Below, piece after piece: positions 1 through 56,752 of a stretch of DNA of 56,752 bases; the first letter of the stretch is position 1; each line of letters opens with the position of its first letter. Where the stretch lies: NCBI GenBank assembly GCA_030615745.1, contig JAUWYR010000013.1:1-56752 (forward strand), given 5' to 3'. Both the position numbers and the translations under genes were made by a program. This stretch comes from Candidatus Zixiibacteriota bacterium (lineage in GTDB: Bacteria; Zixibacteria; MSB-5A5; SM23-73-2). The notes beneath the pieces were generated by a model. It was not told the origin of the DNA. It did no database searches and was given only the letters and a program-made list of their open reading frames with translations.

Positions 1-1
1 C

Positions 2-820
2 AAAAAAAGGGAGGAATCGAAAACCAAATTTACCGGCGGTATGATGGAGATGATGATGAAGGGAAAAGTAGAAGAGGAAATCACGATTACCCGCCTCGAT
101 AAAAAACTTATATGGCGAATTGATCCACAGGAAAAAAAATACACTGAGACCACCTTTGACCAGATGAAAAAGATGATGGAGATGATCAAGGCACAAAAAC
201 CAGAAGAAGAGGAGGAAAAGGTCGAGGTCAAGACTACTCTCGAAGTAAACCGGACTGAGAATAAGAAAAAGATAGCTGGATATGAGTGTGAGGAGATTTT
301 ATTGAAGATGATAACAGAGGGAAAGGATCAGAAAACCGGTGAGAAGGGAAAATTCATCGTGGAGATTCAGATGTGGGTTTCTCCGGATGTGAAGGGATCG
401 GATGAAGTCGAGGCATTTAATAAGAAAATGGCAAAAAAGCTCGGGATGGAGGAGTATGGAAAAGGATTTTTAGCAGGGATTGCTCAGTATGGAGTTGATG
501 TGGAAGCTATTAAAAATAAAATTGGCGAGATAAAAGGTTTTCCCTTAATGACTGTGGTCTCTATGAAGCCGGAGATGGAGATAAAACCTGAAGAAAAAGA
601 GGAATTAGAAGAAGAGGAGGAAGAGGAATATTCAGAGATGGAGAAGAAAATAATGGAGAAGATGGGGCTTTTGGGTAAAGGCGAGAAATCTGAGGAGGAA
701 GGATTTCTCTTTAAGATAACTACAACTGTTGAGGAGATCAAAAAAGAGGCTGTAGCAGATTCTGAGTTTGAATTGCCAAAGGGACTGACTCAGGAAAAAT
801 TTGAGATGGAGTTTAAGTAG
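2..820 (+). CDS. DUF4412-like hypothetical protein, 5'-truncated by window edge
   Basis: The reading frame is open to the left edge, so the N-terminus (probably with a signal peptide) is missing; 272 residues are visible. The segment with ITRLDKKLIWRIDP and the following KKYTE is typical of DUF4412-like periplasmic proteins, in which a bound or modified state is read from a short beta-rich domain. A later part (CEEILLKM, then an MWVSPD strand) fits the same fold. Between roughly residues 190 and 230 there is a very acidic Glu-rich run. The downstream ACT-domain gene starts 60 bases later on the same strand. The function is not known, and the family assignment is by motif resemblance only. Confidence 0.55.
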   Translation, partial: KKREESKTKFTGGMMEMMMKGKVEEEITITRLDKKLIWRIDPQEKKYTETTFDQMKKMMEMIKAQKPEEEEEKVEVKTTLEVNRTENKKKIAGYECEEILLKMITEGKDQKTGEKGKFIVEIQMWVSPDVKGSDEVEAFNKKMAKKLGMEEYGKGFLAGIAQYGVDVEAIKNKIGEIKGFPLMTVVSMKPEMEIKPEEKEELEEEEEEEYSEMEKKIMEKMGLLGKGEKSEEEGFLFKITTTVEEIKKEAVADSEFELPKGLTQEKFEMEFK

Positions 821-880
821 TGGAACTGATTTTTGTGAAAAAGCCATATTTTGTTTTTAATATCAACAAAGGTAAAACTC

Positions 881-1363
881 ATGAGCCCAGAAGAAGATAT
901 TCAAATTATAAGCAATACCGATGTAGCTAAAGTTACCCTTCACTCTGTGGAGGACAGACCGGGGATAGCCGCAGATTTTTTCAGCACCTTGGGAACGCAA
1001 GGATTCAATATCGAGTTGGTAACGTCTGTCCCTGTTTCCAAAGGAAAGGCTAATATCTCCTTTGTGGTAGCAAAAGAGGAGCTTCCATCGGTTCTGGCTG
1101 CGATAGAGCCTTTGAAAAGGGATGCGAAAGCGGAGAGGCTCTCTTATGATTCGCGCATTGCTTTAGTATCGGTTTGTGGACATGAACTGATTCGTCAGCC
1201 AGGGGTAGCAGGAAGGATGTTCAAGTCTCTGTCCTCTGCCGGGATAAATATCGAGATGATCTCAACCTCGATGTCCTCTATAACCTGCATCATCTCAGAA
1301 GAGTCGATATACGATGCAGTGAAGGCATTAGAACGTGAGTTCGAGATAAAGCCTTTTAAATAA
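881..1363 (+). CDS. Stand-alone tandem ACT-domain protein (aspartokinase regulatory-domain-like)
   Basis: A 160-aa protein made almost only of two ACT domains. The first (about 14-85) contains VTLHSVEDRPGIAADFF. The second (about 90-158) contains PGVAGRMF and a GINIEMISTS segment, which match the C-terminal effector-binding domains of lysine/threonine-sensitive aspartokinases. No kinase domain precedes it: the upstream gene is unrelated. It may be a free amino-acid sensor or a trans-acting regulatory subunit. I chose the ATG at 881, which has an AAGG eight bases upstream, over an in-frame TTG at 851 with no ribosome site. The specific ligand cannot be read from the sequence. Confidence 0.75.
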   Translation: MSPEEDIQIISNTDVAKVTLHSVEDRPGIAADFFSTLGTQGFNIELVTSVPVSKGKANISFVVAKEELPSVLAAIEPLKRDAKAERLSYDSRIALVSVCGHELIRQPGVAGRMFKSLSSAGINIEMISTSMSSITCIISEESIYDAVKALEREFEIKPFK

Positions 1364-1880
1364 ATTTATTTTTATAAAAGTCTTTGCACAAGGCTAATTT
1401 TATTCCTCGCTGGTCAGGCATCCGTAGTTTTTGTTAGGGATGTTATCATCCCCAACGAACAGGAGGGTAATGGTCGGGAATTCCAATTCCCGATCCAACA
1501 AGAACTTTCAAACTGTGCTGTCGGGAGTTTCCTCCCAACAGGTATGTGTGTAAGGAGGTAACTCCTGACACCAATTAACTTTCATATCCCCTGTTCAATA
1601 ATAATGGCGCCTTGCCCGTAAGAAATAGTCACGGAGAAGGTCTCCGTGACTATCAGGTTCTGTTAGGAAGAGGATAATATCATCTAAGAGCAAATAACAC
1701 CAATGAACAAATAGTAAAGCTAAAGCTTTACACTCCAGAAAAAGCATCACAAAATTGATTTCAAAAGACCAATACAATTTCTCCTTGACAATCCTTTTTA
1801 AAACTTTAACTTTTTAATCGATATTGGAACCTGATCTTTCGCAAGCCGAAGGCTGCGACTACTATTAATATGACTAATAA
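1364..1880. repeat. Gene-free spacer packed with short hairpin repeats
   Basis: I see no gene here. The spacer holds a chain of palindromes. One at 1433-1456 has a TTAT loop and is repeated at 25195. One at 1474-1493 has 9-bp perfect arms around CC. An imperfect CTGTCGGGAG element lies around 1518-1572. One at 1625-1653 has 13-bp perfect arms (ATAGTCACGGAGA) around AGG. One at 1714-1731 has 8-bp perfect arms. A TTGACA at 1785-1790 lies upstream of lpxC, but its -10 partner is poor. Confidence 0.85.
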
Positions 1881-3284
1881 ATGTACAAACTTCAAAGAAC
1901 TGTAAAAAAAACCGCATCTTATTCTGGAACAGGTCTTCACACTGGAAATAAGACCACCATTACTTTTAAACCTGCTCCGGTTGACCATGGCATAACTTTT
2001 GTTCGCAAAGATTTGGATGGCTCACCTGAGATTCCTGCTGATATCGACCACGTTATAGATATCACCAGAGGCACCTCAATTGGAAAAGGGGATGTCAAAA
2101 TCTGGACTGTTGAGCATGTTTTAGCTGCTTTGGCTGGGTTGGAATTGGATAACCTTATAGTGGAGCTCGATTCAAATGAACCCCCAGTTGGGGATGGAAG
2201 TGCCCTCCCCTTCGTTGAAACAATTCTTAAAGCTGGAATTTCTGAGCAGGATGCGGAAAAAAACTTTTTAGATATTGAAACCCCACTTTTTTACTCTGAA
2301 AAAGATAAAGGAATCGATATAGTTGCTTTGCCCTCAGATGAGCTAAGGATCACATTTTTTGTCGATTACCAGAATCCAGCCTTAGGTTCACAATACACCT
2401 TTTTAGAATCTTTGGAAAAAGAGTTCGTGAAAGAGTTCGCACCTGCCAGAACATTCTCCTTTTTACATGAGGTTGAGATGCTTAAAGATCAAGGACTGAT
2501 TAAGGGTGGATCTTTGAAGAATGCCATTGTTATCTGCGATATGGATATAAAGGAGGACGAGCTTAAAAAGCTAAAGGAGAAATTCAACCTAAAAGAGGAT
2601 GTTTTTATTGGGAAAACGGGGATTTTAAATGATATTCCCTTGAGATTTTATAATGAGCCGGTAAGACATAAAGCCTTGGATTTGTTAGGAGACCTATATC
2701 TTATAGGTCTTCCTTTAAGAGCACATGTCATGGCTGCCAGATCCGGACACTCTGCAAATGTGGCTTTAGTAAAAAAGATCAGGCAGGAATATGAGAAAAA
2801 AAAGATCGTTAAAAGGTATCCTAAAAGGAAAAAAGGTGCAGAATATCTTTTAGATATAGATGCAATTTTGAAGATAATGCCTCATCGTTATCCTTTTCTT
2901 TTGATCGATAGGGTGTTGGATTTGGAGCCGAAGAAAAAAGTTGTGGCCATAAAAAACGTTACGATGAATGAGCCATTTTTCTCCGGTCATTTTCCAAAAC
3001 ATCCAATTATGCCCGGGGTTTTGATCGTTGAAGCTATGGCTCAGGCAGGTGGGATTTTGCTTCTGAACACAGTTGATGATCCAGAGGGAAAAGTTGTCTA
3101 TTTTATGGGGATAGACAGGGTGAGGTTCAGACAACCTGTTCTTCCCGGGGATCAGATCAGATTTGAACTAAAGATGCTTCAATATCGTAGTGGAGCTTGC
3201 AAGATGGAGGGAAAAGCTTTTGTCGATGACCAGCTGGTAACTGAAGCTACCTTGATGGCAACCATAGTTGAGAAAAATAGATAA
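1881..3284 (+). CDS. lpxC/fabZ: Bifunctional UDP-3-O-acyl-GlcNAc deacetylase / 3-hydroxyacyl-ACP dehydratase (LpxC-FabZ fusion)
   Basis: This 467-aa cytoplasmic fusion joins the committed step of lipid A synthesis to fatty-acid dehydration. LpxC occupies about residues 1-310. The zinc ligands are visible as HVLAALAG (His about 79) and the HKALD pair (HxxxD) near 265, and the catalytic SGHSANVAL follows. FabZ occupies about 320-467: PHRYPFLLIDRV, the catalytic GHFPKHPIMPG His, and the Glu in VEAMAQ. The same fusion is known from Bacteroidetes, Chlorobi and related groups. There is no Shine-Dalgarno sequence. A TAATAT at 1866-1871 ends nine bases before the ATG. It is followed after 24 bases by lpxA, so it opens the lipid A cluster. 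Confidence 0.97.
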   Translation: MYKLQRTVKKTASYSGTGLHTGNKTTITFKPAPVDHGITFVRKDLDGSPEIPADIDHVIDITRGTSIGKGDVKIWTVEHVLAALAGLELDNLIVELDSNEPPVGDGSALPFVETILKAGISEQDAEKNFLDIETPLFYSEKDKGIDIVALPSDELRITFFVDYQNPALGSQYTFLESLEKEFVKEFAPARTFSFLHEVEMLKDQGLIKGGSLKNAIVICDMDIKEDELKKLKEKFNLKEDVFIGKTGILNDIPLRFYNEPVRHKALDLLGDLYLIGLPLRAHVMAARSGHSANVALVKKIRQEYEKKKIVKRYPKRKKGAEYLLDIDAILKIMPHRYPFLLIDRVLDLEPKKKVVAIKNVTMNEPFFSGHFPKHPIMPGVLIVEAMAQAGGILLLNTVDDPEGKVVYFMGIDRVRFRQPVLPGDQIRFELKMLQYRSGACKMEGKAFVDDQLVTEATLMATIVEKNR

Positions 3285-3308
3285 AGCCTCATATTTAACC
3301 TCAATTCG

Positions 3309-4082
3309 ATGACCCGAATACATCCAACCGCAATAGTCGACCCAAAAGCTGAACTCGAAGAAGATGTTTGGGTGGGACCTTATGCTATAATTAACCCCGA
3401 AGTTAAAATCGGAAGGAAAACAAAAATAGGTTCTTCTGTCCTTTTGGACTCAGGAACAATAATAGGAGAAAATTGCGAAGTTTATCATAAAGCAGTTTTG
3501 GGGACTCCGCCTCAGGACCTAAAATTTGGGGGTGAGAAAACCTACTTGAAAATTGGAGATAATACCGTTATCCGTGAATATGCGAGCTTAAATCGAGGAA
3601 CAAAGTGGAGGGGAGAGACAAAAGTTGGGAAAAACTGCTTTATTATGATGTATGCTCATATAGCTCACGACTGTCTTTTGGGTGATAATGTCATCTTAGC
3701 TAATTCGGTGAACTTAGCCGGTCATATTGAGATCGGTGATTATGCTATTGTGGGTGGTATAGTTCCAGTCCATCAGTTTGTAAGAATAGGAGCTCATTCG
3801 ATTGTAGGTGGAGGATTCCGGATTCAAAAAGATGTCTGCCCTTATATGATGGTAGCTGGGTATCCTCTGAGGACAGTAGGGATAAATCTGGTGGGTTTAA
3901 AAAGAAAGGGGTTTTCTGAAAAGAGTATCAAGTTATTAAAGGAAGTCTATAAAATTCTTTTCAGGTCTGATCTGAACACATCTCAGGCACTCGAGAAGAT
4001 AAAAAAGGAATTGGAGATTATCCCTGAGGTGAAAACGATTCTTGATTTTATAAGCTCGAGCCAAAGAGGGATTATTAAATAA
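3309..4082 (+). CDS. lpxA: Acyl-[ACP]-UDP-N-acetylglucosamine O-acyltransferase LpxA
   Basis: The 257-aa length matches the family (about 260). Residues 1-190 form a left-handed parallel beta-helix of hexapeptide repeats. The catalytic His lies in AHIAHDC (about residue 120), followed by the conserved GHIEIGDYAIVGG and VHQFVRIG. The C-terminal third is the helical domain of LpxA. It performs the first step of lipid A assembly. There is no clear ribosome site. TTGAGA at 3268-3273 and TATTTA at 3292-3297 (18-base spacer) could form a promoter 11 bases before the ATG, inside the end of lpxC-fabZ. A hairpin-rich spacer and a new promoter separate it from the oxidoreductase gene. Confidence 0.97.
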   Translation: MTRIHPTAIVDPKAELEEDVWVGPYAIINPEVKIGRKTKIGSSVLLDSGTIIGENCEVYHKAVLGTPPQDLKFGGEKTYLKIGDNTVIREYASLNRGTKWRGETKVGKNCFIMMYAHIAHDCLLGDNVILANSVNLAGHIEIGDYAIVGGIVPVHQFVRIGAHSIVGGGFRIQKDVCPYMMVAGYPLRTVGINLVGLKRKGFSEKSIKLLKEVYKILFRSDLNTSQALEKIKKELEIIPEVKTILDFISSSQRGIIK

Positions 4083-4310
4083 TAATTTTTAAAGGGTGGG
4101 ATGTTTTGCACTGCTCGATAGAGCAGGGAATTTATCCCTGCAAAAAATTTTAATTTCTATTTCTTCAAAAAAACATTATGAAATAAAAAATTTGATTATT
4201 TGAATCAGATTTTTTATATTTACAAAGACTAAGACATCCACTTTTTTTGAGATTTGCGTATGTGCGAATGCATCAAGAGACCGAAGGTCAAGAGACATCA
4301 AGAGATTTGT
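4083..4310. repeat. Spacer with overlapping hairpins and a CATCAAGAG repeat
   Basis: Two overlapping hairpins lie at 4111-4141: CTGCTC-GATA-GAGCAG and GCAGGG...CCCTGC. At 4254-4309 there is a repeat with TTGCGTATG and CATCAAGAG units. Its 26-base core at 4281-4306 recurs exactly in reverse complement inside lpxK (7786-7811). Confidence 0.85.
4192..4220 (+). promoter_or_regulatory. Sigma-70-like promoter before the Gfo/Idh gene
   Basis: TTGATT at 4192-4197 and TATATT at 4215-4220 are separated by 17 bases. Transcription would start near 4227, upstream of the repeat, and would drive the oxidoreductase-lpxB-waaA-lpxK-nadB operon. Confidence 0.7.
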
Positions 4311-4320
4311 TGAAAAGATT

Positions 4321-5322
4321 ATGGATAAGATAAAAGTAGGCATTGTTGGAGTTGGTCATCTTGGAAGGCATCATGTCAGGGTTTACTCTGAGCTTCCTGA
4401 GGCTTTGCTTTTGGGGGTTTACGATATAGACTTAAAGAAGGCTAAGAAGATAGCCTCTGAGTTTAACACCAGCTATTTTGAGGATATGGATACTCTTTTA
4501 AACCAGACAGATGCGGTAAGCTTGGTTGTCCCCACCTCTGTTCATTTCTCGGTTGGTAAAAAGATATTGGAAAAGGGTATTAATCTTTTAATAGAAAAAC
4601 CTATAACTAAGACAGTCAAGCAAGCTGAAAAGTTAGTTTCGTTAGCCAGAGGAAAGAATTTAGTTCTTCAGGTTGGACATATCGAGAGGTTCAATCCCGC
4701 TTTTAAGGTTATTGAGAAGGACAAGCTTGAACCAAGATTTATAGAATCGCATAGGCTTGCACCTTTTGTTCCGAGAGGGACTGATGTGGCTGTGATTTTA
4801 GACCTTATGATCCATGATATCGATTTGATTTTATCTTTGGTAAAAGGCAGAATAAAAAAAATCGAAGCCTGTGGAATCCCCGTTATAACAGATTCAGAGG
4901 ATATTGCTAATGCTCGAATCGGATTTGAAAATGGATGTGTTGCTAACATAACTGCAAGCAGAATCTCAAAGATGCCCATGAGAAAGTTCAGGATTTTTCA
5001 AAAAAACACTTATATATCTTTGGATCTATTAGAAAAAAAAGCCGAGATTTTTAAACTCGTTGGTATCGAAAAAATTATTCGAAAAAAGTTAAAAAAAACC
5101 CCTGTTGTGGGGGAAATCCCAATGGATGCAGGAAAGACAATAATCTATGAGAAACCCGAAATAGAGGATAAGGATATGCTTTCCTCCGAGATAAAATCTT
5201 TTCTTTATTCAGTAAGAAATAAAACTGAGCCAAAAGTTTCAGGGGAGGATGGTAAAAAAGCTTTAGAGGTTGCGCTTGAGATTTTGAAGAAGGCAAAGGT
5301 GCACAGGGAAAAATTAAGATGA
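4321..5322 (+). CDS. Gfo/Idh/MocA-family NAD(P)-dependent oxidoreductase (possible GnnA)
   Basis: A 333-aa oxidoreductase. The Rossmann fold starts at residue 5 with GIVGVGHLGRHHVRVY. EKPITKTVKQAEKL (about 93-106) is the family substrate/cofactor motif, and the C-terminal part is the alpha/beta substrate domain. Its position between lpxA and lpxB recalls GnnA, which oxidises UDP-GlcNAc at C3 so that GnnB can aminate it and amide-linked lipid A can form. No GnnB aminotransferase is present in the window, so the assignment to GnnA is an inference from context. The stop overlaps the lpxB start (ATGA). Its own promoter lies at 4192-4220. Confidence 0.85.
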   Translation: MDKIKVGIVGVGHLGRHHVRVYSELPEALLLGVYDIDLKKAKKIASEFNTSYFEDMDTLLNQTDAVSLVVPTSVHFSVGKKILEKGINLLIEKPITKTVKQAEKLVSLARGKNLVLQVGHIERFNPAFKVIEKDKLEPRFIESHRLAPFVPRGTDVAVILDLMIHDIDLILSLVKGRIKKIEACGIPVITDSEDIANARIGFENGCVANITASRISKMPMRKFRIFQKNTYISLDLLEKKAEIFKLVGIEKIIRKKLKKTPVVGEIPMDAGKTIIYEKPEIEDKDMLSSEIKSFLYSVRNKTEPKVSGEDGKKALEVALEILKKAKVHREKLR

Positions 5323-6488
5323 GAAAAAAAATAATTATTATAGCTGGTGAGGCTTCAGGTGATCTGCATGCGGGAGGTCTTTTAAAGGAGTTGAAAAGGA
5401 TAAATCACCAAATCGAGTTATTCGGGATGGGTGGGGAGAAGATGAAAGACGTAGGAGCGGAGCTATTCTTTCACATAAAAGACCTTTCCTTTATGGGCTT
5501 TTTCGAGGTTTTGAAGAATTTAGCTTTTGTAAAAGTTGTGTTGAAGAAAATGACAGAACTCTTAGATCAAAGAAAACCTGATCTGGCTATCTTGGTTGAT
5601 TATCCCGGGTTCAACTTAAAATTCGCAAAAAGGATTAAAAAAAGAAAAATACCAATTCTTTATTATATCAGTCCGCAGATCTGGGCTTGGGGAGGAAAAA
5701 GGATTGTTAAAATAAAAAAGTTGGTGGATAAGATGTTGGTGGTTTTCCCTTTTGAGGAAAAAATTTATCAGGATGCTCAAGTCGACGTTAAATTCATCGG
5801 ACATCCATTATTAGATATAGTTAAATCAAAAACAGAAAGGGAGGAATTCAGGCAAAGACTTGGGGTAAAAAAAAATGAGTTACTTTTGGGTCTTTTCCCA
5901 GGCTCAAGAGAACAGGAGGTTTCAAAGATTCTGCCAATTATGCTTGAAGTTTGCGAAAATTTAACTCAAAAAATGAAGTCAACAAAAGGTTTGACACCAA
6001 AGAATATTAAGATAGGGATAAGCTTAGCTCCCACTATTCAAAAAGGTCTTGTGGAGAAATTTTTAGCTAAAACAAAGTTAGATTTCAGGTTGGTTAAGCA
6101 CTCGAACTATGACCTTATGGAGCACTCCGCTTTCCTTTTGGTTAAGTCTGGCACCTCCACATTGGAGGCAGCTATTTTGGGGACTCCATTTGTGGTGATA
6201 TATAAAACCGGATTTTTATCCTGGCTTTTGGCAAAAAATATGCTGAAAATCCCTTATATCTGCTTGCCTAATATTGTTGCAGGAAAAAAGATAGTTGAAG
6301 AATTCATTCAGTATGGTGCCAAGCCAAATCTTATCGCATCATCTGTATATGATTTTTTAACTGACAAAGACAAATATGAAACAACCAAAAAAAACCTTTT
6401 GGATGTTAAAAACAGATTGGGCAATAAAGGTGCTTACCAAAAAGGGGCAGAGATTGTTTCGGAGATTTTGAATGTATCTTTTGTATAA
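5319..6488 (+). CDS. lpxB: Lipid-A-disaccharide synthase LpxB
   Basis: A 389-aa GT19 glycosyltransferase that joins UDP-2,3-diacylglucosamine and lipid X at the inner membrane. Visible marks are the N-terminal IIAGEASGDLHAGGL, then LVDYPGFN, YYISPQIWAWG, IGHPLLD, LFPGSREQEV and the nucleotide-binding SGTSTLEAA. The start is fixed by an ATGA overlap with the preceding stop, and the 3' end overlaps waaA by 17 bases, so translation is probably coupled. Length and motif order match the family. Confidence 0.97.
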   Translation: MRKKIIIIAGEASGDLHAGGLLKELKRINHQIELFGMGGEKMKDVGAELFFHIKDLSFMGFFEVLKNLAFVKVVLKKMTELLDQRKPDLAILVDYPGFNLKFAKRIKKRKIPILYYISPQIWAWGGKRIVKIKKLVDKMLVVFPFEEKIYQDAQVDVKFIGHPLLDIVKSKTEREEFRQRLGVKKNELLLGLFPGSREQEVSKILPIMLEVCENLTQKMKSTKGLTPKNIKIGISLAPTIQKGLVEKFLAKTKLDFRLVKHSNYDLMEHSAFLLVKSGTSTLEAAILGTPFVVIYKTGFLSWLLAKNMLKIPYICLPNIVAGKKIVEEFIQYGAKPNLIASSVYDFLTDKDKYETTKKNLLDVKNRLGNKGAYQKGAEIVSEILNVSFV

Positions 6489-7752
6489 TATTTTTATCAC
6501 TTTGGTTTTTTTAATTTTTTCCCCTTATCTTTTTATAAGGGCACTTTTCGGAAGACACGGTATTTCTGAGAGATTAGGCTGGCTTCCCAAAAATACTAAA
6601 AATCGTCTTTTTCAAAAAGAGGTGATCTGGTTTCACACAGCCTCGGTGGGGGAGGTTAAAATCCTCCCCCCGGTTATTCACTCTTTAAAGAAGAAAAGTC
6701 CTGATTCTGTTGTAGTTGTCACGAGCTTGACCAAAACCGGCAAAGCCTGTGCAAAAAAAATTTTAAAAGATGCTGAGCTTGTGTTCTACCCCCCGATCGA
6801 TATCGGTTTTCTTGTCAAAAGGGTTGTTAAAAAAATCAAACCCAAAGCTTTGGTTTTGGTTGAGACTGAAATCTGGCCTAACCTGATCAGGGAGGTAAAA
6901 AGAAAAAAAGCAAAAATTGTGGTAATCAACGGCAGACTCTCCTCAAAATCTTTCCCTCTTTACTTTAGATTTAAAAGATTTTTTTCTGAGGTCTTATCTT
7001 TTGTGGATATTTTTTGTATGAGGACCGAAGAAGATTCCCAAAGAGCAATTATTTTGGGAGCAAATCCGGATAAAATAAAGGTTTTGGGAAATCTGAAGTT
7101 TGACCAAATTCTGTCCAGTTTTTCGACCCACCCAAAAGAAATGCTTAAAAAATCTTTTGGTGTAGATTTACACTCAAAATTGATAGTTGCCGGAAGTATC
7201 AGAGAAGGTGAGGGAAAGATTGTTTTAAATGCCTTTTTAAGACTAAAAAAAGAATTTCCAAACCTGTCTTTGATTTTAGCCCCACGTCATATGAAAAGAT
7301 TAAAAGAGATCGAAAAAATCTTGCATTCATTAGGATTAAAGTTTATAAGAAGGACAGAATTGAAAAACCAAAAGGTGAAAGAAGATGTTATTTTGCTCGA
7401 TACATTGGGCGAGCTTTTTTCTTTATATTCTTGTGCTGATGTTGCTTTTGTTGGGGGCAGCCTGGTTCCAAAAGGGGGACACAATATATTGGAACCGGCT
7501 ATCTTTGGTGTCCCGGTTCTTTTTGGTCCACATACTGAAAATTTTAAATTTGCAAAAGATGTTCTTTTGAGTTCTGGTGGTGGGATAATGGTGAAAGACG
7601 GTGAAGAGCTTTATCAAAAACTTTTTTTGCTTTTAAAAAATGACAAATTAAAAAAAGATCTGGGTAATCGGGCAAAAGAAGCTGTCCAGTCGCAAAGGGG
7701 AGTATCTGATGAGACAGTTGAGTTACTTTTGAAAACTTTGGATGAAAAATGA
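6472..7752 (+). CDS. waaA: 3-deoxy-D-manno-octulosonic acid (Kdo) transferase WaaA/KdtA
   Basis: A 426-aa GT30 enzyme that adds Kdo to lipid IVA. It has a hydrophobic N-terminal anchor (residues 1-22), then RHGISERLGWLP and the catalytic-Glu region HTASVGEV. LVETEIWPNLI and the GT-B C-terminal domain with FVGGSLVPKGGHNILEPA follow. It starts within the last 17 bases of lpxB and ends in an ATGA overlap with lpxK. A single enzyme is present. Whether it adds one or two Kdo residues cannot be told from sequence. Confidence 0.96.
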   Translation: MYLLYNIFITLVFLIFSPYLFIRALFGRHGISERLGWLPKNTKNRLFQKEVIWFHTASVGEVKILPPVIHSLKKKSPDSVVVVTSLTKTGKACAKKILKDAELVFYPPIDIGFLVKRVVKKIKPKALVLVETEIWPNLIREVKRKKAKIVVINGRLSSKSFPLYFRFKRFFSEVLSFVDIFCMRTEEDSQRAIILGANPDKIKVLGNLKFDQILSSFSTHPKEMLKKSFGVDLHSKLIVAGSIREGEGKIVLNAFLRLKKEFPNLSLILAPRHMKRLKEIEKILHSLGLKFIRRTELKNQKVKEDVILLDTLGELFSLYSCADVAFVGGSLVPKGGHNILEPAIFGVPVLFGPHTENFKFAKDVLLSSGGGIMVKDGEELYQKLFLLLKNDKLKKDLGNRAKEAVQSQRGVSDETVELLLKTLDEK

Positions 7753-8870
7753 ATCTTTTTTTTCAAAAATGGGAAAGGTTCACCCATCTCTTGATGTCTC
7801 TTGACCTTCGGCATACGCAAAAAAAGAAAAGTTTTTTATTTTATCCAGTCTTATCTTTTTTTTCATATATATATCTTCTTTTTTATTGGCTAAGGATTTT
7901 TATCTACAAATATGGACTAAAAGGGAAAAAAAGATTAAAGGTCAAAGTTATTTCCGTGGGGAACTTAACTTTAGGTGGTTCAGGAAAGACTCCTATGGTT
8001 TTATACTTAGCTTCCGAATTAAAAAAAAGGGGCAAAGAGGTTGTAATCCTTACAAGGGGATATAAAAGGAAAGAAAAAAAACAAAAAGAACTTTACGGTA
8101 ACCCAGAAAATCTTAGGTGGGAACTTTTCGGGGACGAGCCTTATCTTTTGGCTTTAAATCTACCAGAAGTTCCGGTGATAATAAACAAAAGCAGGTTTGA
8201 GTCCGGGGTCTTCGCCCAAAAAAAATACAGACCTGACCTTTTTATACTGGATGATGGGTTTCAGCACTGGAGACTTGAAAGGGATATCGATTTAGTGATG
8301 GTCGATGCAACTTACCCATTATCCAAACAAAGGCTTTTTCCACTTGGAAAATTAAGGGAGCCTCTATCCTCTTTAAAAAGGGCTGATATAGTTGTTTTGA
8401 ACAAAGTAGACCAAAGCTACAACATAAAAGATACTTTAAATGTTTTAAATAGATATAATCCATCTTGTTTTGTTGCCCAAAGCTTTTATGAGGTCTTCGA
8501 AGTGGAGAATATAAGAGAGGCTACCTCAGTTGAGCTTTCCTCTTTAAAGGGTAAAAAAACAGTTGCCTTTTCTGGAATTGCCAATCATCTTTCATTTGAA
8601 AAGACACTTAAAAGTTTAGGGATAGTAATTTTGAACCATATCAAGTTTTCAGACCATCACTTTTATTCAACAAAAGATATAATGGATATACAAAAGGAAG
8701 GAAAAAGATATGGTGCTGACTTTGTTTGCACAACAGAGAAAGATAAAATTAAAATACCAACAAATGTAAGTTTTCAACTTCCAACCTATGTGGTAAAAAT
8801 AAGGTTGAAGATAAAAGAGCAAGAAAGGTGGTTTTGGGACTTTCTACAGGAAAAATTAAGATGGCAATAA
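7749..8870 (+). CDS. lpxK: Tetraacyldisaccharide 4'-kinase LpxK with a repeat-derived N-terminal insertion
   Basis: A 373-aa inner-membrane kinase that phosphorylates the 4' position of the lipid A precursor. The P-loop lies in SVGNLTLGGSGKTP (about 72-85), and the LpxK signature ILDDGFQHWRLERD is near 165. An N-terminal membrane segment covers about 28-48. The P-loop sits about 25-30 residues later than in E. coli LpxK. Residues 13-21 are encoded by the reverse complement of the intergenic CATCAAGAG repeat (7786-7811), so a repeat appears to have entered the gene in frame. An alternative start at the Met at 7794 would lie inside that repeat. The ATGA overlap with waaA favours 7749. Confidence 0.93.
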   Translation: MNLFFQKWERFTHLLMSLDLRHTQKKKSFLFYPVLSFFSYIYLLFYWLRIFIYKYGLKGKKRLKVKVISVGNLTLGGSGKTPMVLYLASELKKRGKEVVILTRGYKRKEKKQKELYGNPENLRWELFGDEPYLLALNLPEVPVIINKSRFESGVFAQKKYRPDLFILDDGFQHWRLERDIDLVMVDATYPLSKQRLFPLGKLREPLSSLKRADIVVLNKVDQSYNIKDTLNVLNRYNPSCFVAQSFYEVFEVENIREATSVELSSLKGKKTVAFSGIANHLSFEKTLKSLGIVILNHIKFSDHHFYSTKDIMDIQKEGKRYGADFVCTTEKDKIKIPTNVSFQLPTYVVKIRLKIKEQERWFWDFLQEKLRWQ

Positions 8871-10480
8871 GGACAGATTTTTTAGTGATTGGCTCAGGAA
8901 TAGGTGGATTGTCTTATGCTCTCAAGGTCTCAGATTTTGGGAGTGTTGTGGTTGTAACCAAAAAAGAGGATTCTGAATCTAATACCAACTACGCTCAAGG
9001 AGGTATTGCCTCTGTTGTATCCCCTGAGGATTCCTTTGAAGCTCATATCGATGATACTCTGAAAGCTGGGGATGGACTGTGCAAACCTGAGGTTGTGAAA
9101 AAGGTGATAAAATCCGGTCCAAAATATATAGAGGAGTTAGTTAAGGTTGGAGTCAACTTCACCAGAGACAAAAATGGAGGTTTTGATTTGGGCAGAGAGG
9201 GTGGGCATTCTAAAAAAAGGGTGGTTCATGTCCAGGATTTTACCGGAAGGGAGCTTGAGAATGCTCTTTTGCGTGCAGTCAAATCTAAAAAAAATATTCA
9301 AATTTATGAAAATCACACAGCCATTGATCTTATAACGCAAAGATGTATTAAAGATTATAATTTTGGTTCAAAAGAGAAGATAAAATGTTTTGGAGCCTAT
9401 ATTCTGGATATAGACAAAAACAAAATTGAGACATTTACCTCCAAGATAACCCTTTTAGCAACGGGTGGGGCTGGAAGGGTTTATCTTCATACGACCAACC
9501 CACAGATAGCCACGGGCGATGGGGTAGCCATGGCTTACCGTGCCGGCGCCAAGATAGCCAATATGGAGTTTATCCAGTTTCACCCCACAAGCCTTTACCA
9601 TCCTTTTGGTGAATCTTTTTTGATCTCCGAGGCAGTGAGGGGTGAGGGTGGAAAGCTAAAATTGAGAAATGGGAAAACCTTTATGGATAAATATCATCCT
9701 TTAAAGGAGCTGGCTGCAAGAGATGTGGTGGCAAGAGCTATTGACTCTGAGCTAAAAAAATCAGGTGACTTTTGCGTGTTCTTGGATATTACCCACCTGA
9801 ATTCTGATTTTGTCAAAAAGAGATTTCCAAATATCTACAATAAATGCCTGACCTTGGGAATAGATATAACCAAGGAGTGGATACCTGTTGTTCCAGCTGC
9901 TCATTATATGTGTGGTGGGATTTTAACCTACCTTGATGGAACAACAGATATAAAAAATCTTTTTGCCTGTGGTGAGGTGAGTATGACCGGGATGCACGGA
10001 GCTAACCGGTTAGCATCCAACTCTCTTTTAGAGGCAATTGCTTTTGCGGACTTCTCAGCAAAAAGTTCAATAGAGCAGTTTAAAAAAGAAAAGGGTAAAG
10101 AATTCCCGCAGGTAAAAGGCCGGGAGACAAAAGGAAAGTTTGACAAAAAAGAATGGGTTATAATCTCCCACGATAAAAAAGAGATTCAAAATTTTATGTG
10201 GGATTATGTTGGAATAGTGAGGTCGGATAGAAGATTAAAAAAGGCGGAATCGAGAATAAGGATACTCTTAAAGGAGATCGAGGAGTTTTTCCATCTCAAT
10301 CCAGTAAAAGAGGAGGTTGTTGAACTAAGAAATATCGCCACAACCGCTGAACTTATAATACTTTCAGCACTTTCAAGAAAGGAGAGCAGGGGTCTTCATT
10401 ATAATGTTGACCATCCGGAAAGGGATGAGGTGAAGTGGAAAAAGGATACGATTATTCAAAAAAATGAAGGCTTAAGTTAG
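8861..10480 (+). CDS. nadB: L-aspartate oxidase NadB
   Basis: A 539-aa flavoprotein making iminoaspartate for NAD synthesis. The FAD-binding VIGSGIGGLSYAL begins at residue 8. NYAQGGIASVV, GREGGHSKKRVVHVQD, EFIQFHPTSLY, SEAVRGEGG and HYMCGGILTYLDG are diagnostic, as is FACGEVSMTGMHGANRLASNSLLE, which is listed in two halves in the family profile. I chose the ATG at 8861 rather than an in-frame GTG at 8828, because it gives the expected MAIRTDFLVIG start with CAGG upstream. It overlaps lpxK by 10 bases. nadA and nadC are not in the window, so it rides on the lipid A operon. Confidence 0.95.
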   Translation: MAIRTDFLVIGSGIGGLSYALKVSDFGSVVVVTKKEDSESNTNYAQGGIASVVSPEDSFEAHIDDTLKAGDGLCKPEVVKKVIKSGPKYIEELVKVGVNFTRDKNGGFDLGREGGHSKKRVVHVQDFTGRELENALLRAVKSKKNIQIYENHTAIDLITQRCIKDYNFGSKEKIKCFGAYILDIDKNKIETFTSKITLLATGGAGRVYLHTTNPQIATGDGVAMAYRAGAKIANMEFIQFHPTSLYHPFGESFLISEAVRGEGGKLKLRNGKTFMDKYHPLKELAARDVVARAIDSELKKSGDFCVFLDITHLNSDFVKKRFPNIYNKCLTLGIDITKEWIPVVPAAHYMCGGILTYLDGTTDIKNLFACGEVSMTGMHGANRLASNSLLEAIAFADFSAKSSIEQFKKEKGKEFPQVKGRETKGKFDKKEWVIISHDKKEIQNFMWDYVGIVRSDRRLKKAESRIRILLKEIEEFFHLNPVKEEVVELRNIATTAELIILSALSRKESRGLHYNVDHPERDEVKWKKDTIIQKNEGLS

Positions 10481-10500
10481 ATGCTGAAGAGCATTGGCAT

Positions 10501-10600
10501 TTCGTAATGACGATACATCGGGAGCAATCTATCTGGAGATTGCTTCACTTTGTTCGCAATGACGTTGGAGATGCCTATCATTGCGAGGGGCGTAGCCCCG
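10501..10600. repeat. Dispersed GCAATCTC / TCGCAATGAC inverted repeat, copy 1
   Basis: The element contains GAGCAATCT, GGAGATTGCTTC, TTCGCAATGACG and CATTGCGAGGGGCG, arranged as nested inverted repeats. A second copy lies at 30355-30443. Similar elements with the same GCAATCTC and CGCAATGAC cores are scattered in many unrelated bacterial genomes. Confidence 0.85.
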
Positions 10601-10657
10601 AAGCTAAATAGCATCCCGCCAAAGGCGGGATGTATCGAGAAAAAAGGAGAGGTTAAG

Positions 10658-11128
10658 ATGGTAAGGTTAATTATGTTTTTTGTTTTAACAGCAGTGCTTT
10701 TAGTCTGTGGCACTGTTGAAGCTCAGGATAGTGGTTTTGGATTAGGAGTTATTTTAGGTGAACCTACAGGAATAAGTGGTAAACTGTGGATAGAAAACAG
10801 CAAAGCAATTGATGGAGCAGTTGCCTGGTCATTTGACAAGGAAAGTGCTGTGCATCTGCATGCAGATCTTCTTTTCCACGACTTTAATCTGTTTAAAGCA
10901 GAGAAAGGCAAACTCCTACTTTATTATGGGATCGGAGGTAGAATTAAGTTTGAGGACAAAAGTAAAGTTGGGGTTCGTTTTCCCGGAGGTATAAATTACC
11001 TCTTCCCAGAGGCGCCTTTAGATGTTTTTTTAGAGATCGTTCCTTTACTTGATTTAGCGCCCAGTACAAAATTTCGTCTGAACGCGGCTATCGGAATTAG
11101 ATATTTCTTTCAGCAGGATACTTATTAG
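10658..11128 (+). CDS. Small predicted outer-membrane beta-barrel protein
   Basis: A 156-aa exported protein. Residues 1-22 form a signal peptide (hydrophobic core FFVLTAVLLVCG, probable cleavage after VEAQ or VEA). The remainder alternates polar and apolar residues with many glycines (GVILGEPTGISGKLW, LYYGIGGRIKFE) and ends in an aromatic terminus (RYFFQ), as in small eight-stranded barrels. It resembles short hypothetical outer-membrane proteins found across FCB genomes. The start at 10658 follows a good AAGGAGAGG site; frames extending further upstream only run through the REP-like repeat. The function is unknown. Confidence 0.7.
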   Translation: MVRLIMFFVLTAVLLVCGTVEAQDSGFGLGVILGEPTGISGKLWIENSKAIDGAVAWSFDKESAVHLHADLLFHDFNLFKAEKGKLLLYYGIGGRIKFEDKSKVGVRFPGGINYLFPEAPLDVFLEIVPLLDLAPSTKFRLNAAIGIRYFFQQDTY

Positions 11129-11130
11129 TA

Positions 11131-11225
11131 ATGTCGCCTGACAGCGTGTTTGCGATTGGTCCCGCTGGAAGCGGGGCTCACCCAAATGCCTTTACACTTC
11201 GCAAACATCTCTCCTTTAGCCACTG
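11131..11225. repeat. Hairpin between the barrel gene and guaA
   Basis: CCCGCT-GGA-AGCGGG forms a tight hairpin inside a longer, weaker inverted repeat whose arms are TTTGCG and CGCAAA. There is no T-tract, so I do not call it a terminator. Confidence 0.5.
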
Positions 11226-11231
11226 TATAAT
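11226..11231 (+). promoter_or_regulatory. Perfect -10 box nine bases before guaA
   Basis: TATAAT preceded by TG ends nine bases before the guaA ATG. No good -35 is seen at 17 bases. If used, transcription starts at about the third base before the ATG, giving an essentially leaderless message. Confidence 0.5.
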
Positions 11232-11240
11232 AATTTAAAG

Positions 11241-12791
11241 ATGAAAGATTTCACTAATAAAGAAGAGACAATAATTATCTTAGATTTCGGCTCCCAATAC
11301 ACTCAACTCATTGCACGGAGGATAAGGGAGAAAAACGTTTTCTGTGAGATTTTGCCTTTTGATTATGATCCTGATTATATAAAAAGTAAAAATCTAAAGG
11401 GTATAGTTTTATCCGGTGGTCCATCCTCGGTATTCGATAAAAATGCTCCTATCTGCGATAAAAAAATATTTCAGCTAAAGGTTCCTGTTCTTGGTATTTG
11501 CTATGGACTGCAACTTATTGCTTTTCTTTTCGAGGGAAAAATCGAAAAATCACAAAGAAGGGAATATGGAAAGTCTGTTATAAATGTTTTTGACACCTCT
11601 GATTTGTTCAAAGGATTAAGAGAAAAAGAAAATGCCTGGATGAGCCATGGCGATTATGTAGGAAAGCTCCCTTATGGATTCGTGCCTTTAGCCTCAACTG
11701 AGAATATTCCCTATGCTGGAATAAAAAATCCTGAAGAAAAAATCTATGGTCTTCAGTTTCATCCTGAAGTCGTTCATACTGAAAACGGAGAAAAGATTTT
11801 GGAAAATTTTCTCTTTGACATCTGCGGATGCGAGGGAAGCTGGACTCCTGAATCGTTTATTTTATCCTCTGTTGAAAAAATCAGAAAAGAAGTCAGGGAC
11901 AAAAAAATAATATGTGCTCTTTCCGGAGGGGTGGATTCATCTGTTTGCGCGGCACTTGTTCACAAAGCTTCTGGAGATCAACTCATCTCCATATTCGTTG
12001 ACAATGGGCTTCTAAGAAAAGATGAAGCTTCTGATGTAACAAATACTTGTAAAAGATTAAATATGAAGTTACTCTTGGTGGATGCTAAAGAGAGATTTCT
12101 CTCTGAGCTTTCCGGTGTTGAAGAACCAGAGGAGAAAAGAAAGATTATAGGTAGGGCCTTTATTGAGGTATTTGAAAAGGAAGCAAAAAAGATAGGAGAT
12201 GTTGAGTTTTTAGCACAGGGGACTTTGTATCCGGATGTGATAGAATCAAAATCATTTAAAGGACCATCTGCAACCATAAAATCTCACCACAATGTTGGTG
12301 GTTTACCAGACGTGATGAATTTGAAATTGATCGAGCCTCTCAAAGAGTTGTTCAAAGATGAGGTTAGAAAATTAGGAAAAGAGCTAAATTTACCTGAAAA
12401 TATCTTAGGAAGGCATCCATTTCCCGGACCAGGTTTAGCAGTAAGGATTATTGATTCTGTTACTGAAAAAAGATTGGATATTTTAAGGGAGGCGGACTTC
12501 ATTTTCATCCAGGAGCTGAAAAAATCAGGGTATTATGATAAAATCTGGCAGGCATTTTGTGTTCTTCTGCCTATTCAGTCAGTTGGGGTGATGGGCGATG
12601 AGAGAACCTATGAGAATGTGGTGGCTTTACGAGCAGTAACATCCTTGGATGGGATGACCGCAGACTGGGCAAAGTTACCCTATGATTTGATAGAAAAAAT
12701 TTCTAATAGAATCATAAATGAGGTAAGGGGGATAAACAGGGTTGTCTATGATATAAGCTCCAAGCCACCTGCAACTATTGAATGGGAATAG
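11241..12791 (+). CDS. guaA: GMP synthase (glutamine-hydrolysing) GuaA
   Basis: A 516-aa two-domain enzyme converting XMP to GMP. The glutamine amidotransferase domain covers about 10-195: [17 protein letters not shown], the nucleophile Cys in GICYGLQ, and the FHPEV His. The PP-loop ATP pyrophosphatase follows, with LSGGVDSSV near residue 225. The C-terminal dimerisation domain ends in the conserved KPPATIEWE. Length and motifs are complete. There is no Shine-Dalgarno sequence, and a TATAAT ends nine bases before the ATG, suggesting leaderless initiation. It is monocistronic, followed by a repeat-rich spacer. Confidence 0.98.
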
Positions 12792-12796
12792 GTTGG

Positions 12797-12894
12797 AAAA
12801 CGGTTCACGGTAAGCAGTTAACGGTTCACGGAAAACGGTTCACGGTAAACGGTTCACGGTAAACGGAAAACAGTAAACAGTAGGCAGTAGACGG
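12797..12894. repeat. Degenerate tandem repeat (about 13-bp unit AACGGTTCACGGT)
   Basis: About six imperfect copies built from CGGTTCACGG, GGTAAACGG and CAGTAAACAGTAGGCAGTAG lie directly after guaA. The unit drifts along the array, from CGGTTCACGG to CAGTAGACAG, which looks like slippage and divergence. Confidence 0.8.
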
Positions 12895-13025
12895 AATTGA
12901 GAAAGAGACTTGAGATTTGAGAAAGAGGAAAAAGTTCAGTAGACAGTAGACAGATAGGTGTGGACAGTCTGTGCGTTATCAACAACAGGAATTTTATGAA
13001 AAGGTGTAAAATTTTTCTAATGTTC

Positions 13026-13079
13026 GTTCAGGGTACCCTTACCCTGAACCTGTGTGTTTCGGGGTAAGGTACCCCGAAA
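13026..13079. repeat. Two perfect 10-bp-arm hairpins with CCCT and AGG loops
   Basis: At 13026-13049, GTTCAGGGTA-CCCT-TACCCTGAAC. At 13057-13079, TTTCGGGGTA-AGG-TACCCCGAAA. The two differ in arms but share the GGGTA/TACCC core and complementary loop types, as if one were an inverted, re-armed copy of the other. Confidence 0.9.
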
Positions 13080-13140
13080 TAACAATCATTCCGCTGAATC
13101 CGTTCAATCCGTTGATAGTTAATCCGCTGACCAATTATCC

Positions 13141-13169
13141 TTGACACCTAAGTTTGCCTCCCTTATATT
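13141..13169 (+). promoter_or_regulatory. Consensus promoter of lysS
   Basis: TTGACA at 13141-13146 and TATATT at 13164-13169 have an ideal 17-base spacer. Transcription from about 13176 leaves a 29-base leader containing the AAGGAG site of lysS. Confidence 0.85.
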
Positions 13170-13204
13170 GAAAAATAGAAAAGATTAAAAAAGGAGAAAA
13201 AAAA

Positions 13205-14668
13205 TTGGAAAAGCTTCCAGATTATCTTGCTCACAGAAGGGAAAAGTTGAAGAAATTAAAAGAGAAGGGAATTAACCCATATCCCTATAAGTTCGAAAAG
13301 ACTCATAGTTCAAAAGAAATTCTGGAGAGCTTTGAGGATTTAGAAAAGGAAAAAAAAGTGGTCAAAATTGCAGGGAGGATAACCTCTTTGAGAACCCATG
13401 GCAAAAGTATATTTTTTCATATACAGGATGGATATGGGAAAATTCAGGTTTATTTGAAATCGGATGAGCTCGGCAAGGAGAAATTTGAAAATTTTGAGTT
13501 ATTTGACATAGGGGATTTCATCGGAGTTGAAGGAATTGTTTTTGTAACTAAAACAGGTGAGAAAAGTATAAGAGCTTCTGATTTTGTTATGTTGTCAAAA
13601 TCTCTTCGTCCACTCCCTGAAAAGTGGCATGGTTTACAGGATAAAGAATTAAGGTATAGACAAAGATATTTAGACTTGATTGTCAATCCGGAGGTGAAAA
13701 AAACCTTTCTAACCCGCACCAAGATTATTCAGGCAATGAGGAAGTTTTTGGATGATAGAGGTTTCATTGAGGTAGAGACTCCAATTCTGCAGCCGATCTA
13801 TGGTGGAGCATCTGCAAGACCTTTTAAGACCCATCATAATGTATTAGACAGGGATCTATATTTGAGGATAGCAGATGAGTTGTATTTAAAAAGGCTTTTG
13901 ATCGGAGGATTTGAAAAGGTCTATGAGGTATGCAAGGATTTCCGAAATGAGGGGATGGATAAAAATCACAATCCAGAGTTTTCCATGCTTGAGCTATATC
14001 AGGCTTATGCTGATTATAATGATATAATGAAGTTAGAAGAAGAGCTTTTGAAATTTGTCGCAGAAGTTATCTTGAAGAAATTGATTTTTGTCTATCAGGG
14101 TGATGAAATAAATCTGGATACCGAATGGAAAAAAATACCCCTTTTTGAATCTATCAAGGAATATGCAAATGTTGATTTAGAAAAAAAGGATGAGGAAGAG
14201 ATAAGAGAGGTTGCTAAAAATCTTAATTTATCAGTTGATGAAAAAACAAACAAATGGAAGCTGGTTGATACTATTTTTGGGAATTTGGTTCAGCCCTATC
14301 TGATCCAACCAACATTTATCACAGATTATCCTATCCAGATGTCACCTCTGGCAAAAAGGCACAGGAAAAAAGATCATTTAACTGAGAGGTTTGAGCTTTT
14401 CATCGGTGGTTTGGAGTTGGGGAATGCCTTCTCTGAATTAAATGACCCATTAGACCAAAAGGAGAGGTTTTTACAGCAGATGAATTTAAGAGATTTGGGT
14501 GATGAGGAGGCGCAGGTTACTGATGAGGATTTTTTGCGAGCATTGGATTATGGAATGCCACCTACTGGCGGATTAGGTATTGGAATAGATCGTGTGGTAA
14601 TGCTTTTTACTGACTCAGCATCGATAAGAGATGTGATATTTTTCCCTCAGATGAGACCGGAGGGATAG
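13205..14668 (+). CDS. lysS: Lysine-tRNA ligase, class II (LysS)
   Basis: A 487-aa enzyme. The N-terminal OB-fold anticodon-binding domain covers about 50-150 (KIAGRITSLRTHGKSIFF). The catalytic core has class II motif 1 in ETPILQPIYGGASARPF, motif 2 in EVCKDFRNEGMDKNHNPEFS and motif 3 in GLGIGIDRVVML. The C-terminus FFPQMRPE is typical. The start codon is TTG at 13205: AAGGAG lies eight bases upstream, no ATG precedes it in frame, and the protein begins EKLPDYLAHRREKL as expected. It has its own strong promoter. Confidence 0.97.
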   Translation: MEKLPDYLAHRREKLKKLKEKGINPYPYKFEKTHSSKEILESFEDLEKEKKVVKIAGRITSLRTHGKSIFFHIQDGYGKIQVYLKSDELGKEKFENFELFDIGDFIGVEGIVFVTKTGEKSIRASDFVMLSKSLRPLPEKWHGLQDKELRYRQRYLDLIVNPEVKKTFLTRTKIIQAMRKFLDDRGFIEVETPILQPIYGGASARPFKTHHNVLDRDLYLRIADELYLKRLLIGGFEKVYEVCKDFRNEGMDKNHNPEFSMLELYQAYADYNDIMKLEEELLKFVAEVILKKLIFVYQGDEINLDTEWKKIPLFESIKEYANVDLEKKDEEEIREVAKNLNLSVDEKTNKWKLVDTIFGNLVQPYLIQPTFITDYPIQMSPLAKRHRKKDHLTERFELFIGGLELGNAFSELNDPLDQKERFLQQMNLRDLGDEEAQVTDEDFLRALDYGMPPTGGLGIGIDRVVMLFTDSASIRDVIFFPQMRPEG

Positions 14669-14689
14669 AATATTGTGTTGGTTTTTATA

Positions 14690-14752
14690 TGTGCTGTCGG
14701 GAGTTTCCTCCGGACAGTAAAATATCGCGTCAGGAGGTAACTCCTGACGCCA
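14690..14752. repeat. GTCGGGAG...CTCCTGACGCC intergenic repeat
   Basis: CTGTCGGGAGTTTCCTCC is followed by GACAG and then by the imperfect palindrome GTCAGGAG-GTAA-CTCCTGAC. Related copies lie near 1518, 24912, 31373 and 52422. An ATG inside the element opens an in-frame extension of the next gene, but this is probably not used. Confidence 0.85.
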
Positions 14753-14772
14753 CAAGGAAAAAGGAGGTTCTA

Positions 14773-14970
14773 ATGCCGAAAAGCAAAAAATTAATAATCT
14801 ATCAAAACAGAGAGCAGGGCCAACTTTTCTTAAATGCCACAGGGGTCACCGAGCAAGGAGATTTCTATCTAAAATATCCACCAAAAGACTTTGGTCGTGT
14901 GCTTCCACCCTCTACAACAGATGAGGAAATTGGTCGGGCAGTAAGAGAAGTGTTGAAACATTGTGAATAA
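14773..14970 (+). CDS. Small hypothetical protein (65 aa)
   Basis: A 65-aa soluble protein with the start fixed by a strong AAGGAGG five bases before the ATG at 14773. It has a basic N-terminus (PKSKK), a central YLKYPPKDFGRVLPP segment and a C-terminal helix with TDEEIGRAVREVLK. The segment VLPPSTTDEEIGRAVREVL faintly recalls short immunity-type proteins linked to contact-dependent inhibition systems, but no toxin gene is nearby, so I do not assign that role. It lies between two repeat elements and is probably a single-gene transcript or an lysS read-through partner. Confidence 0.65.
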   Translation: MPKSKKLIIYQNREQGQLFLNATGVTEQGDFYLKYPPKDFGRVLPPSTTDEEIGRAVREVLKHCE

Positions 14971-15031
14971 AACGCGTAGCAGAACCTTTATGGCTCTGAA
15001 CAGAGGGATAAACCCTTTGCTACGGTGAAAA
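14971..15031. repeat. GCGTAGC...GGGATAAACCC repeat
   Basis: The element starts with CGCGTAGCAGAACC and runs through GGCTCTGAACAGAGGGATAAACCC to a GCTACG end. Relatives lie near 25009, 29258, 50217 and 54525. Outer GTAGC and GCTAC sequences bracket one or two inner hairpins. Confidence 0.8.
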
Positions 15032-15045
15032 AAAATGGTTAATTT

Positions 15046-16269
15046 ATGTCATACGAATTTTTCATAGCTAAAAGATATTTGAAATCAAAGAAGTCATCTA
15101 AGTTCATCTCTATAATAACTGCAATCTCGGTTTGCGGGGTGTTGATCGGTGTTGCTGCGTTGGTTTTTGTTTTATCCATGATGAACGGGTTTGAAAAAGA
15201 GGTTAGATCAAGAATTATAGGGACAACTGCTCACGTTACTGTTTTTTCTGCATTTGGTGAGGGAATGGAGGACTATGAAGCTTTATTGCCCCAGATAAAA
15301 GAAACCAAACATGTTGTTGCAGTAGCACCATTTGTCTATTCCAAGGCAGCTATCTCCTCAAAGGAAGAGTCAGACGGAATAATAGTAAGAGGAATAGATT
15401 CTGAAAAGGAGACAAATGTCACCGATATTAAAAGAAATCTTTTAACAGGGTCTTTTGATTTTGAGCAAAAGGAACTTCCAGGAATGGTTTTGGGAAAAAC
15501 TTTGGCTGAAAGGTTAGGTGTCTGTTTAGGAGATGAAGTTGTCCTTTTCAGCATAAACAAAGGTGATTTGACCGCAGGCTGGACTATTCCTAAAGCCACA
15601 AAATTCGAACTGATTGGGATGTTTGAAACGGGGATGTTCGAATATGATGCGTCTTTATCTTATATTTCCATAAAATCTGCACAAAAGCTTTTCAATTTAG
15701 GTGATAAAGTTACTGGACTGCAGATAAAAATCGATGACCTTTACAAAGCCGAGAAGGTTGCTTCTGAGCTCGACAAAAAATTAGGATATCGCTTCTATGC
15801 TTTGGACTGGATGCATATGCACAAGAATTTGTTCTCATGGATGACATTGGAGAAATATGCTATGTTTATTGTCTTGAGTTTAATCATCGCAGTCGCTGCA
15901 TTTAACATAATAAGCACCTTGATAATGGTGGTTATTGAGAAAAAGAAAGATATCGGAATATTGAAATCTATCGGCTCTACCTCATCCAGCATAATGAAAA
16001 TATTTATGTTCGAAGGGTTGGTTGTGGGAATAGTTGGAACAATTCTGGGGTCATTTTTTGGATTTATCCTTTGCTGGGTTCAGGAAACCTTCAAGATAAT
16101 CTCTTTGCCTGCTGAGATATATTTTATAAATTCATTGCCGGTCGATATGAGACTTTTGGATTTCGTCTTAGTTGCCATAGCAGCCATAGGGATAACATTT
16201 TTAGCCACTATTTATCCTGCCAAAAAAGCAGCTGGTCTTTCGCCGGTGGATGCGATAAGGTATGAGTGA
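15046..16269 (+). CDS. lolC: Lipoprotein-releasing ABC transporter permease (LolC/LolE family)
   Basis: A 407-aa inner-membrane protein with the MacB/FtsX layout. A cytoplasmic start (SYEFFIAKRYLKSKK) is followed by transmembrane helix 1 (about 20-45), then a large periplasmic core (about 46-265). Three helices follow near 272-296, 320-345 and 370-392, ending PVDAIRYE. It would extract mature lipoproteins from the inner membrane and pass them to a carrier, powered by the LolD-like ATPase encoded at 16909. Only one permease gene is present, as in many non-proteobacteria. An unknown gene and a tandem repeat separate it from its ATPase. Confidence 0.9.
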   Translation: MSYEFFIAKRYLKSKKSSKFISIITAISVCGVLIGVAALVFVLSMMNGFEKEVRSRIIGTTAHVTVFSAFGEGMEDYEALLPQIKETKHVVAVAPFVYSKAAISSKEESDGIIVRGIDSEKETNVTDIKRNLLTGSFDFEQKELPGMVLGKTLAERLGVCLGDEVVLFSINKGDLTAGWTIPKATKFELIGMFETGMFEYDASLSYISIKSAQKLFNLGDKVTGLQIKIDDLYKAEKVASELDKKLGYRFYALDWMHMHKNLFSWMTLEKYAMFIVLSLIIAVAAFNIISTLIMVVIEKKKDIGILKSIGSTSSSIMKIFMFEGLVVGIVGTILGSFFGFILCWVQETFKIISLPAEIYFINSLPVDMRLLDFVLVAIAAIGITFLATIYPAKKAAGLSPVDAIRYE

Positions 16270-16346
16270 GGTTAGGTGGTAGGTTGTAGGTATTAGGTGG
16301 TAGGTGATAGGTGGTAGGTAATAGGTAATAGGTAATAGGTGATAGG
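16270..16346. repeat. Tandem array of GGTAGGT/GGTAATA heptamers
   Basis: An array of TTAGGTGG, TAGGTGATAGG and TAGGTAATAGG units in seven- to nine-base steps follows the permease stop. It is followed by AATTAAAATTTTAATT, a 16-base palindrome near 16349-16364. Confidence 0.85.
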
Positions 16347-16430
16347 AATAATTAAAATTTTAATTGTAATACTTTTGAACACACTTAGTTAAGTATTGTT
16401 AAATACCAAAGAGTCTTAAAAGGGAGATTT

Positions 16431-16823
16431 ATGAATCAAAATGACACGCAAAAACAACAAGCCTTTGCAAAAAAGGCATACATTGAATTTTCAAAACTAA
16501 AACAACTCAGGAATGATTTGGCAAATATGAAGGATCCTGGTATTCATGCTGTTAATGCCTCCATTAAGGTATATAATGAAACGCTTTCTATCTGTTCAGA
16601 AGTATTAAAGAGTGATAAAGAATTTGCTAATGCCATGAAGAATTTGTCCTCTATTGAGGAAATAACTTATGGAGAATGGGGTGAATATTCGGCCATCCCA
16701 AGTGATAAAATCGCTGAGATTCAAGCTAATTCAGAAATTTTATTGAGCACTTTGCAAAGTTTTATAACTTGGTATTTACCAGTTGAGAAGCAAAAAACAA
16801 TTGGTTTTCAACGTGAAGAATGA
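16431..16823 (+). CDS. Hypothetical helical protein inserted between lolC and lolD
   Basis: A 130-aa soluble protein with a clear AGGGAG site upstream of the ATG at 16431. It is predicted to be mostly alpha-helical, with Lys, Gln and Asn enrichment, and has no signal peptide or membrane segment. The motifs KLKQLRNDLANMKDPG and SEVLKSDKEFANAMKNLSSIEE give no family I recognise. The gene sits between the two halves of a Lol exporter, flanked by a tandem array and by the lolD promoter. That placement suggests a later insertion rather than a Lol component. I cannot propose a function. Confidence 0.7.
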   Translation: MNQNDTQKQQAFAKKAYIEFSKLKQLRNDLANMKDPGIHAVNASIKVYNETLSICSEVLKSDKEFANAMKNLSSIEEITYGEWGEYSAIPSDKIAEIQANSEILLSTLQSFITWYLPVEKQKTIGFQREE

Positions 16824-16870
16824 AATTATATTAAGATAAATTAAGTTTTTAAAGAATCTTTATAAAAAAC

Positions 16871-16899
16871 TTGCTAAATTTGGCGAAAACAATTATAGT
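16871..16899 (+). promoter_or_regulatory. Promoter of lolD-mcsA-mcsB
   Basis: TTGCTA at 16871-16876 and TATAGT at 16894-16899 have a 17-base spacer. The -10 ends nine bases before the GTG start of lolD, so the message would begin two to three bases before the start codon. Confidence 0.7.
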
Positions 16900-16908
16900 G
16901 GTATAAGT

Positions 16909-17598
16909 GTGGAAGAAGAGATTTTATTAGAAGGAAAAGGAATTCATCGGAGTTTCCAAACAGGAGGTGAAAGACTTCACGTATTAAAAGGAGTTGATAT
17001 AGAGATTTACAGGGGGGAGATAGTAGCAGTTGTTGGTGAATCAGGAGTTGGGAAAAGCACTTTGCTTCATATTTTGGGAACCTTGGACCGACCAGACCAA
17101 GGAATGGTGAGATTGAATTCAAAAGATATTTTCTCTTTGTCTGATCAGAAGTTAGCGAATTTTAGGAACGAAAGCATCGGATTTGTATTTCAGTTCCATC
17201 ATCTTTTACCTGAGTTTTCTGCTCTGGAGAATGTGATGATGCCAAAACTAATCGCAGGGAAAAATGAGAATGAAGTGATTGATAAAGCTAAAAAGATTTT
17301 AGATGAGGTGGGACTTTCAGATAGAGCAAACCATAGGCCCGGCGAGCTTTCAGGAGGTGAACAGCAAAGGGTCGCAGTTGCCAGGGCTCTGGTTAATCAA
17401 CCTCAAGTGGTAATAGCAGATGAGCCATCAGGCAATCTTGATAAAAAAAACAAAGATGAATTGCACGAGCTTTTTTTAGATTTAAACAAAAGAAAAAACC
17501 AAACTTTTGTCATCGCCACTCATAATTTAGAGCTGGCAAAAATGGCTCATAGAATATACAGATTGAAAGATGGAAAAGCTTTTTTAATAAATCTTTAG
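16909..17598 (+). CDS. lolD: Lipoprotein-releasing ABC transporter ATP-binding protein LolD
   Basis: A 229-aa ABC ATPase. Walker A is GESGVGKSTLLH (about 44-55). The Q-loop region FQFHHLLPEFSALENVMMP is the LolD-specific stretch. The signature is ELSGGEQQRVAVARAL, Walker B VVIADEPSGNLD, and the switch His is in ATHNLE. It drives lipoprotein release with the permease at 15046. The start is GTG at 16909, giving the usual family N-terminus. There is no ribosome site, and the -10 box lies only nine bases upstream, which points to leaderless translation. It is followed after 10 bases by mcsA. Confidence 0.94.
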   Translation: MEEEILLEGKGIHRSFQTGGERLHVLKGVDIEIYRGEIVAVVGESGVGKSTLLHILGTLDRPDQGMVRLNSKDIFSLSDQKLANFRNESIGFVFQFHHLLPEFSALENVMMPKLIAGKNENEVIDKAKKILDEVGLSDRANHRPGELSGGEQQRVAVARALVNQPQVVIADEPSGNLDKKNKDELHELFLDLNKRKNQTFVIATHNLELAKMAHRIYRLKDGKAFLINL

Positions 17599-17608
17599 GG
17601 AGTAGAAG

Positions 17609-18109
17609 ATGCTTTGTCAGGATTGCAAAAAAAAGGAGGCCACAGTTCATCTAACTCAAATCATAAATAACAAGAAGATAGAGCTAAATCTTTGTCGGGA
17701 ATGTGCAGAGAAAAGGGGATTTCATTCTCCATTGGAGGGGGCGTCTTTTCCCTTGGCTGAGTTTTTAGCCAGTATTTTGGATCAGAGTCTGAAGAAAGTT
17801 CCGACAAGATTAAAAGAGAGCAAATGTAGTGTATGTAAGATCGGTTACTCTGATTTCGTCAAAGCTGGAAGATTGGGTTGTGGGAATTGCTATAAGGTTT
17901 TCAGGGAGGAGTTAAAGGACCTTCTGAGGAAAATACATGGTTCTGACCAGCATCGGGGAAAAGCTCCTGCGGCTTTAGAGGATGTTATGAAGCCGATAAA
18001 AGATCAGAGGCGCCTTCAGGAGCAGTTGAGGAAAGCTGTGGAGTCTGAGGATTTTGAAAAAGCTGCAAAACTTAGAGATAAAATTAAAGCTTTGGACAAA
18101 AAGCTTTAA
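17609..18109 (+). CDS. mcsA: Protein-arginine kinase activator McsA
   Basis: A 166-aa protein. Two pairs of CxxC zinc motifs cover the N-terminal half: LCQDC and LCREC within the first 32 residues, then SKCSVC and GCGNC between about 70 and 95. A linker follows, then a C-terminal UVR motif (about 130-166, EDFEKAAKLRDKIKALDKKL). In Firmicutes McsA activates the arginine kinase McsB and helps deliver substrates to ClpC. It lies 10 bases after lolD and 39 before mcsB, with a GGGAG-type ribosome site, so the three are cotranscribed. Confidence 0.93.
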   Translation: MLCQDCKKKEATVHLTQIINNKKIELNLCRECAEKRGFHSPLEGASFPLAEFLASILDQSLKKVPTRLKESKCSVCKIGYSDFVKAGRLGCGNCYKVFREELKDLLRKIHGSDQHRGKAPAALEDVMKPIKDQRRLQEQLRKAVESEDFEKAAKLRDKIKALDKKL

Positions 18110-18148
18110 TTTGGTCTCTTGATCTTCGATTTTTTAGGATTTTGAGAT

Positions 18149-19201
18149 ATGTTTGATGAAATGGTCAAAGAGGAAGCTGAATGGCTTTCTGGAGAAGGTA
18201 AAAATTCGGACATAGTTTTGTCCAGCAGGGTAAGATTAGCCCGAAACATTACTGGAATCCCTTTTCCCGCAGTGGCTGATACAGATACCAGACAAAAGAT
18301 TTTATCTTATGTCAAGATAGCCATTGATAAAGGAGGAGCCTTTAAAAAGGGAATTTTTTATAACTCGTCTGAGCTTTCCCGCACAGATAAAGACTTCCTT
18401 TTGGAAAGGCATCTTGTTAGCCCTGAATTTGCTAAAGAGCAAAATGGTTTCAAAGGGATCTTTATCGGTGAGGATGAGAAAATATCGATTATGATAAATG
18501 AGGAAGATCACTTAAGGCTCCAAGCAATAAGATCAGGTTTGGAGATAAAGGCAACCTGGGAGGAGGTTAACAGGATAGATGATGAGCTTTCTGAGTTTTT
18601 GGAGTTCGATTTCGATTCCGATTTCGGCTATCTCACCTCCTGTCCTACAAATGTAGGAACCGGGATCAGAGCCTCAATTTTGATTCATCTCCCTGGCTTG
18701 GTTTTGACAAGAGAGCTGGATAAGGTCATTTCTCGAATAACCAAGATGGGGTTGACAGTTAGAGGATTCTATGGGGAGGGAACAGATGTTTTAGGGAATC
18801 TTTTCCAGGTATCAAATCAGACCACCTTAGGGAAATCAGAGGAGGATATAATAGAAAGCTTAGAGAAAATAACACAGCAGATAATAGAGTATGAAGGGAA
18901 TTCGAGAGCTACACTTTTCAGGGATGCAAAGGAGCATATTGAGGATAAGATATGGAGAGCGTATGGTATTTTAAAATATGCTTGTGTTTTGACCTCTGAT
19001 GAGGTAATGAATTTGCTTTCCGCATTAAGGCTTGGCATCGGAATGGGCACTTTATCAGGTATAGATTTAAAATTGATCAACCAGCTTTTAATTTTGACCC
19101 AACCAGCTCATCTTCAGAAATATTATGGGTATCAGATGAATGCGGACCAGCGAGATAAAAAAAGGGCTGAGCTTTTAAGAGAAAGGTTGGAAAAAAGTTA
19201 A
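18149..19201 (+). CDS. mcsB: Protein-arginine kinase McsB
   Basis: A 350-aa ATP:guanido phosphotransferase-type kinase that phosphorylates protein arginines as degradation tags. It has VLSSRVRLARNITGIPFP at about 26-43 and MINEEDHLRLQ (about 116-126). The catalytic loop is LTSCPTNVGTGIRAS, and the nucleotide-binding RGFYGEGT leads on to QVSNQTTLGKSEEDI. The helical C-terminal domain ends in the DKKRAELLRERLE region. Family length is about 350-360. There is no CtsR repressor gene in the cluster, unlike the classical ctsR-mcsA-mcsB-clpC operon. Confidence 0.95.
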   Translation: MFDEMVKEEAEWLSGEGKNSDIVLSSRVRLARNITGIPFPAVADTDTRQKILSYVKIAIDKGGAFKKGIFYNSSELSRTDKDFLLERHLVSPEFAKEQNGFKGIFIGEDEKISIMINEEDHLRLQAIRSGLEIKATWEEVNRIDDELSEFLEFDFDSDFGYLTSCPTNVGTGIRASILIHLPGLVLTRELDKVISRITKMGLTVRGFYGEGTDVLGNLFQVSNQTTLGKSEEDIIESLEKITQQIIEYEGNSRATLFRDAKEHIEDKIWRAYGILKYACVLTSDEVMNLLSALRLGIGMGTLSGIDLKLINQLLILTQPAHLQKYYGYQMNADQRDKKRAELLRERLEKS

Positions 19202-19296
19202 ATTTTCAATATTTTTGAAATAAACCTTTGACATTTTGAAATTTATTTATAAATTATAATTGAAAAGTTGATCTCGTATAAATATGGGAGCAAGAG

Positions 19297-21753
19297 ATGA
19301 ATGAGATGTTCACAGAAAGAGCAAGAAAGGCAATAGAATATTCAAGGGATGAGGCTGCGCGTTTACGGCACGATTATATAGGGACTGAGCATCTCCTTTT
19401 GGGTCTAGTCCGTCTGGGCGAAGGGAAAGCGGTAGAGATTTTGACCAACATCGGGATAGACTTAAATGAGCTTAAGGCTTCGGTGGAGGAAGTGGTTCAG
19501 CCCTCTGGAGGAACTCTTACTTTAGGACAGCTTCCTCTAACTGCGAGGGCTAAAAAGACCTTAGAGCTTGCCACCCAGGAAGCGAGAGCTTTAAGATCAA
19601 AAGAGGTTGATTGTGAACACATTCTTCTGGCTTTGTTAAGGGATGAGGAGGGTGTTGCGGCTCAGGTTTTGTCGATGTATGATGTGGATTATAAAGAGGC
19701 TTATGAGGAATTGAAAAATATACGAGTTGGAAAACCTTCCTCCTATGGAAGAAAAAGGAAGAAGACCAAGACTCCAGCTTTAGACCACTTTGGAAGGGAT
19801 CTGACCGAGCTTGCGAGAAAAGGGAAATTAGACCCTATTATTGGGAGGGATAATGAGATTGAAAGGATTTCTCAGGTGCTCTCACGCAGGAAGAAAAACA
19901 ATCCAGTTCTGATTGGTGAGCCGGGCGTTGGAAAAACTGCAATTGCCGAGGGGTTAGCTCAGAAAATAGTCCAGGGGAAAGTTCCTCAGATTTTGGAGAA
20001 CAGAAGGGTTGTCACTTTAGATATGGCAGCTCTGGTTGCTGGAACAAAATACCGAGGTCAATTTGAGGAGCGGATGAAGGCGGTGATAAATGAGATTGTT
20101 AACTCCAAGGATGTGATAATCTTTTTAGATGAGCTCCATACCATTGTGGGCGCAGGAAGTGCAGAAGGCTCTTTGGATGCCTCGAATATCTTCAAACCCG
20201 CTCTTTCGAGAGGGGAAATTCAGTGCATAGGTGCGACCACTTTAAATGAGTATAGGAAATATATTGAGAAAGATGGCGCTTTGGAGCGGAGATTCCAACC
20301 GGTGATGGTCGATCCACCTTCCACTGAGGATACTATAAAGATACTTAAAGGTTTAAGAGAAAAATATGAAGAGCATCACAAGGTGAAGATCACTGATGAG
20401 GCAATTGAAGCTGCGGTTAGACTTTCGGATCGATATATTTCAGGAAGGTTTCAGCCGGATAAAGCTATTGATGTGATGGATGAAGCTGGCTCAAAGGCAC
20501 ACCTTACCTCTTATACCAAACCTCCGGAGTTCGATAAACTGGAACAGGAGATAAAAAAAATCCAGAAGGCTAAGGAAAAAGCGGTTAAAGATCAAGAGTT
20601 TGAAACCGCGGCTAAGCTTCGGGATGAGCTCAAATTTAAAAAGGATGAGCTGGAAAAGTTAAAGAAGAGTTGGGTGGAGCAAAGGGAGAGGATCACTATT
20701 AAACTCACAGCTGAGGATATCGCTGAGGTGGTTTCTAAGATGACCGGCATACCTTTATTCAGATTGGAGGAGAAGGAATCGAAAAAGCTTTTGAGGATGG
20801 AGGAGGAGATAAAAAAGAGGATTGTTGGTCAGATTGAGGCTATCTCTTCGATAACTAAAGCTATAAGAAGATCAAGAGCCGGTCTGGGTGACCCCAGGCG
20901 ACCCATAGGTTCTTTTATCTTTTTAGGACCCACTGGTGTGGGTAAAACTGAGCTTGGCCGTGCATTAGCAGCATTTTTATTCGAGGATGAGGATAGTTTA
21001 GTCAGGATAGATATGTCTGAGTATATGGAGAAGTTTTCGGTATCGAGGCTTATCGGCGCTCCCCCAGGATATGTTGGTTACGAGGAAGGTGGACAGCTTA
21101 CTGAAAAGGTGAGGAGAAAACCATACTCTGTTGTGTTACTGGATGAGATAGAGAAGGCTCATCCTGAGGTCTTCAATATTTTGTTGCAGATGTTGGATGA
21201 TGGTCAACTAACAGATAGCTTCGGAAGGAAGGTCGATTTCAAAAACACAGTTGTGATTATGACCTCAAATATGGGAACAAGACAGATAAAATCAGGCAAG
21301 GGGATGGGATTTCAAAAAGATGATGAAAAATCGAGTTATGAGCAGATGAAAGAAAAAATAATGGATGAGGTTAAAAGGATCTTTAATCCTGAGCTTTTAA
21401 ACAGAATCGATGAGATAATCGTCTTTAAGTCCTTAGGAATAAAAGAGATAATGGAAATAATAAACATATTGCTCTCAGATGTTGCCAAAAGGCTTGCTGA
21501 TAAGGGTATATCCTTTGAGCTGACCGATTCAGCAAAAGAATTTTTAGCTAAAAAGGGGTATAACCCAATTTTTGGAGCTCGTCCATTGAAAAGAGCGATC
21601 CAGAAGTATCTGGAGGACCCTCTGGCTGAGGAGATCTTAAGAGGTCAGTTTGCATGTGATTGTCATGTTTTAATTGATAGAAAACAAAATGAGGATAAGC
21701 TTTTCTTTGACATAAAAGTTGGAGAAAAAGCTGGTAAACAGAAAGTTAAATAG
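19297..21753 (+). CDS. clpC: ATP-dependent Clp protease ATP-binding subunit ClpC
   Basis: An 818-aa Hsp100 unfoldase. The double Clp-N domain covers about 1-145 (ARKAIEYSRDEAARLRHDYIG is split over its first helix). AAA1 has Walker A GEPGVGKT near 210. The middle domain carries a UVR motif (DQEFETAAKLRDELKFKKDE, about 425-445), which marks ClpC rather than ClpB. AAA2 has Walker A GPTGVGKTELG near 545, and the D2 small domain follows. It would act on McsB-marked substrates with ClpP, whose gene is not in the window. TTGACA at 19228 and TATAAT at 19255 lie 21 bases apart, too wide for a confident promoter. Confidence 0.97.
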   Translation: MNEMFTERARKAIEYSRDEAARLRHDYIGTEHLLLGLVRLGEGKAVEILTNIGIDLNELKASVEEVVQPSGGTLTLGQLPLTARAKKTLELATQEARALRSKEVDCEHILLALLRDEEGVAAQVLSMYDVDYKEAYEELKNIRVGKPSSYGRKRKKTKTPALDHFGRDLTELARKGKLDPIIGRDNEIERISQVLSRRKKNNPVLIGEPGVGKTAIAEGLAQKIVQGKVPQILENRRVVTLDMAALVAGTKYRGQFEERMKAVINEIVNSKDVIIFLDELHTIVGAGSAEGSLDASNIFKPALSRGEIQCIGATTLNEYRKYIEKDGALERRFQPVMVDPPSTEDTIKILKGLREKYEEHHKVKITDEAIEAAVRLSDRYISGRFQPDKAIDVMDEAGSKAHLTSYTKPPEFDKLEQEIKKIQKAKEKAVKDQEFETAAKLRDELKFKKDELEKLKKSWVEQRERITIKLTAEDIAEVVSKMTGIPLFRLEEKESKKLLRMEEEIKKRIVGQIEAISSITKAIRRSRAGLGDPRRPIGSFIFLGPTGVGKTELGRALAAFLFEDEDSLVRIDMSEYMEKFSVSRLIGAPPGYVGYEEGGQLTEKVRRKPYSVVLLDEIEKAHPEVFNILLQMLDDGQLTDSFGRKVDFKNTVVIMTSNMGTRQIKSGKGMGFQKDDEKSSYEQMKEKIMDEVKRIFNPELLNRIDEIIVFKSLGIKEIMEIINILLSDVAKRLADKGISFELTDSAKEFLAKKGYNPIFGARPLKRAIQKYLEDPLAEEILRGQFACDCHVLIDRKQNEDKLFFDIKVGEKAGKQKVK

Positions 21754-21769
21754 AGAAGGAAGGTAGTTT

Positions 21770-22021
21770 ATGGCTCATAAAAAGGGAGTTGGATCATCGA
21801 GAAATGGGAGAGACTCCCAGGGACAGAGATTAGGAGTAAAACGTTTTAGTGGAGAAGCTGTTTTATCTGGAACTATTCTGGTGCGTCAGCGCGGAACAAG
21901 AATCTATCCAGGGTATAATGTGGGAATGGGAAAGGATAATACCCTTTTTGCTAAGATCACCGGCGTAGCCAAGTATGAAAAAAAGGGAAGAGGAAGAAAA
22001 GTAGTTTCAGTCTACGCGTAA
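21770..22021 (+). CDS. rpmA: 50S ribosomal protein bL27
   Basis: An 83-aa ribosomal protein with the full family sequence, including the basic N-terminal arm ([15 protein letters not shown]) reaching towards the peptidyl transferase centre, followed by [15 protein letters not shown] and GKDNTLFA. There is no N-terminal extension of the kind cleaved by Prp in Firmicutes. It follows clpC by 16 bases with an AAGGAAGG-type site and is probably cotranscribed. Its usual partner rplU (bL21) is not adjacent, which is unusual. Confidence 0.98.
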
Positions 22022-22148
22022 ATTTTTTTATCTTTAAGCTTGCTAAATTTTTCACAAGCTTCAAGAACTTCTTCTTAAGTTAAAAATACTCTTATCGTTT
22101 TTTAGACTTTTAGCTTATAAATGAAACCAAAGGTTTTTCTTTTTTGAA

Positions 22149-22814
22149 ATGAAAGGTTTTGGAATCTTGTTGGCTGGATGTGGTTTTTGGGATGGTTCAG
22201 ATGTGTGGGAGTCTGTTTTGATCTCATACTTTCTGGCAAAAAAAAAGGAGCCTTATCTTTTTTTGACCTTAAATTTAAATCAAAAAGAGGTGGTGGACCA
22301 CCTTACTCAGAAAAAAGTTTTTGAAGACAGAAACTTATTTTCCGAATCAGCAAGGATTGGAGTTTCAGAGATAAAAAGTATAGAGGATGTGTCCGGAGAG
22401 AAGATCAAAGGCCTTTTTGTTCCTGGCGGGTGGGGTCTTCTGAAAAATCTTTCTGAATTTGACCCAGATGAAAATACTTTCAATGTCGAAAAAAAAGTCA
22501 AAAGATTTTTAAGGGAGATTTACCGAAGGGAAAAACCGATCGGAGGGTGTGGATTAGCATCTCTGCTTTTCGCTTTTTGTCTTCATGATATTTCCGAATC
22601 ACCTATAACTTTGACCTTGGGGAACGATGCCAAACTCTCCAGAAAACTTGAGGATTTCGGTGTTATTCATGTAATTTCCAAAGCATCTGAGGCGGTGATT
22701 GATAAAGAACATAAAATAGTTACAACCCCGGGGACCTTTCTGAAGAAAAATATCTCAGAGGTCTCCTCTGGGATAGAGAATCTGGTCTTGGGGATTTTGG
22801 AGTTAACAGGTTAA
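22149..22814 (+). CDS. ElbB-like DJ-1/PfpI superfamily protein with a shifted cysteine
   Basis: A 221-aa protein aligning along its whole length with ElbB (DJ-1/PfpI fold, reported glyoxalase activity). GCGFWDGSDVWESVL matches the N-terminal GCG-x2-DG-x4-E block, followed by DHLTQKKVFEDRN, SARI, VPGGWGLLKNLSEF and IVTTPGTF. At the nucleophile elbow, ElbB has a Cys seven residues into a KPLG-led segment. Here the sequence is KPIGGCGLAS, so a Gly occupies that place and the Cys lies one residue earlier. Activity may therefore differ. It lies just upstream of the fumarase genes (17 bases). Confidence 0.8.
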   Translation: MKGFGILLAGCGFWDGSDVWESVLISYFLAKKKEPYLFLTLNLNQKEVVDHLTQKKVFEDRNLFSESARIGVSEIKSIEDVSGEKIKGLFVPGGWGLLKNLSEFDPDENTFNVEKKVKRFLREIYRREKPIGGCGLASLLFAFCLHDISESPITLTLGNDAKLSRKLEDFGVIHVISKASEAVIDKEHKIVTTPGTFLKKNISEVSSGIENLVLGILELTG

Positions 22815-22831
22815 AATCATAAGGAGGTAAT

Positions 22832-23668
22832 ATGCGTCAGATAGATGCAGCAAAAATAACAGAGACAGTGAAAAAGCTTTGCATCGATGCCAATTATTAT
22901 CTGGGTAAAGATGTTATGGATGCACTTGAGGCTGCTCATAAGAAAGAGGAGTCTCCGGTGGGCAAGGAGATCATCTCTCAGATCTTGGAAAACGATAAGA
23001 TCGCGGCTGAGGGTGTATTTCCTATGTGTCAGGATACCGGTGCTGCGGTTGTGTTCGTGGAGCAGGGAGCTTTTGTCTTTGTTAACGGAAATTTAACCGA
23101 AGCCATAAATGAAGGGGTAAGACAGGGTTATAAGGAGGGCTATTTAAGAAAATCTATGTGTGATCCTATTACCAGAAAGAATACTGGTGATAATACCCCG
23201 GCGATTATTCATCTGGATATTGTGCCCGGAGATAAGTTGAAGATCATAGTTGCTCCCAAAGGAGGAGGATCCGAGAATATGAGCTTTGTAAAGATGATGA
23301 AGCCGGCTGACGGGATCGAAGGGGTGAAAGATTTTGTTATCGAGTCGGTAAAAAAGGCAGGGTCCAACCCCTGTCCACCTATTATCGTTGGAGTGGGCAT
23401 CGGTGGAATTTTCGAGAAGTGTGCACAGATAGCAAAAAAAGCTCTTTTAAGAACCATAGGTTCCAAGCATCCGGATCCATTCTATGCTGATTTGGAAGCT
23501 GAGCTTTTAGAGAAGGTGAATATGACCGGAGTGGGACCTCAAGGCTTGGGTGGAACAGTTACCGCCTTAGCAGTTTTTGTTGAGGTTCATCCCTGTCACA
23601 TTGCCAGCTTCCCATCAGCGGTGAATATAAACTGTCATGCGGCAAGACACAAAGAAGCGGTTATTTAG
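22832..23668 (+). CDS. Class I fumarate hydratase, alpha subunit
   Basis: A 278-aa subunit of the oxygen-sensitive [4Fe-4S] hydro-lyase that interconverts fumarate and malate. Cys residues expected to bind the cluster are visible in MCQDTGA (about 69), PCPPIIVGVGIGG (about 188) and NINCHAARH near the C-terminus. CDPITRKNTGDNTPA is also typical. The start has a strong AAGGAGG site. The beta subunit gene follows after a short tandem repeat. The closely related L-tartrate dehydratase cannot be excluded by sequence alone, but fumarase is the likelier role. Confidence 0.9.
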   Translation: MRQIDAAKITETVKKLCIDANYYLGKDVMDALEAAHKKEESPVGKEIISQILENDKIAAEGVFPMCQDTGAAVVFVEQGAFVFVNGNLTEAINEGVRQGYKEGYLRKSMCDPITRKNTGDNTPAIIHLDIVPGDKLKIIVAPKGGGSENMSFVKMMKPADGIEGVKDFVIESVKKAGSNPCPPIIVGVGIGGIFEKCAQIAKKALLRTIGSKHPDPFYADLEAELLEKVNMTGVGPQGLGGTVTALAVFVEVHPCHIASFPSAVNINCHAARHKEAVI

Positions 23669-23696
23669 TTGTTAGTTGTTAGTTATTAGTTGTTAG
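23665..23696. repeat. TTAGTTG tandem repeat between fumarase subunit genes
   Basis: Four or five TTAGTTG/TTAGTTA heptamers begin in the stop codon of the alpha-subunit gene. They resemble in layout the heptamer array after lolC. Confidence 0.8.
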
Positions 23697-23721
23697 ATAA
23701 AAAAAAGATGGAGGAGATAAG

Positions 23722-24279
23722 ATGGCTGAGGTAAAGAGATTAAATACCCCTTTGACTGATGAAGATATTAAGGGGTTGAAGATTGGAGATAATGTCTTGA
23801 TAACAGGTGAAATATTAACAGCCAGGGATACAGCCCATAAAAAAATGGTCGAATTTCTGGATAAAGGCGAAAAGCTCCCTTTTGACATAAAAGGACAATT
23901 AATCTACTATGTTGGACCCTCACCAACTCGTCCCGGACAGGTCATAGGTTCTGCAGGACCAACAACATCAGGAAGGATGAACAAATATGCACCCCGGATT
24001 TTGGAGGCTGGGTCAAAGGGGATGATCGGAAAAGGTGAGATGGGTGCTGGGGTGCCTGATGCTTTGAAAAAATACAAGGGTGCATATTTTATCGTTGTCG
24101 GTGGTGCAGCTGCTTTGATCTCCAAATCGATCGTTGCTAATGAATTAGTCGCCTGGGAGGAGATGGGAGCAGAGGCGGTCAGAAAGTATACGGTCAAGGA
24201 TTTTCCTGTTATAGTTGCTCAGGATTGCCATGGGGGGAATATGTTCGTTGAAGGGGTAAAGAAGTATCAGAGGATATAG
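23722..24279 (+). CDS. Class I fumarate hydratase, beta subunit
   Basis: A 185-aa swivelling-domain subunit. GEILTARDTAHKKM (about 34-47) and YYVGPSPTRPGQVIGSAGPTT hold the family's substrate-binding motif. SKGMIGKGEMG and the terminal region with QDCHGGN follow. It is complementary to the alpha subunit encoded 53 bases upstream, with its own GGAGGAG site. Two-subunit class I enzymes of this kind occur in anaerobes and thermophiles. Confidence 0.92.
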   Translation: MAEVKRLNTPLTDEDIKGLKIGDNVLITGEILTARDTAHKKMVEFLDKGEKLPFDIKGQLIYYVGPSPTRPGQVIGSAGPTTSGRMNKYAPRILEAGSKGMIGKGEMGAGVPDALKKYKGAYFIVVGGAAALISKSIVANELVAWEEMGAEAVRKYTVKDFPVIVAQDCHGGNMFVEGVKKYQRI

Positions 24280-25295
24280 AAAAATCAAATTTGCTGGGGC
24301 AGGGGTCAAACCCCTGCACCAACTTTAGGAAGATTTAAAAAATACCCGCTCCTTGTGGATGTTATCCCTGGTCGGGCAGGCATCCGCAAGAGAAAAGCAC
24401 CCGTAAAAGAAGTTTTTCCTGTAGGGACGGGTTGGCAATTGGTAGCCGCCCGTATGGGCGTAAGCCATTTTTTTGCAGGCTACTATTATAACAGGACAAA
24501 GCAAAATCTATTTGTGCCTCTCGGGTCCCCTGACCCGACAGGGATTCTCTGCCAAGTCAGCCTGCCCGGATAGGGGGATTTGGCGGACACACAAGCACAC
24601 CCTGAACGGTTCTGACCTTCTATATCTTTTCAAAATAACAAATCTTTAATATTTTTTAAGCCACAGGCTGTAGGTCAGATTTCCAAATCCGACTATAAGA
24701 AAGTCGATTTTAGAAAATCGACCTACTATTGTTCTATTCCGCTAGGTCAGAGGATCTGGTGGGCATATTAAGAATGGAGTTGCTCGATTCATCGAGCTTT
24801 GCCCAATAAATTGGGCAACTACATGTTTTGTTGTTGCCGAATTTGTAATTCGGTAACTACTTGCTGCTTTCCAAATCCAGCAACAATACTGAAAAAAAGG
24901 ATCTTTTAAAAGTGGCGTCAGGAGTTTTCTCCCTTGGCCGGGCAGGTTGACCCGACAGGTATTCCGCCAGGTCTGGGGACCTGCCAGGCACAATATTTTC
25001 TTCTTCAATTTCGCAGAGGGATAAACCCTCCTTGGCCGGGCAAGCGAGGGTCTCCCCTACATATTAGGTTTATTTTGTTGGGCAAGCATTAGTAGAGAGT
25101 CACGGAAACCTTCTCGGTAAGTAGTCAGTTGCAGGCAAGGTGCCCGCTACTATCATTTAAGTTCATCATCAGGATGTAAATTCAAATATTTGTTCGTTGG
25201 GGATGTTATCATCCCCAACGATTTTCGGCGGATGCCTGCCCGGCCAGGGATAACATCCGCCTTGAACAAAGAACCGAAAAGGCCGAAATTGCTTT
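24280..25295. repeat. One-kilobase gene-free spacer made of hairpin repeats
   Basis: I find no credible gene. Clear elements are GCAGGGGT-CAA-ACCCCTGC (24299-24317) and TCGGGTC-CCCT-GACCCGA (24521-24538). A double hairpin at 24673-24722 ends in the perfect GTCGATTTT-AG-AAAATCGAC and matches 37826-37878. Others are CCGAATT-TGT-AATTCGG near 24837, a GTCAGGAG element near 24915, degenerate CACGG and GGCA-AGG-TGCC hairpins near 25100-25147, and CGTTGGGGATG-TTAT-CATCCCCAACG (25195-25220). CCTGGCCGGGCAGG-type GC-rich motifs are interspersed. Confidence 0.9.
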
Positions 25296-26591
25296 TTAAT
25301 TGACACAACCATGCTTTGGAGCAGGTCCTGACTTCAAAAGATAGTTTGCGAGATATATTACATCTCCCAAATTAATACGGCAGTCGCAATTAGGGTCTGA
25401 TCTCCATTTTGGCTTAGGTAATTTTACTGGATGTGCACAACAATATTTAGCCAGAAGTATAACATCATCTAAGCCCAAGGACCAGTTTCCATTTACATCG
25501 CCGTTTGTGTAATTAAATGTTAGATGTTGTGGCCCGTCACCTACATAATAGGTCTTCAAAATATTGCCTGAGGAGTCGATCCTGGTAACATTATCCGCCT
25601 GAAAATTGCAGGTATAAACTGTTGAATCCTGAAAAGCAGAGACTGAAACAACTCCTGAATTTCCGGGTAATCTTATAGGATTTAAAGACCCATGGAAAAC
25701 AGTATCAGCTTTTGCGCAGAAGGTGTATACTTCACCATCGGTTTCCCAGCCTCCAGCTGCCAGATAGCCGATATTATCAGGTGAGATAGAGATAATACCT
25801 GGACTTCCTCCAATTTCAAAACTATCTATCATTGTTCCTTTTCGACTCCACAGCTTGGGGGGTTTGAACCCGGGGCTTCCTCCAATTTCAACAACATCTT
25901 TTATCATATCCAAAATAGGATCGATAATATAAATAATACCCCGTTCAGATGAATAATCTCCAGTGCAAATCACATATATTTCTCCCTCATTATCCAAATC
26001 CAGATATTGTGGATTTGTGCCTACGTTTATCACCTTCAGAATTGAGTCTCCTTGGGTGTCAAAAACAGTTACAGTCCCCTGTCCATAATTACCTGGATAT
26101 GAGATAAAAGCGGTGTTACAAACGTAACCTTTATTAAGCTTTTCTAAAATAAGAATTCCTGCAGGACCATCCCCGATATAGAATGAGTCGACTTTGCTTT
26201 TGGTTACCATATCGATCTTAAACAAAGAGTCCGCAGTAAAACAGGTGACATAAGCGTATCTACTGCAATCTGAGAAATCTATAGCCCAGGGGTTGCGCGC
26301 CCATCCACCTCCGATATTTATACTATCGACCTTGGTATCGGTATTCATATTGTATATATGGATATCAGCGGACCCGGAGTTAACTACATAGATCAAGCTA
26401 TCTCTGATTACAATCTGATTTGGCACAATACCTGTTGTGGCAAAGTTAGTAGTGACCAAATCTGTTTTCAGATTTATTTTAGATAAGGTGTATGCCAGGC
26501 CATTGATAATATAAGCGATTGGATCTGCTCCCCATACCATATTAGAGAAAGCTACCAACAAGACCAGAATTAAAATAGATTTTTTTAACAT
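25296..26591 (-). CDS. Secreted beta-propeller protein with C-terminal dockerin, in a B12-riboswitch operon (BtuG-like?)
   Basis: A 431-aa exported protein. Residues 1-22 form a signal peptide (ILILVLLVAFSNMVWGA, no lipobox Cys). Residues about 24-360 form a YVTN/YncE-type beta-propeller with recurring units (IYVVNSGSADIHIYN, AYVTCFTADSLFKID, TVYTCNFQADNVTRID). Residues about 363-431 hold two dockerin-like calcium motifs (DVNGNWSLGLDDVILLAKY and DPNCDCRINLGDVIYLANYL). It lies 46 bases downstream of a TonB receptor under a cobalamin riboswitch. In Bacteroides, the propeller lipoprotein BtuG captures B12 for BtuB; by context this may be an analogue using a dockerin instead of a lipid anchor. 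That role is inference. Confidence 0.82.
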   Translation of the reverse strand: MLKKSILILVLLVAFSNMVWGADPIAYIINGLAYTLSKINLKTDLVTTNFATTGIVPNQIVIRDSLIYVVNSGSADIHIYNMNTDTKVDSINIGGGWARNPWAIDFSDCSRYAYVTCFTADSLFKIDMVTKSKVDSFYIGDGPAGILILEKLNKGYVCNTAFISYPGNYGQGTVTVFDTQGDSILKVINVGTNPQYLDLDNEGEIYVICTGDYSSERGIIYIIDPILDMIKDVVEIGGSPGFKPPKLWSRKGTMIDSFEIGGSPGIISISPDNIGYLAAGGWETDGEVYTFCAKADTVFHGSLNPIRLPGNSGVVSVSAFQDSTVYTCNFQADNVTRIDSSGNILKTYYVGDGPQHLTFNYTNGDVNGNWSLGLDDVILLAKYCCAHPVKLPKPKWRSDPNCDCRINLGDVIYLANYLLKSGPAPKHGCVN

Positions 26592-26637
26592 AATTAAAAC
26601 TCCTTGAAGTTAAAAGATTAACGATTTTTCGAGACTG

Positions 26638-28878
26638 TCACTTTTTTAAGTTATAGACAATCTCCAGCCTCATCCCCCATTCCCTTCCGGGCATGGGATA
26701 CCTTTCGACCAAGAAATACTTTTCGTTGGTTAAGTTTTTTATCTGTCCATTTAATCTCACCTCCCATCTGGAAATTCTTTTTTTCAGACCAAGACTTAAA
26801 TCTTTTAAATGATAGGGGTCCTCTTTCAATGTGTTAGCTTCCACTCTGTATCTCTCGCTGACCCACCTCTGTTTGTAGGATAACTCAAAAATATTATAAT
26901 CAACCAAAATGTTAAAGTTAGTTACATACCTTGGCTGAAAAGGTATGAATTTTCCGTCATAGGTTATATCTCCACTTTTATTTAAAGCCCTGGTTACATT
27001 GTTTTTGTAGTTTATTTCCAATGCCTCCTTAAAAAACTTCAAGCTGATGAAATCCTCATGACCGGTTATTTGAGAGCGGGAGATATTTACAGGCATATAT
27101 TTACCATCAAATCTTCTTCTCCAGACGATAATATCCTTTACAAAATTATGGAAATAAGTTGACCCAAAGGAAAGCTTTGAGTTTTTGAAAAGAGGAACTT
27201 TAATTTCAAAGCCAATCTCAGAGTGCTCAGATTTCTCAGGTTTCAAATCAGGATTTCCTGAAGCGTAAACATCCTCTTTCCAGAACAAAGCATTGTTCGA
27301 TGGCTGGCGAAAAGATTTTCCGTAATCCCCTCTTAAGATAATCTGAGTCTTTTTTCCATTTGATATAGCAAAACCTATCTTGGGTGAGGTGAAATTATCT
27401 AAATTCTTTGTATTATCTTTGCGTAAAGAAAAATTTAGATTAAGATTTTCAAAGAACAAAAATTCGGGCAAGCTTAAGCTCTGATTATCTGAGAAAAACC
27501 AACTGAAGGTCTCTCTTTCTATCTTTCCTATGCTTCTTTGCGGAAATAGAAAGTCCTTATGCTCAAGCACATCCTTTTGGAATTGGGCTCCTATTTGGAG
27601 TTCGTTCTTCTGTAAAAGATTTAAATCTAAGGTCAAGCCAAAATCTAAGATATCATTTATATATTTAGTATCATATGCAAAAAAGTTCTGTAAATGAGAG
27701 GGAAGGTCAAGGTTTTGAAAGTGCTGTTCAAAACGTGAGAAAGAGAGGTGTGTTTCCACTAAGAACTTTTTGAAAAACCCTTGTTTGAGCTTTAAATTCA
27801 AAAGTTTCCTTTTGTCCTTTAATTTGGCACTGCGGGATATTTCCTCATCAAATATGGCTCCTGGTATTCCGTTAGAAGAACCATAGATTTGTCCGGAAAA
27901 ACTCAAATTTATCTTTGGGTTAAAACTATAAATTCCTGAGAAAAAGAAGTTAGTTCCCCTCTTATATGAGTTTTCTCTTTTGACTTCGCCTTCATATGGT
28001 TTTTCATATTCAAAGTCAGATTTTGAATATTTGAATGAGTAAGAAAAACTGGTGGAGAGATTTTTAAAAAGAAATGGATTTTTTAAAGATAGGTTGAAGA
28101 TGTCGGTATCCCATTTCCCCCATAAATTATCCAATTTTATTCTAAAGTTTTGGTCGATTTTCTGAGGCTGGGTGATTATATTTATCACTCCTCCCAAGGC
28201 ATCAGCGCCAAATTTAGCAGAAGAACCCCCTTTATAAACCTCTATTTTTTCCACCATTTCCAAAGGTATGGTGTTCAAATCAGCTACACCAGATGCTGAG
28301 GGATTTATTTTCTGTCCGTCGATTAAAACTAAAACCTGCTTGGGTGAAGACCCTCTGATTGTGACCTGATGAGTTCCAGCAAAAGTCCCGGTCTTCTGAA
28401 CAAATACCCCTGCTACAGATTCCAAAGCTTCGGAAACAGTTTTTACTTTTAGTTTTTCGAGCTTCTGTCTAGTTATTATCTCCGCTTCTAAAGGAGGTAT
28501 TGAAACCCTTTTGGCAGTAACTTTTATTCCAGGAAGAATGTAGGTTTTTCTTTTTAAGTTCACCCTTATTTTTCTGGTTACATCTTCTGTTATTTCAAAA
28601 TCTGGGATAATCTTTTCTTCAAATCCCTCGGCACAAACTTTCAGGTTGTGAAGACCAACAGGAATGTTAGAAAAAAAGAAATTCCCTGAATTATCAGAGT
28701 GGGTTTGATAGTTTGTGTTCAAGATTTTTATCCAAGCACCGCTTATTGGATATCCATTATCTTCTGCAACAACAGTGCCAAAGATTTTTATGGTGGATTG
28801 TGCAGATGAAAGAGAAAAAATTAAAAAGCTTAAAAAAAATGATATTCTTATAATTTTAAAAAAGTATGAAATCATCAT
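26638..28878 (-). CDS. TonB-dependent outer-membrane receptor under cobalamin riboswitch control (BtuB-like)
   Basis: A 746-aa receptor. The signal peptide is about 1-26. A carboxypeptidase-like regulatory domain covers about 30-112 (GTVVAEDNGYPISGAWIKI). The plug is about 118-235, with VTIRGSSPKQVLVLIDG and SAKFGADALGGVINIIT. A 22-stranded barrel follows, with GKSFRQPSNNALFW and the closing NLTNEKYFLVERYPMPGREW and aromatic-rich end. The cobalamin riboswitch and terminator directly upstream indicate vitamin B12 or another corrinoid as substrate. No btuC, btuD or btuF genes are in the window. It is cotranscribed with the propeller-dockerin gene. Confidence 0.92.
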   Translation of the reverse strand: MMISYFFKIIRISFFLSFLIFSLSSAQSTIKIFGTVVAEDNGYPISGAWIKILNTNYQTHSDNSGNFFFSNIPVGLHNLKVCAEGFEEKIIPDFEITEDVTRKIRVNLKRKTYILPGIKVTAKRVSIPPLEAEIITRQKLEKLKVKTVSEALESVAGVFVQKTGTFAGTHQVTIRGSSPKQVLVLIDGQKINPSASGVADLNTIPLEMVEKIEVYKGGSSAKFGADALGGVINIITQPQKIDQNFRIKLDNLWGKWDTDIFNLSLKNPFLFKNLSTSFSYSFKYSKSDFEYEKPYEGEVKRENSYKRGTNFFFSGIYSFNPKINLSFSGQIYGSSNGIPGAIFDEEISRSAKLKDKRKLLNLKLKQGFFKKFLVETHLSFSRFEQHFQNLDLPSHLQNFFAYDTKYINDILDFGLTLDLNLLQKNELQIGAQFQKDVLEHKDFLFPQRSIGKIERETFSWFFSDNQSLSLPEFLFFENLNLNFSLRKDNTKNLDNFTSPKIGFAISNGKKTQIILRGDYGKSFRQPSNNALFWKEDVYASGNPDLKPEKSEHSEIGFEIKVPLFKNSKLSFGSTYFHNFVKDIIVWRRRFDGKYMPVNISRSQITGHEDFISLKFFKEALEINYKNNVTRALNKSGDITYDGKFIPFQPRYVTNFNILVDYNIFELSYKQRWVSERYRVEANTLKEDPYHLKDLSLGLKKRISRWEVRLNGQIKNLTNEKYFLVERYPMPGREWGMRLEIVYNLKK

Positions 28879-28910
28879 TTTAAAAATTTTCTTACCTTGG
28901 TGGGAGGAAA

Positions 28911-28945
28911 AATAAAAAAACCAGCTTGCTGGGCTTAGCTGGTTT
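28911..28945 (-). terminator. Intrinsic terminator, expression platform of the cobalamin riboswitch
   Basis: On the minus strand the arms AAACCAGCT and AGCTGGTTT pair perfectly over nine bases around a 10-base loop, followed by a run of seven Ts, A, and more Ts. It lies between the aptamer and the receptor start. The riboswitch therefore probably works by transcription termination. Confidence 0.88.
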
Positions 28946-28994
28946 ATGAGTTTACCTTTTCCTCACCCGCGCAAGGATAATTCAAGGTTTTCAA

Positions 28995-29172
28995 ATCTGG
29001 TAGGTTTCCTGACTTGTGGCATCGAACCTAAAGGCTTAGCCTTCCCATCCATATGGACAGTGGCATAAAAAGCCTTCGTAACCACTCACAGTAGCGGGGC
29101 TGTGGCGGATTTTCACCGCCTTCCCTTTTTACCCAAAAGGCACCAGATTGGGATGATATTTTCAAAGAGCTT
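28995..29172 (-). promoter_or_regulatory. Cobalamin (B12) riboswitch
   Basis: Read on the minus strand, the leader holds the conserved order GGTGCC...AAGGGAAGGCGGTGAAAATC, then CCGCCACAGCCCCGCTACTG. Later come ATGCCACTG, a GGATGGGAAGGC segment and the closing AAGTCAGGAAACCTACC. These are the hallmark segments of the AdoCbl riboswitch, including the B12 box. It sits between a consensus promoter and a terminator hairpin, ahead of the TonB receptor and propeller genes, and should shut them off when corrinoid is plentiful. Confidence 0.96.
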
Positions 29173-29179
29173 TGCTATC

Positions 29180-29207
29180 ACTATATATAAAAAAAAAAGC
29201 TTGTCAA
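29180..29207 (-). promoter_or_regulatory. Promoter of the B12-riboswitch operon
   Basis: On the minus strand TTGACA (29207-29202) and TATAGT (29185-29180) are 16 bases apart, with a T10 tract in the spacer. The start near 29173 falls just before the aptamer. Confidence 0.8.
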
Positions 29208-29257
29208 GGATTTTTTCAGTGATTTTTTAAAAATATTTTCTGAAGAGATTTTAAAAA

Positions 29258-29400
29258 GCGTAGTGGAGGGTTTATCCCTCCGCGTCACAGAATCAGAGCC
29301 ATAGAGGCTCCCTGGCCGGGCAGGCTGCTACGCGATCTGTTTTTCAAGGGAGAGGTAAAGCTGAAGTCGTAGATCCCGCATCATGCGGGGCTTTACACTC
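29258..29400. repeat. Hairpin repeats upstream of the DinB gene
   Basis: The elements are GGAGGG-TTTAT-CCCTCC, GAGCC-ATAGA-GGCTC, and the CCTGGCCGGGCAGG motif followed by GCTGCTACGCG. A CCCGCATCATGCGGGG hairpin and TTTACACTCC follow. All have relatives elsewhere in the window. Confidence 0.8.
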
Positions 29401-29464
29401 CATTTTCAGAAATTTATTTGAGCATTTCTTTGTTGCTTTTGTAGTGATTTTTGTATTATTTTTG

Positions 29465-29608
29465 GTGAAAAAGATTAAATTTAGTTACAAAAAGGATTTT
29501 AAGGTTGAAAAGAAGTTCACCGGGAGAAATGCATATTTGAACAAGTTAGTCGATATCGTTCGAAGTTTATGGAGAGAAGATGATCTCAAAAATTTCTTTG
29601 TGTCTTGA
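29465..29608 (+). CDS. Possible small ORF (47 aa) overlapping the DinB gene
   Basis: GTG-started frame of 47 codons, basic and helix-prone (KKIKFSYKKDFKVEKKF, then LNKLVDIVRSLWRED), overlapping the next start by 29 bases. A TATTAT at 29454-29459 with a TTGTTG 18 bases upstream ends five bases before it. It may be a translated leader or a chance frame. I recognise no family. Confidence 0.3.
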   Translation: MKKIKFSYKKDFKVEKKFTGRNAYLNKLVDIVRSLWREDDLKNFFVS

Positions 29609-30305
29609 AGTAGGTCAACAAGGGACAGGCGCATTTGCTCCAGACTGCCCAGGTTGCTGGGTTTTCGGAAAAACGAAAAAGAAAGCCTTAGAAAAAGCAA
29701 GAATTGCTGTGGTTGAATGGTTTGAGTGGCTGAAAAAACATGGAGAAAGCATACCAGATATAAAAAGTAAGTTAAAAATTGAAGTTGCTGAGATGCTTCG
29801 TGTGGATTATAATCCTGTTGAAGCTGGAAAGCCTGAACCATTGTTTTGGTCAGAAGTTTTACCTGTTAAAAAAGATGATATTAAAAGAACCCTTCAGTTA
29901 ATGAAGTATTCTCGTGAAGATTTGCTGAACCTTGTCTCTGACTTAACAGAAGAACAACTTGACTGGAAGCCCAAAGGCAAACCACGCACAATAAGAAACT
30001 GCTTAAGACATATAGCTTACGTTGAACCCTGGTATATAACCCGCCTTAATATTGAATTGCCAGAAGATTATCCTGAAGATGTATTCAAATTATTAAATTG
30101 CACTCGCGATATCGTTATCAATTGTTTATGTAACTTTCCTGAGCGGAAAATGAAAGGGGTATTTAAGCCTAAGAAATATAAAAGTCCTGTATGCGATCTT
30201 TGGACTACAAGGAAGGTTTTGAGGAGACTGATTGATCACGAGAGGCTACACACAAAATATATCCAGAGGGTGCTGGAAATGTATCACAGAAAAGAGAGGA
30301 TATAA
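29580..30305 (+). CDS. HicB-like / DinB-family fusion protein
   Basis: A 241-aa protein with two parts. Residues 1-75 resemble the HicB-like RNase-H-type fold: CLEVGQQGTGAFAPDCPGC, then a helix with KKALEKARIAVVEWFEWLKK. Residues about 95-241 form a DinB four-helix bundle with the expected metal ligands: RHIAYVEPWY supplies one His, and DHERLHTKYI the C-terminal HxxxH-like pair. DinB proteins are often thiol transferases or stress proteins, and the HicB-like part is known from some fused members. No HicA toxin gene is adjacent. The substrate is unknown. Confidence 0.75.
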   Translation: MISKISLCLEVGQQGTGAFAPDCPGCWVFGKTKKKALEKARIAVVEWFEWLKKHGESIPDIKSKLKIEVAEMLRVDYNPVEAGKPEPLFWSEVLPVKKDDIKRTLQLMKYSREDLLNLVSDLTEEQLDWKPKGKPRTIRNCLRHIAYVEPWYITRLNIELPEDYPEDVFKLLNCTRDIVINCLCNFPERKMKGVFKPKKYKSPVCDLWTTRKVLRRLIDHERLHTKYIQRVLEMYHRKERI

Positions 30306-30354
30306 ATGGTAAGACCGCTAAACAGAGAGTGTTGTCGAAAAATACCTTAAATGT

Positions 30355-30443
30355 TATTGCGAGGAGTCCATATGGACGACGAAGCAATCTCTAACCCATT
30401 GATTTATATAAAAGCGAGATTGCTTCGCTTCGCTCGCAATGAC
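30355..30443. repeat. Dispersed GCAATCTC / TCGCAATGAC inverted repeat, copy 2
   Basis: Runs from ATTGCGAGGAGTCC through GACGAAGCAATCTC, a spacer and GAGATTGCTTCGCTTCGC to TCGCAATGAC. The two ends are inverted relative to each other. Copy 1 lies at 10501-10600. Confidence 0.88.
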
Positions 30444-30511
30444 AGTGTAAAGAAATGTTAGAGACACCACATTAGATAAAGTCCCACATCTTTATGTATC
30501 ATCTGTTCAAT

Positions 30512-31195
30512 CTATCTTTCTGCCAAGACAATTTGAAAAAATTCCCAGCTGGTGGTATTCGTTCTAACTATCCTAAACCCGACTCGCCTAATTTCATTTG
30601 TCAGCCCGCATTTTAGCATGTTTTTATAAGTTGGGTATTCAGGATTAAAACGCTCCATAAAATCAAACAAATTTGCCTTCCACTTTCGGTTTGGTTTGTT
30701 ATGCTCAGTGATGACTATTTTACCCCCGGGTCTGATGACTCTACAAGCTTCCGATAGAACGTTTCGTCGCACTTCTTGAGGCATCTCATGTAGTGCACCA
30801 CAAATAACGCTTTTATCAAAATAGCAATCTGAGAATGGAGTATCTTGAGCATCGCCCTGTATGAAAAAGAGACTATTAGGTTTTTCCTTTTTCCGGGCAA
30901 TTCTTAATTGAGCAGGAGAAAGTTCAATACCCACCACTTTTCCTGTTCCTGCAAGTCTTTTAGCAAGCATTATGGTTAAAGTACCGGTGCCACAGCAGAT
31001 GTCTGCTATCTTTTCGCCCGGTTGAGGGTTTAGCCATTCAATTATTAACTCCCGCCATCTCCTTTCACCGCCAAAGCCTTTGTTAAGAAAGAAACAGAGT
31101 CCTTTTACAAAAGGATCATAAATGTGAGCAAACCAACTATACCATTTTTCATAGACCCTGCGATAATAATCTGGCATTTCTTTTTTATTTTTCAT
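30512..31195 (-). CDS. Class I SAM-dependent methyltransferase (UbiE/COQ5-like)
   Basis: A 227-aa methyltransferase. The SAM-binding motif I is IADICCGTGTLTIMLAKRL. Motif II has VVGIELSPAQLRIA, then IQGDAQDTPF, and motif III is RPGGKIVITEHNKP. It resembles quinone or lipid methyltransferases, but the acceptor is not identifiable. I used the ATG at 31195, preceded by AGGA at a good distance. An in-frame GTG at 31234 would add 13 residues. It lies alone, convergent with the DinB fusion gene, with spacers full of repeats on both sides. Confidence 0.82.
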   Translation of the reverse strand: MKNKKEMPDYYRRVYEKWYSWFAHIYDPFVKGLCFFLNKGFGGERRWRELIIEWLNPQPGEKIADICCGTGTLTIMLAKRLAGTGKVVGIELSPAQLRIARKKEKPNSLFFIQGDAQDTPFSDCYFDKSVICGALHEMPQEVRRNVLSEACRVIRPGGKIVITEHNKPNRKWKANLFDFMERFNPEYPTYKNMLKCGLTNEIRRVGFRIVRTNTTSWEFFQIVLAER

Positions 31196-31436
31196 GCCAT
31201 ATCCTGCTTTATCTCCGACTTGAACCCTTTTCACTTAATAATACAACATTTCATCTAACTTTCGGAGCGTGTCCGAAGTTGCGACTGAACGGAGCAATCT
31301 GGGTTAAGCAACCAACGGGAAAATCCTTACAGAGACTTTGATTATAAAAAATTTTGATTTTATCTCTTTTAAGCGTCGGGAGTAGAGCTCCTGACGCAAC
31401 TATTTAGTCCTCCTACAAAATTTTCTTATTTTTCTT
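31196..31436. other. Spacer with a GTCGGGAG-family hairpin
   Basis: I see no gene. GCGTCGGGAG-TAGAG-CTCCTGACGC (31373-31397, one mismatch) belongs to the same repeat family as the copies at 14690 and 52422. Around 31262-31310 a degenerate GCGACTGAACGGAGCAATCT sequence resembles the GCAATCTC element. Confidence 0.6.
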
Positions 31437-31465
31437 TTGATTTTTGTCATATTTTATCCTATAAT
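31437..31465 (+). promoter_or_regulatory. Promoter of the ABC permease and substrate-binding genes
   Basis: TTGATT at 31437-31442 and TATAAT at 31460-31465 have a 17-base spacer. It leaves a leader of about 250 bases before the permease start. That leader begins with a CAGAAGT-ATTC-ACTTCTG hairpin (31479-31496); I recognise no known riboswitch in it. Confidence 0.75.
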
Positions 31466-31725
31466 AAAGATAGTTAAACAGAAGTATTCACTTCTGAAAG
31501 ATTATTTGGCAGACGAGAAAAAATTATGGTAGAACAAATAATACCACAGAGAAATGCGCAACATAATTTAAGACCAGTGCTTTTGCCATCTAGTGGATAG
31601 CTAAAAAAGTAAAATTCCGACATCTAAGATTAGCAACCAATGGTGGTCCAGAAAGAGCAAGATAAATAAGTGTCTGGATAAAAAGAAACCTTACCAAAAA
31701 AACAGGTGCTAAACTGGAGGTATAA

Positions 31726-32514
31726 ATGTTAGTTCGTAAAGTTCAGAATTTTTTAAGTGAATATGGTTTATTCGCCATTTCAATTATTGTCATCTTATTG
31801 ATTTGGGAATTCGCAGTTCGCCATTTTAACACGCCTCATTATATTCTACCGGCTCCTTCCAAGATATTTCTTAGGCTTGCAACATCCCATAGTATTTTAG
31901 CATATCATGCTATTGTAACGTTGAAAGAAGTTCTTGCAGGCTTTGTTCTGGGAAGCTTGATCGCGCTCTTGCTCGCTATAGGAATGTCTTATTCAAAGGT
32001 ACTGGACAGACTTTTTTACCCAGTGATAGTCCTAGCACAGACATTTCCCAAAGAGGCATTAGCGCCTCTTTTTGTGGTTTGGTTAGGCTTTGGTATATTA
32101 CCCAAAGTAGTTATGGCGGCTTTGATTTCCTTTTTTCCTATGACTGTGAATACAGTTCGGGGTCTCAGATCCATAGATCCATTAGCTCTGGATTTAATGA
32201 AATCATTGTCCGCCAACCAACGACAAATTTTCTTTAAGCTCCGGCTCCCTTGTGCACTGCCCTATATCTTTGCTGCAATGAAAATCTCGGTTACTTTGAG
32301 CGTTGTAGGTGCAATAATAGGAGAGTTTATAGGAGCCAGCAAAGGTCTTGGTCACTTGATTATGGTAGCAAATTCTGAGGCTCAGGTGGATCTGTTATTT
32401 GCGTCCCTCACGATTTTGGGTGCACTTGGCGTAATTCTATTTTTGATAATAGAAAGACTCGAAAAGTTCTTCCTTTATTGGCATGAATCTATGATTGAAG
32501 TGGGGGTAAGGTGA
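31726..32514 (+). CDS. NitT/TauT-type ABC transporter permease
   Basis: A 262-aa inner-membrane protein with about six helices and the SsuC/ThiX-family sequence. It has FAISIIVILLIWEFAVRHF as helix 1, VLGSLIALLLAIGMSYS, the PKEALAPLFVVWLGFG segment, and the EAA-like loop around LSANQRQIFFKLRLPCALP. It begins after a good GGAGG site. It would work with the lipoprotein encoded at 32644 and an ATPase. The only fitting ATPase in the window is on the other strand at 36793. After its stop, a coupled GTG opens a frame of only 17 codons where an ATPase gene would be usual. Confidence 0.9.
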   Translation: MLVRKVQNFLSEYGLFAISIIVILLIWEFAVRHFNTPHYILPAPSKIFLRLATSHSILAYHAIVTLKEVLAGFVLGSLIALLLAIGMSYSKVLDRLFYPVIVLAQTFPKEALAPLFVVWLGFGILPKVVMAALISFFPMTVNTVRGLRSIDPLALDLMKSLSANQRQIFFKLRLPCALPYIFAAMKISVTLSVVGAIIGEFIGASKGLGHLIMVANSEAQVDLLFASLTILGALGVILFLIIERLEKFFLYWHESMIEVGVR

Positions 32515-32643
32515 GTATAGCCGAAAACAAGAATCTTGAGGGGGTGATCCTTATGAACTACTGAAATCTTAGAGGGTAGCTAAATTTGGCTTGGGATCCA
32601 AGTAAATGCTAACAGCAAGTTTCATTAGATAAGGAGGTTCGAA

Positions 32644-33630
32644 ATGAAGAGATTTACAGCACAAATCGTGATTAGGGTTTTAGGAATAACGATGATCGTT
32701 ATTCTTGCCCTCAACGGCTGTGCCAAAAAGGCACCGGAGAAAATAGATTTTCTCCTCGATTGGAAAGCCCAATCTTACTTTGCAGCGTATTATGTTGCGC
32801 AGGAGAAAGGGTTTTATAAGAAAGAGAACCTTTCTGTCAACATCCTTGCCGGGAAAGGCGCGGAGACTACTGCAAAATTAGTGGGTACTGGAAAGTATCC
32901 TTTGGGCTCCTGCAGTGCTCCTGCGACAGTAATCGCTCGGTCAAGAGGAGTGCCTGTTATCTCCGTAGCAGTACTCTACCAGCAATCTCCCAGTGTAATC
33001 TTCTCCCTCAAAGAAAATGGCATAAAAGAGCCAAAGGATTTGCTAGGAAAGACCTTGGGGGTGAGATACTACGATATTTCACACCAAGAGTACAAAGCAA
33101 TGATGAAGAACAACAGGCTGGATATTGGTAAGGTAAATGAGGTCAGTGTCGGATGGGAACTCCAGCCGCTTTTGACCGGACAGATTGATGCTCTTTATAG
33201 TTATGTATATAGTCAGCCTGTTCAGGCAAGACTTATGGGGAAGGAAGTTAACGTGATTCCGATGTCAAAATGGGGTGTGGAAACTTATGGTAGCAATCTG
33301 ATAGCTAACGAAGACTTTGCCAGGAACAACCCAGATATAGTTAAAAGATTCTTGCGAGCAAGTCTTAGGGCTTGGGAGTATGTTATTAACCACCCAGAGG
33401 AAACAATCGAGATTTTCCATAGGTTGCACCCTGAGACGGACAAGAAGCTTGGGTTGGAGATGCTAAAAGAAACCATTCCTCTATTGACCAGTGAAGTAAC
33501 ACAAAAATATGGGATTGGGTATCAACTTGAAGAGAGATGGGAGGAAACCCAGAATACGCTATTCGAACAAAAAGTAGTTGACAAAAAAGTAAAAGTTGAT
33601 GAGATATTCACTAACGAGTATCTAAGATAA
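32644..33630 (+). CDS. NMT1/ThiY-like ABC substrate-binding lipoprotein
   Basis: A 328-aa lipoprotein. The signal peptide ends in a lipobox (ILALNGC, Cys about 25). The NMT1/THI5-type domain starts IDFLLDWKAQSYFAAYYVAQ, followed by a GFYKKENL segment. GKTLGVRY and the alpha/beta lobes follow to the C-terminus. Members bind thiamine pyrimidine precursors, riboflavin, sulfonates or nitrate. No TPP or FMN riboswitch is visible upstream, so the ligand stays open. It has a strong AAGGAGG site and follows the permease by 129 bases. Its end overlaps the convergent gene by 9 bases. Confidence 0.88.
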   Translation: MKRFTAQIVIRVLGITMIVILALNGCAKKAPEKIDFLLDWKAQSYFAAYYVAQEKGFYKKENLSVNILAGKGAETTAKLVGTGKYPLGSCSAPATVIARSRGVPVISVAVLYQQSPSVIFSLKENGIKEPKDLLGKTLGVRYYDISHQEYKAMMKNNRLDIGKVNEVSVGWELQPLLTGQIDALYSYVYSQPVQARLMGKEVNVIPMSKWGVETYGSNLIANEDFARNNPDIVKRFLRASLRAWEYVINHPEETIEIFHRLHPETDKKLGLEMLKETIPLLTSEVTQKYGIGYQLEERWEETQNTLFEQKVVDKKVKVDEIFTNEYLR

Positions 33631-34500
33631 CCACCCATTCAAAGTCGCATCGTCCGTGGGCCTTTTGCTAGAGCTCGTACTGTTTCCTTTTAGAAGATCA
33701 AAAACATCTTTTAATGAATTAACAATGGTTGCATCTTGTGTTTCATACCCTTTACAAGGAAGGCGCTTGGTCTTTGCATAGTCCTTCCAATCAGGCACCG
33801 CAGTGTATACTGCATGGTCTCCCGAAATGAACATATGGAAGGGAAATCTCACCGACGAATCCTTAGCTGTGTGCGAATGTTCGTCACAAAGCTCAAGTAT
33901 GCGGTTTATGTAAACTAGCTGGCTTTTTAATCTTTCTTTTTCTTTTATCTCAGGAAAAGGGTCCTTCATTTTCTTAATGAACTCCCGCTGATTGTTTACG
34001 TTTTCCTGAAGTAGCACGATTTTCAATTTTCGCTTCTCGAAGATTATCAAGTCGTTGAATAAGTTGTTAAGATATATTTCTCTTCTCTCGTAATTTGTGT
34101 GTTTAAGCTTCCTAACATTTTCTGTGAGTTCAAATGCTGGAAATGTCATCATTACTAGCACCTCATCTCCAGGTGGATCCCCAATTAACTTCGCGCCTCT
34201 TCGCAGAAATTCACTGTAATCTGAAAACTCGTCTCGAATAAGTCGTTCCACTCTTCGAGCAACGACATATGAACCCACAGTCACTATTCCGAATAGGACT
34301 GAAAAGATGAATGCTAGAAAAGCAGAAGAATGTTCCTTCCAAAAATAGTCATACTTTGACAAAAAAGGGGATAGAACGATATACAATATGGTGAAAAAGA
34401 TAGCAAGACAAACTATTCTGAGACTGTATTTTCCGAAAATATCCGACTTATACATTTTTGGATACGGTATCTTAAATCTTTCCGTCTTATTTTTTTTCAT
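33622..34500 (-). CDS. Unknown two-helix membrane protein, last gene of the ABC/methyltransferase operon
   Basis: A 292-aa protein with two transmembrane helices near the N-terminus (about 28-47 and 60-82) and a cytoplasmic domain of about 200 residues. That domain contains GDEVLVMMTFPAFELTENV, the charged helix NQREFIKKMKDPFPEIKEKE and FHMFISGDHAVYTAVPD. It ends near GYETQDATIVNSLKDVFDLL, a layout seen in uncharacterised signalling-type proteins. I recognise no named family. It overlaps the methyltransferase by 14 bases and is probably translationally coupled. It is convergent with, and overlaps, the substrate-binding protein gene. Confidence 0.75.
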   Translation of the reverse strand: MKKNKTERFKIPYPKMYKSDIFGKYSLRIVCLAIFFTILYIVLSPFLSKYDYFWKEHSSAFLAFIFSVLFGIVTVGSYVVARRVERLIRDEFSDYSEFLRRGAKLIGDPPGDEVLVMMTFPAFELTENVRKLKHTNYERREIYLNNLFNDLIIFEKRKLKIVLLQENVNNQREFIKKMKDPFPEIKEKERLKSQLVYINRILELCDEHSHTAKDSSVRFPFHMFISGDHAVYTAVPDWKDYAKTKRLPCKGYETQDATIVNSLKDVFDLLKGNSTSSSKRPTDDATLNGWLS

Positions 34501-35533
34501 GGTTTACTCCTCCTATAAAAAGATAGGGTTCTCTCCCCATAAGAAAATCAGACCGTTCACTTAATCGTAGAACCTGAAGAATACTAAAATTTGCTTTATA
34601 GAAGAAATTCTTAATTTCAGAAAGAGTATAAACTCTTCCACCACTGGTGACAAGAAACATATGCATGTTGAACACGGCTAACTCTTCACAACTAGAATCC
34701 TGTGAAGATAAAAGATAATCTTGCACAACTAATCTTCCGTCCTTCTTTAAAATCGAATGCACTTTGTTGAACATTAAATGAACCTCCTTTTCCCCAAATC
34801 CATGTGGCACAAACGATACTAGTACAAGATCATACACATCTTTAATTGGGTCAATTGTAAAATCTCCAGTTACAACACTGACTCGCTCTTCAAGATTGTG
34901 TCTTATAACATTTTCCTCTGCCACCTTTGCAACGAAGGGAAGTTCAAAAATCGTGCAATGTAATTGAGGATATTTTTTCGCAAAATATATGGAGTAGCAT
35001 CCTGATCCTCCGCCCAAATCGAGCATACTTTTCACATTGCTAAGATCAACCATTTGCTCTATCTCTTCCGCCATCTTCCAACCAGTGAAGTCCATTTTTA
35101 GGGTGAAGTCCCTCGCCCTTTTTTCATCTTTATGAAGAGCTTCTTGTTCCAAGAATCGTTTAGGATGACCTCGTTTGACAGCCTGTTCTAATTCAGACCA
35201 CGCGTCCCAGCAATAATTATAGTGGCGAAGAGCAAAACCAATATATGAAGGACTGCCCTGGCAAAGATACTTTTTTGAGACCTCAGTATTAGAGAAATAA
35301 TCCTTTTCTTTTTTAAGGAACCCCATGGCTGCTAATGCATTAATGAGCAATTCGGTGGCTCGGGGATCGGTTTTAATTATCCTAGATAGGTCTTTAGCGG
35401 TTTTGGGGGAGTGTGATAACTTGCTGAAGACATCCAATTCATTCGCTACCAGAAGGATTTTCGATTTCCAGAATGAGCGACTTAAATCAATTAAACTTTT
35501 CAATGCTTTATCATGTTCGTGTTGATAGAGCAT
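34487..35533 (-). CDS. O-methyltransferase with N-terminal dimerisation domain (ASMT/hydroxyneurosporene-type)
   Basis: A 348-aa enzyme. Residues about 15-100 form a winged-helix dimerisation domain (LLVANELDVFSKLSHSPKT, DPRATELLINALAAMGFL). The SAM domain carries SMLDLGGGSGCYSIYFAKKY, TIFELPFVAKVAEE, VVTGDF and DGRLVVQDYLL. Such enzymes methylate hydroxyls of small aromatic or polyketide-like molecules. Its place in an operon with an ABC ATPase hints at modification of a transported or exported compound. Start and stop couple to both neighbours: TAATG with the upstream gene, and a 14-base overlap downstream. Confidence 0.88.
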   Translation of the reverse strand: MLYQHEHDKALKSLIDLSRSFWKSKILLVANELDVFSKLSHSPKTAKDLSRIIKTDPRATELLINALAAMGFLKKEKDYFSNTEVSKKYLCQGSPSYIGFALRHYNYCWDAWSELEQAVKRGHPKRFLEQEALHKDEKRARDFTLKMDFTGWKMAEEIEQMVDLSNVKSMLDLGGGSGCYSIYFAKKYPQLHCTIFELPFVAKVAEENVIRHNLEERVSVVTGDFTIDPIKDVYDLVLVSFVPHGFGEKEVHLMFNKVHSILKKDGRLVVQDYLLSSQDSSCEELAVFNMHMFLVTSGGRVYTLSEIKNFFYKANFSILQVLRLSERSDFLMGREPYLFIGGVNHEKK

Positions 35534-36765
35534 TATTTCTTCCTTGTTACCCTCCTAAGGTTCCAATAATACACTAAATCTGGAGATTTTCTCATTAGAA
35601 TAATTTTCTGGATTAACCTCTCCATGAAACCTCTTACTAGAGGAGATAGTCCAGGAATTGCAAGTGAGGTGCCAAACTGCTCCATAAGTATGCCTCCTAT
35701 GACACTGCTCACAAGAATTCCCACAGTAAAGGAAACAGAGAGTTTCTTGGCTGTAAGTTCAACTTTGCTTATTTCGTAATTTATTTTCTCGATCGTTTCT
35801 TTCACCTTTCCCGAAACGTCTTCTATTTCATTACAAGAAAATTCTAAGCAAAGCTTTTCTAGATTACGGGGGATCCCTTGACTATGCGATTGAATTATAT
35901 CGCTAAGCGTTGGATTTATGGGAATTCTTATATGAATCTCTTCTACTACGATGTTCTGAACTGCCTGATGGATAATGTTAAGACCATCCTTCGATAAGTC
36001 TATGTACTCAAAGCGGTTTATGAAAGGTTTTCCCCCAAGACCATGCGTAAGAGGATGATCAAAGTGAATATGAAAATCTAAAAGGCGCTTCAGCTTTTCT
36101 ACATAGTTGATGGATCTACTCTCAAACATTTCTTCAGTTCGTTCTTTTCCCACAATGCACGACATTGCGGCGTAGCGATAAGCATTGCTTCTCATAATAT
36201 CTGCATCTGAAAGAAATGGGTTCACACGTTGATAGGGTTCCTGAAGAGACCTGAGTTCAGGAGATGCTTTTATGAAAGGAATTTGCATGGCATTGTTTTG
36301 ATACTCTTCAAACTGTCCGTTAGAGATAACCGAATAAAGGGGTCCAGAACGGTTCACGTAACACGGTGGTTTAAGCTTCAAAATAGGATCCAGATACTCT
36401 AATCCTTCATACTTTGTGGGGGAAAAAATCACCGCCTGTACGATCCTCTCCCTCATTAATATTTCAAGATCACCTATGGTCATTCCAGTGAGCCGCTCTA
36501 GGTCGACTTTAGTGCTATGTGGCGGGATGGTGACAATGGTTAAGGGATTTAAGAAGGCAAGTAGTGCTAATGGGGCTGACAAACAGTAAGCATGTGTGGT
36601 TCCCAGTGCCTTTATCTTATCTTGGTACATAACTTGAGACAACTTAGTAAGATTATCCCAATTTAGATTTTGTATTCTATCACGTTCTTTCTTAGCCTTT
36701 TTGGCTAAATGAGCGGCTGCCTCCTCTTCGTCAAGCTCATATTTCAGTAGTGTTTTCTTCTTCAT
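35533..36765 (-). CDS. Unknown 410-aa protein in the ABC ATPase operon
   Basis: A 410-aa protein that I do not recognise. It begins with a highly charged helix (EEEAAAHLAKKAKKERDRI). A mixed domain of about 60-330 residues follows, with ALLAFLNPLTIVTIPPHSTK, GLEYLDPILKLKPPCYVN, RYAAMSCIVGKERTEEMF and IHIRIPINPTLSDIIQ. A C-terminal hydrophobic segment (FTVGILVSSVIGGILMEQF, about 352-370) may anchor it. No catalytic motif is evident. It lies 27 bases after the ATPase gene and shares a TAATG junction with the methyltransferase, so it belongs to one transcript with them. Confidence 0.72.
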   Translation of the reverse strand: MKKKTLLKYELDEEEAAAHLAKKAKKERDRIQNLNWDNLTKLSQVMYQDKIKALGTTHAYCLSAPLALLAFLNPLTIVTIPPHSTKVDLERLTGMTIGDLEILMRERIVQAVIFSPTKYEGLEYLDPILKLKPPCYVNRSGPLYSVISNGQFEEYQNNAMQIPFIKASPELRSLQEPYQRVNPFLSDADIMRSNAYRYAAMSCIVGKERTEEMFESRSINYVEKLKRLLDFHIHFDHPLTHGLGGKPFINRFEYIDLSKDGLNIIHQAVQNIVVEEIHIRIPINPTLSDIIQSHSQGIPRNLEKLCLEFSCNEIEDVSGKVKETIEKINYEISKVELTAKKLSVSFTVGILVSSVIGGILMEQFGTSLAIPGLSPLVRGFMERLIQKIILMRKSPDLVYYWNLRRVTRKK

Positions 36766-36792
36766 GATTTTAAATAGTTATTTTTAGGCCCG

Positions 36793-37557
36793 TCATTGAT
36801 TTTCTCTTAAAAATTCCCTTATTTCTTCCACCAACATCGCATATTTACTGGACTTTCTCATCTCTAGTGTTCTTGGACGCTCAAGTTCTACCTGAACATC
36901 GCTTTTAATACGCCCCGGGCGGGAAGTCATCACAAAAATCCTATCCGATAGAAATACAGCCTCTGGGATACTATGGGTTACAAATACAATTGTTCTTTTA
37001 GTGCTTTCCCATATTTTGAGAAGCTCTGCATTAAGATTTTCCCTAGTTAATTCATCAATATTTCCAAAGGGTTCATCCATCAATAGGACTGAGGGTTGAT
37101 AACTCAGTGCGCGAGCAATTGCTACCTTAGATTTCATGCCTGCTGATAGCTCCCTTGGTAGACTATTTTCAAATCCAGAAAGAACCACTAATTTGATGAG
37201 TTCCTTTATTCTGTTTGATTCCTCTTTTTGATTAAATACTTCTTTTGGCAGTTGAATATTTTGACTAACTGTCCGCCACGGAAATAACACAGGGTCTTGA
37301 AACACATATCCAAAATCTCTATCCTTTCGAGCCTTTTCAGGAGATTTACCATTTACTAAGATCTTCCCGGAGCTAGGTTTAATTAGGTCTCCAATGAGTC
37401 GAATTAACGTAGTCTTGCCACAACCAGAAGGTCCAACAATAGACACAAACTCGTTCTTTGTAACATCCAGATTAACGTGTTCAAGTGCAACAATAGAGGA
37501 TTGACCGGAAGGAAAAATCTTTCCCAGATTCCTCACACTGATTATGATTTGTCCCAT
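36793..37557 (-). CDS. NitT/TauT-type ABC transporter ATP-binding protein with altered signature
   Basis: A 254-aa ATPase. Walker A is GPSGCGKTTLIRLIGD, the Q-loop YVFQDPVLFPWRTV, Walker B VLLMDEPFGNID, and the H-loop VTHSIPEAVFLSDRIFVM. The ABC signature reads LSAGMKSKVAIARAL instead of the usual LSGGMRQR, and the D-loop has FGNIDE rather than FGALDE. It is the likely partner of the permease and lipoprotein at 31726-33630, although on the opposite strand. I took the ATG at 37557; longer frames run into tRNA-Asn. It opens a four-gene minus-strand operon 48 bases after the tRNA. Confidence 0.9.
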   Translation of the reverse strand: MGQIIISVRNLGKIFPSGQSSIVALEHVNLDVTKNEFVSIVGPSGCGKTTLIRLIGDLIKPSSGKILVNGKSPEKARKDRDFGYVFQDPVLFPWRTVSQNIQLPKEVFNQKEESNRIKELIKLVVLSGFENSLPRELSAGMKSKVAIARALSYQPSVLLMDEPFGNIDELTRENLNAELLKIWESTKRTIVFVTHSIPEAVFLSDRIFVMTSRPGRIKSDVQVELERPRTLEMRKSSKYAMLVEEIREFLRENQ

Positions 37558-37605
37558 ATCTTCATGAGGCTTGGTGCTATTTATTATTCCTTTAGTCAAA
37601 TCTAA

Positions 37606-37678
37606 CTCCCGAGGCCGGACTCGAACCAGCGACAAGGTGGTTAACAGCCACCTGCTCTACCAACTGAGCTACTCGGGA
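37606..37678 (-). tRNA. tRNA-Asn (anticodon GTT)
   Basis: A 73-base cloverleaf on the minus strand. The acceptor stem TCCCGAG pairs with CTCGGGA, with discriminator G. The D-arm has AGCTCAGTTGGTAGAGC, and the anticodon stem GGTGG/CCACC encloses CTGTTAA with anticodon GTT. The T-arm has GGTTCGAGTCC. The CCA end is not encoded. The ABC ATPase operon begins 48 bases downstream. Confidence 0.97.
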
Positions 37679-37764
37679 ATTCCTTATTCTATGAATGCAT
37701 ACGCATAATCTTATCGAAAAAAATATAAAAAAATTTGAACCTTTGTCAAGAAAAACCATTTTTA

Positions 37765-37878
37765 GTTTATGTCCTCACCCCAGACCCTCTCCACAAGTGG
37801 AGAGGGGTACAAAGACAGATTTTCAGTGGGTGGAGATTCAAATCTCGACAAATAAAATGTCGATTTTAGAAAATCGAC
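37765..37878. repeat. Hairpin repeats between tRNA-Asn and dnaE
   Basis: CCCTCTCCAC-AA-GTGGAGAGGG (37785-37806) belongs to the same family as the copy at 43662-43684. GGAGATT-CA-AATCTCGAC is followed by GTCGATTTT-AG-AAAATCGAC (37859-37878), a double element repeated at 24673-24722. Confidence 0.9.
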
Positions 37879-37911
37879 CCACCGCATCTAAAAAGTTTTT
37901 CATCCTTTATC

Positions 37912-40900
37912 TTAAATATTTATTCGAATGTATACATTTTCATTTCCTAAAATCTCTTTCAACTTTTTCAAAAACTCTTTTGAGAGCTGGACCCGAATAT
38001 TCTTCACCCTCATCTTCAGATTCTCATCCTCTGTTTTTATATGAAGAATTACATCTGATTTGCCCGGATATGAAGATAAAGTAGTTTTCAATTCAGAGAA
38101 AAGACTATTCCCGCAACTGCTTTTCTCTAAAGTAAGATGTAAAAATCCCCTTAATTTCTCATAAGTTAGATTTAATGGAATAATATCCTTTGCGATTATC
38201 TTAGGTTTCTCTTTCTCCTTAGTGGAGGTTTTTCCTTTTACCAAAACCATCTGGTCAGGTTTTATCAGTGAATTTTTATTCTTATAACAATCGGAAAAGA
38301 CTAAAACCTCCACCTGCCCTACGAAATCCTCTAATGTGAAAAATGCCATAAGTTTTCCTTTTTTATCCACTGTGGTCTTCACATTTGTTATTATTCCTCC
38401 ACAGAAAAGCTCTTGGTTATCAGAGAGGTTTTCCAGAGACTCAGTTGAACAGGTGGTAAATGATTTTAACTCCTCCTCATATTTTGTTAGGGGATGTCCT
38501 GACACGTAAAGGCCCAGAATCTTCTTTTCCTTTGAGAGGATTTCGGAGAGGGGCCATCTCGGAACATCTGGTAATTCAGGCTCTTTTTGTGAAACTTTTG
38601 ACCCAGAGAGAGTGTCAAAAAGGGATGTCTGTCCCATCTTTTTATCCCTTTGAACTGCCTGTCCATATTGTATTCCTTGATCCACTGATGCCAAAAGCTG
38701 AGCCCGATGTGAATTTATAGAATCGAATGCTCCAGCCAAGATTAAACTTTCCAAAGCCTTTTTATTAACCACTCTCAGGTCAACCCTTTCGCAGAACTGG
38801 AAAAATGAAGTGAACTTACCATGTTTCTCCCCTGCGGAGATCACCGACTTTATTGCGTTCTCACCCACATTTTTCACCCCCTCCAACCCGAACCTTATCT
38901 TATCTTTAACCACGGTGAATTTACCAACGCTTTCATTCACATCCGGAGGCAAAACCTCTATCCCCATCCGCCTGCACTCCTCCATCAAGATGACTACCCG
39001 GGATGAGTTCCCGATATCAGATGACATAGTAGCAGCTAAAAACTCAACCGGATAATGGGCTTTCAGATAAGCTGTTTGATAGGCTAAGTATGCATACCCC
39101 ACAGAGTGAGCTTTATTGAATCCGTATCGTGCAAAACGAGAGATCAGCTCAAAGATTTTTTCAGCTTTTTTTTCGCTTATGTTAGATTTTTTTGCACCTT
39201 TTAAAAACTCCTCTTTTTGCTGAGCCATCATCTTCGATTTCTTTTTACCCATAGCTTTCCTCAAGATGTCCGCTTTTCCTAAACTATAACCAGCTAAATC
39301 AGAGGCGATTTTCAAAACCTGCTCCTGATATACAATCACTCCATAGGTCTCTTTTAAAATGGGTTCAAGCATTGGATGCTCATATTCTGTATGTTTTTTC
39401 CCGTGTTTTCTTTTTATATATTCATCTATCATCAAACTATCCAGAGGACCAGGACGATACAGTGCATTCATAGCAGTTAAATCATCTAAGCTTTCGGGCT
39501 TAAGCTTTTTAAGATACTCCCTCATCCCTGATGATTCGAACTGAAATATCCCAACTGTTTCACCATTGGAGAAAAGCTCAAATACCTTTTTTGTATCCAA
39601 GGGTATTTTATCAATGTCTATAAATATATTCCTTTTTTCTTTTAACATCTTAAGGGTCTCATCGATAACTGTTAAGGTTCTCAATCCTAAAAAGTCCATC
39701 TTTAAAAGCCCGATATCCTCTATCCCTTTCATATCATACTGGGTGGTGATCTCATTTTTGTTAGATTTATAAAGGGGTAAAAATTCAGTCAATTTAGTTG
39801 GAGCTATGACAACTCCAGCCGCATGGGTTGACGCATGGCGCGATAAACCCTCCAAAGTTTTGGAATAGAAGATTAGCTTTTCAATCTTTGGGTCAGATTT
39901 GGAAAGTTCAGCTAGCTCAGACTGAAGCTCTAAGGCTTTGTCCAAGGTCATATCAGGCTCCCAGGGGATCTTTTTGGCGATTTTGTCAACCTCGGAGTAG
40001 GGTATTCCTAAAACCCTGCCAACATCTCTCACCACCGCTCTTGCTGCCATTGTTCCGAAAGTTATAATCTGGGCTACATTATCTTCTCTATACTTATTTA
40101 TCACATATTTTATTATTCTATCACGTCCACGGTCTGAGAAATCTATGTCTATATCCGGCAAAGATATCCTTTCCGGGTTTAGAAATCTCTCGAACAAAAG
40201 CCCATATTTTATCGGGTCGATATTGGTTATGCCTAAAGAATAGGAGACTAAACTCGATGCGGCTGAGCCCCTTCCAGGTCCAACCGGAATGCCTCTGAAT
40301 TTTGCATAGTCGATGAAATCTTTTACAATAAGAAAATAGCCCGCATAACCCATCTGCTTTATTATCTTCAACTCATATTCCAACCTCTGCTCCAACCCTG
40401 GTGTAACTTTCGAATATCTTGAAGCTAATCCCTTTTTAGCCAGATATTCCAAATATGACTCTAAGTTATCATATCCTTGCGGAACAGGAAGATGTGGAAG
40501 GTGGAATTTGCCGAACTCCAACTGCAGGTTACATTCCTCTGCTATTTTTATTGTGTTCTCTATTGCCTCAGGAAAGTCTTGGAAAAGTTTTTTCATCTCC
40601 TCAGGAGATTTGAAATATAGTTGGTCTGTTCCGAACCTTAATCTGTCAGAGTCTGAGATCATCTTTCCAGTCTGGATGCAGAGTAAAGCATCGTGAGCCT
40701 CGAAATCCTCTTTTTTGAGATAATGGCAATCGTTGGTGCAGACAACTGGAATTTCGGTATCTTTAGCCAATTCCAAAAGGAGCTTTCTTGCTTTTTTCTC
40801 ATCCTCAAGTTCATGGTTCTGAAGCTCTAAAAAGAAATTTTTTTCACCGAAAATCTTTTTGTAATCTAATGCTACATCTTTTGCCTTTTTATGTTTATCG

Positions 40901-41358
40901 TTTAAAAGAAGCCATGGGATTTCTCCTTTTAAACAGCTGGAAAGTCCGATTAAACCCTCTGAGTGCTTTCGAAGGGTCTCTTTATCGATCCTTGGCTTAT
41001 GATAGAATCCTTCTAAATATCCAGCAGTTGAGAGTTTTATAAGATTTTTATATCCATCCTGGTTTTTAACCAGAAGTATGAGATGAAATCCAGCATCCGG
41101 AAGACCTCTTAGAGGCTCTTTTTTTGTTCTATTTACCGGGGCAACATAAACTTCTGAGCCAATTATCGGTTTTATACCTGAGGCGATTGCCTTTTTGTAA
41201 AACTCGATAGCTCCAAACATATTACCATGGTCGGTAATAGCTAAAGCTGGCATTCTGTAATCTTTAGCCTTTGAGATAAAATCATCTATCTTCAAAGCCC
41301 CATCTAAGAGACTATATTGAGTGTGGTTGTGCAGATGGACAAAATCAGCATGCTTCAT
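37912..41358 (-). CDS. dnaE: DNA polymerase III alpha subunit DnaE
   Basis: A 1148-aa replicative polymerase, the expected length for DnaE1. The PHP domain starts FVHLHNHTQYSLLDGALK (metal-binding His residues retained: HLHNH, ITDHGN). The catalytic palm contains the aspartates in LPDIDIDFSDRGR, with GPGRGSAASSLVSY before it. The fingers, the helix-hairpin-helix region and the OB-fold (FFTLEDFVGQVEVLVF, about 990-1060) follow. The start ATG has AGGAAT upstream and a good promoter at 41385-41413. Confidence 0.98.
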   Translation of the reverse strand: MKHADFVHLHNHTQYSLLDGALKIDDFISKAKDYRMPALAITDHGNMFGAIEFYKKAIASGIKPIIGSEVYVAPVNRTKKEPLRGLPDAGFHLILLVKNQDGYKNLIKLSTAGYLEGFYHKPRIDKETLRKHSEGLIGLSSCLKGEIPWLLLNDKHKKAKDVALDYKKIFGEKNFFLELQNHELEDEKKARKLLLELAKDTEIPVVCTNDCHYLKKEDFEAHDALLCIQTGKMISDSDRLRFGTDQLYFKSPEEMKKLFQDFPEAIENTIKIAEECNLQLEFGKFHLPHLPVPQGYDNLESYLEYLAKKGLASRYSKVTPGLEQRLEYELKIIKQMGYAGYFLIVKDFIDYAKFRGIPVGPGRGSAASSLVSYSLGITNIDPIKYGLLFERFLNPERISLPDIDIDFSDRGRDRIIKYVINKYREDNVAQIITFGTMAARAVVRDVGRVLGIPYSEVDKIAKKIPWEPDMTLDKALELQSELAELSKSDPKIEKLIFYSKTLEGLSRHASTHAAGVVIAPTKLTEFLPLYKSNKNEITTQYDMKGIEDIGLLKMDFLGLRTLTVIDETLKMLKEKRNIFIDIDKIPLDTKKVFELFSNGETVGIFQFESSGMREYLKKLKPESLDDLTAMNALYRPGPLDSLMIDEYIKRKHGKKHTEYEHPMLEPILKETYGVIVYQEQVLKIASDLAGYSLGKADILRKAMGKKKSKMMAQQKEEFLKGAKKSNISEKKAEKIFELISRFARYGFNKAHSVGYAYLAYQTAYLKAHYPVEFLAATMSSDIGNSSRVVILMEECRRMGIEVLPPDVNESVGKFTVVKDKIRFGLEGVKNVGENAIKSVISAGEKHGKFTSFFQFCERVDLRVVNKKALESLILAGAFDSINSHRAQLLASVDQGIQYGQAVQRDKKMGQTSLFDTLSGSKVSQKEPELPDVPRWPLSEILSKEKKILGLYVSGHPLTKYEEELKSFTTCSTESLENLSDNQELFCGGIITNVKTTVDKKGKLMAFFTLEDFVGQVEVLVFSDCYKNKNSLIKPDQMVLVKGKTSTKEKEKPKIIAKDIIPLNLTYEKLRGFLHLTLEKSSCGNSLFSELKTTLSSYPGKSDVILHIKTEDENLKMRVKNIRVQLSKEFLKKLKEILGNENVYIRINI

Positions 41359-41384
41359 TTTTATTCCTTTAAAAAGTCAATTTA

Positions 41385-41413
41385 ATTTTATCAAATTTAT
41401 AACTAAAAAGCAA
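41385..41413 (-). promoter_or_regulatory. Promoter of dnaE
   Basis: On the minus strand TTGCTT (41413-41408) and TAAAAT (41390-41385) have a 17-base spacer, giving a leader of about 20 bases with an AAAGGAA ribosome site. Confidence 0.7.
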
Positions 41414-41440
41414 TAAGAATTTTTGTCTTAAAGATTTTAT

Positions 41441-41468
41441 TTGACAAGGTAAATAAATCTACTATTTT
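41441..41468 (+). promoter_or_regulatory. Promoter of the MNT-HEPN pair
   Basis: TTGACA at 41441-41446 and TATTTT at 41463-41468 have a 16-base spacer. The leader to the first gene is about 135 bases. Confidence 0.5.
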
Positions 41469-41610
41469 AATTTTGTATAGGGTGGTGAAAAGATCGAATA
41501 TACATAAAAGTGGCTTAAGAGATGAGATAACATGAAGAAATTAAATGCGATAAAGCATTGTACCGGATTGAGTTTAGCTTTAAAAAGATTTAATTTATGG
41601 TGGTAATACA

Positions 41611-41940
41611 ATGGTAAATGATGAGAAAGTCAAAAAATTACTTTCAAAGATTGTAGAAAAGATTAAAAAGGAATATAAACCCGAAAGGATTATTCTTTTT
41701 GGTTCTTATGCTTGGGGAAATCCAACTAAAGATAGTGATATCGACCTATTCATTATTAAAAAGACAGCCAATTCTCCTATGGAAAGGTGGATAGCTGTGA
41801 GGAATATTGTTTATAAAGAAAATCTGCTTATCCCTTTTGAGCCTTTGGTATACACCCCGGAGGAGGTTGAAAAAAGGTTAGCCTTGGGGGATAGCTTTAT
41901 CAAAACCATATTAAAGAAAGGAAAAAACCTCTATGGGTAA
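41611..41940 (+). CDS. mntA: MNT-type minimal nucleotidyltransferase antitoxin
   Basis: A 109-aa minimal nucleotidyltransferase. The diagnostic GSYAWGNPTKDSDIDLFII (about 31-49) gives the GS-x10-DxD active site. In HEPN-MNT modules such proteins neutralise the HEPN partner, in characterised cases by adding AMP residues to a tyrosine. The HEPN gene follows with an 8-base overlap, so the two are coupled. The pair lies between dnaE and a repeat-rich spacer, as mobile toxin-antitoxin pairs often do. Confidence 0.9.
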   Translation: MVNDEKVKKLLSKIVEKIKKEYKPERIILFGSYAWGNPTKDSDIDLFIIKKTANSPMERWIAVRNIVYKENLLIPFEPLVYTPEEVEKRLALGDSFIKTILKKGKNLYG

Positions 41941-42316
41941 AAAAGAAGCAGAGGAGTGGTTTTCACGGGCAAAAAAAGATATAGAAGAGGCAGAGTTTCT
42001 TTTGAAAAATGACCGTGCCGAAGAGTTTGTGGGTTTTTTTATTCAGCAGGCGGTGGAGAAATACCTTAAAGGATTTCTGATTTCCCATGGCTGGGAATTA
42101 GAAAAAATTCATGATTTGATTACCCTTTTAGGCAAAGTGATAGAAATTGACAAAAAATTTGAAGAGTTCGCTCCGCCACTTCAGAGGATTACTAAGTATT
42201 ACTTGGACAGCAGATACCCTTTAGGTTTTGAGATCAGATACACCAGAGAAGAGATGGAAGAATCGCTTAAAAAAGCTAAAGAACTTATTGCTTTAATAGA
42301 GGAAAAATTTAGATAG
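41933..42316 (+). CDS. HEPN-domain protein, probable toxin of the MNT-HEPN pair
   Basis: A 127-aa all-helical protein. AEEWFSRAKKDIEEAEFLL is helix 1, FIQQAVEKYLKGFLISHGW follows, and KIHDLITLL helix 3. ITKYYLDSRYPLGFE carries the conserved RYP end, and the last helix is KKAKELIALIEEKF. It belongs to the PF05168-like HEPN group. The classical RNase RxxxxxH motif is not obvious, so it may be a substrate-binding or non-nucleolytic member. It is coupled to the MNT gene. Confidence 0.88.
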   Translation: MGKKEAEEWFSRAKKDIEEAEFLLKNDRAEEFVGFFIQQAVEKYLKGFLISHGWELEKIHDLITLLGKVIEIDKKFEEFAPPLQRITKYYLDSRYPLGFEIRYTREEMEESLKKAKELIALIEEKFR

Positions 42317-42339
42317 AATGGTACCTTATATTCTTGTGC

Positions 42340-42425
42340 TCCGGCTGGATGTTATGCGTATGCATTCACACGAATCATCCAGCCGAACCGGAAGACGGAT
42401 GATAACATCCGTCGAAGAGCAGATA
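42340..42425. repeat. Two hairpins after the HEPN gene
   Basis: GGCTGGAT and ATCCAGCC arms surround a TATGCGTATGCATTCACACG core related to the 4254 repeat. GACGGATG-ATAA-CATCCGTC follows, with the same loop class as the TTAT hairpins at 1433 and 25195. Confidence 0.85.
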
Positions 42426-42507
42426 ATTTTCCTTCTTAGATAAGCTAAGCTTTTTAATAATATAGTTATTTTTTATTACAAATCAAATCTCTTGATCGAT
42501 TCCGAAA

Positions 42508-42807
42508 TTATTTATCTTTAAGTTCTTTTAAACTTCTTAAAAACTCCTCCCTGCACCCAACACAAACTAAAAATTCACGCTTAAGATAAATTTGCTCCTC
42601 CAGTTCTTTTTCACTCAAATCTTTTGTGTTCTCAATAATTTTTTTGATCTTTTTTTCCATAAAATCTTCTGGCTTTTTAGATAAATCTTCTAAGTATCCA
42701 TCGAAATCTGAGAACACCTCGATTTTGATCCGATACCTTGTTTTACCTTTTCTAAATCTCTTTCCGCAAAAATCACAGCGGAGTTTTTCTTTTTTTTCTG
42801 TTGTCAT
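42508..42807 (-). CDS. Small zinc-ribbon-like protein (99 aa)
   Basis: A 99-aa protein with two cysteine pairs: CDFCGKRFRKGKTRYRI near the N-terminus and FLVCVGCREEF near the C-terminus. A charged helical middle (MEKKIKKIIENTKDLSEKEL) lies between them. The pairs could form one zinc site. I recognise no family with confidence; it looks like the small treble-clef proteins common near housekeeping genes. It lies between the HEPN gene and the rhomboid gene, with the latter upstream on the same strand. Confidence 0.7.
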   Translation of the reverse strand: MTTEKKEKLRCDFCGKRFRKGKTRYRIKIEVFSDFDGYLEDLSKKPEDFMEKKIKKIIENTKDLSEKELEEQIYLKREFLVCVGCREEFLRSLKELKDK

Positions 42808-42894
42808 CTAAGGATAAACTTTTGAGTTCCATTTTAAGAAATTATAAATCTCATGGTATCCTCTTTCTCATTACTCAAATCTCCAAATCTGGGG

Positions 42895-43563
42895 TTACGG
42901 ATATTTTCTCATCATCTTGAACAATATTATTCCTGCTAAGAATCCACCGATGTGAGCAAACCAGGCAACACCTCCTGTTACTTGCGAACCCAATGAGGGC
43001 AAACCATAAAGTAGTTGCAAAATAAACCAGAATCCCAAGACAAACAAGGCGGGAATTCTGACTACTCTTGCAAAAAATCCGAAAAAGACTAAAGTCCAGA
43101 TCCTTGCTTTTGGAAATCTTAAAAAATAAGCACCTAAAACTCCAGCTATCGCACCGGAAGCACCAACCATTGGAACCTGTGAATTGGGTGAGGTTAAAAT
43201 GTGGACTAAGGCTGCTACAAGTCCTGATATTACATAGAAAAAGAAAAACCTCAGATGTCCCAACTTATCCTCAACGTTATCTCCAAATATCCAAAGATAT
43301 AACATATTACCGCCTAAATGGAAAAGACCACCGTGCATAAACATTGAGGAAAAAAGGGTCAAGGGAATAGGTGATGCTAACTCTGGAGTGAGTTCCTCAA
43401 AATGAACGAGCTCATAGGGAATTGCTCCATACTGAAATATGAAATGATTGAAATACTGACCCTGGGCTATCTGATAAAAAAAGACTAAAATGTTTATAAT
43501 TAACAATGAAACTGTAACCACAGGTTTTCTGTATGAGGGTATGTCGTCTTTTAAAGGAAGCAT
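42895..43563 (-). CDS. Rhomboid-family intramembrane serine protease
   Basis: A 222-aa polytopic membrane protease. Helix 1 is PVVTVSLLIINILVFFYQIA. FHLGGNMLYLWIFGDNVED is the conserved H-x3-N segment. The nucleophile Ser lies in GASGAIAGVLGAYF (about residue 137), and the catalytic His in FAHIGGFLAG near the end. Ser and His are both present, so it should be active. It cleaves transmembrane substrates; the substrate is unknown. It is followed by the small zinc-ribbon gene on the same strand. Confidence 0.94.
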   Translation of the reverse strand: MLPLKDDIPSYRKPVVTVSLLIINILVFFYQIAQGQYFNHFIFQYGAIPYELVHFEELTPELASPIPLTLFSSMFMHGGLFHLGGNMLYLWIFGDNVEDKLGHLRFFFFYVISGLVAALVHILTSPNSQVPMVGASGAIAGVLGAYFLRFPKARIWTLVFFGFFARVVRIPALFVLGFWFILQLLYGLPSLGSQVTGGVAWFAHIGGFLAGIILFKMMRKYP

Positions 43564-43878
43564 CTGTTTTTTTCGTAAGGACCCATATGGGTCCAGTTAT
43601 GTAGGTCAACCATGCCCCAAGGGCTGGTTGACAAATCTTCTGCTTTTTAACCTCACCCTAACCCTCTCCTTAAAAAGGAGAGGGAACGGTTTCCCTTCCT
43701 TCCTAAGGAGGGGATTAAGGGGAGGTTTTGAACACAGGTTGACTTTATTTTGTCAAGTAGGCTAGGCCATACTTGACCTACAAAACTAATTAAAAAAGGT
43801 TTGTCAAGTAAAAAAATTTCCCACCAAGACAAAGTGAGCAACAGATCTAAGAGTCTAGTGAATTATGACTGAATCATA
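43564..43878. repeat. Hairpin-rich spacer after the rhomboid start
   Basis: No gene is seen. GTCAACC...GGTTGAC arms enclose ATGCCCCAAGGGCT near 43606-43632. CCCTCTCCTT-AAA-AAGGAGAGGG (43662-43684) follows, and a degenerate TTGACTTTATTTTGTCAAG stretch lies near 43738-43757. Confidence 0.8.
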
Positions 43879-44409
43879 CTAATCCGGTCGGAAGATGGCG
43901 TCCAACCCAGCAGGCAAAAAGAAAAGAAGAGCGAGAGCAGCGGTAACCCCGGCGGCTGATTCATTACCTGCGAATCCAAACAAAAATGCCAGGATGAAAA
44001 ATCCAAAGCCTATAACAGCAAGCACTGTGCTCTTCGTAGGACCGGTTCTGACCTTGCTGTCCCAAGGGATTTTGGCTTGCTTCCACGTGTCTTTGAGGGT
44101 CTCCTTAAAATATCTAGATTTCTCAGCTTTCTCCTTCTTAGAATAATGTATGTCACCGAGATAGAAATAGTAAGCCAAGAGAGAATCGAAGTCTTTAGTA
44201 TCACCATAAAGGCTAATGCCTTTAATAATCTGTTTAATGTTGTTCTCAAAAAAGGCCATAAAGTCACGTTCTGCCAGTTCTAATTCCTTTTCACGTCTCT
44301 TAGCTTGAAGAATCTTCTCATATCGTGCCGGGTTGACCATCGGGTGACTTGTGGCATAATGGCGTCCAAGCATCGTAACCTGATGACGCCACATTTGTAG
44401 TCTGTTCAT
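43879..44409 (-). CDS. Unknown membrane protein with C-terminal hydrophobic pair
   Basis: A 176-aa protein. A basic helical part (about 1-125, with RYEKILQAKRREKELELAE and LAYYFYLGDIHYSKKEK) is followed by two closely spaced transmembrane helices (about 130-150, VLAVIGFGFFILAFLFGFAG, and 152-172, AALALLFFLPAGLDAIF). The start has a strong AGGAGG site. No family is recognised. It lies downstream of the 55-aa/ClpP-fold gene pair on the same strand, but after a 150-base spacer, so it is probably a separate unit. Confidence 0.72.
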   Translation of the reverse strand: MNRLQMWRHQVTMLGRHYATSHPMVNPARYEKILQAKRREKELELAERDFMAFFENNIKQIIKGISLYGDTKDFDSLLAYYFYLGDIHYSKKEKAEKSRYFKETLKDTWKQAKIPWDSKVRTGPTKSTVLAVIGFGFFILAFLFGFAGNESAAGVTAALALLFFLPAGLDAIFRPD

Positions 44410-44563
44410 TGATAAACCTCCTATTTTATGAAGTCTAGTACCTAAAACAATAGAGTGAATTTTTTGTTAACTTATTATGAACAACCTTGATTAAGAAGTC
44501 AAGAAAGATTTAGCCGTAGATGGGAATTTTTAGCGAGAAAAGAACCTCAAAATCCTCGCACCT

Positions 44564-44731
44564 TTATCGAAGTTCTTCCCAGGTTTTCTCACCGGCTTCT
44601 TTCAGGATATTTGCTATCTCAAAATGGCCTGCCTTAGATATGAAATCCCTGTAGAGTGAGTCTATGAAGATTCTTATCTCTATTATGTTATCTTGTAAGT
44701 TAGTGTCTGGAAGAAATTTTTCATTAATCAT
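44564..44731 (-). CDS. Small hypothetical protein (55 aa) coupled to the ClpP-fold protease gene
   Basis: A 55-aa frame starting ATG at 44731, five bases after the stop of the protease gene, and ending TAA at 44564. It begins MINEKFLPDTNLQDNIIEIR and contains GHFEIANILKEAGEKTWEEL. Composition and helix-like periodicity suggest a real protein. The tight spacing implies coupled translation with the protease. The function is unknown; it may be a small partner or adaptor. Confidence 0.55.
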   Translation of the reverse strand: MINEKFLPDTNLQDNIIEIRIFIDSLYRDFISKAGHFEIANILKEAGEKTWEELR

Positions 44732-44736
44732 AATGT

Positions 44737-45618
44737 TCAACCTTGTTGCTTTGTAGTATCAGATTTTTCAGTTGTCGTTGGTGGTGGAGGCTTAGGCGGT
44801 TCCTCAAGACGGATTAGTGATTGCTTTCCTTCGAAAGCCTCTGTCATGATCTTATCAATGATCTTTTTTTCATCGGGTGTAGGAAGTATGACATCTAACC
44901 CTAAAGTCTTCAATTCTCTGTAATTTATGATATAATCGTGCGAAGGGTATCCGTATACGAGTTTTTCTATTAAGCGTTGACGCACCTTAGGTTCGAAAGG
45001 TAGATATTGTTCTACTATTCTGTCTGCGTATTCTTTGCCAACCGATAGTGCTCGATTGTATTCGCCTAATTTTTGAACATTAAGCGCTTGGAGAAGTGGC
45101 TCAACAACAATGGAGACGAAATTGATGGCATGCTTGACCGAATCATTTACACTCAGACCTGACCGACCCATTATCAATAAAACTGCCTGTTCCAATGTCT
45201 TAAGAGAAAACTTTTGCAATTCTTCTAAAGTCTTGAAAGGGTTTAAGGCAGAGACGTAAGCCTTATTACCTCCCTCTACAGTTTCCCAAATTTGCGTGTC
45301 GAGTGGTCCCAGATGCGCAAGCTCGTCGATAACTATCCTGTCAGCACCCAGGCAAAGCAAAGTAGCAGCGCTCGTGGCAAAATACGGAATTATAGCAGTT
45401 AATCTGATGCAATGCATTCGTAATAGGTCGACGATCTGATAAGCGACATTTATATCGCCACCTGTACAATGAATAATTAGATCCATAGAATCACATTTTT
45501 TGTCACCAACACAAGTTTGGAGCATCAATAAATGTTTGTACTGTAGAGATTCATCTGGAAGAATCAGAGTGGCAACGGTCGAATTGCGTTTTTTTGCGAG
45601 TTCGGCTATATCCTTCAT
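44737..45618 (-). CDS. Serine dehydrogenase proteinase-family (ClpP/crotonase-fold) protein
   Basis: A 293-aa protein of the SDH-proteinase/SppA-like ClpP fold. DLIIHCTGGDINVAYQIVDLL (here shortened at its end) is the oxyanion-side motif. AIIPYFATSAATLLCLGADR carries the candidate nucleophile Ser, and HLGPLDTQI follows, as in the family. No signal peptide or membrane helix is seen, so it is cytoplasmic. A proline-rich tail (EPPKPPPPTTTEK) ends the protein. Its own promoter is at 45649-45677 with an AGAGGA site. A 55-aa gene is coupled downstream. Confidence 0.85.
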   Translation of the reverse strand: MKDIAELAKKRNSTVATLILPDESLQYKHLLMLQTCVGDKKCDSMDLIIHCTGGDINVAYQIVDLLRMHCIRLTAIIPYFATSAATLLCLGADRIVIDELAHLGPLDTQIWETVEGGNKAYVSALNPFKTLEELQKFSLKTLEQAVLLIMGRSGLSVNDSVKHAINFVSIVVEPLLQALNVQKLGEYNRALSVGKEYADRIVEQYLPFEPKVRQRLIEKLVYGYPSHDYIINYRELKTLGLDVILPTPDEKKIIDKIMTEAFEGKQSLIRLEEPPKPPPPTTTEKSDTTKQQG

Positions 45619-45648
45619 TTTTAGTCCTCTTATTAGGCTTTGAATAAC

Positions 45649-45677
45649 AATTTACTAAAGATTTATCTATTTGTCAA
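45649..45677 (-). promoter_or_regulatory. Promoter of the ClpP-fold protease gene
   Basis: On the minus strand TTGACA (45677-45672) and TAAATT (45654-45649) have a 17-base spacer. Confidence 0.75.
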
Positions 45678-45839
45678 TGAAAAAATAACATATAGATGTT
45701 AATAGAGTACAGCAAGCTTATGGGCACAAAGACACTGGGCAGAGAAAGGTATGACTCCAACTAAGCCTTAAAGTTAGGCAGGATTCTTATGTGTAAAACT
45801 GATTTGTGTTGGCTTATAGGATGGTCCGTCTCCGTGTCT

Positions 45840-48182
45840 TCATTTTATCACCTTAAACTTCGCCTCAACCACTTTCAAATTCCCCATCCTATCCTTTGCA
45901 CTTATCTTCAAATTATGCCAGCCATAAGATAAATTACTGTTCGGTTTTGAAATCAAAATCCTTTTCTCCGGATCATATTCTGGAATTAACCACTCTCCAT
46001 CCAAGGAGACTTCGATATCATCCTCTGAACTAAAGCCGGAGAGGTCATCATATATTAAGGCTTTTATTTTAGGTCTTCTTCTTTTTGTTCTCTGTGATTT
46101 TTTAGGATATAAAATCCTTATTTGAGGGGATTTTTCATCCTCTAAAAGAGCATAGTCCGATAAATATCGAACCTTACCACTTACTTTTTTATCCTTCGGG
46201 TCCAATTTTTTACCCACAAATCTCCATTTTTCTTTATCATATTCATAAATAGCAATCTTATAAGGGTCAAAGTCCTCTCCTTCAAAAAAAAGATAGACTT
46301 CTACAAATCCGGAAAAAGGAATATCTTGAGGTTTAAAGGAATATAGATTCCCTATTATTTTATGTTTGATTTTTTTCGGAGGGTCTTTTTCCTCTATAGT
46401 TAAATTTATAGATTTGTATACTACACCTGGTTCAATTTTTACAAAAGCTTTCTTATCAAAGGAAAAAGCTTCTCCTCCATTTTGTGGGGTTGCAATCGAA
46501 AGGGAAAGTGGTCTTGTAAAACTTACTGTGTCTCCGTAAATGGTTTTACCATCTATTAAAAGCAAAAGGTCATTTATATCTTTTTGAATCAAAAGAAAAG
46601 TTAAAGAATAGCTTTTAACATCCTTTTGTATAAAAGAGAAAGGATTGAAATTAAAAAATCCGCTTTTTATTTGAATTTTTGGCTCTGTTTTCAAAATGTT
46701 ATTGAAAAATATATCCAGTTTCAAAAAACCATCTTTAAAAGAATATTCAAAATCTAACTTAATCTTTTCTTTTTGATTATCTTTTTTGAGTTTTTCTTCA
46801 TTGATTAAGATATATTTATAATCTGATTTTAAACCATAGCTATCCTCTGCCTGTATCCTTACAATTAAGGGATCTTTTTTTTCATTTGTCCATAAGAATC
46901 TATATTTACCCATACTGTCTTTTGAGTCATCTAAAGGTTTCGGATGCACGAATTCTTTTTTATACCAATTAATTTTTTCAGGAGTGCTTTTTTCAAAAGT
47001 TATATATTTGATTCTACCGTCATCTTTTAAAATCCCCTCGACAAAAAAACTACCTTGATACTCATTCTTTTTTAATGATATAATCTCAGGTGATTGGTTA
47101 AACACTAAAAAAAATTCTGCACATGAGAAGTTTCCATTAGCATCATAGACGAAAATCTCTAATTTATGCTTTGGAGAATTAACACTTTCTTTTTTACCAT
47201 AAGTTTTTATTAATCCATCTTCTGTATTACCTGTCTGATAGAAATTCAATCTGTTCCCTTCATCAATAAAAAGCTTATAAAAATTCAAGTTTTTCTCTCT
47301 TTTCAGTTCGAAATCACGCTCTAACTCAACCATCCAGGAATCCTCAAAACTTACGGTATCATAATGAGAAGAGAAGATAAGCTTTCCATCTAAGTATGCA
47401 AAAAGCTTATAAATTCCAAAGAATTTGTTTCTCATCTTATCATAACAACAAACCTCAAGTCCAATTTTTCCCCAGACTATGGGAGTTTGTTCTAAATAAT
47501 AAACTTTCTTTTCCCTATTGTAGATAAAATTGAAAGTTTTCGGCTCTTTCTCTCCATCCACAAAGGAATCTGTGTCTTTTGGTCTGATCAAAAGTTTTCT
47601 GAAAACAGGGGGGTCAAAATCGGGAATAGAAACACCATGAGTTAAGGGATTTAAAGGACGGTTTTCGCTGTCCCTTAACTCGAAGTGGAGATGGGGTGCT
47701 CCTGTGCCTGTTTCCCCTGTATACCCTACCAGTTCACCCTTTTTTACCCTTATCTGGTTTTCTTTTAAAAATAGATTTAACTTATAGCTTTTTCTTTGAA
47801 TCTGTTTTTCTCTGACTAATCTTTCTATTTTCGGGGCAAATTTAGATAAATGTCCATAAACAGCATATCTTCTGTCATCAAGTTTCAGATAAAGACCTTT
47901 TCCATAACCCCAAAAAGAGCAATACACCCTGAAAACCCAGCCTGACTTGCAGGCGAAAACCTTATAACCTGTTTTCCCGTAGGTCCTTATGTCAATACCA
48001 GTGTGGAAGTGAAAATTTCTGTGGTCACAAAAAACCGAGGTGAGATTTTTCGATTCTTTCAAAGGAAAAAAGTAGCCTGACCGTCCAGGTGTTGACTTTT
48101 CCTTCCCTAAAACCGAGATTGTAAAAAGAAAGAAAAGAAAAAAGGAAAAAAAAAGCTTTTTAAACATATTTTGCGGACGCAT
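45840..48182 (-). CDS. Exported M23-family peptidase with C-terminal beta-rich extension
   Basis: A protein of about 780 aa. A signal peptide (LFFSFFLFFLFTISVLG) is followed by the M23/LytM domain (about 35-190). Zinc ligands are visible in FHTGIDIRTYG and in APHLHFELRD, with AVYGHLSKF between them. About 590 residues follow with Ig-like strands and repeated structural segments (for example RRRPKIKALIYDDLSGFS near the end). It probably trims or reads peptidoglycan in the periplasm. The ATG at 48182 lies nine bases after a TAATAT -10 box, so it may be leaderless. An in-frame ATG at 48167 would shorten the signal peptide by five residues. Confidence 0.88.
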   Translation of the reverse strand: MRPQNMFKKLFFSFFLFFLFTISVLGKEKSTPGRSGYFFPLKESKNLTSVFCDHRNFHFHTGIDIRTYGKTGYKVFACKSGWVFRVYCSFWGYGKGLYLKLDDRRYAVYGHLSKFAPKIERLVREKQIQRKSYKLNLFLKENQIRVKKGELVGYTGETGTGAPHLHFELRDSENRPLNPLTHGVSIPDFDPPVFRKLLIRPKDTDSFVDGEKEPKTFNFIYNREKKVYYLEQTPIVWGKIGLEVCCYDKMRNKFFGIYKLFAYLDGKLIFSSHYDTVSFEDSWMVELERDFELKREKNLNFYKLFIDEGNRLNFYQTGNTEDGLIKTYGKKESVNSPKHKLEIFVYDANGNFSCAEFFLVFNQSPEIISLKKNEYQGSFFVEGILKDDGRIKYITFEKSTPEKINWYKKEFVHPKPLDDSKDSMGKYRFLWTNEKKDPLIVRIQAEDSYGLKSDYKYILINEEKLKKDNQKEKIKLDFEYSFKDGFLKLDIFFNNILKTEPKIQIKSGFFNFNPFSFIQKDVKSYSLTFLLIQKDINDLLLLIDGKTIYGDTVSFTRPLSLSIATPQNGGEAFSFDKKAFVKIEPGVVYKSINLTIEEKDPPKKIKHKIIGNLYSFKPQDIPFSGFVEVYLFFEGEDFDPYKIAIYEYDKEKWRFVGKKLDPKDKKVSGKVRYLSDYALLEDEKSPQIRILYPKKSQRTKRRRPKIKALIYDDLSGFSSEDDIEVSLDGEWLIPEYDPEKRILISKPNSNLSYGWHNLKISAKDRMGNLKVVEAKFKVIK

Positions 48183-48191
48183 CAAGAGATA

Positions 48192-48220
48192 ATATTAATT
48201 TCAGCACTGTTTTTTGTCAA
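48192..48220 (-). promoter_or_regulatory. Promoter of the M23 peptidase gene
   Basis: On the minus strand TTGACA (48220-48215) and TAATAT (48197-48192) have a 17-base spacer. The predicted start near 48185 is only three bases before the ATG at 48182. Confidence 0.8.
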
Positions 48221-48250
48221 TCTTTTTATTAGGTTTTCGGTAAAAATCGC

Positions 48251-48278
48251 TTGTGAAAGAAGAATTTTTGCGTATATT
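48251..48278 (+). promoter_or_regulatory. Promoter of the PpiD/SurA-like gene
   Basis: TTGTGA at 48251-48256 and TATATT at 48273-48278 have a 16-base spacer. It is divergent from the M23 promoter 30 bases away. Confidence 0.65.
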
Positions 48279-48323
48279 AAAATTGATTTCAGAAGTTAAA
48301 AGATAAAAAGGAGAAAACAAAAA

Positions 48324-50147
48324 ATGATGAAGCTAATGCGACAACTCACCAAGCATATAATATGGATTGTGGTGGTTGCTTTTGTAGGAACAATAGTCTT
48401 TGCCTGGGGAATGCAATTTACCGGAGGAAAGAAAAAAACAGGAGTTATCGCTACGATAAATGGAAAGGATATTCAGCTCCAGGCCTTTCAATATTTTTAT
48501 ACGCAAAATTTAGAAGGAGCAAGAGAACAATATGGTGAGGTAACCGAACAGATGGTTAAGGTTATAAGAGATAATACCTGGGATAATTTGATCTATCAGA
48601 CCCTTCTTCAGCAGGAGATAAAAAAAAGGAATATCAAGGTAACGGGTAAAGAGCTTTATGATTTTTTGAAGAGGTTTCCTCCACCAGAGTTGAAAAAATC
48701 TGAGATTTTTTTGACCGATGGCGAATTCGATAGTCTGAAATATGTACAAGCCTTAGCGGACCCAAGGATTCCCTGGGGTCAATTGGAAGCTATGATAAGA
48801 CCCCAGCTTGAGATTACAAAACTCCAGGAGCAGATAATCGGACTTGTGAGAGTCTCTGATGAGGAGGTGAAAAGAGAATATATTTTAGAAAACGAAAAGG
48901 TTAAGGTCAAATACATCTTTATCTCACCAGATGAGTTTGAAGCCGGAGATATTGAGATAAAAGACCAGGATATCCAAGAATATTACCAATCTCATCAGGA
49001 TGATTTCAAGTTAGAACAAAGAGCTCAGCTTGCTTATATCCGGTTTGACAAAAAGCCCAGTGATGAGGATGACCAGAAAGCAAAAGCGGAACTTTTGGAG
49101 ATAAAAGAGCTTTTAGCTGAAGAAGAGGATTTTGGTGATTTGGCCCTGGAGTATTCTCAGGACCCTGGTTCAGCTGAGGAGTTTGGTGATCTCGGGTGGT
49201 TTGGAAAAGGGGAGATGGTTAAGCCATTTGAGGATGTTGCTTTTACTTTAAATGAAGGTGAGGTCTCCGACCCGGTTAAAACCAATTTTGGATGGCATCT
49301 GATCAAAGTTTTAGAGAAAAAGAAGGAAATCAGTATTGATCAAGAGAAAGGAAAACAAAAAGTCCATGCGAGCCATATCTTGATAAAGGTCATTCCCTCA
49401 GAGGAGACTATTGAAAAAATCCGATTCAAAGCAGAGGGTTTTGCTGAGGAGGCAAAAGAATTAGGTTTCGAAGAAAAAGCAGAGGAGGATTTCTTAAAAG
49501 TGGGTTTAACATCCATTTTCAGCAAGGATAGTTTCATCCAGCCACTTCTGGGTGTGAATGAAGATGCTAAAAAATTTGCAAATGAATTTAAAGTGGGGAA
49601 AATATCAGATGTTTATGAGACTGAGAAAGCATTCTTTGTTTTTCAGCTCAAACAGAAACTTCCATCAGGAATTCAGAGTTTAGAAGAAGTGAAAGAAAAG
49701 GTGAAAGCCTTATTGTTCAAGGAGAAAAGAGATGATTTGGCTTTTTTGGATGCACAAAAGATTTTTAAGGAGATGAAATCTAAAAAAAGCTTTGAGAAAG
49801 TTGCTTCTGGGTTCGAAAGAAATATCTCTCAAACAGAGGAATTTTCTCGCAATACTTATTTAGCAGAGGTAGGGAATTCCCCTGAATTTAAAGGAGCTGC
49901 CTTTGCTCTAACCGAAAAAGACCAAATATCACCACCTGTGAGAACTGATAGAGGAACATATATATTGAAACTCTTGTCTAAAAAAGAGACAGATGAAGAG
50001 GCTTTTTTAGCAGTTAAAGATTCTTTAGCTAATCAGCTTTTTATACAAAGACAGAATGATGTTTTTTTACAGTGGTATGCTCAGCTAAAGGAGAGTGCTA
50101 AAATAAAGGATTATAGAAGTGAGTATTGGAGAGAGACAATCTATTAA
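48324..50147 (+). CDS. PpiD/SurA-like peptidyl-prolyl cis-trans isomerase
   Basis: A 607-aa periplasmic chaperone anchored by one N-terminal helix (IIWIVVVAFVGTIVFAWGM, about 12-30). The SurA_N-type chaperone region covers about 40-170 (ATINGKDIQLQAFQYFY). A full parvulin domain spans about 225-325, with SQDPGSAEEFGDLGWFGKGE and a PFEDVAF segment. A second begins VHASHILIKV near 350, and a degenerate third lies near 500-570. It assists folding of outer-membrane proteins such as the receptors and barrels encoded here. It starts after GGAG, with an alternative ATG one codon later. Confidence 0.92.
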   Translation: MMKLMRQLTKHIIWIVVVAFVGTIVFAWGMQFTGGKKKTGVIATINGKDIQLQAFQYFYTQNLEGAREQYGEVTEQMVKVIRDNTWDNLIYQTLLQQEIKKRNIKVTGKELYDFLKRFPPPELKKSEIFLTDGEFDSLKYVQALADPRIPWGQLEAMIRPQLEITKLQEQIIGLVRVSDEEVKREYILENEKVKVKYIFISPDEFEAGDIEIKDQDIQEYYQSHQDDFKLEQRAQLAYIRFDKKPSDEDDQKAKAELLEIKELLAEEEDFGDLALEYSQDPGSAEEFGDLGWFGKGEMVKPFEDVAFTLNEGEVSDPVKTNFGWHLIKVLEKKKEISIDQEKGKQKVHASHILIKVIPSEETIEKIRFKAEGFAEEAKELGFEEKAEEDFLKVGLTSIFSKDSFIQPLLGVNEDAKKFANEFKVGKISDVYETEKAFFVFQLKQKLPSGIQSLEEVKEKVKALLFKEKRDDLAFLDAQKIFKEMKSKKSFEKVASGFERNISQTEEFSRNTYLAEVGNSPEFKGAAFALTEKDQISPPVRTDRGTYILKLLSKKETDEEAFLAVKDSLANQLFIQRQNDVFLQWYAQLKESAKIKDYRSEYWRETIY

Positions 50148-50160
50148 GTCTTTCCGCTTG

Positions 50161-50575
50161 TAGCCCACCTTGCCCTCAATGTTTGTATTTTATTTTTTAG
50201 TAGATCTCAACACATCGGAGCCATAAAGGCTCCTCTACGCGTAGCAGAGGGTTTATCCCTCTACTGTTTTTAGCGTTGTTGTTGCATTTTGAATGCAGCA
50301 AGGAATTGCCGAATTAGAAATTCGGCAACAACAAAAGTTTTTTGTTAGTTGTTGGTCAAAAGACCAACAACCAAGCTCTTTTCTGTGCCCGCCAGGTCCC
50401 CCGACTTGGCGGGATACCTGTTCGGGTCAGGGGACCCGACCAGCACATATGTAATTTTTTTTTCCATAGAAGTAGCCCACCTTGCCCCAAGGTGGCATCA
50501 TCTTTTCTGATGCTTCGGGAATAGGAATTCCCGGAGCTAAGGAGCATCGGCAAATCCTTTTGCCGATGCATCACC
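50161..50575. repeat. Gene-free hairpin array
   Basis: Elements in order: GGAGCC-ATAAA-GGCTCC (50217-50233), AGAGGG-TTTAT-CCCTCT (50246-50262), GCCGAATT-AGA-AATTCGGC near 50308, GTTGTTGGTC-AAAA-GACCAACAAC near 50349, TCGGGTC-AGGG-GACCCGA (50422-50439), a GCCCACC/GGTGGC hairpin near 50473, GCTTCGGGAAT-AGGA-ATTCCCGGAGC (50512-50537), and GCATCGGCAAA-TCCT-TTTGCCGATGC (50544-50569). The last two form a block repeated at 52632-52689. Confidence 0.92.
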
Positions 50576-50582
50576 AAAGTTC

Positions 50583-52307
50583 CTATTTCAATAACACTAA
50601 TTTTTTTGTCTGATAGGAATCTCCAACTTTTAGCCGGTAAAAGTAAACTCCTGAAGCAACATCTTTTCCAAAATCATCCTTCCCATCCCAGAGCACAGAT
50701 TTGTAGCCCGAAGACAAATGTTCGGAAACCAAAGTCCTTACCTTTCTTCCTAAGATATTATAGATGTTTAAGCTGACAAAACCTGAATTCGATAGAGTGA
50801 ATTCTATCTTGGTTGATTGGTTGAAAAGGTTGGGGTAGTTCTGGAAAAGAGTAAATTCAGAGGGTTTTTTTCTGTTTTCGTCCTCATCCTTGACATCAGT
50901 CATATCCTGATAGTATTCGCTAAAAGTAATAACATCTATAAAATCAGCATCCTGTTTGCTTCTTAAGTAATCACTGACTTCTTTAAAATCGTCATCATCA
51001 TATCCCCAAATGCCTGGGTTGGATTCAACTATATCATGGAACAAAAGAATTAACAGCTGACTATGCTTGATAGTATGGTCTATACTTGCTTTTATATTAT
51101 TGACTGGTGTAGAACCGTATATAGCTTTTACCTTCAGCAAAAATTCAGAATCACCTTCGACTGGAACGAGTGGTTGGTATTCGCCGTTTATGACACAACG
51201 AGCCAGCTTGTGATTTTCTTTCACCTCAGCAACGACCGCATCATTGAACGCACCAAAGGGGTAAGCAAAAAACTTAGCGGATTGAGGAAAACCATTGTTG
51301 ACCAGCCATTGGTATGCACCATTGACCTCCTGGTCTAATTCCTCAGCACTGCAATTTTCTAAGTGTGGGTGGCTTTCTGAATGATTTGAAATATCCCACC
51401 CGGCATCCCGTAAAGTTTCTAAGTTTGCTTCAGTCATATAACCTTTTAGTCCGAGCCAATCTATAACTACAAAGGATACTCCTTTCTGTCCATTTCCATC
51501 CATTATAGGCTTGGCTATATTTAGTACTGAAGCGCATCCGTCATCGAAATTGATTATACATTTAGCCTTAGCCTGATAGTTATATCTCAAATCGTCAAAG
51601 CTAACACTTACGGTGTTACCAACAGTCGCATCACACCTGACTTTTATCCGAATCATTGTGCTTTCCCAGCTATCGTTATCATCGTTTGTAAAAGCATCTT
51701 TATCAATTACAAGTTTATTCCAGCCCGACACCAAATACCCACTACCATCCCAAGCCCCACCGTCAATATTTATATAAAAGAACTTATTCCATGCTGGGTC
51801 CGAAGTAAGAAACAACGACAAATATTCCAATTTTTCTGCATCGCTTACGTAGACCCAGAGGATGAAATTAGTAGCTGATCCAAAATTTTGATTTATCGTT
51901 TTTGTAGAAAAAACTTCTCCCCCACACGGTGCGTTCAATTTTAGGCTTTGGTTACCTTCCTTCTTATGGTCAGTATCGGCTTCTTGTGAGTATCCCGGAT
52001 CACCACCTGCGTTCCAATCGTTGATATTTTCAAAATCCTCCAAAAGAGTTTCTTGAGCTCTTTCCTTTCTATCCGTATAAGCATGTATTCCTCTAAACCC
52101 AGTTGCATACAAACCATGTCCTGTCCCACTCCCCCAACTTTCTGCAGTCACACAGACGTTTCCAGAACCATCTACTGCTATGGCATCAGCATCATTGCAG
52201 TTTGCTGGTCCGCTGTTCCTTCTTATCCAAGGAGCGTCAATGGATTGACCAAAGACAGGGATATTGCACAAAAGCAAAATTAGTAAAATCAAAAACCTTT
52301 TGGTCAT
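50583..52307 (-). CDS. Secreted polysaccharide deacetylase with type IX-like C-terminal sorting domain
   Basis: A 574-aa exported enzyme. The signal peptide is about 1-20. A short SBBP-like propeller fragment follows (AIAVDGSGNVCVTAESWGSG). A carbohydrate-binding-like beta domain covers about 88-245. The NodB deacetylase domain is about 248-465, with CIINFDDGCAS (catalytic Asp, DD pair) and the zinc motif HSESHPHL. The C-terminus (about 490-574) is a sorting domain: FTLFQNYPNLFNQSTKIEF and SGVYFYRLKVGDSYQTKKLV. It should be surface-exposed and act on N-acetylated polysaccharide. An AAGGAGA site precedes the ATG, and a TATAAT lies on the minus strand at 52351-52346. Confidence 0.9.
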   Translation of the reverse strand: MTKRFLILLILLLCNIPVFGQSIDAPWIRRNSGPANCNDADAIAVDGSGNVCVTAESWGSGTGHGLYATGFRGIHAYTDRKERAQETLLEDFENINDWNAGGDPGYSQEADTDHKKEGNQSLKLNAPCGGEVFSTKTINQNFGSATNFILWVYVSDAEKLEYLSLFLTSDPAWNKFFYINIDGGAWDGSGYLVSGWNKLVIDKDAFTNDDNDSWESTMIRIKVRCDATVGNTVSVSFDDLRYNYQAKAKCIINFDDGCASVLNIAKPIMDGNGQKGVSFVVIDWLGLKGYMTEANLETLRDAGWDISNHSESHPHLENCSAEELDQEVNGAYQWLVNNGFPQSAKFFAYPFGAFNDAVVAEVKENHKLARCVINGEYQPLVPVEGDSEFLLKVKAIYGSTPVNNIKASIDHTIKHSQLLILLFHDIVESNPGIWGYDDDDFKEVSDYLRSKQDADFIDVITFSEYYQDMTDVKDEDENRKKPSEFTLFQNYPNLFNQSTKIEFTLSNSGFVSLNIYNILGRKVRTLVSEHLSSGYKSVLWDGKDDFGKDVASGVYFYRLKVGDSYQTKKLVLLK

Positions 52308-52420
52308 TTTTGTCTCCTTTTTAAGGCTGACAAAATTACAGGATTATTATATACTCGAAATCAATAGAATAATAAGCCTAAAATGAAGAAGAATCAATGG
52401 AAATCCTAAAAGCTTTTCAG

Positions 52421-52695
52421 TGCTGTCGGGAGTTACCTCATAACAGAGCCTTAAGCATTAGGAGGAAACTCCTGACGCCACCATTTAAGTTTTTTCCTTG
52501 AGGTGATAGGCACGGAGACCCTTCTCCGTGACTTTCTAAGTAGCGGACAAGGTGTCCGCTGCTATCATTAAAATTATCAGAAGTAGCCCACCTTGCCCCT
52601 AAGGTGGGCATCACCTAAGTTTTATTCTGATGCTTCGGGAATAGGAATTCCCGAAGCTAAGGAGCATCGGCAAATCCTTTTGCCGATGCATCAAA
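52421..52695. repeat. Gene-free hairpin array with re-armed copies
   Basis: Contents: a CTGTCGGGAG...GGAGGAAACTCCTGACGCC element (52422-52482), CACGGAGA-CCCT-TCTCCGTG (52511-52530), and AGCGGACA-AGG-TGTCCGCT (52542-52560). These are followed by GCCCACCTT-GCCCCT-AAGGTGGGC (52586-52609), GCTTCGGGAAT-AGGA-ATTCCCGAAGC (52632-52657) and GCATCGGCAAA-TCCT-TTTGCCGATGC (52664-52689). The last pair is nearly identical to 50512-50569. Confidence 0.92.
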
Positions 52696-52701
52696 AAACA
52701 C

Positions 52702-54324
52702 CTACTCCTCTAATTTTGAACCCTCACCCAAGGGTGACCATTCTCCAATATGCTCGGTGTAGATTTTGCACTTGCCCAATGAGGTCCATTTTTCGCTGGA
52801 ATTGTAACCCCACCCCAGATACTCCGAGCCTCCACCTCCTATTGTGGTTATCAGATACCTGTTGGCTAAGTGTCCGAAGGCTTTTGACTGGGCCCAGGGT
52901 GAAGGGCGGTCTCCTCCGGATGGGTCCACGGGTATCCATCCATAATTGGGAAGGTAGATCTCACACCAGCGGTGAAAAACCTCATCCAAGCTCGCATCGT
53001 CCCCTCGGATTGCCACAGAGCCGGCATATCTTGCAGGGATTCCGGATGCACGGCACAAAGCAATATAGACAAAACTATATTCTGAACAGGAACCTGAGCC
53101 CCTTTTTAAAACTGTAGGGGCAATATTCCATCCACCAGCTAATTCATAATGCATCTTATCTAACACAAAATTATAAAGCTTCCTGGCTATCCAGTATGGA
53201 TTTTTCTCAGAACCAAAAGCTTCTTCAGCAGATCTTTTTATGAATGGGTCATCTATACGAAATTTAGTGTCATCAATCAGATATTTCCTTTTTATTTGCT
53301 CTGGAATATCTTCTAATTTTCCAACTTTTTCTGGAAATATAAAATAGTCGGTCTGGTATAGGTTTGCTTTTGTTTTCATCGACACCCTTTTGAATTCAGT
53401 CGGTTTTAAACTCTTGAATCTAAAAAAGGCGACTTTCTGTCCCCATTTATCGATTAAAATATCTTCGGGCTGGGGCTCAAATTGGACTGAATCTAAAAGG
53501 TCTTGATTAGGAAGGTTCTCTGGGATAGCTATATAGATTTTTAGCTCTTTTATCTCCCCTGGTCCATAATTTCTGAACTCATGGGTATATTCTAAGGATT
53601 GACTCTTTTTCTCCTTTCTTTTTAAGACCTCTTCATCCTCGACTTTTATCTTATAAATGGTATCTGACTGATAATCCACATTCCACAGATACTTTCCATC
53701 CCAGGCTAATCCTCGTGCGTAGCTGTTCGGGGATTCGAAAGCAACGATAACTTCACCTTTATCCGGTGTTATCATAAAGATTTTATCTGCGATTCTGTCT
53801 GATACCCATAGATATTTGCCATCCCAAGAGAGTCCCTGAGGGGTAGAGGATGGAGAAGGAAGGGTAATAATTGTAGTCCCATCTTCCGGGGAAATCTGGT
53901 AGATTTTATCAGCTCTGCTGTCTGATACCCAGAGGTATTTTCCGTCCCAACAAAGACCCATAGGGCTGGATGAGGGACAATAGATTGTTTTTACTGCGAT
54001 CCCTGTTTTAGGCTCAACTTGATAGATTAAATTTTCCTCTAAGTCCACATTCCAGAGATATTTTCCATCCCAGGCTAATCCCGAAGGTCGAAAGCCTGGA
54101 GAGGATAAGGAATTTTTAATCTCTCCATTTTTTGGATCGATCTGATACAGAGTATCGGTCTTATGATCAGCCACCCAGAGGTATTTACCATCAAAAGTTA
54201 GTCCGGTGGGACAGGTTCCGGGTGAAGGAAAAGAGGATACTATATCGCCGGGAACTGAAAAGGACAGATTAAAAGTCAAGGCAATAAAGAAGAAAAGAAA
54301 AAAAATGATTTTAATTTTTTTCAT
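52702..54324 (-). CDS. Exported beta-propeller plus transglutaminase-like cysteine protease
   Basis: A 540-aa exported protein. The signal peptide (FFLFFFIALTFNLSFSV) is followed by five near-identical propeller units of about 43-46 residues, each with WDGKYLWVSD or WDGKYLWNVD. A linker strand domain covers about 230-370. The transglutaminase-like domain has the Cys in RGSGSCSEYSFVYIALCR, the His in EVFHRWCEIYLP and the Asp in GWIPVDPSGGD, so the triad is intact. The start at 54324 has a strong GGAGG site; a longer frame to 54387 has none. The promoter is at 54359-54387. It may cleave or cross-link surface peptides. Confidence 0.9.
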   Translation of the reverse strand: MKKIKIIFFLFFFIALTFNLSFSVPGDIVSSFPSPGTCPTGLTFDGKYLWVADHKTDTLYQIDPKNGEIKNSLSSPGFRPSGLAWDGKYLWNVDLEENLIYQVEPKTGIAVKTIYCPSSSPMGLCWDGKYLWVSDSRADKIYQISPEDGTTIITLPSPSSTPQGLSWDGKYLWVSDRIADKIFMITPDKGEVIVAFESPNSYARGLAWDGKYLWNVDYQSDTIYKIKVEDEEVLKRKEKKSQSLEYTHEFRNYGPGEIKELKIYIAIPENLPNQDLLDSVQFEPQPEDILIDKWGQKVAFFRFKSLKPTEFKRVSMKTKANLYQTDYFIFPEKVGKLEDIPEQIKRKYLIDDTKFRIDDPFIKRSAEEAFGSEKNPYWIARKLYNFVLDKMHYELAGGWNIAPTVLKRGSGSCSEYSFVYIALCRASGIPARYAGSVAIRGDDASLDEVFHRWCEIYLPNYGWIPVDPSGGDRPSPWAQSKAFGHLANRYLITTIGGGGSEYLGWGYNSSEKWTSLGKCKIYTEHIGEWSPLGEGSKLEE

Positions 54325-54358
54325 TTCACTCCTCCTCTGAAAAAAGTTTTGTTTTTTG

Positions 54359-54387
54359 AAGATAAATTTAAAAAAGATGTTAGTCAA
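54359..54387 (-). promoter_or_regulatory. Promoter of the propeller-transglutaminase gene
   Basis: On the minus strand TTGACT (54387-54382) and TATCTT (54364-54359) have a 17-base spacer, directly after the terminator of the upstream operon. Confidence 0.65.
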
Positions 54388-54389
54388 GG

Positions 54390-54427
54390 AATTTTAAAAA
54401 ATAAGTCCCTTAAAAAAGAGACTTATT
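54390..54427 (-). terminator. Intrinsic terminator of the small-protein operon
   Basis: On the minus strand AATAAGTC pairs with GACTTATT, extended inward by CTT/AAG past one mismatch around an AAAA loop. It is followed by six Ts. It lies after the 58-aa gene and before the next promoter. Confidence 0.75.
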
Positions 54428-54524
54428 AAAAAACTTGGGGATTTAGTTTGTCCTTTTAATATGTTATCTGAGAAGAAGGGTAAATTGTGACCTAAAATAA
54501 ATTCACTTTAAAGGTTTATCCTCC

Positions 54525-54572
54525 AACAGAGCCATAAATGCTTCCTGGCCGGGCAGGCTGCTACGTATTTTA
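54525..54572. repeat. CCTGGCCGGGCAGG-type repeat
   Basis: GAGCC-ATAAA-type start with TCCTGGCCGGGCAGGCTGC and then TACG, related to 29258 and 25009. Confidence 0.7.
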
Positions 54573-54614
54573 ATTTTGTCAGAAAAAATCCGGACACAAC
54601 TTAGGATAATCTTT

Positions 54615-54791
54615 TTATTCGAATCTCCAGCAACTCAGCTGAGAAGTTGTCTTTTTGGACTGCTCAGGATCAGTTGATTTCCACTGACCTTGACTCATCC
54701 ATCCTCCATAAAAGGGAGAATCATAAGTTTTTTTTGTGGCTTTTGTTATCCTTTTTTTGGTCTTTGTCCTTTTAGTATTTTTCTTTTGCAT
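54615..54791 (-). CDS. Very basic small protein (58 aa), last gene of the CphA-N-like operon
   Basis: A 58-aa frame with ATG at 54791 and a good AGAGGTG site. It begins MQKKNTKRTKTKKRITKATK: the first 21 residues are almost all Lys, Thr and Arg. It continues SPFYGGWMSQGQWKSTDPEQ and ends SCWRFE. The basic leader and Gly/Trp/Ser-rich tail look like a short peptide rather than an enzyme. It is separated from the 68-aa gene by a 14-bp-arm hairpin (54809-54843) and precedes a terminator. The function is unknown; it could be a substrate of the HxxEH protein encoded first in the operon. Confidence 0.6.
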   Translation of the reverse strand: MQKKNTKRTKTKKRITKATKKTYDSPFYGGWMSQGQWKSTDPEQSKKTTSQLSCWRFE

Positions 54792-54808
54792 ATTTCACCT
54801 CTTTTAAA

Positions 54809-54843
54809 GAAGGGAAAGGGATGATTTAAATCCCTTTCCCTTC
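54809..54843 (-). other. Strong intercistronic hairpin
   Basis: GAAGGGAAAGGGAT and ATCCCTTTCCCTTC form 14 perfect base pairs around a seven-base loop (54823-54829). It sits between the 68-aa and 58-aa genes. On the minus strand it is followed by TTTAAAAG, which is a weak T-tract. It could be a leaky terminator, a processing site or a stabiliser of the upstream message. Confidence 0.85.
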
Positions 54844-54864
54844 AGTTTTTATAGGGAAAAGCCA

Positions 54865-55071
54865 TTAAGATTTTGGAGGTGTTGGCTCCTCCCAGTCGAG
54901 TGTGCCCTGTAATACTATTCTATACTCTCCTGTCTCGGTGTTCCAAGAATCCACTTTGCACCGGCATACTGTCGAGTTGAAAAGAAGATCTGTTATCCGA
55001 TGCTGCAAAGCCGCAGGAGAGGTCGGAGTCTTCTCGATCCAAGGAAAATTCTGGTATCTGAAGGTCTGCAT
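54865..55071 (-). CDS. Small paralogous protein A (68 aa) of the CphA-N-like operon
   Basis: A 68-aa protein paralogous to the one at 55149-55358. Both share LQ-x-RI-x-DL, a CK-x-DS pair, ETGEYR and GTLD-x-EEP at matching positions. This copy starts MQTFRYQNFPWIEK and ends EEPTPPKS. The ATG at 55071 has AAGGGGTGAA upstream; an in-frame GTG three codons earlier overlaps that site. No family is recognised. A 77-base gap separates the two copies. Confidence 0.75.
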   Translation of the reverse strand: MQTFRYQNFPWIEKTPTSPAALQHRITDLLFNSTVCRCKVDSWNTETGEYRIVLQGTLDWEEPTPPKS

Positions 55072-55148
55072 TCTGTTCACCCCTTTCTACTTTTAAGAGT
55101 TTTTCACTTCAAAAGGTAAGAGAGAGATAGAGATTGTTTAAAAAAAGT

Positions 55149-55358
55149 TTACCTGTTCATCCATCCAATATCTGGCTCCTCATGGTCCAGAGTACCATGC
55201 AAAATCACACGATACTCGCCGGTCTCAGGATTGAACGAATCGATCTTGCAACGTGCATAGACCGAAGAGTAGACCAGATCGCTTATTCTTGACTGCAAAT
55301 AGCTCGGAGAGTTAGGAACTCTCTCAATGGTCCTGAAATCATGCCAATTGAATCTCAT
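55149..55358 (-). CDS. Small paralogous protein B (69 aa) of the CphA-N-like operon
   Basis: A 69-aa protein, paralogue of the 68-aa protein downstream. It begins MRFNWHDFRTIERVPNSP and carries LQSRISDLVY, ARCKIDSFNPETGEYRVIL and HGTLDHEEP. The ATG at 55358 has AAGGGGGTG upstream and lies five bases after the stop of the 83-aa gene. An in-frame GTG at 55367 overlaps that stop. The sequence is compact, beta-rich at the end and without a signal peptide. The function is unknown. Confidence 0.75.
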   Translation of the reverse strand: MRFNWHDFRTIERVPNSPSYLQSRISDLVYSSVYARCKIDSFNPETGEYRVILHGTLDHEEPDIGWMNR

Positions 55359-55363
55359 CTCTT

Positions 55364-55615
55364 TCACCCCCTTTCCTCATTAAAAGATAATAAAATTTTC
55401 TCTCTCTTCCTGATTAACCCCTTTTTTTCTATTGAAAAATTTTTCAGACTAAATTCAGATCTTTGACAATTACAGCTTATCACAATCCTGTATCCAAGAT
55501 AATTTTCTGAATTATCATCTTTTTTTGTTTGGGTGCTCATCTTCTGTTCGAAGGAGATTAAATCCTTTATTTTTTTTCTGATATATTTTTTATCTGAGTT
55601 TTCATAATAATTCAT
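55364..55615 (-). CDS. Small hypothetical protein (83 aa)
   Basis: An 83-aa protein with a GGTGAGAAGAAG ribosome region before the ATG at 55615. It is rich in Lys, Asn and Ser (YYENSDKKYIRKKIKDLISF). A middle segment YLGYRIVISCNCQRSEFSL carries a CNC pair, and the end LIRKREKILLSFNEERG is basic. I recognise no family. It lies 13 bases after the CphA-N-like gene and five before the paralogue pair, so it belongs to one transcript. Confidence 0.65.
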   Translation of the reverse strand: MNYYENSDKKYIRKKIKDLISFEQKMSTQTKKDDNSENYLGYRIVISCNCQRSEFSLKNFSIEKKGLIRKREKILLSFNEERG

Positions 55616-55628
55616 CTTCTTCTCACCT

Positions 55629-56291
55629 TCAACTATCGGATGGTTCCAACTCTTCTTTAATAAAATATTTAAATTTTATTAAATCTTTAATCCTATCTTT
55701 TGTATAACTTTTTCTCCACCCAAAAAAAGAAGAGATTTTTTCTGGATAGAAGACTAAGGACGTATTATCGAAAATATATTTAGCCAGCTGAATTATTCTT
55801 TGGTGCCTTTTTGAAAGCCTTTTCTTAGATAAAAACTCTTTTAAAAGAAATAGGGAGAAATAACAGGAAAAACGAGCTACATTTTTCTCTTTGCATTCCA
55901 CAAAGAGGTCAAATCTGTTCAGAGGAATTTTATATCCGCAGGTGATTCCGCTTACCGTTTTCATCTGGGATATAAAGGAGACTAAATCGATTATCATATG
56001 TTCTAAAAGATGAGCAAGATCAGTTACGCCTCCTACCTCTTCAATTGGTAAATCTTTTTTTGCAAAGGAATCAAGGCTTCCGTATAAAAAACTCACACAA
56101 CATTTATGTTTATGCAAAGTGGGAAAAAGCCTGTGAATTTTTTTATAGAGCTTTTCGAAATTGATTTTTTTTGTTTTTCCCCGAGAGGAGATATCTAAAA
56201 CTAACTTGAGCTTAAGGCTTCCCGGTCTGAATCTTGGATTAAAATAAGATATCTCTGGGAATTTTCCGAATGATAGGTCTATAATCCGCAT
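55629..56291 (-). CDS. Stand-alone cyanophycin-synthetase N-domain-like protein with HxxEH motif
   Basis: A 220-aa protein. Residues 1-155 follow the N-terminal domain of cyanophycin synthetase CphA. The N-terminal strands (MRIIDLSFGKFPEISYFNPR, then LKLVLDISS) are followed by the key helix with DLAHLLEHMIIDL (HxxEH), aligned to the HIVEHVALEL helix of CphA. YKIPLNRFDLFVECKEKNVA and the helix RFSCYFSLFLLKEF come next. The ATP-grasp and Mur-ligase domains of CphA are absent; instead a C-terminal basic part of about 65 residues follows. In CphA this domain binds the polymer and has been reported to have a hydrolytic site. Here it may act on a peptide. It heads an operon of four tiny genes. Confidence 0.7.
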   Translation of the reverse strand: MRIIDLSFGKFPEISYFNPRFRPGSLKLKLVLDISSRGKTKKINFEKLYKKIHRLFPTLHKHKCCVSFLYGSLDSFAKKDLPIEEVGGVTDLAHLLEHMIIDLVSFISQMKTVSGITCGYKIPLNRFDLFVECKEKNVARFSCYFSLFLLKEFLSKKRLSKRHQRIIQLAKYIFDNTSLVFYPEKISSFFGWRKSYTKDRIKDLIKFKYFIKEELEPSDS

Positions 56292-56396
56292 AAAAATTGA
56301 TAATTAGGGGTTGCTTTTTATTTTCTTATCGGCAAGGTTTTGAGTTTCTTTTACAATTTTTTAAAATTTTTCAAATTGATTGTAGAGCTACTTAAA

Positions 56397-56473
56397 GAGG
56401 TGGGTGAAGTTAAAGCAATAGAGCCTAAATACTTCAGTAGCTTTAGGAGTTCTCTATTGACTACTTCGCCTCC
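56397..56473 (+). other. Structured leader candidate before the PorV-like gene
   Basis: CAATAGAG (56416-56423) pairs with CTCTATTG (56452-56459), and inside it CCTAAA (56424-56429) pairs with TTTAGG (56442-56447). Outer partial arms are GAGG...GAAGT and ACTTCGCCTC. The stem is long and not followed by a T-tract. It may be a regulatory leader of the gene at 56529. I match it to no known riboswitch. Confidence 0.5.
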
Positions 56474-56528
56474 TTAGATGGGAGATAAAAAAATGTTGCC
56501 AACTAACCTTAAAGAAAGGGGAAAGAAA

Positions 56529-56752
56529 ATGTTAAAGAAAGTATTACTGGTGATGGTCTCTCTTTTCCTCCTTTTAAGCCCAAATCTTTTTGCCGGTGAC
56601 AACCACGCAGTGCCTATGTTGAGAATGGGAGTTGGTGCCAGAGCTTTAGCTATGGGTGGAGCCTATGTGGCTGAAGCTCATGATGCCTCTGCTGGATACT
56701 GGAACCCTGCTGGTCTTTCAGAAATAGACTTCATCAATATCACCACGATGTA
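56529..56752 (+). CDS. PorV/UPF0164-family outer-membrane protein, 3'-truncated by window edge
   Basis: The first 74 residues of an exported protein. The signal peptide has the core LLVMVSLFLLLSP, with probable cleavage after LFA. The mature N-terminus has MLRMGVGARALAMGGAYVA, with EAHDASAGYWNPAGLS following, a hallmark of the PorV/PorQ/UPF0164 barrels of the FCB group. In Bacteroidetes, PorV works with the type IX secretion system. The ATG at 56529 has AAAGGGG upstream; an in-frame ATG at 56493 would add 12 residues. The rest of the gene lies beyond the window. Confidence 0.9.
   Translation, partial: MLKKVLLVMVSLFLLLSPNLFAGDNHAVPMLRMGVGARALAMGGAYVAEAHDASAGYWNPAGLSEIDFINITTM

Follow-up and report, generated by a model that had tools for sequence, protein, structure and literature searches.

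A free-standing homologue of the cyanophycin synthetase N-terminal domain encoded with conserved small proteins in Zixibacteria

Peptidase activity of the N-terminal domain of cyanophycin synthetase (CphA1), at an unusual Cys-His-His zinc site, was demonstrated only in 2022 (PMC9262961). A predicted operon in a Zixibacteria genome raises the question of what such a domain does when it is encoded as a protein of its own, next to several very small genes. The operon lies in a window of 56,752 nucleotides, this being the whole stretch of DNA that was analysed. The five minus-strand ORFs proposed for it in a first-pass annotation were all found to be real and conserved. The first gene (55629-56291) encodes N, a stand-alone CphA1-N-type (inverzincin, HxxEH) protein of 220 aa. 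The second (55364-55615) encodes P83, a fast-evolving small protein of 83 aa. There follow P69 (55149-55358; 69 aa from an internal ATG), P68 (54865-55071; 68 aa) and, as the last gene, P58 (54615-54791; 58 aa). The arrangement found in 18 genomes starts with N and P83, continues with two to four P69/P68 paralogues and usually ends with P58.

The unit had been described as closed by a single terminator, and this was only partly upheld. A stem-loop followed by a T-rich stretch, a candidate terminator, does lie past P58 on the minus strand (approximately 54398-54428; about 180 nt beyond the gene; z −3.4), but there is another strong stem-loop between the P68 and P58 genes (about 54809-54843), where a 71-nt stretch folds with −26.5 kcal/mol and a similar z of −3.5. 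The scan tool scored the P68/P58 stem-loop as terminator-like on the plus strand only, and no Rfam family match was found. The downstream neighbour (52702-54324) encodes a probably secreted protein with beta-propeller-like repeats and a transglutaminase-core domain (PF01841, E = 2e-20), and the product of 50583-52307 is a polysaccharide deacetylase whose C-terminal sorting domain is of the type IX secretion kind. In a sister genome (G001), where loss of the operon was considered, the matching contig breaks off right at the side facing the operon.

N and the CphA1 N-terminal domain are homologous. The family match made in the first-pass annotation is one on which PF18921, TIGR02068 and Foldseek agree. 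N scored 26.2 bits against PF18921 (E = 8e-6), which is 0.8 bits below the curated cut-off of 27 bits, and all 22 aligned relatives matched this family (best E 1.5e-11). The match to TIGR02068 (E = 8e-8) covers residues 29-171 of N and positions 21-150 of the 862 in the model; as annotated, the ATP-grasp and Mur domains are thus missing from this 220-aa protein. A sequence search of the PDB with N alone gave nothing significant. When the AlphaFold model of N (mean pLDDT 83) was compared with PDB structures by Foldseek, a check that the annotation had proposed, the top eight matches were all CphA1 (best E 6.3e-5, TMq 0.46-0.58).

The SuCphA1 N domain cuts cyanophycin using a zinc held by H79, H83 and C59, with E82 as the base and H57 and E87 as supporting residues (PMC9262961). 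By alignment, H57, C59, H79, E82, H83 and E87 correspond to H62, C64, H94, E97, H98 and D/E102 (D in the window protein) of N, which therefore shares with CphA1 the fold, the HxC and HxxEH motifs and the acidic residue four positions after the second His. The HxxEH residues that had been reported as kept (H94, E97 and H98) were unchanged in 34/34 homologues, and so were the C-H-H zinc site with its general base and, with H62 and D/E102, all six positions in the same set, where identity falls to about 30%. In contrast to the CphA1 domain, to which it is about 14% identical, N is free-standing and has 29 rather than 19 residues between the Cys and HxxEH. The floppy loop between C64 and H94, longer by ten residues, has low model confidence (residues 69-86). 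N also has an extra C-terminal helical domain (residues about 160-215), separate from the rest and modelled with high confidence. A few N members gave weak HTH matches (HTH_36 in three, best 0.017, not significant), and the domain is possibly a winged helix. The HxxEH helix is common to N and the M16 peptidases or inverzincins (pitrilysin, insulin-degrading enzyme), and substrate binding in an extended form is expected. However, fold matches to M16 were weak only (E above 0.1), and the third zinc ligand of N is an upstream Cys, whereas that of M16 is a downstream Glu, Asp or His.

Our phylum sample comprised 133 Zixibacteria genomes. A TIGR02068 search that detects matches in control genomes found CphA1 above the family cut-off in 0/133; the best partial matches were mostly to the Mur-ligase region, which Mur ligases would be expected to give. 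This distribution argues that cyanophycin is not likely to be the substrate of N. The domain also occurs beside signalling modules. A 470-aa Zixibacteria protein (G103, L227:841-2253) has a CphA-N domain (PF18921 E 5e-21; H-C and HxxEH kept) fused to a response-regulator receiver domain, and in two KSB1 genomes (L098:6001-9059 and L099:1723-4415) a receiver-DUF4388 protein is encoded directly after the N homologue. These arrangements hint, weakly, at a regulatory use of the domain.

Named relatives of N belong to Candidatus Zixiibacteriota and KSB1. They were recovered from genome contigs by an alignment-based search, where a single-protein scan had given none. N was present in 27/133 Zixibacteria genomes, P69/P68 in 21/133 and both in 19 (p = 8e-15; Fisher test on the 133 genomes, relatedness ignored). 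In 18 of the 19 genomes carrying both, representing eight families, N and P69 are neighbours. Flanking genes other than operon members are conserved within families only, and the linkage is therefore not a by-product of general synteny. The first-pass annotation was to be given up if N lacked a structural match to CphA N domains or if its homologues never neighboured the small genes; the match is present and the small genes are stable neighbours. Some loci depart from the usual layout. In family f2 the operon consists of N and P83 alone, without P69; no P83-type gene was found adjoining N in G026 or in the KSB1 loci examined; and at L164 the order is a different one, in which N comes last, after a gene for a helix-hairpin-helix protein with a WRFG end and two P69 genes. 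A viral origin was considered and rejected, as viral contigs held no relatives of N or P69 and there was no PADLOC and no significant PHROG match. With regard to known anti-phage defence systems, similarity searching gave no PADLOC model match at E 0.1.

The 69- and 68-aa proteins had been called paralogues, and they are 51% identical. P69 is the first copy of a small-protein family marked by the sequence TGEYRIVLQG and P68 a second, deeply diverged copy; they represent two old paralogous lineages that lie side by side across the class. P69 is conserved over most of its length. Residues S32, N43, T46, G47, E48, Y49 and G55 are invariant in P69/P68, and P69 is modelled as two short helices and a long beta-hairpin. 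In a close pair of genomes, P69 has a dN of 0.02 against a dS of 0.72. Purifying selection acts on the small genes in close relatives; every small-gene type had a dN at or below dS in close pairs. Searches of P69, P83 and P58 against Pfam, NCBIfam, PHROGs and PADLOC gave no significant match, and the possibility that P69 has a known fold was set aside after comparison with the PDB, BFVD (viral structures) and Pfam produced nothing significant.

P83-type proteins differ from one another in both length and sequence, and most of their ORFs start close to the N stop codon, often overlapping it. Their common feature is a short strand, YRIVISC in the window, which we write as Y-[RKA]-x-[VI]-L-x-C. 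The form Y-[RKA]-x-[hydrophobic]-[hydrophobic]-x-C was present in 21/21 second genes, as against 0/1212 size-matched other ORFs from the same loci and 0.013 on average in shuffles, although a looser form of the same motif had served in part to pick the P83 ORFs. Values of dN at or below dS were obtained here from close pairs with few changes, which are little informative. The strand is related to the TGEYRIVLQG strand of P69/P68; the likeness is short, and a profile search gave it no significance (best E 0.013 among 21 sequences). The idea that P83 is a divergent P69 was accordingly discarded.

The start of P58 had been described as rich in Lys, Thr and Arg. P58 is indeed Lys/Arg-rich in the window, and its N-terminal part is basic in most relatives, but this is not conserved, the counterparts in L062 and L064 being acidic. 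The one feature common to P58-type proteins is a C-terminal [W/F]-x-F-[G/E], which is W-x-F-G in most relatives and CWRFE in the window. It was present in all 15 of the P58-type proteins found (0.09 in shuffles), which were selected partly by this motif; in three loci (L067, L069 and L073) no P58-type gene was found. A close pair gave a dN of 0.17 against a dS of 0.78. Two further ideas about the motif were dropped. As a genome-wide tag, WxFG marked no other convincing protein in the 10 loci inspected of 15 pattern matches in its own genome; and a prokaryotic ubiquitin-like tag (an FG or FGG end) is at odds with the lack of a ligase nearby and with the missing Gly in the window.

There was a marked asymmetry in the ribosome sites. 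That of N is very weak (median anti-Shine-Dalgarno pairing −1.3 kcal/mol), and 7/22 N genes have a non-ATG start codon. In contrast, the site of the first P69 gene is near-perfect (median −12.7 kcal/mol; p = 2e-6 against N), and the later copies also have strong sites (−9.8 kcal/mol). This difference predicts that P69 would be abundant and N scarce.

The first-pass annotation proposed a system that either modifies or cleaves peptides. Cleavage is favoured, because all the catalytic residues of N are invariant; a modifying (RiPP-like) system is not supported, as the neighbourhood holds neither a conserved modifying enzyme nor a conserved exporter and P69 has no leader/core split. Since the operon is conserved together with its small proteins in genomes without a cyanophycin synthetase, N probably cuts those proteins or is controlled by them. 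The reading that we prefer, and hold tentatively at somewhat less than even confidence, is that N is a free zinc endopeptidase, present at a low level and not serving cyanophycin synthesis, that has the abundant small proteins of its operon as targets or as controllers. The recognition element of N could then be the extended strand Y-R-[IV]-[VI]-L that is common to P83 and the P69/P68 hairpin; this suggestion comes from the position of the motif and from the binding of substrate as an extended chain by CphA1 and the M16 peptidases. P69 and P68 would be folded, abundant partners. P83 may be a cysteine-switch inhibitor or a substrate: it would be a largely flexible carrier, and its invariant Cys just after the strand might occupy the zinc, by analogy with the same peptidases, or mark a cleavage site. 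The P58-type proteins would bring a further short motif, W-x-F-G, into the assembly. A fuller version, in which a freed (or ancestral) form of the primer-making CphA1 peptidase domain is held inactive by the P83 Cys, the P69/P68 hairpins, with their Cys-less copy of the strand, compete or are cut, and the outputs carry a WxFG tag, would be a new kind of peptidase switch; we regard it as a rather unlikely elaboration.

The CphA1 N domain binds its polymer as well as cutting it (PMC9262961), and N could instead be a non-proteolytic peptide-binding scaffold or regulator, with a structural zinc site, that gathers P69, P83 and P58, perhaps on DNA. The confidently modelled C-terminal helical domain with its weak HTH matches, the frequent richness of P58 in Lys and Arg and the occurrence of the L164 tail on a helix-hairpin-helix protein (E = 8e-10) would all suit such a role. 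However, a scaffold has no need of the general base E97, which is invariant in 34/34 homologues, the acidic P58 proteins of L062 and L064 do not fit and the HTH match is not significant; we think this reading unlikely, while giving it some weight. Another possibility is that P69 and P68 form a ring, fibre or shell on which P83 and P58 dock by short motifs, with N as a minor enzyme for processing or quality control. This would suit the shortness and good conservation of P69, its long hairpin and near-perfect ribosome sites, the retention of its two lineages together across the class and a distribution broader than that of N. Against this, comparison with known proteins gave P69 no fold match of significance, and we place little confidence in the assembly. 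A RiPP-like or signalling-peptide system, with the small ORFs as precursors and N as the maturation peptidase, seems distinctly improbable. The weakly translated peptidase does lie beside small paralogues in tandem that have strong ribosome sites, with two to four P69-type copies, but P69 is conserved as a folded domain and persists without N in KSB1, and modifying enzymes and exporters are not conserved nearby.

The KSB1 phylum, of which 82 genomes formed our outside sample, bears further on the tie between P69 and N. P69-type genes were found in 25/82 genomes and N-type genes in 11/82, one of the 11 being an 871-aa ORF that is probably a real CphA. About 19 KSB1 genomes and two Zixibacteria have P69 but no N. 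In several KSB1 genomes P69 lies some 450-820 nt upstream of N, flanked on the other side by a DUF2851 gene, and in lineages without N it is P69 that adjoins DUF2851. As P69 is commoner than N in this phylum, it cannot be solely an N substrate; P69 is therefore older than its tie to N, or more widespread than it, and its occurrence without N means that it has some N-independent role.

Other features were noted at these loci. P69-type genes and N lie repeatedly beside a DUF2851 gene at KSB1 loci L194-L200, L204-L206 and L209, and tandem P69 pairs at L159, L161, L202 and L207 are convergent with a primary-sigma-like gene. Orphan Zixibacteria P69 genes (L079:7163-7438, L081:6105-6332 and L078:7365-7592) are about 1-2 kb from HtrA-type protease genes; a linkage to HtrA (seen in G026, G035 and G050) was rejected, since the genes are in different orientation and the proximity may be chance. 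In G054, which has no N, a lone P69 is followed by a gene (L080:7048-8067) for a 339-aa histone-H1-like K/R/T repeat protein.

Within family f7, G046 has both N and P69, while G014, G023, G030 and G041 have no P69. In G014, G023 and G030, N is a fragment without the HxC ligands, and HxxEH is also gone in two of the three; G041 retains no more than a C-terminal remnant. This joint decay supports the suggestion that active N and P69 serve one process.

In ImmA/IrrE-type modules, a small metallopeptidase (HExxH) that includes an HTH-like part shares its operon with a partner gene. The N operon resembles them in layout by analogy only, as the peptidase is unrelated and the operon has no repressor homologue. 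RiPP precursor clusters likewise have small paralogous ORFs in tandem next to an enzyme gene; the N operon differs from them in having neither a conserved modifying enzyme or exporter nor a leader/core division. In the literature, we found no report of a free CphA-N protein in Zixibacteria or of a CphA1 N domain used outside cyanophycin synthesis. P69, P83 and P58 represent three conserved microprotein types for which the searched family libraries gave no significant match. The operon thus encodes a small free form of the CphA1 N domain together with candidate partners, in genomes without a cyanophycin synthetase, and this makes the origin and the original task of the domain testable.
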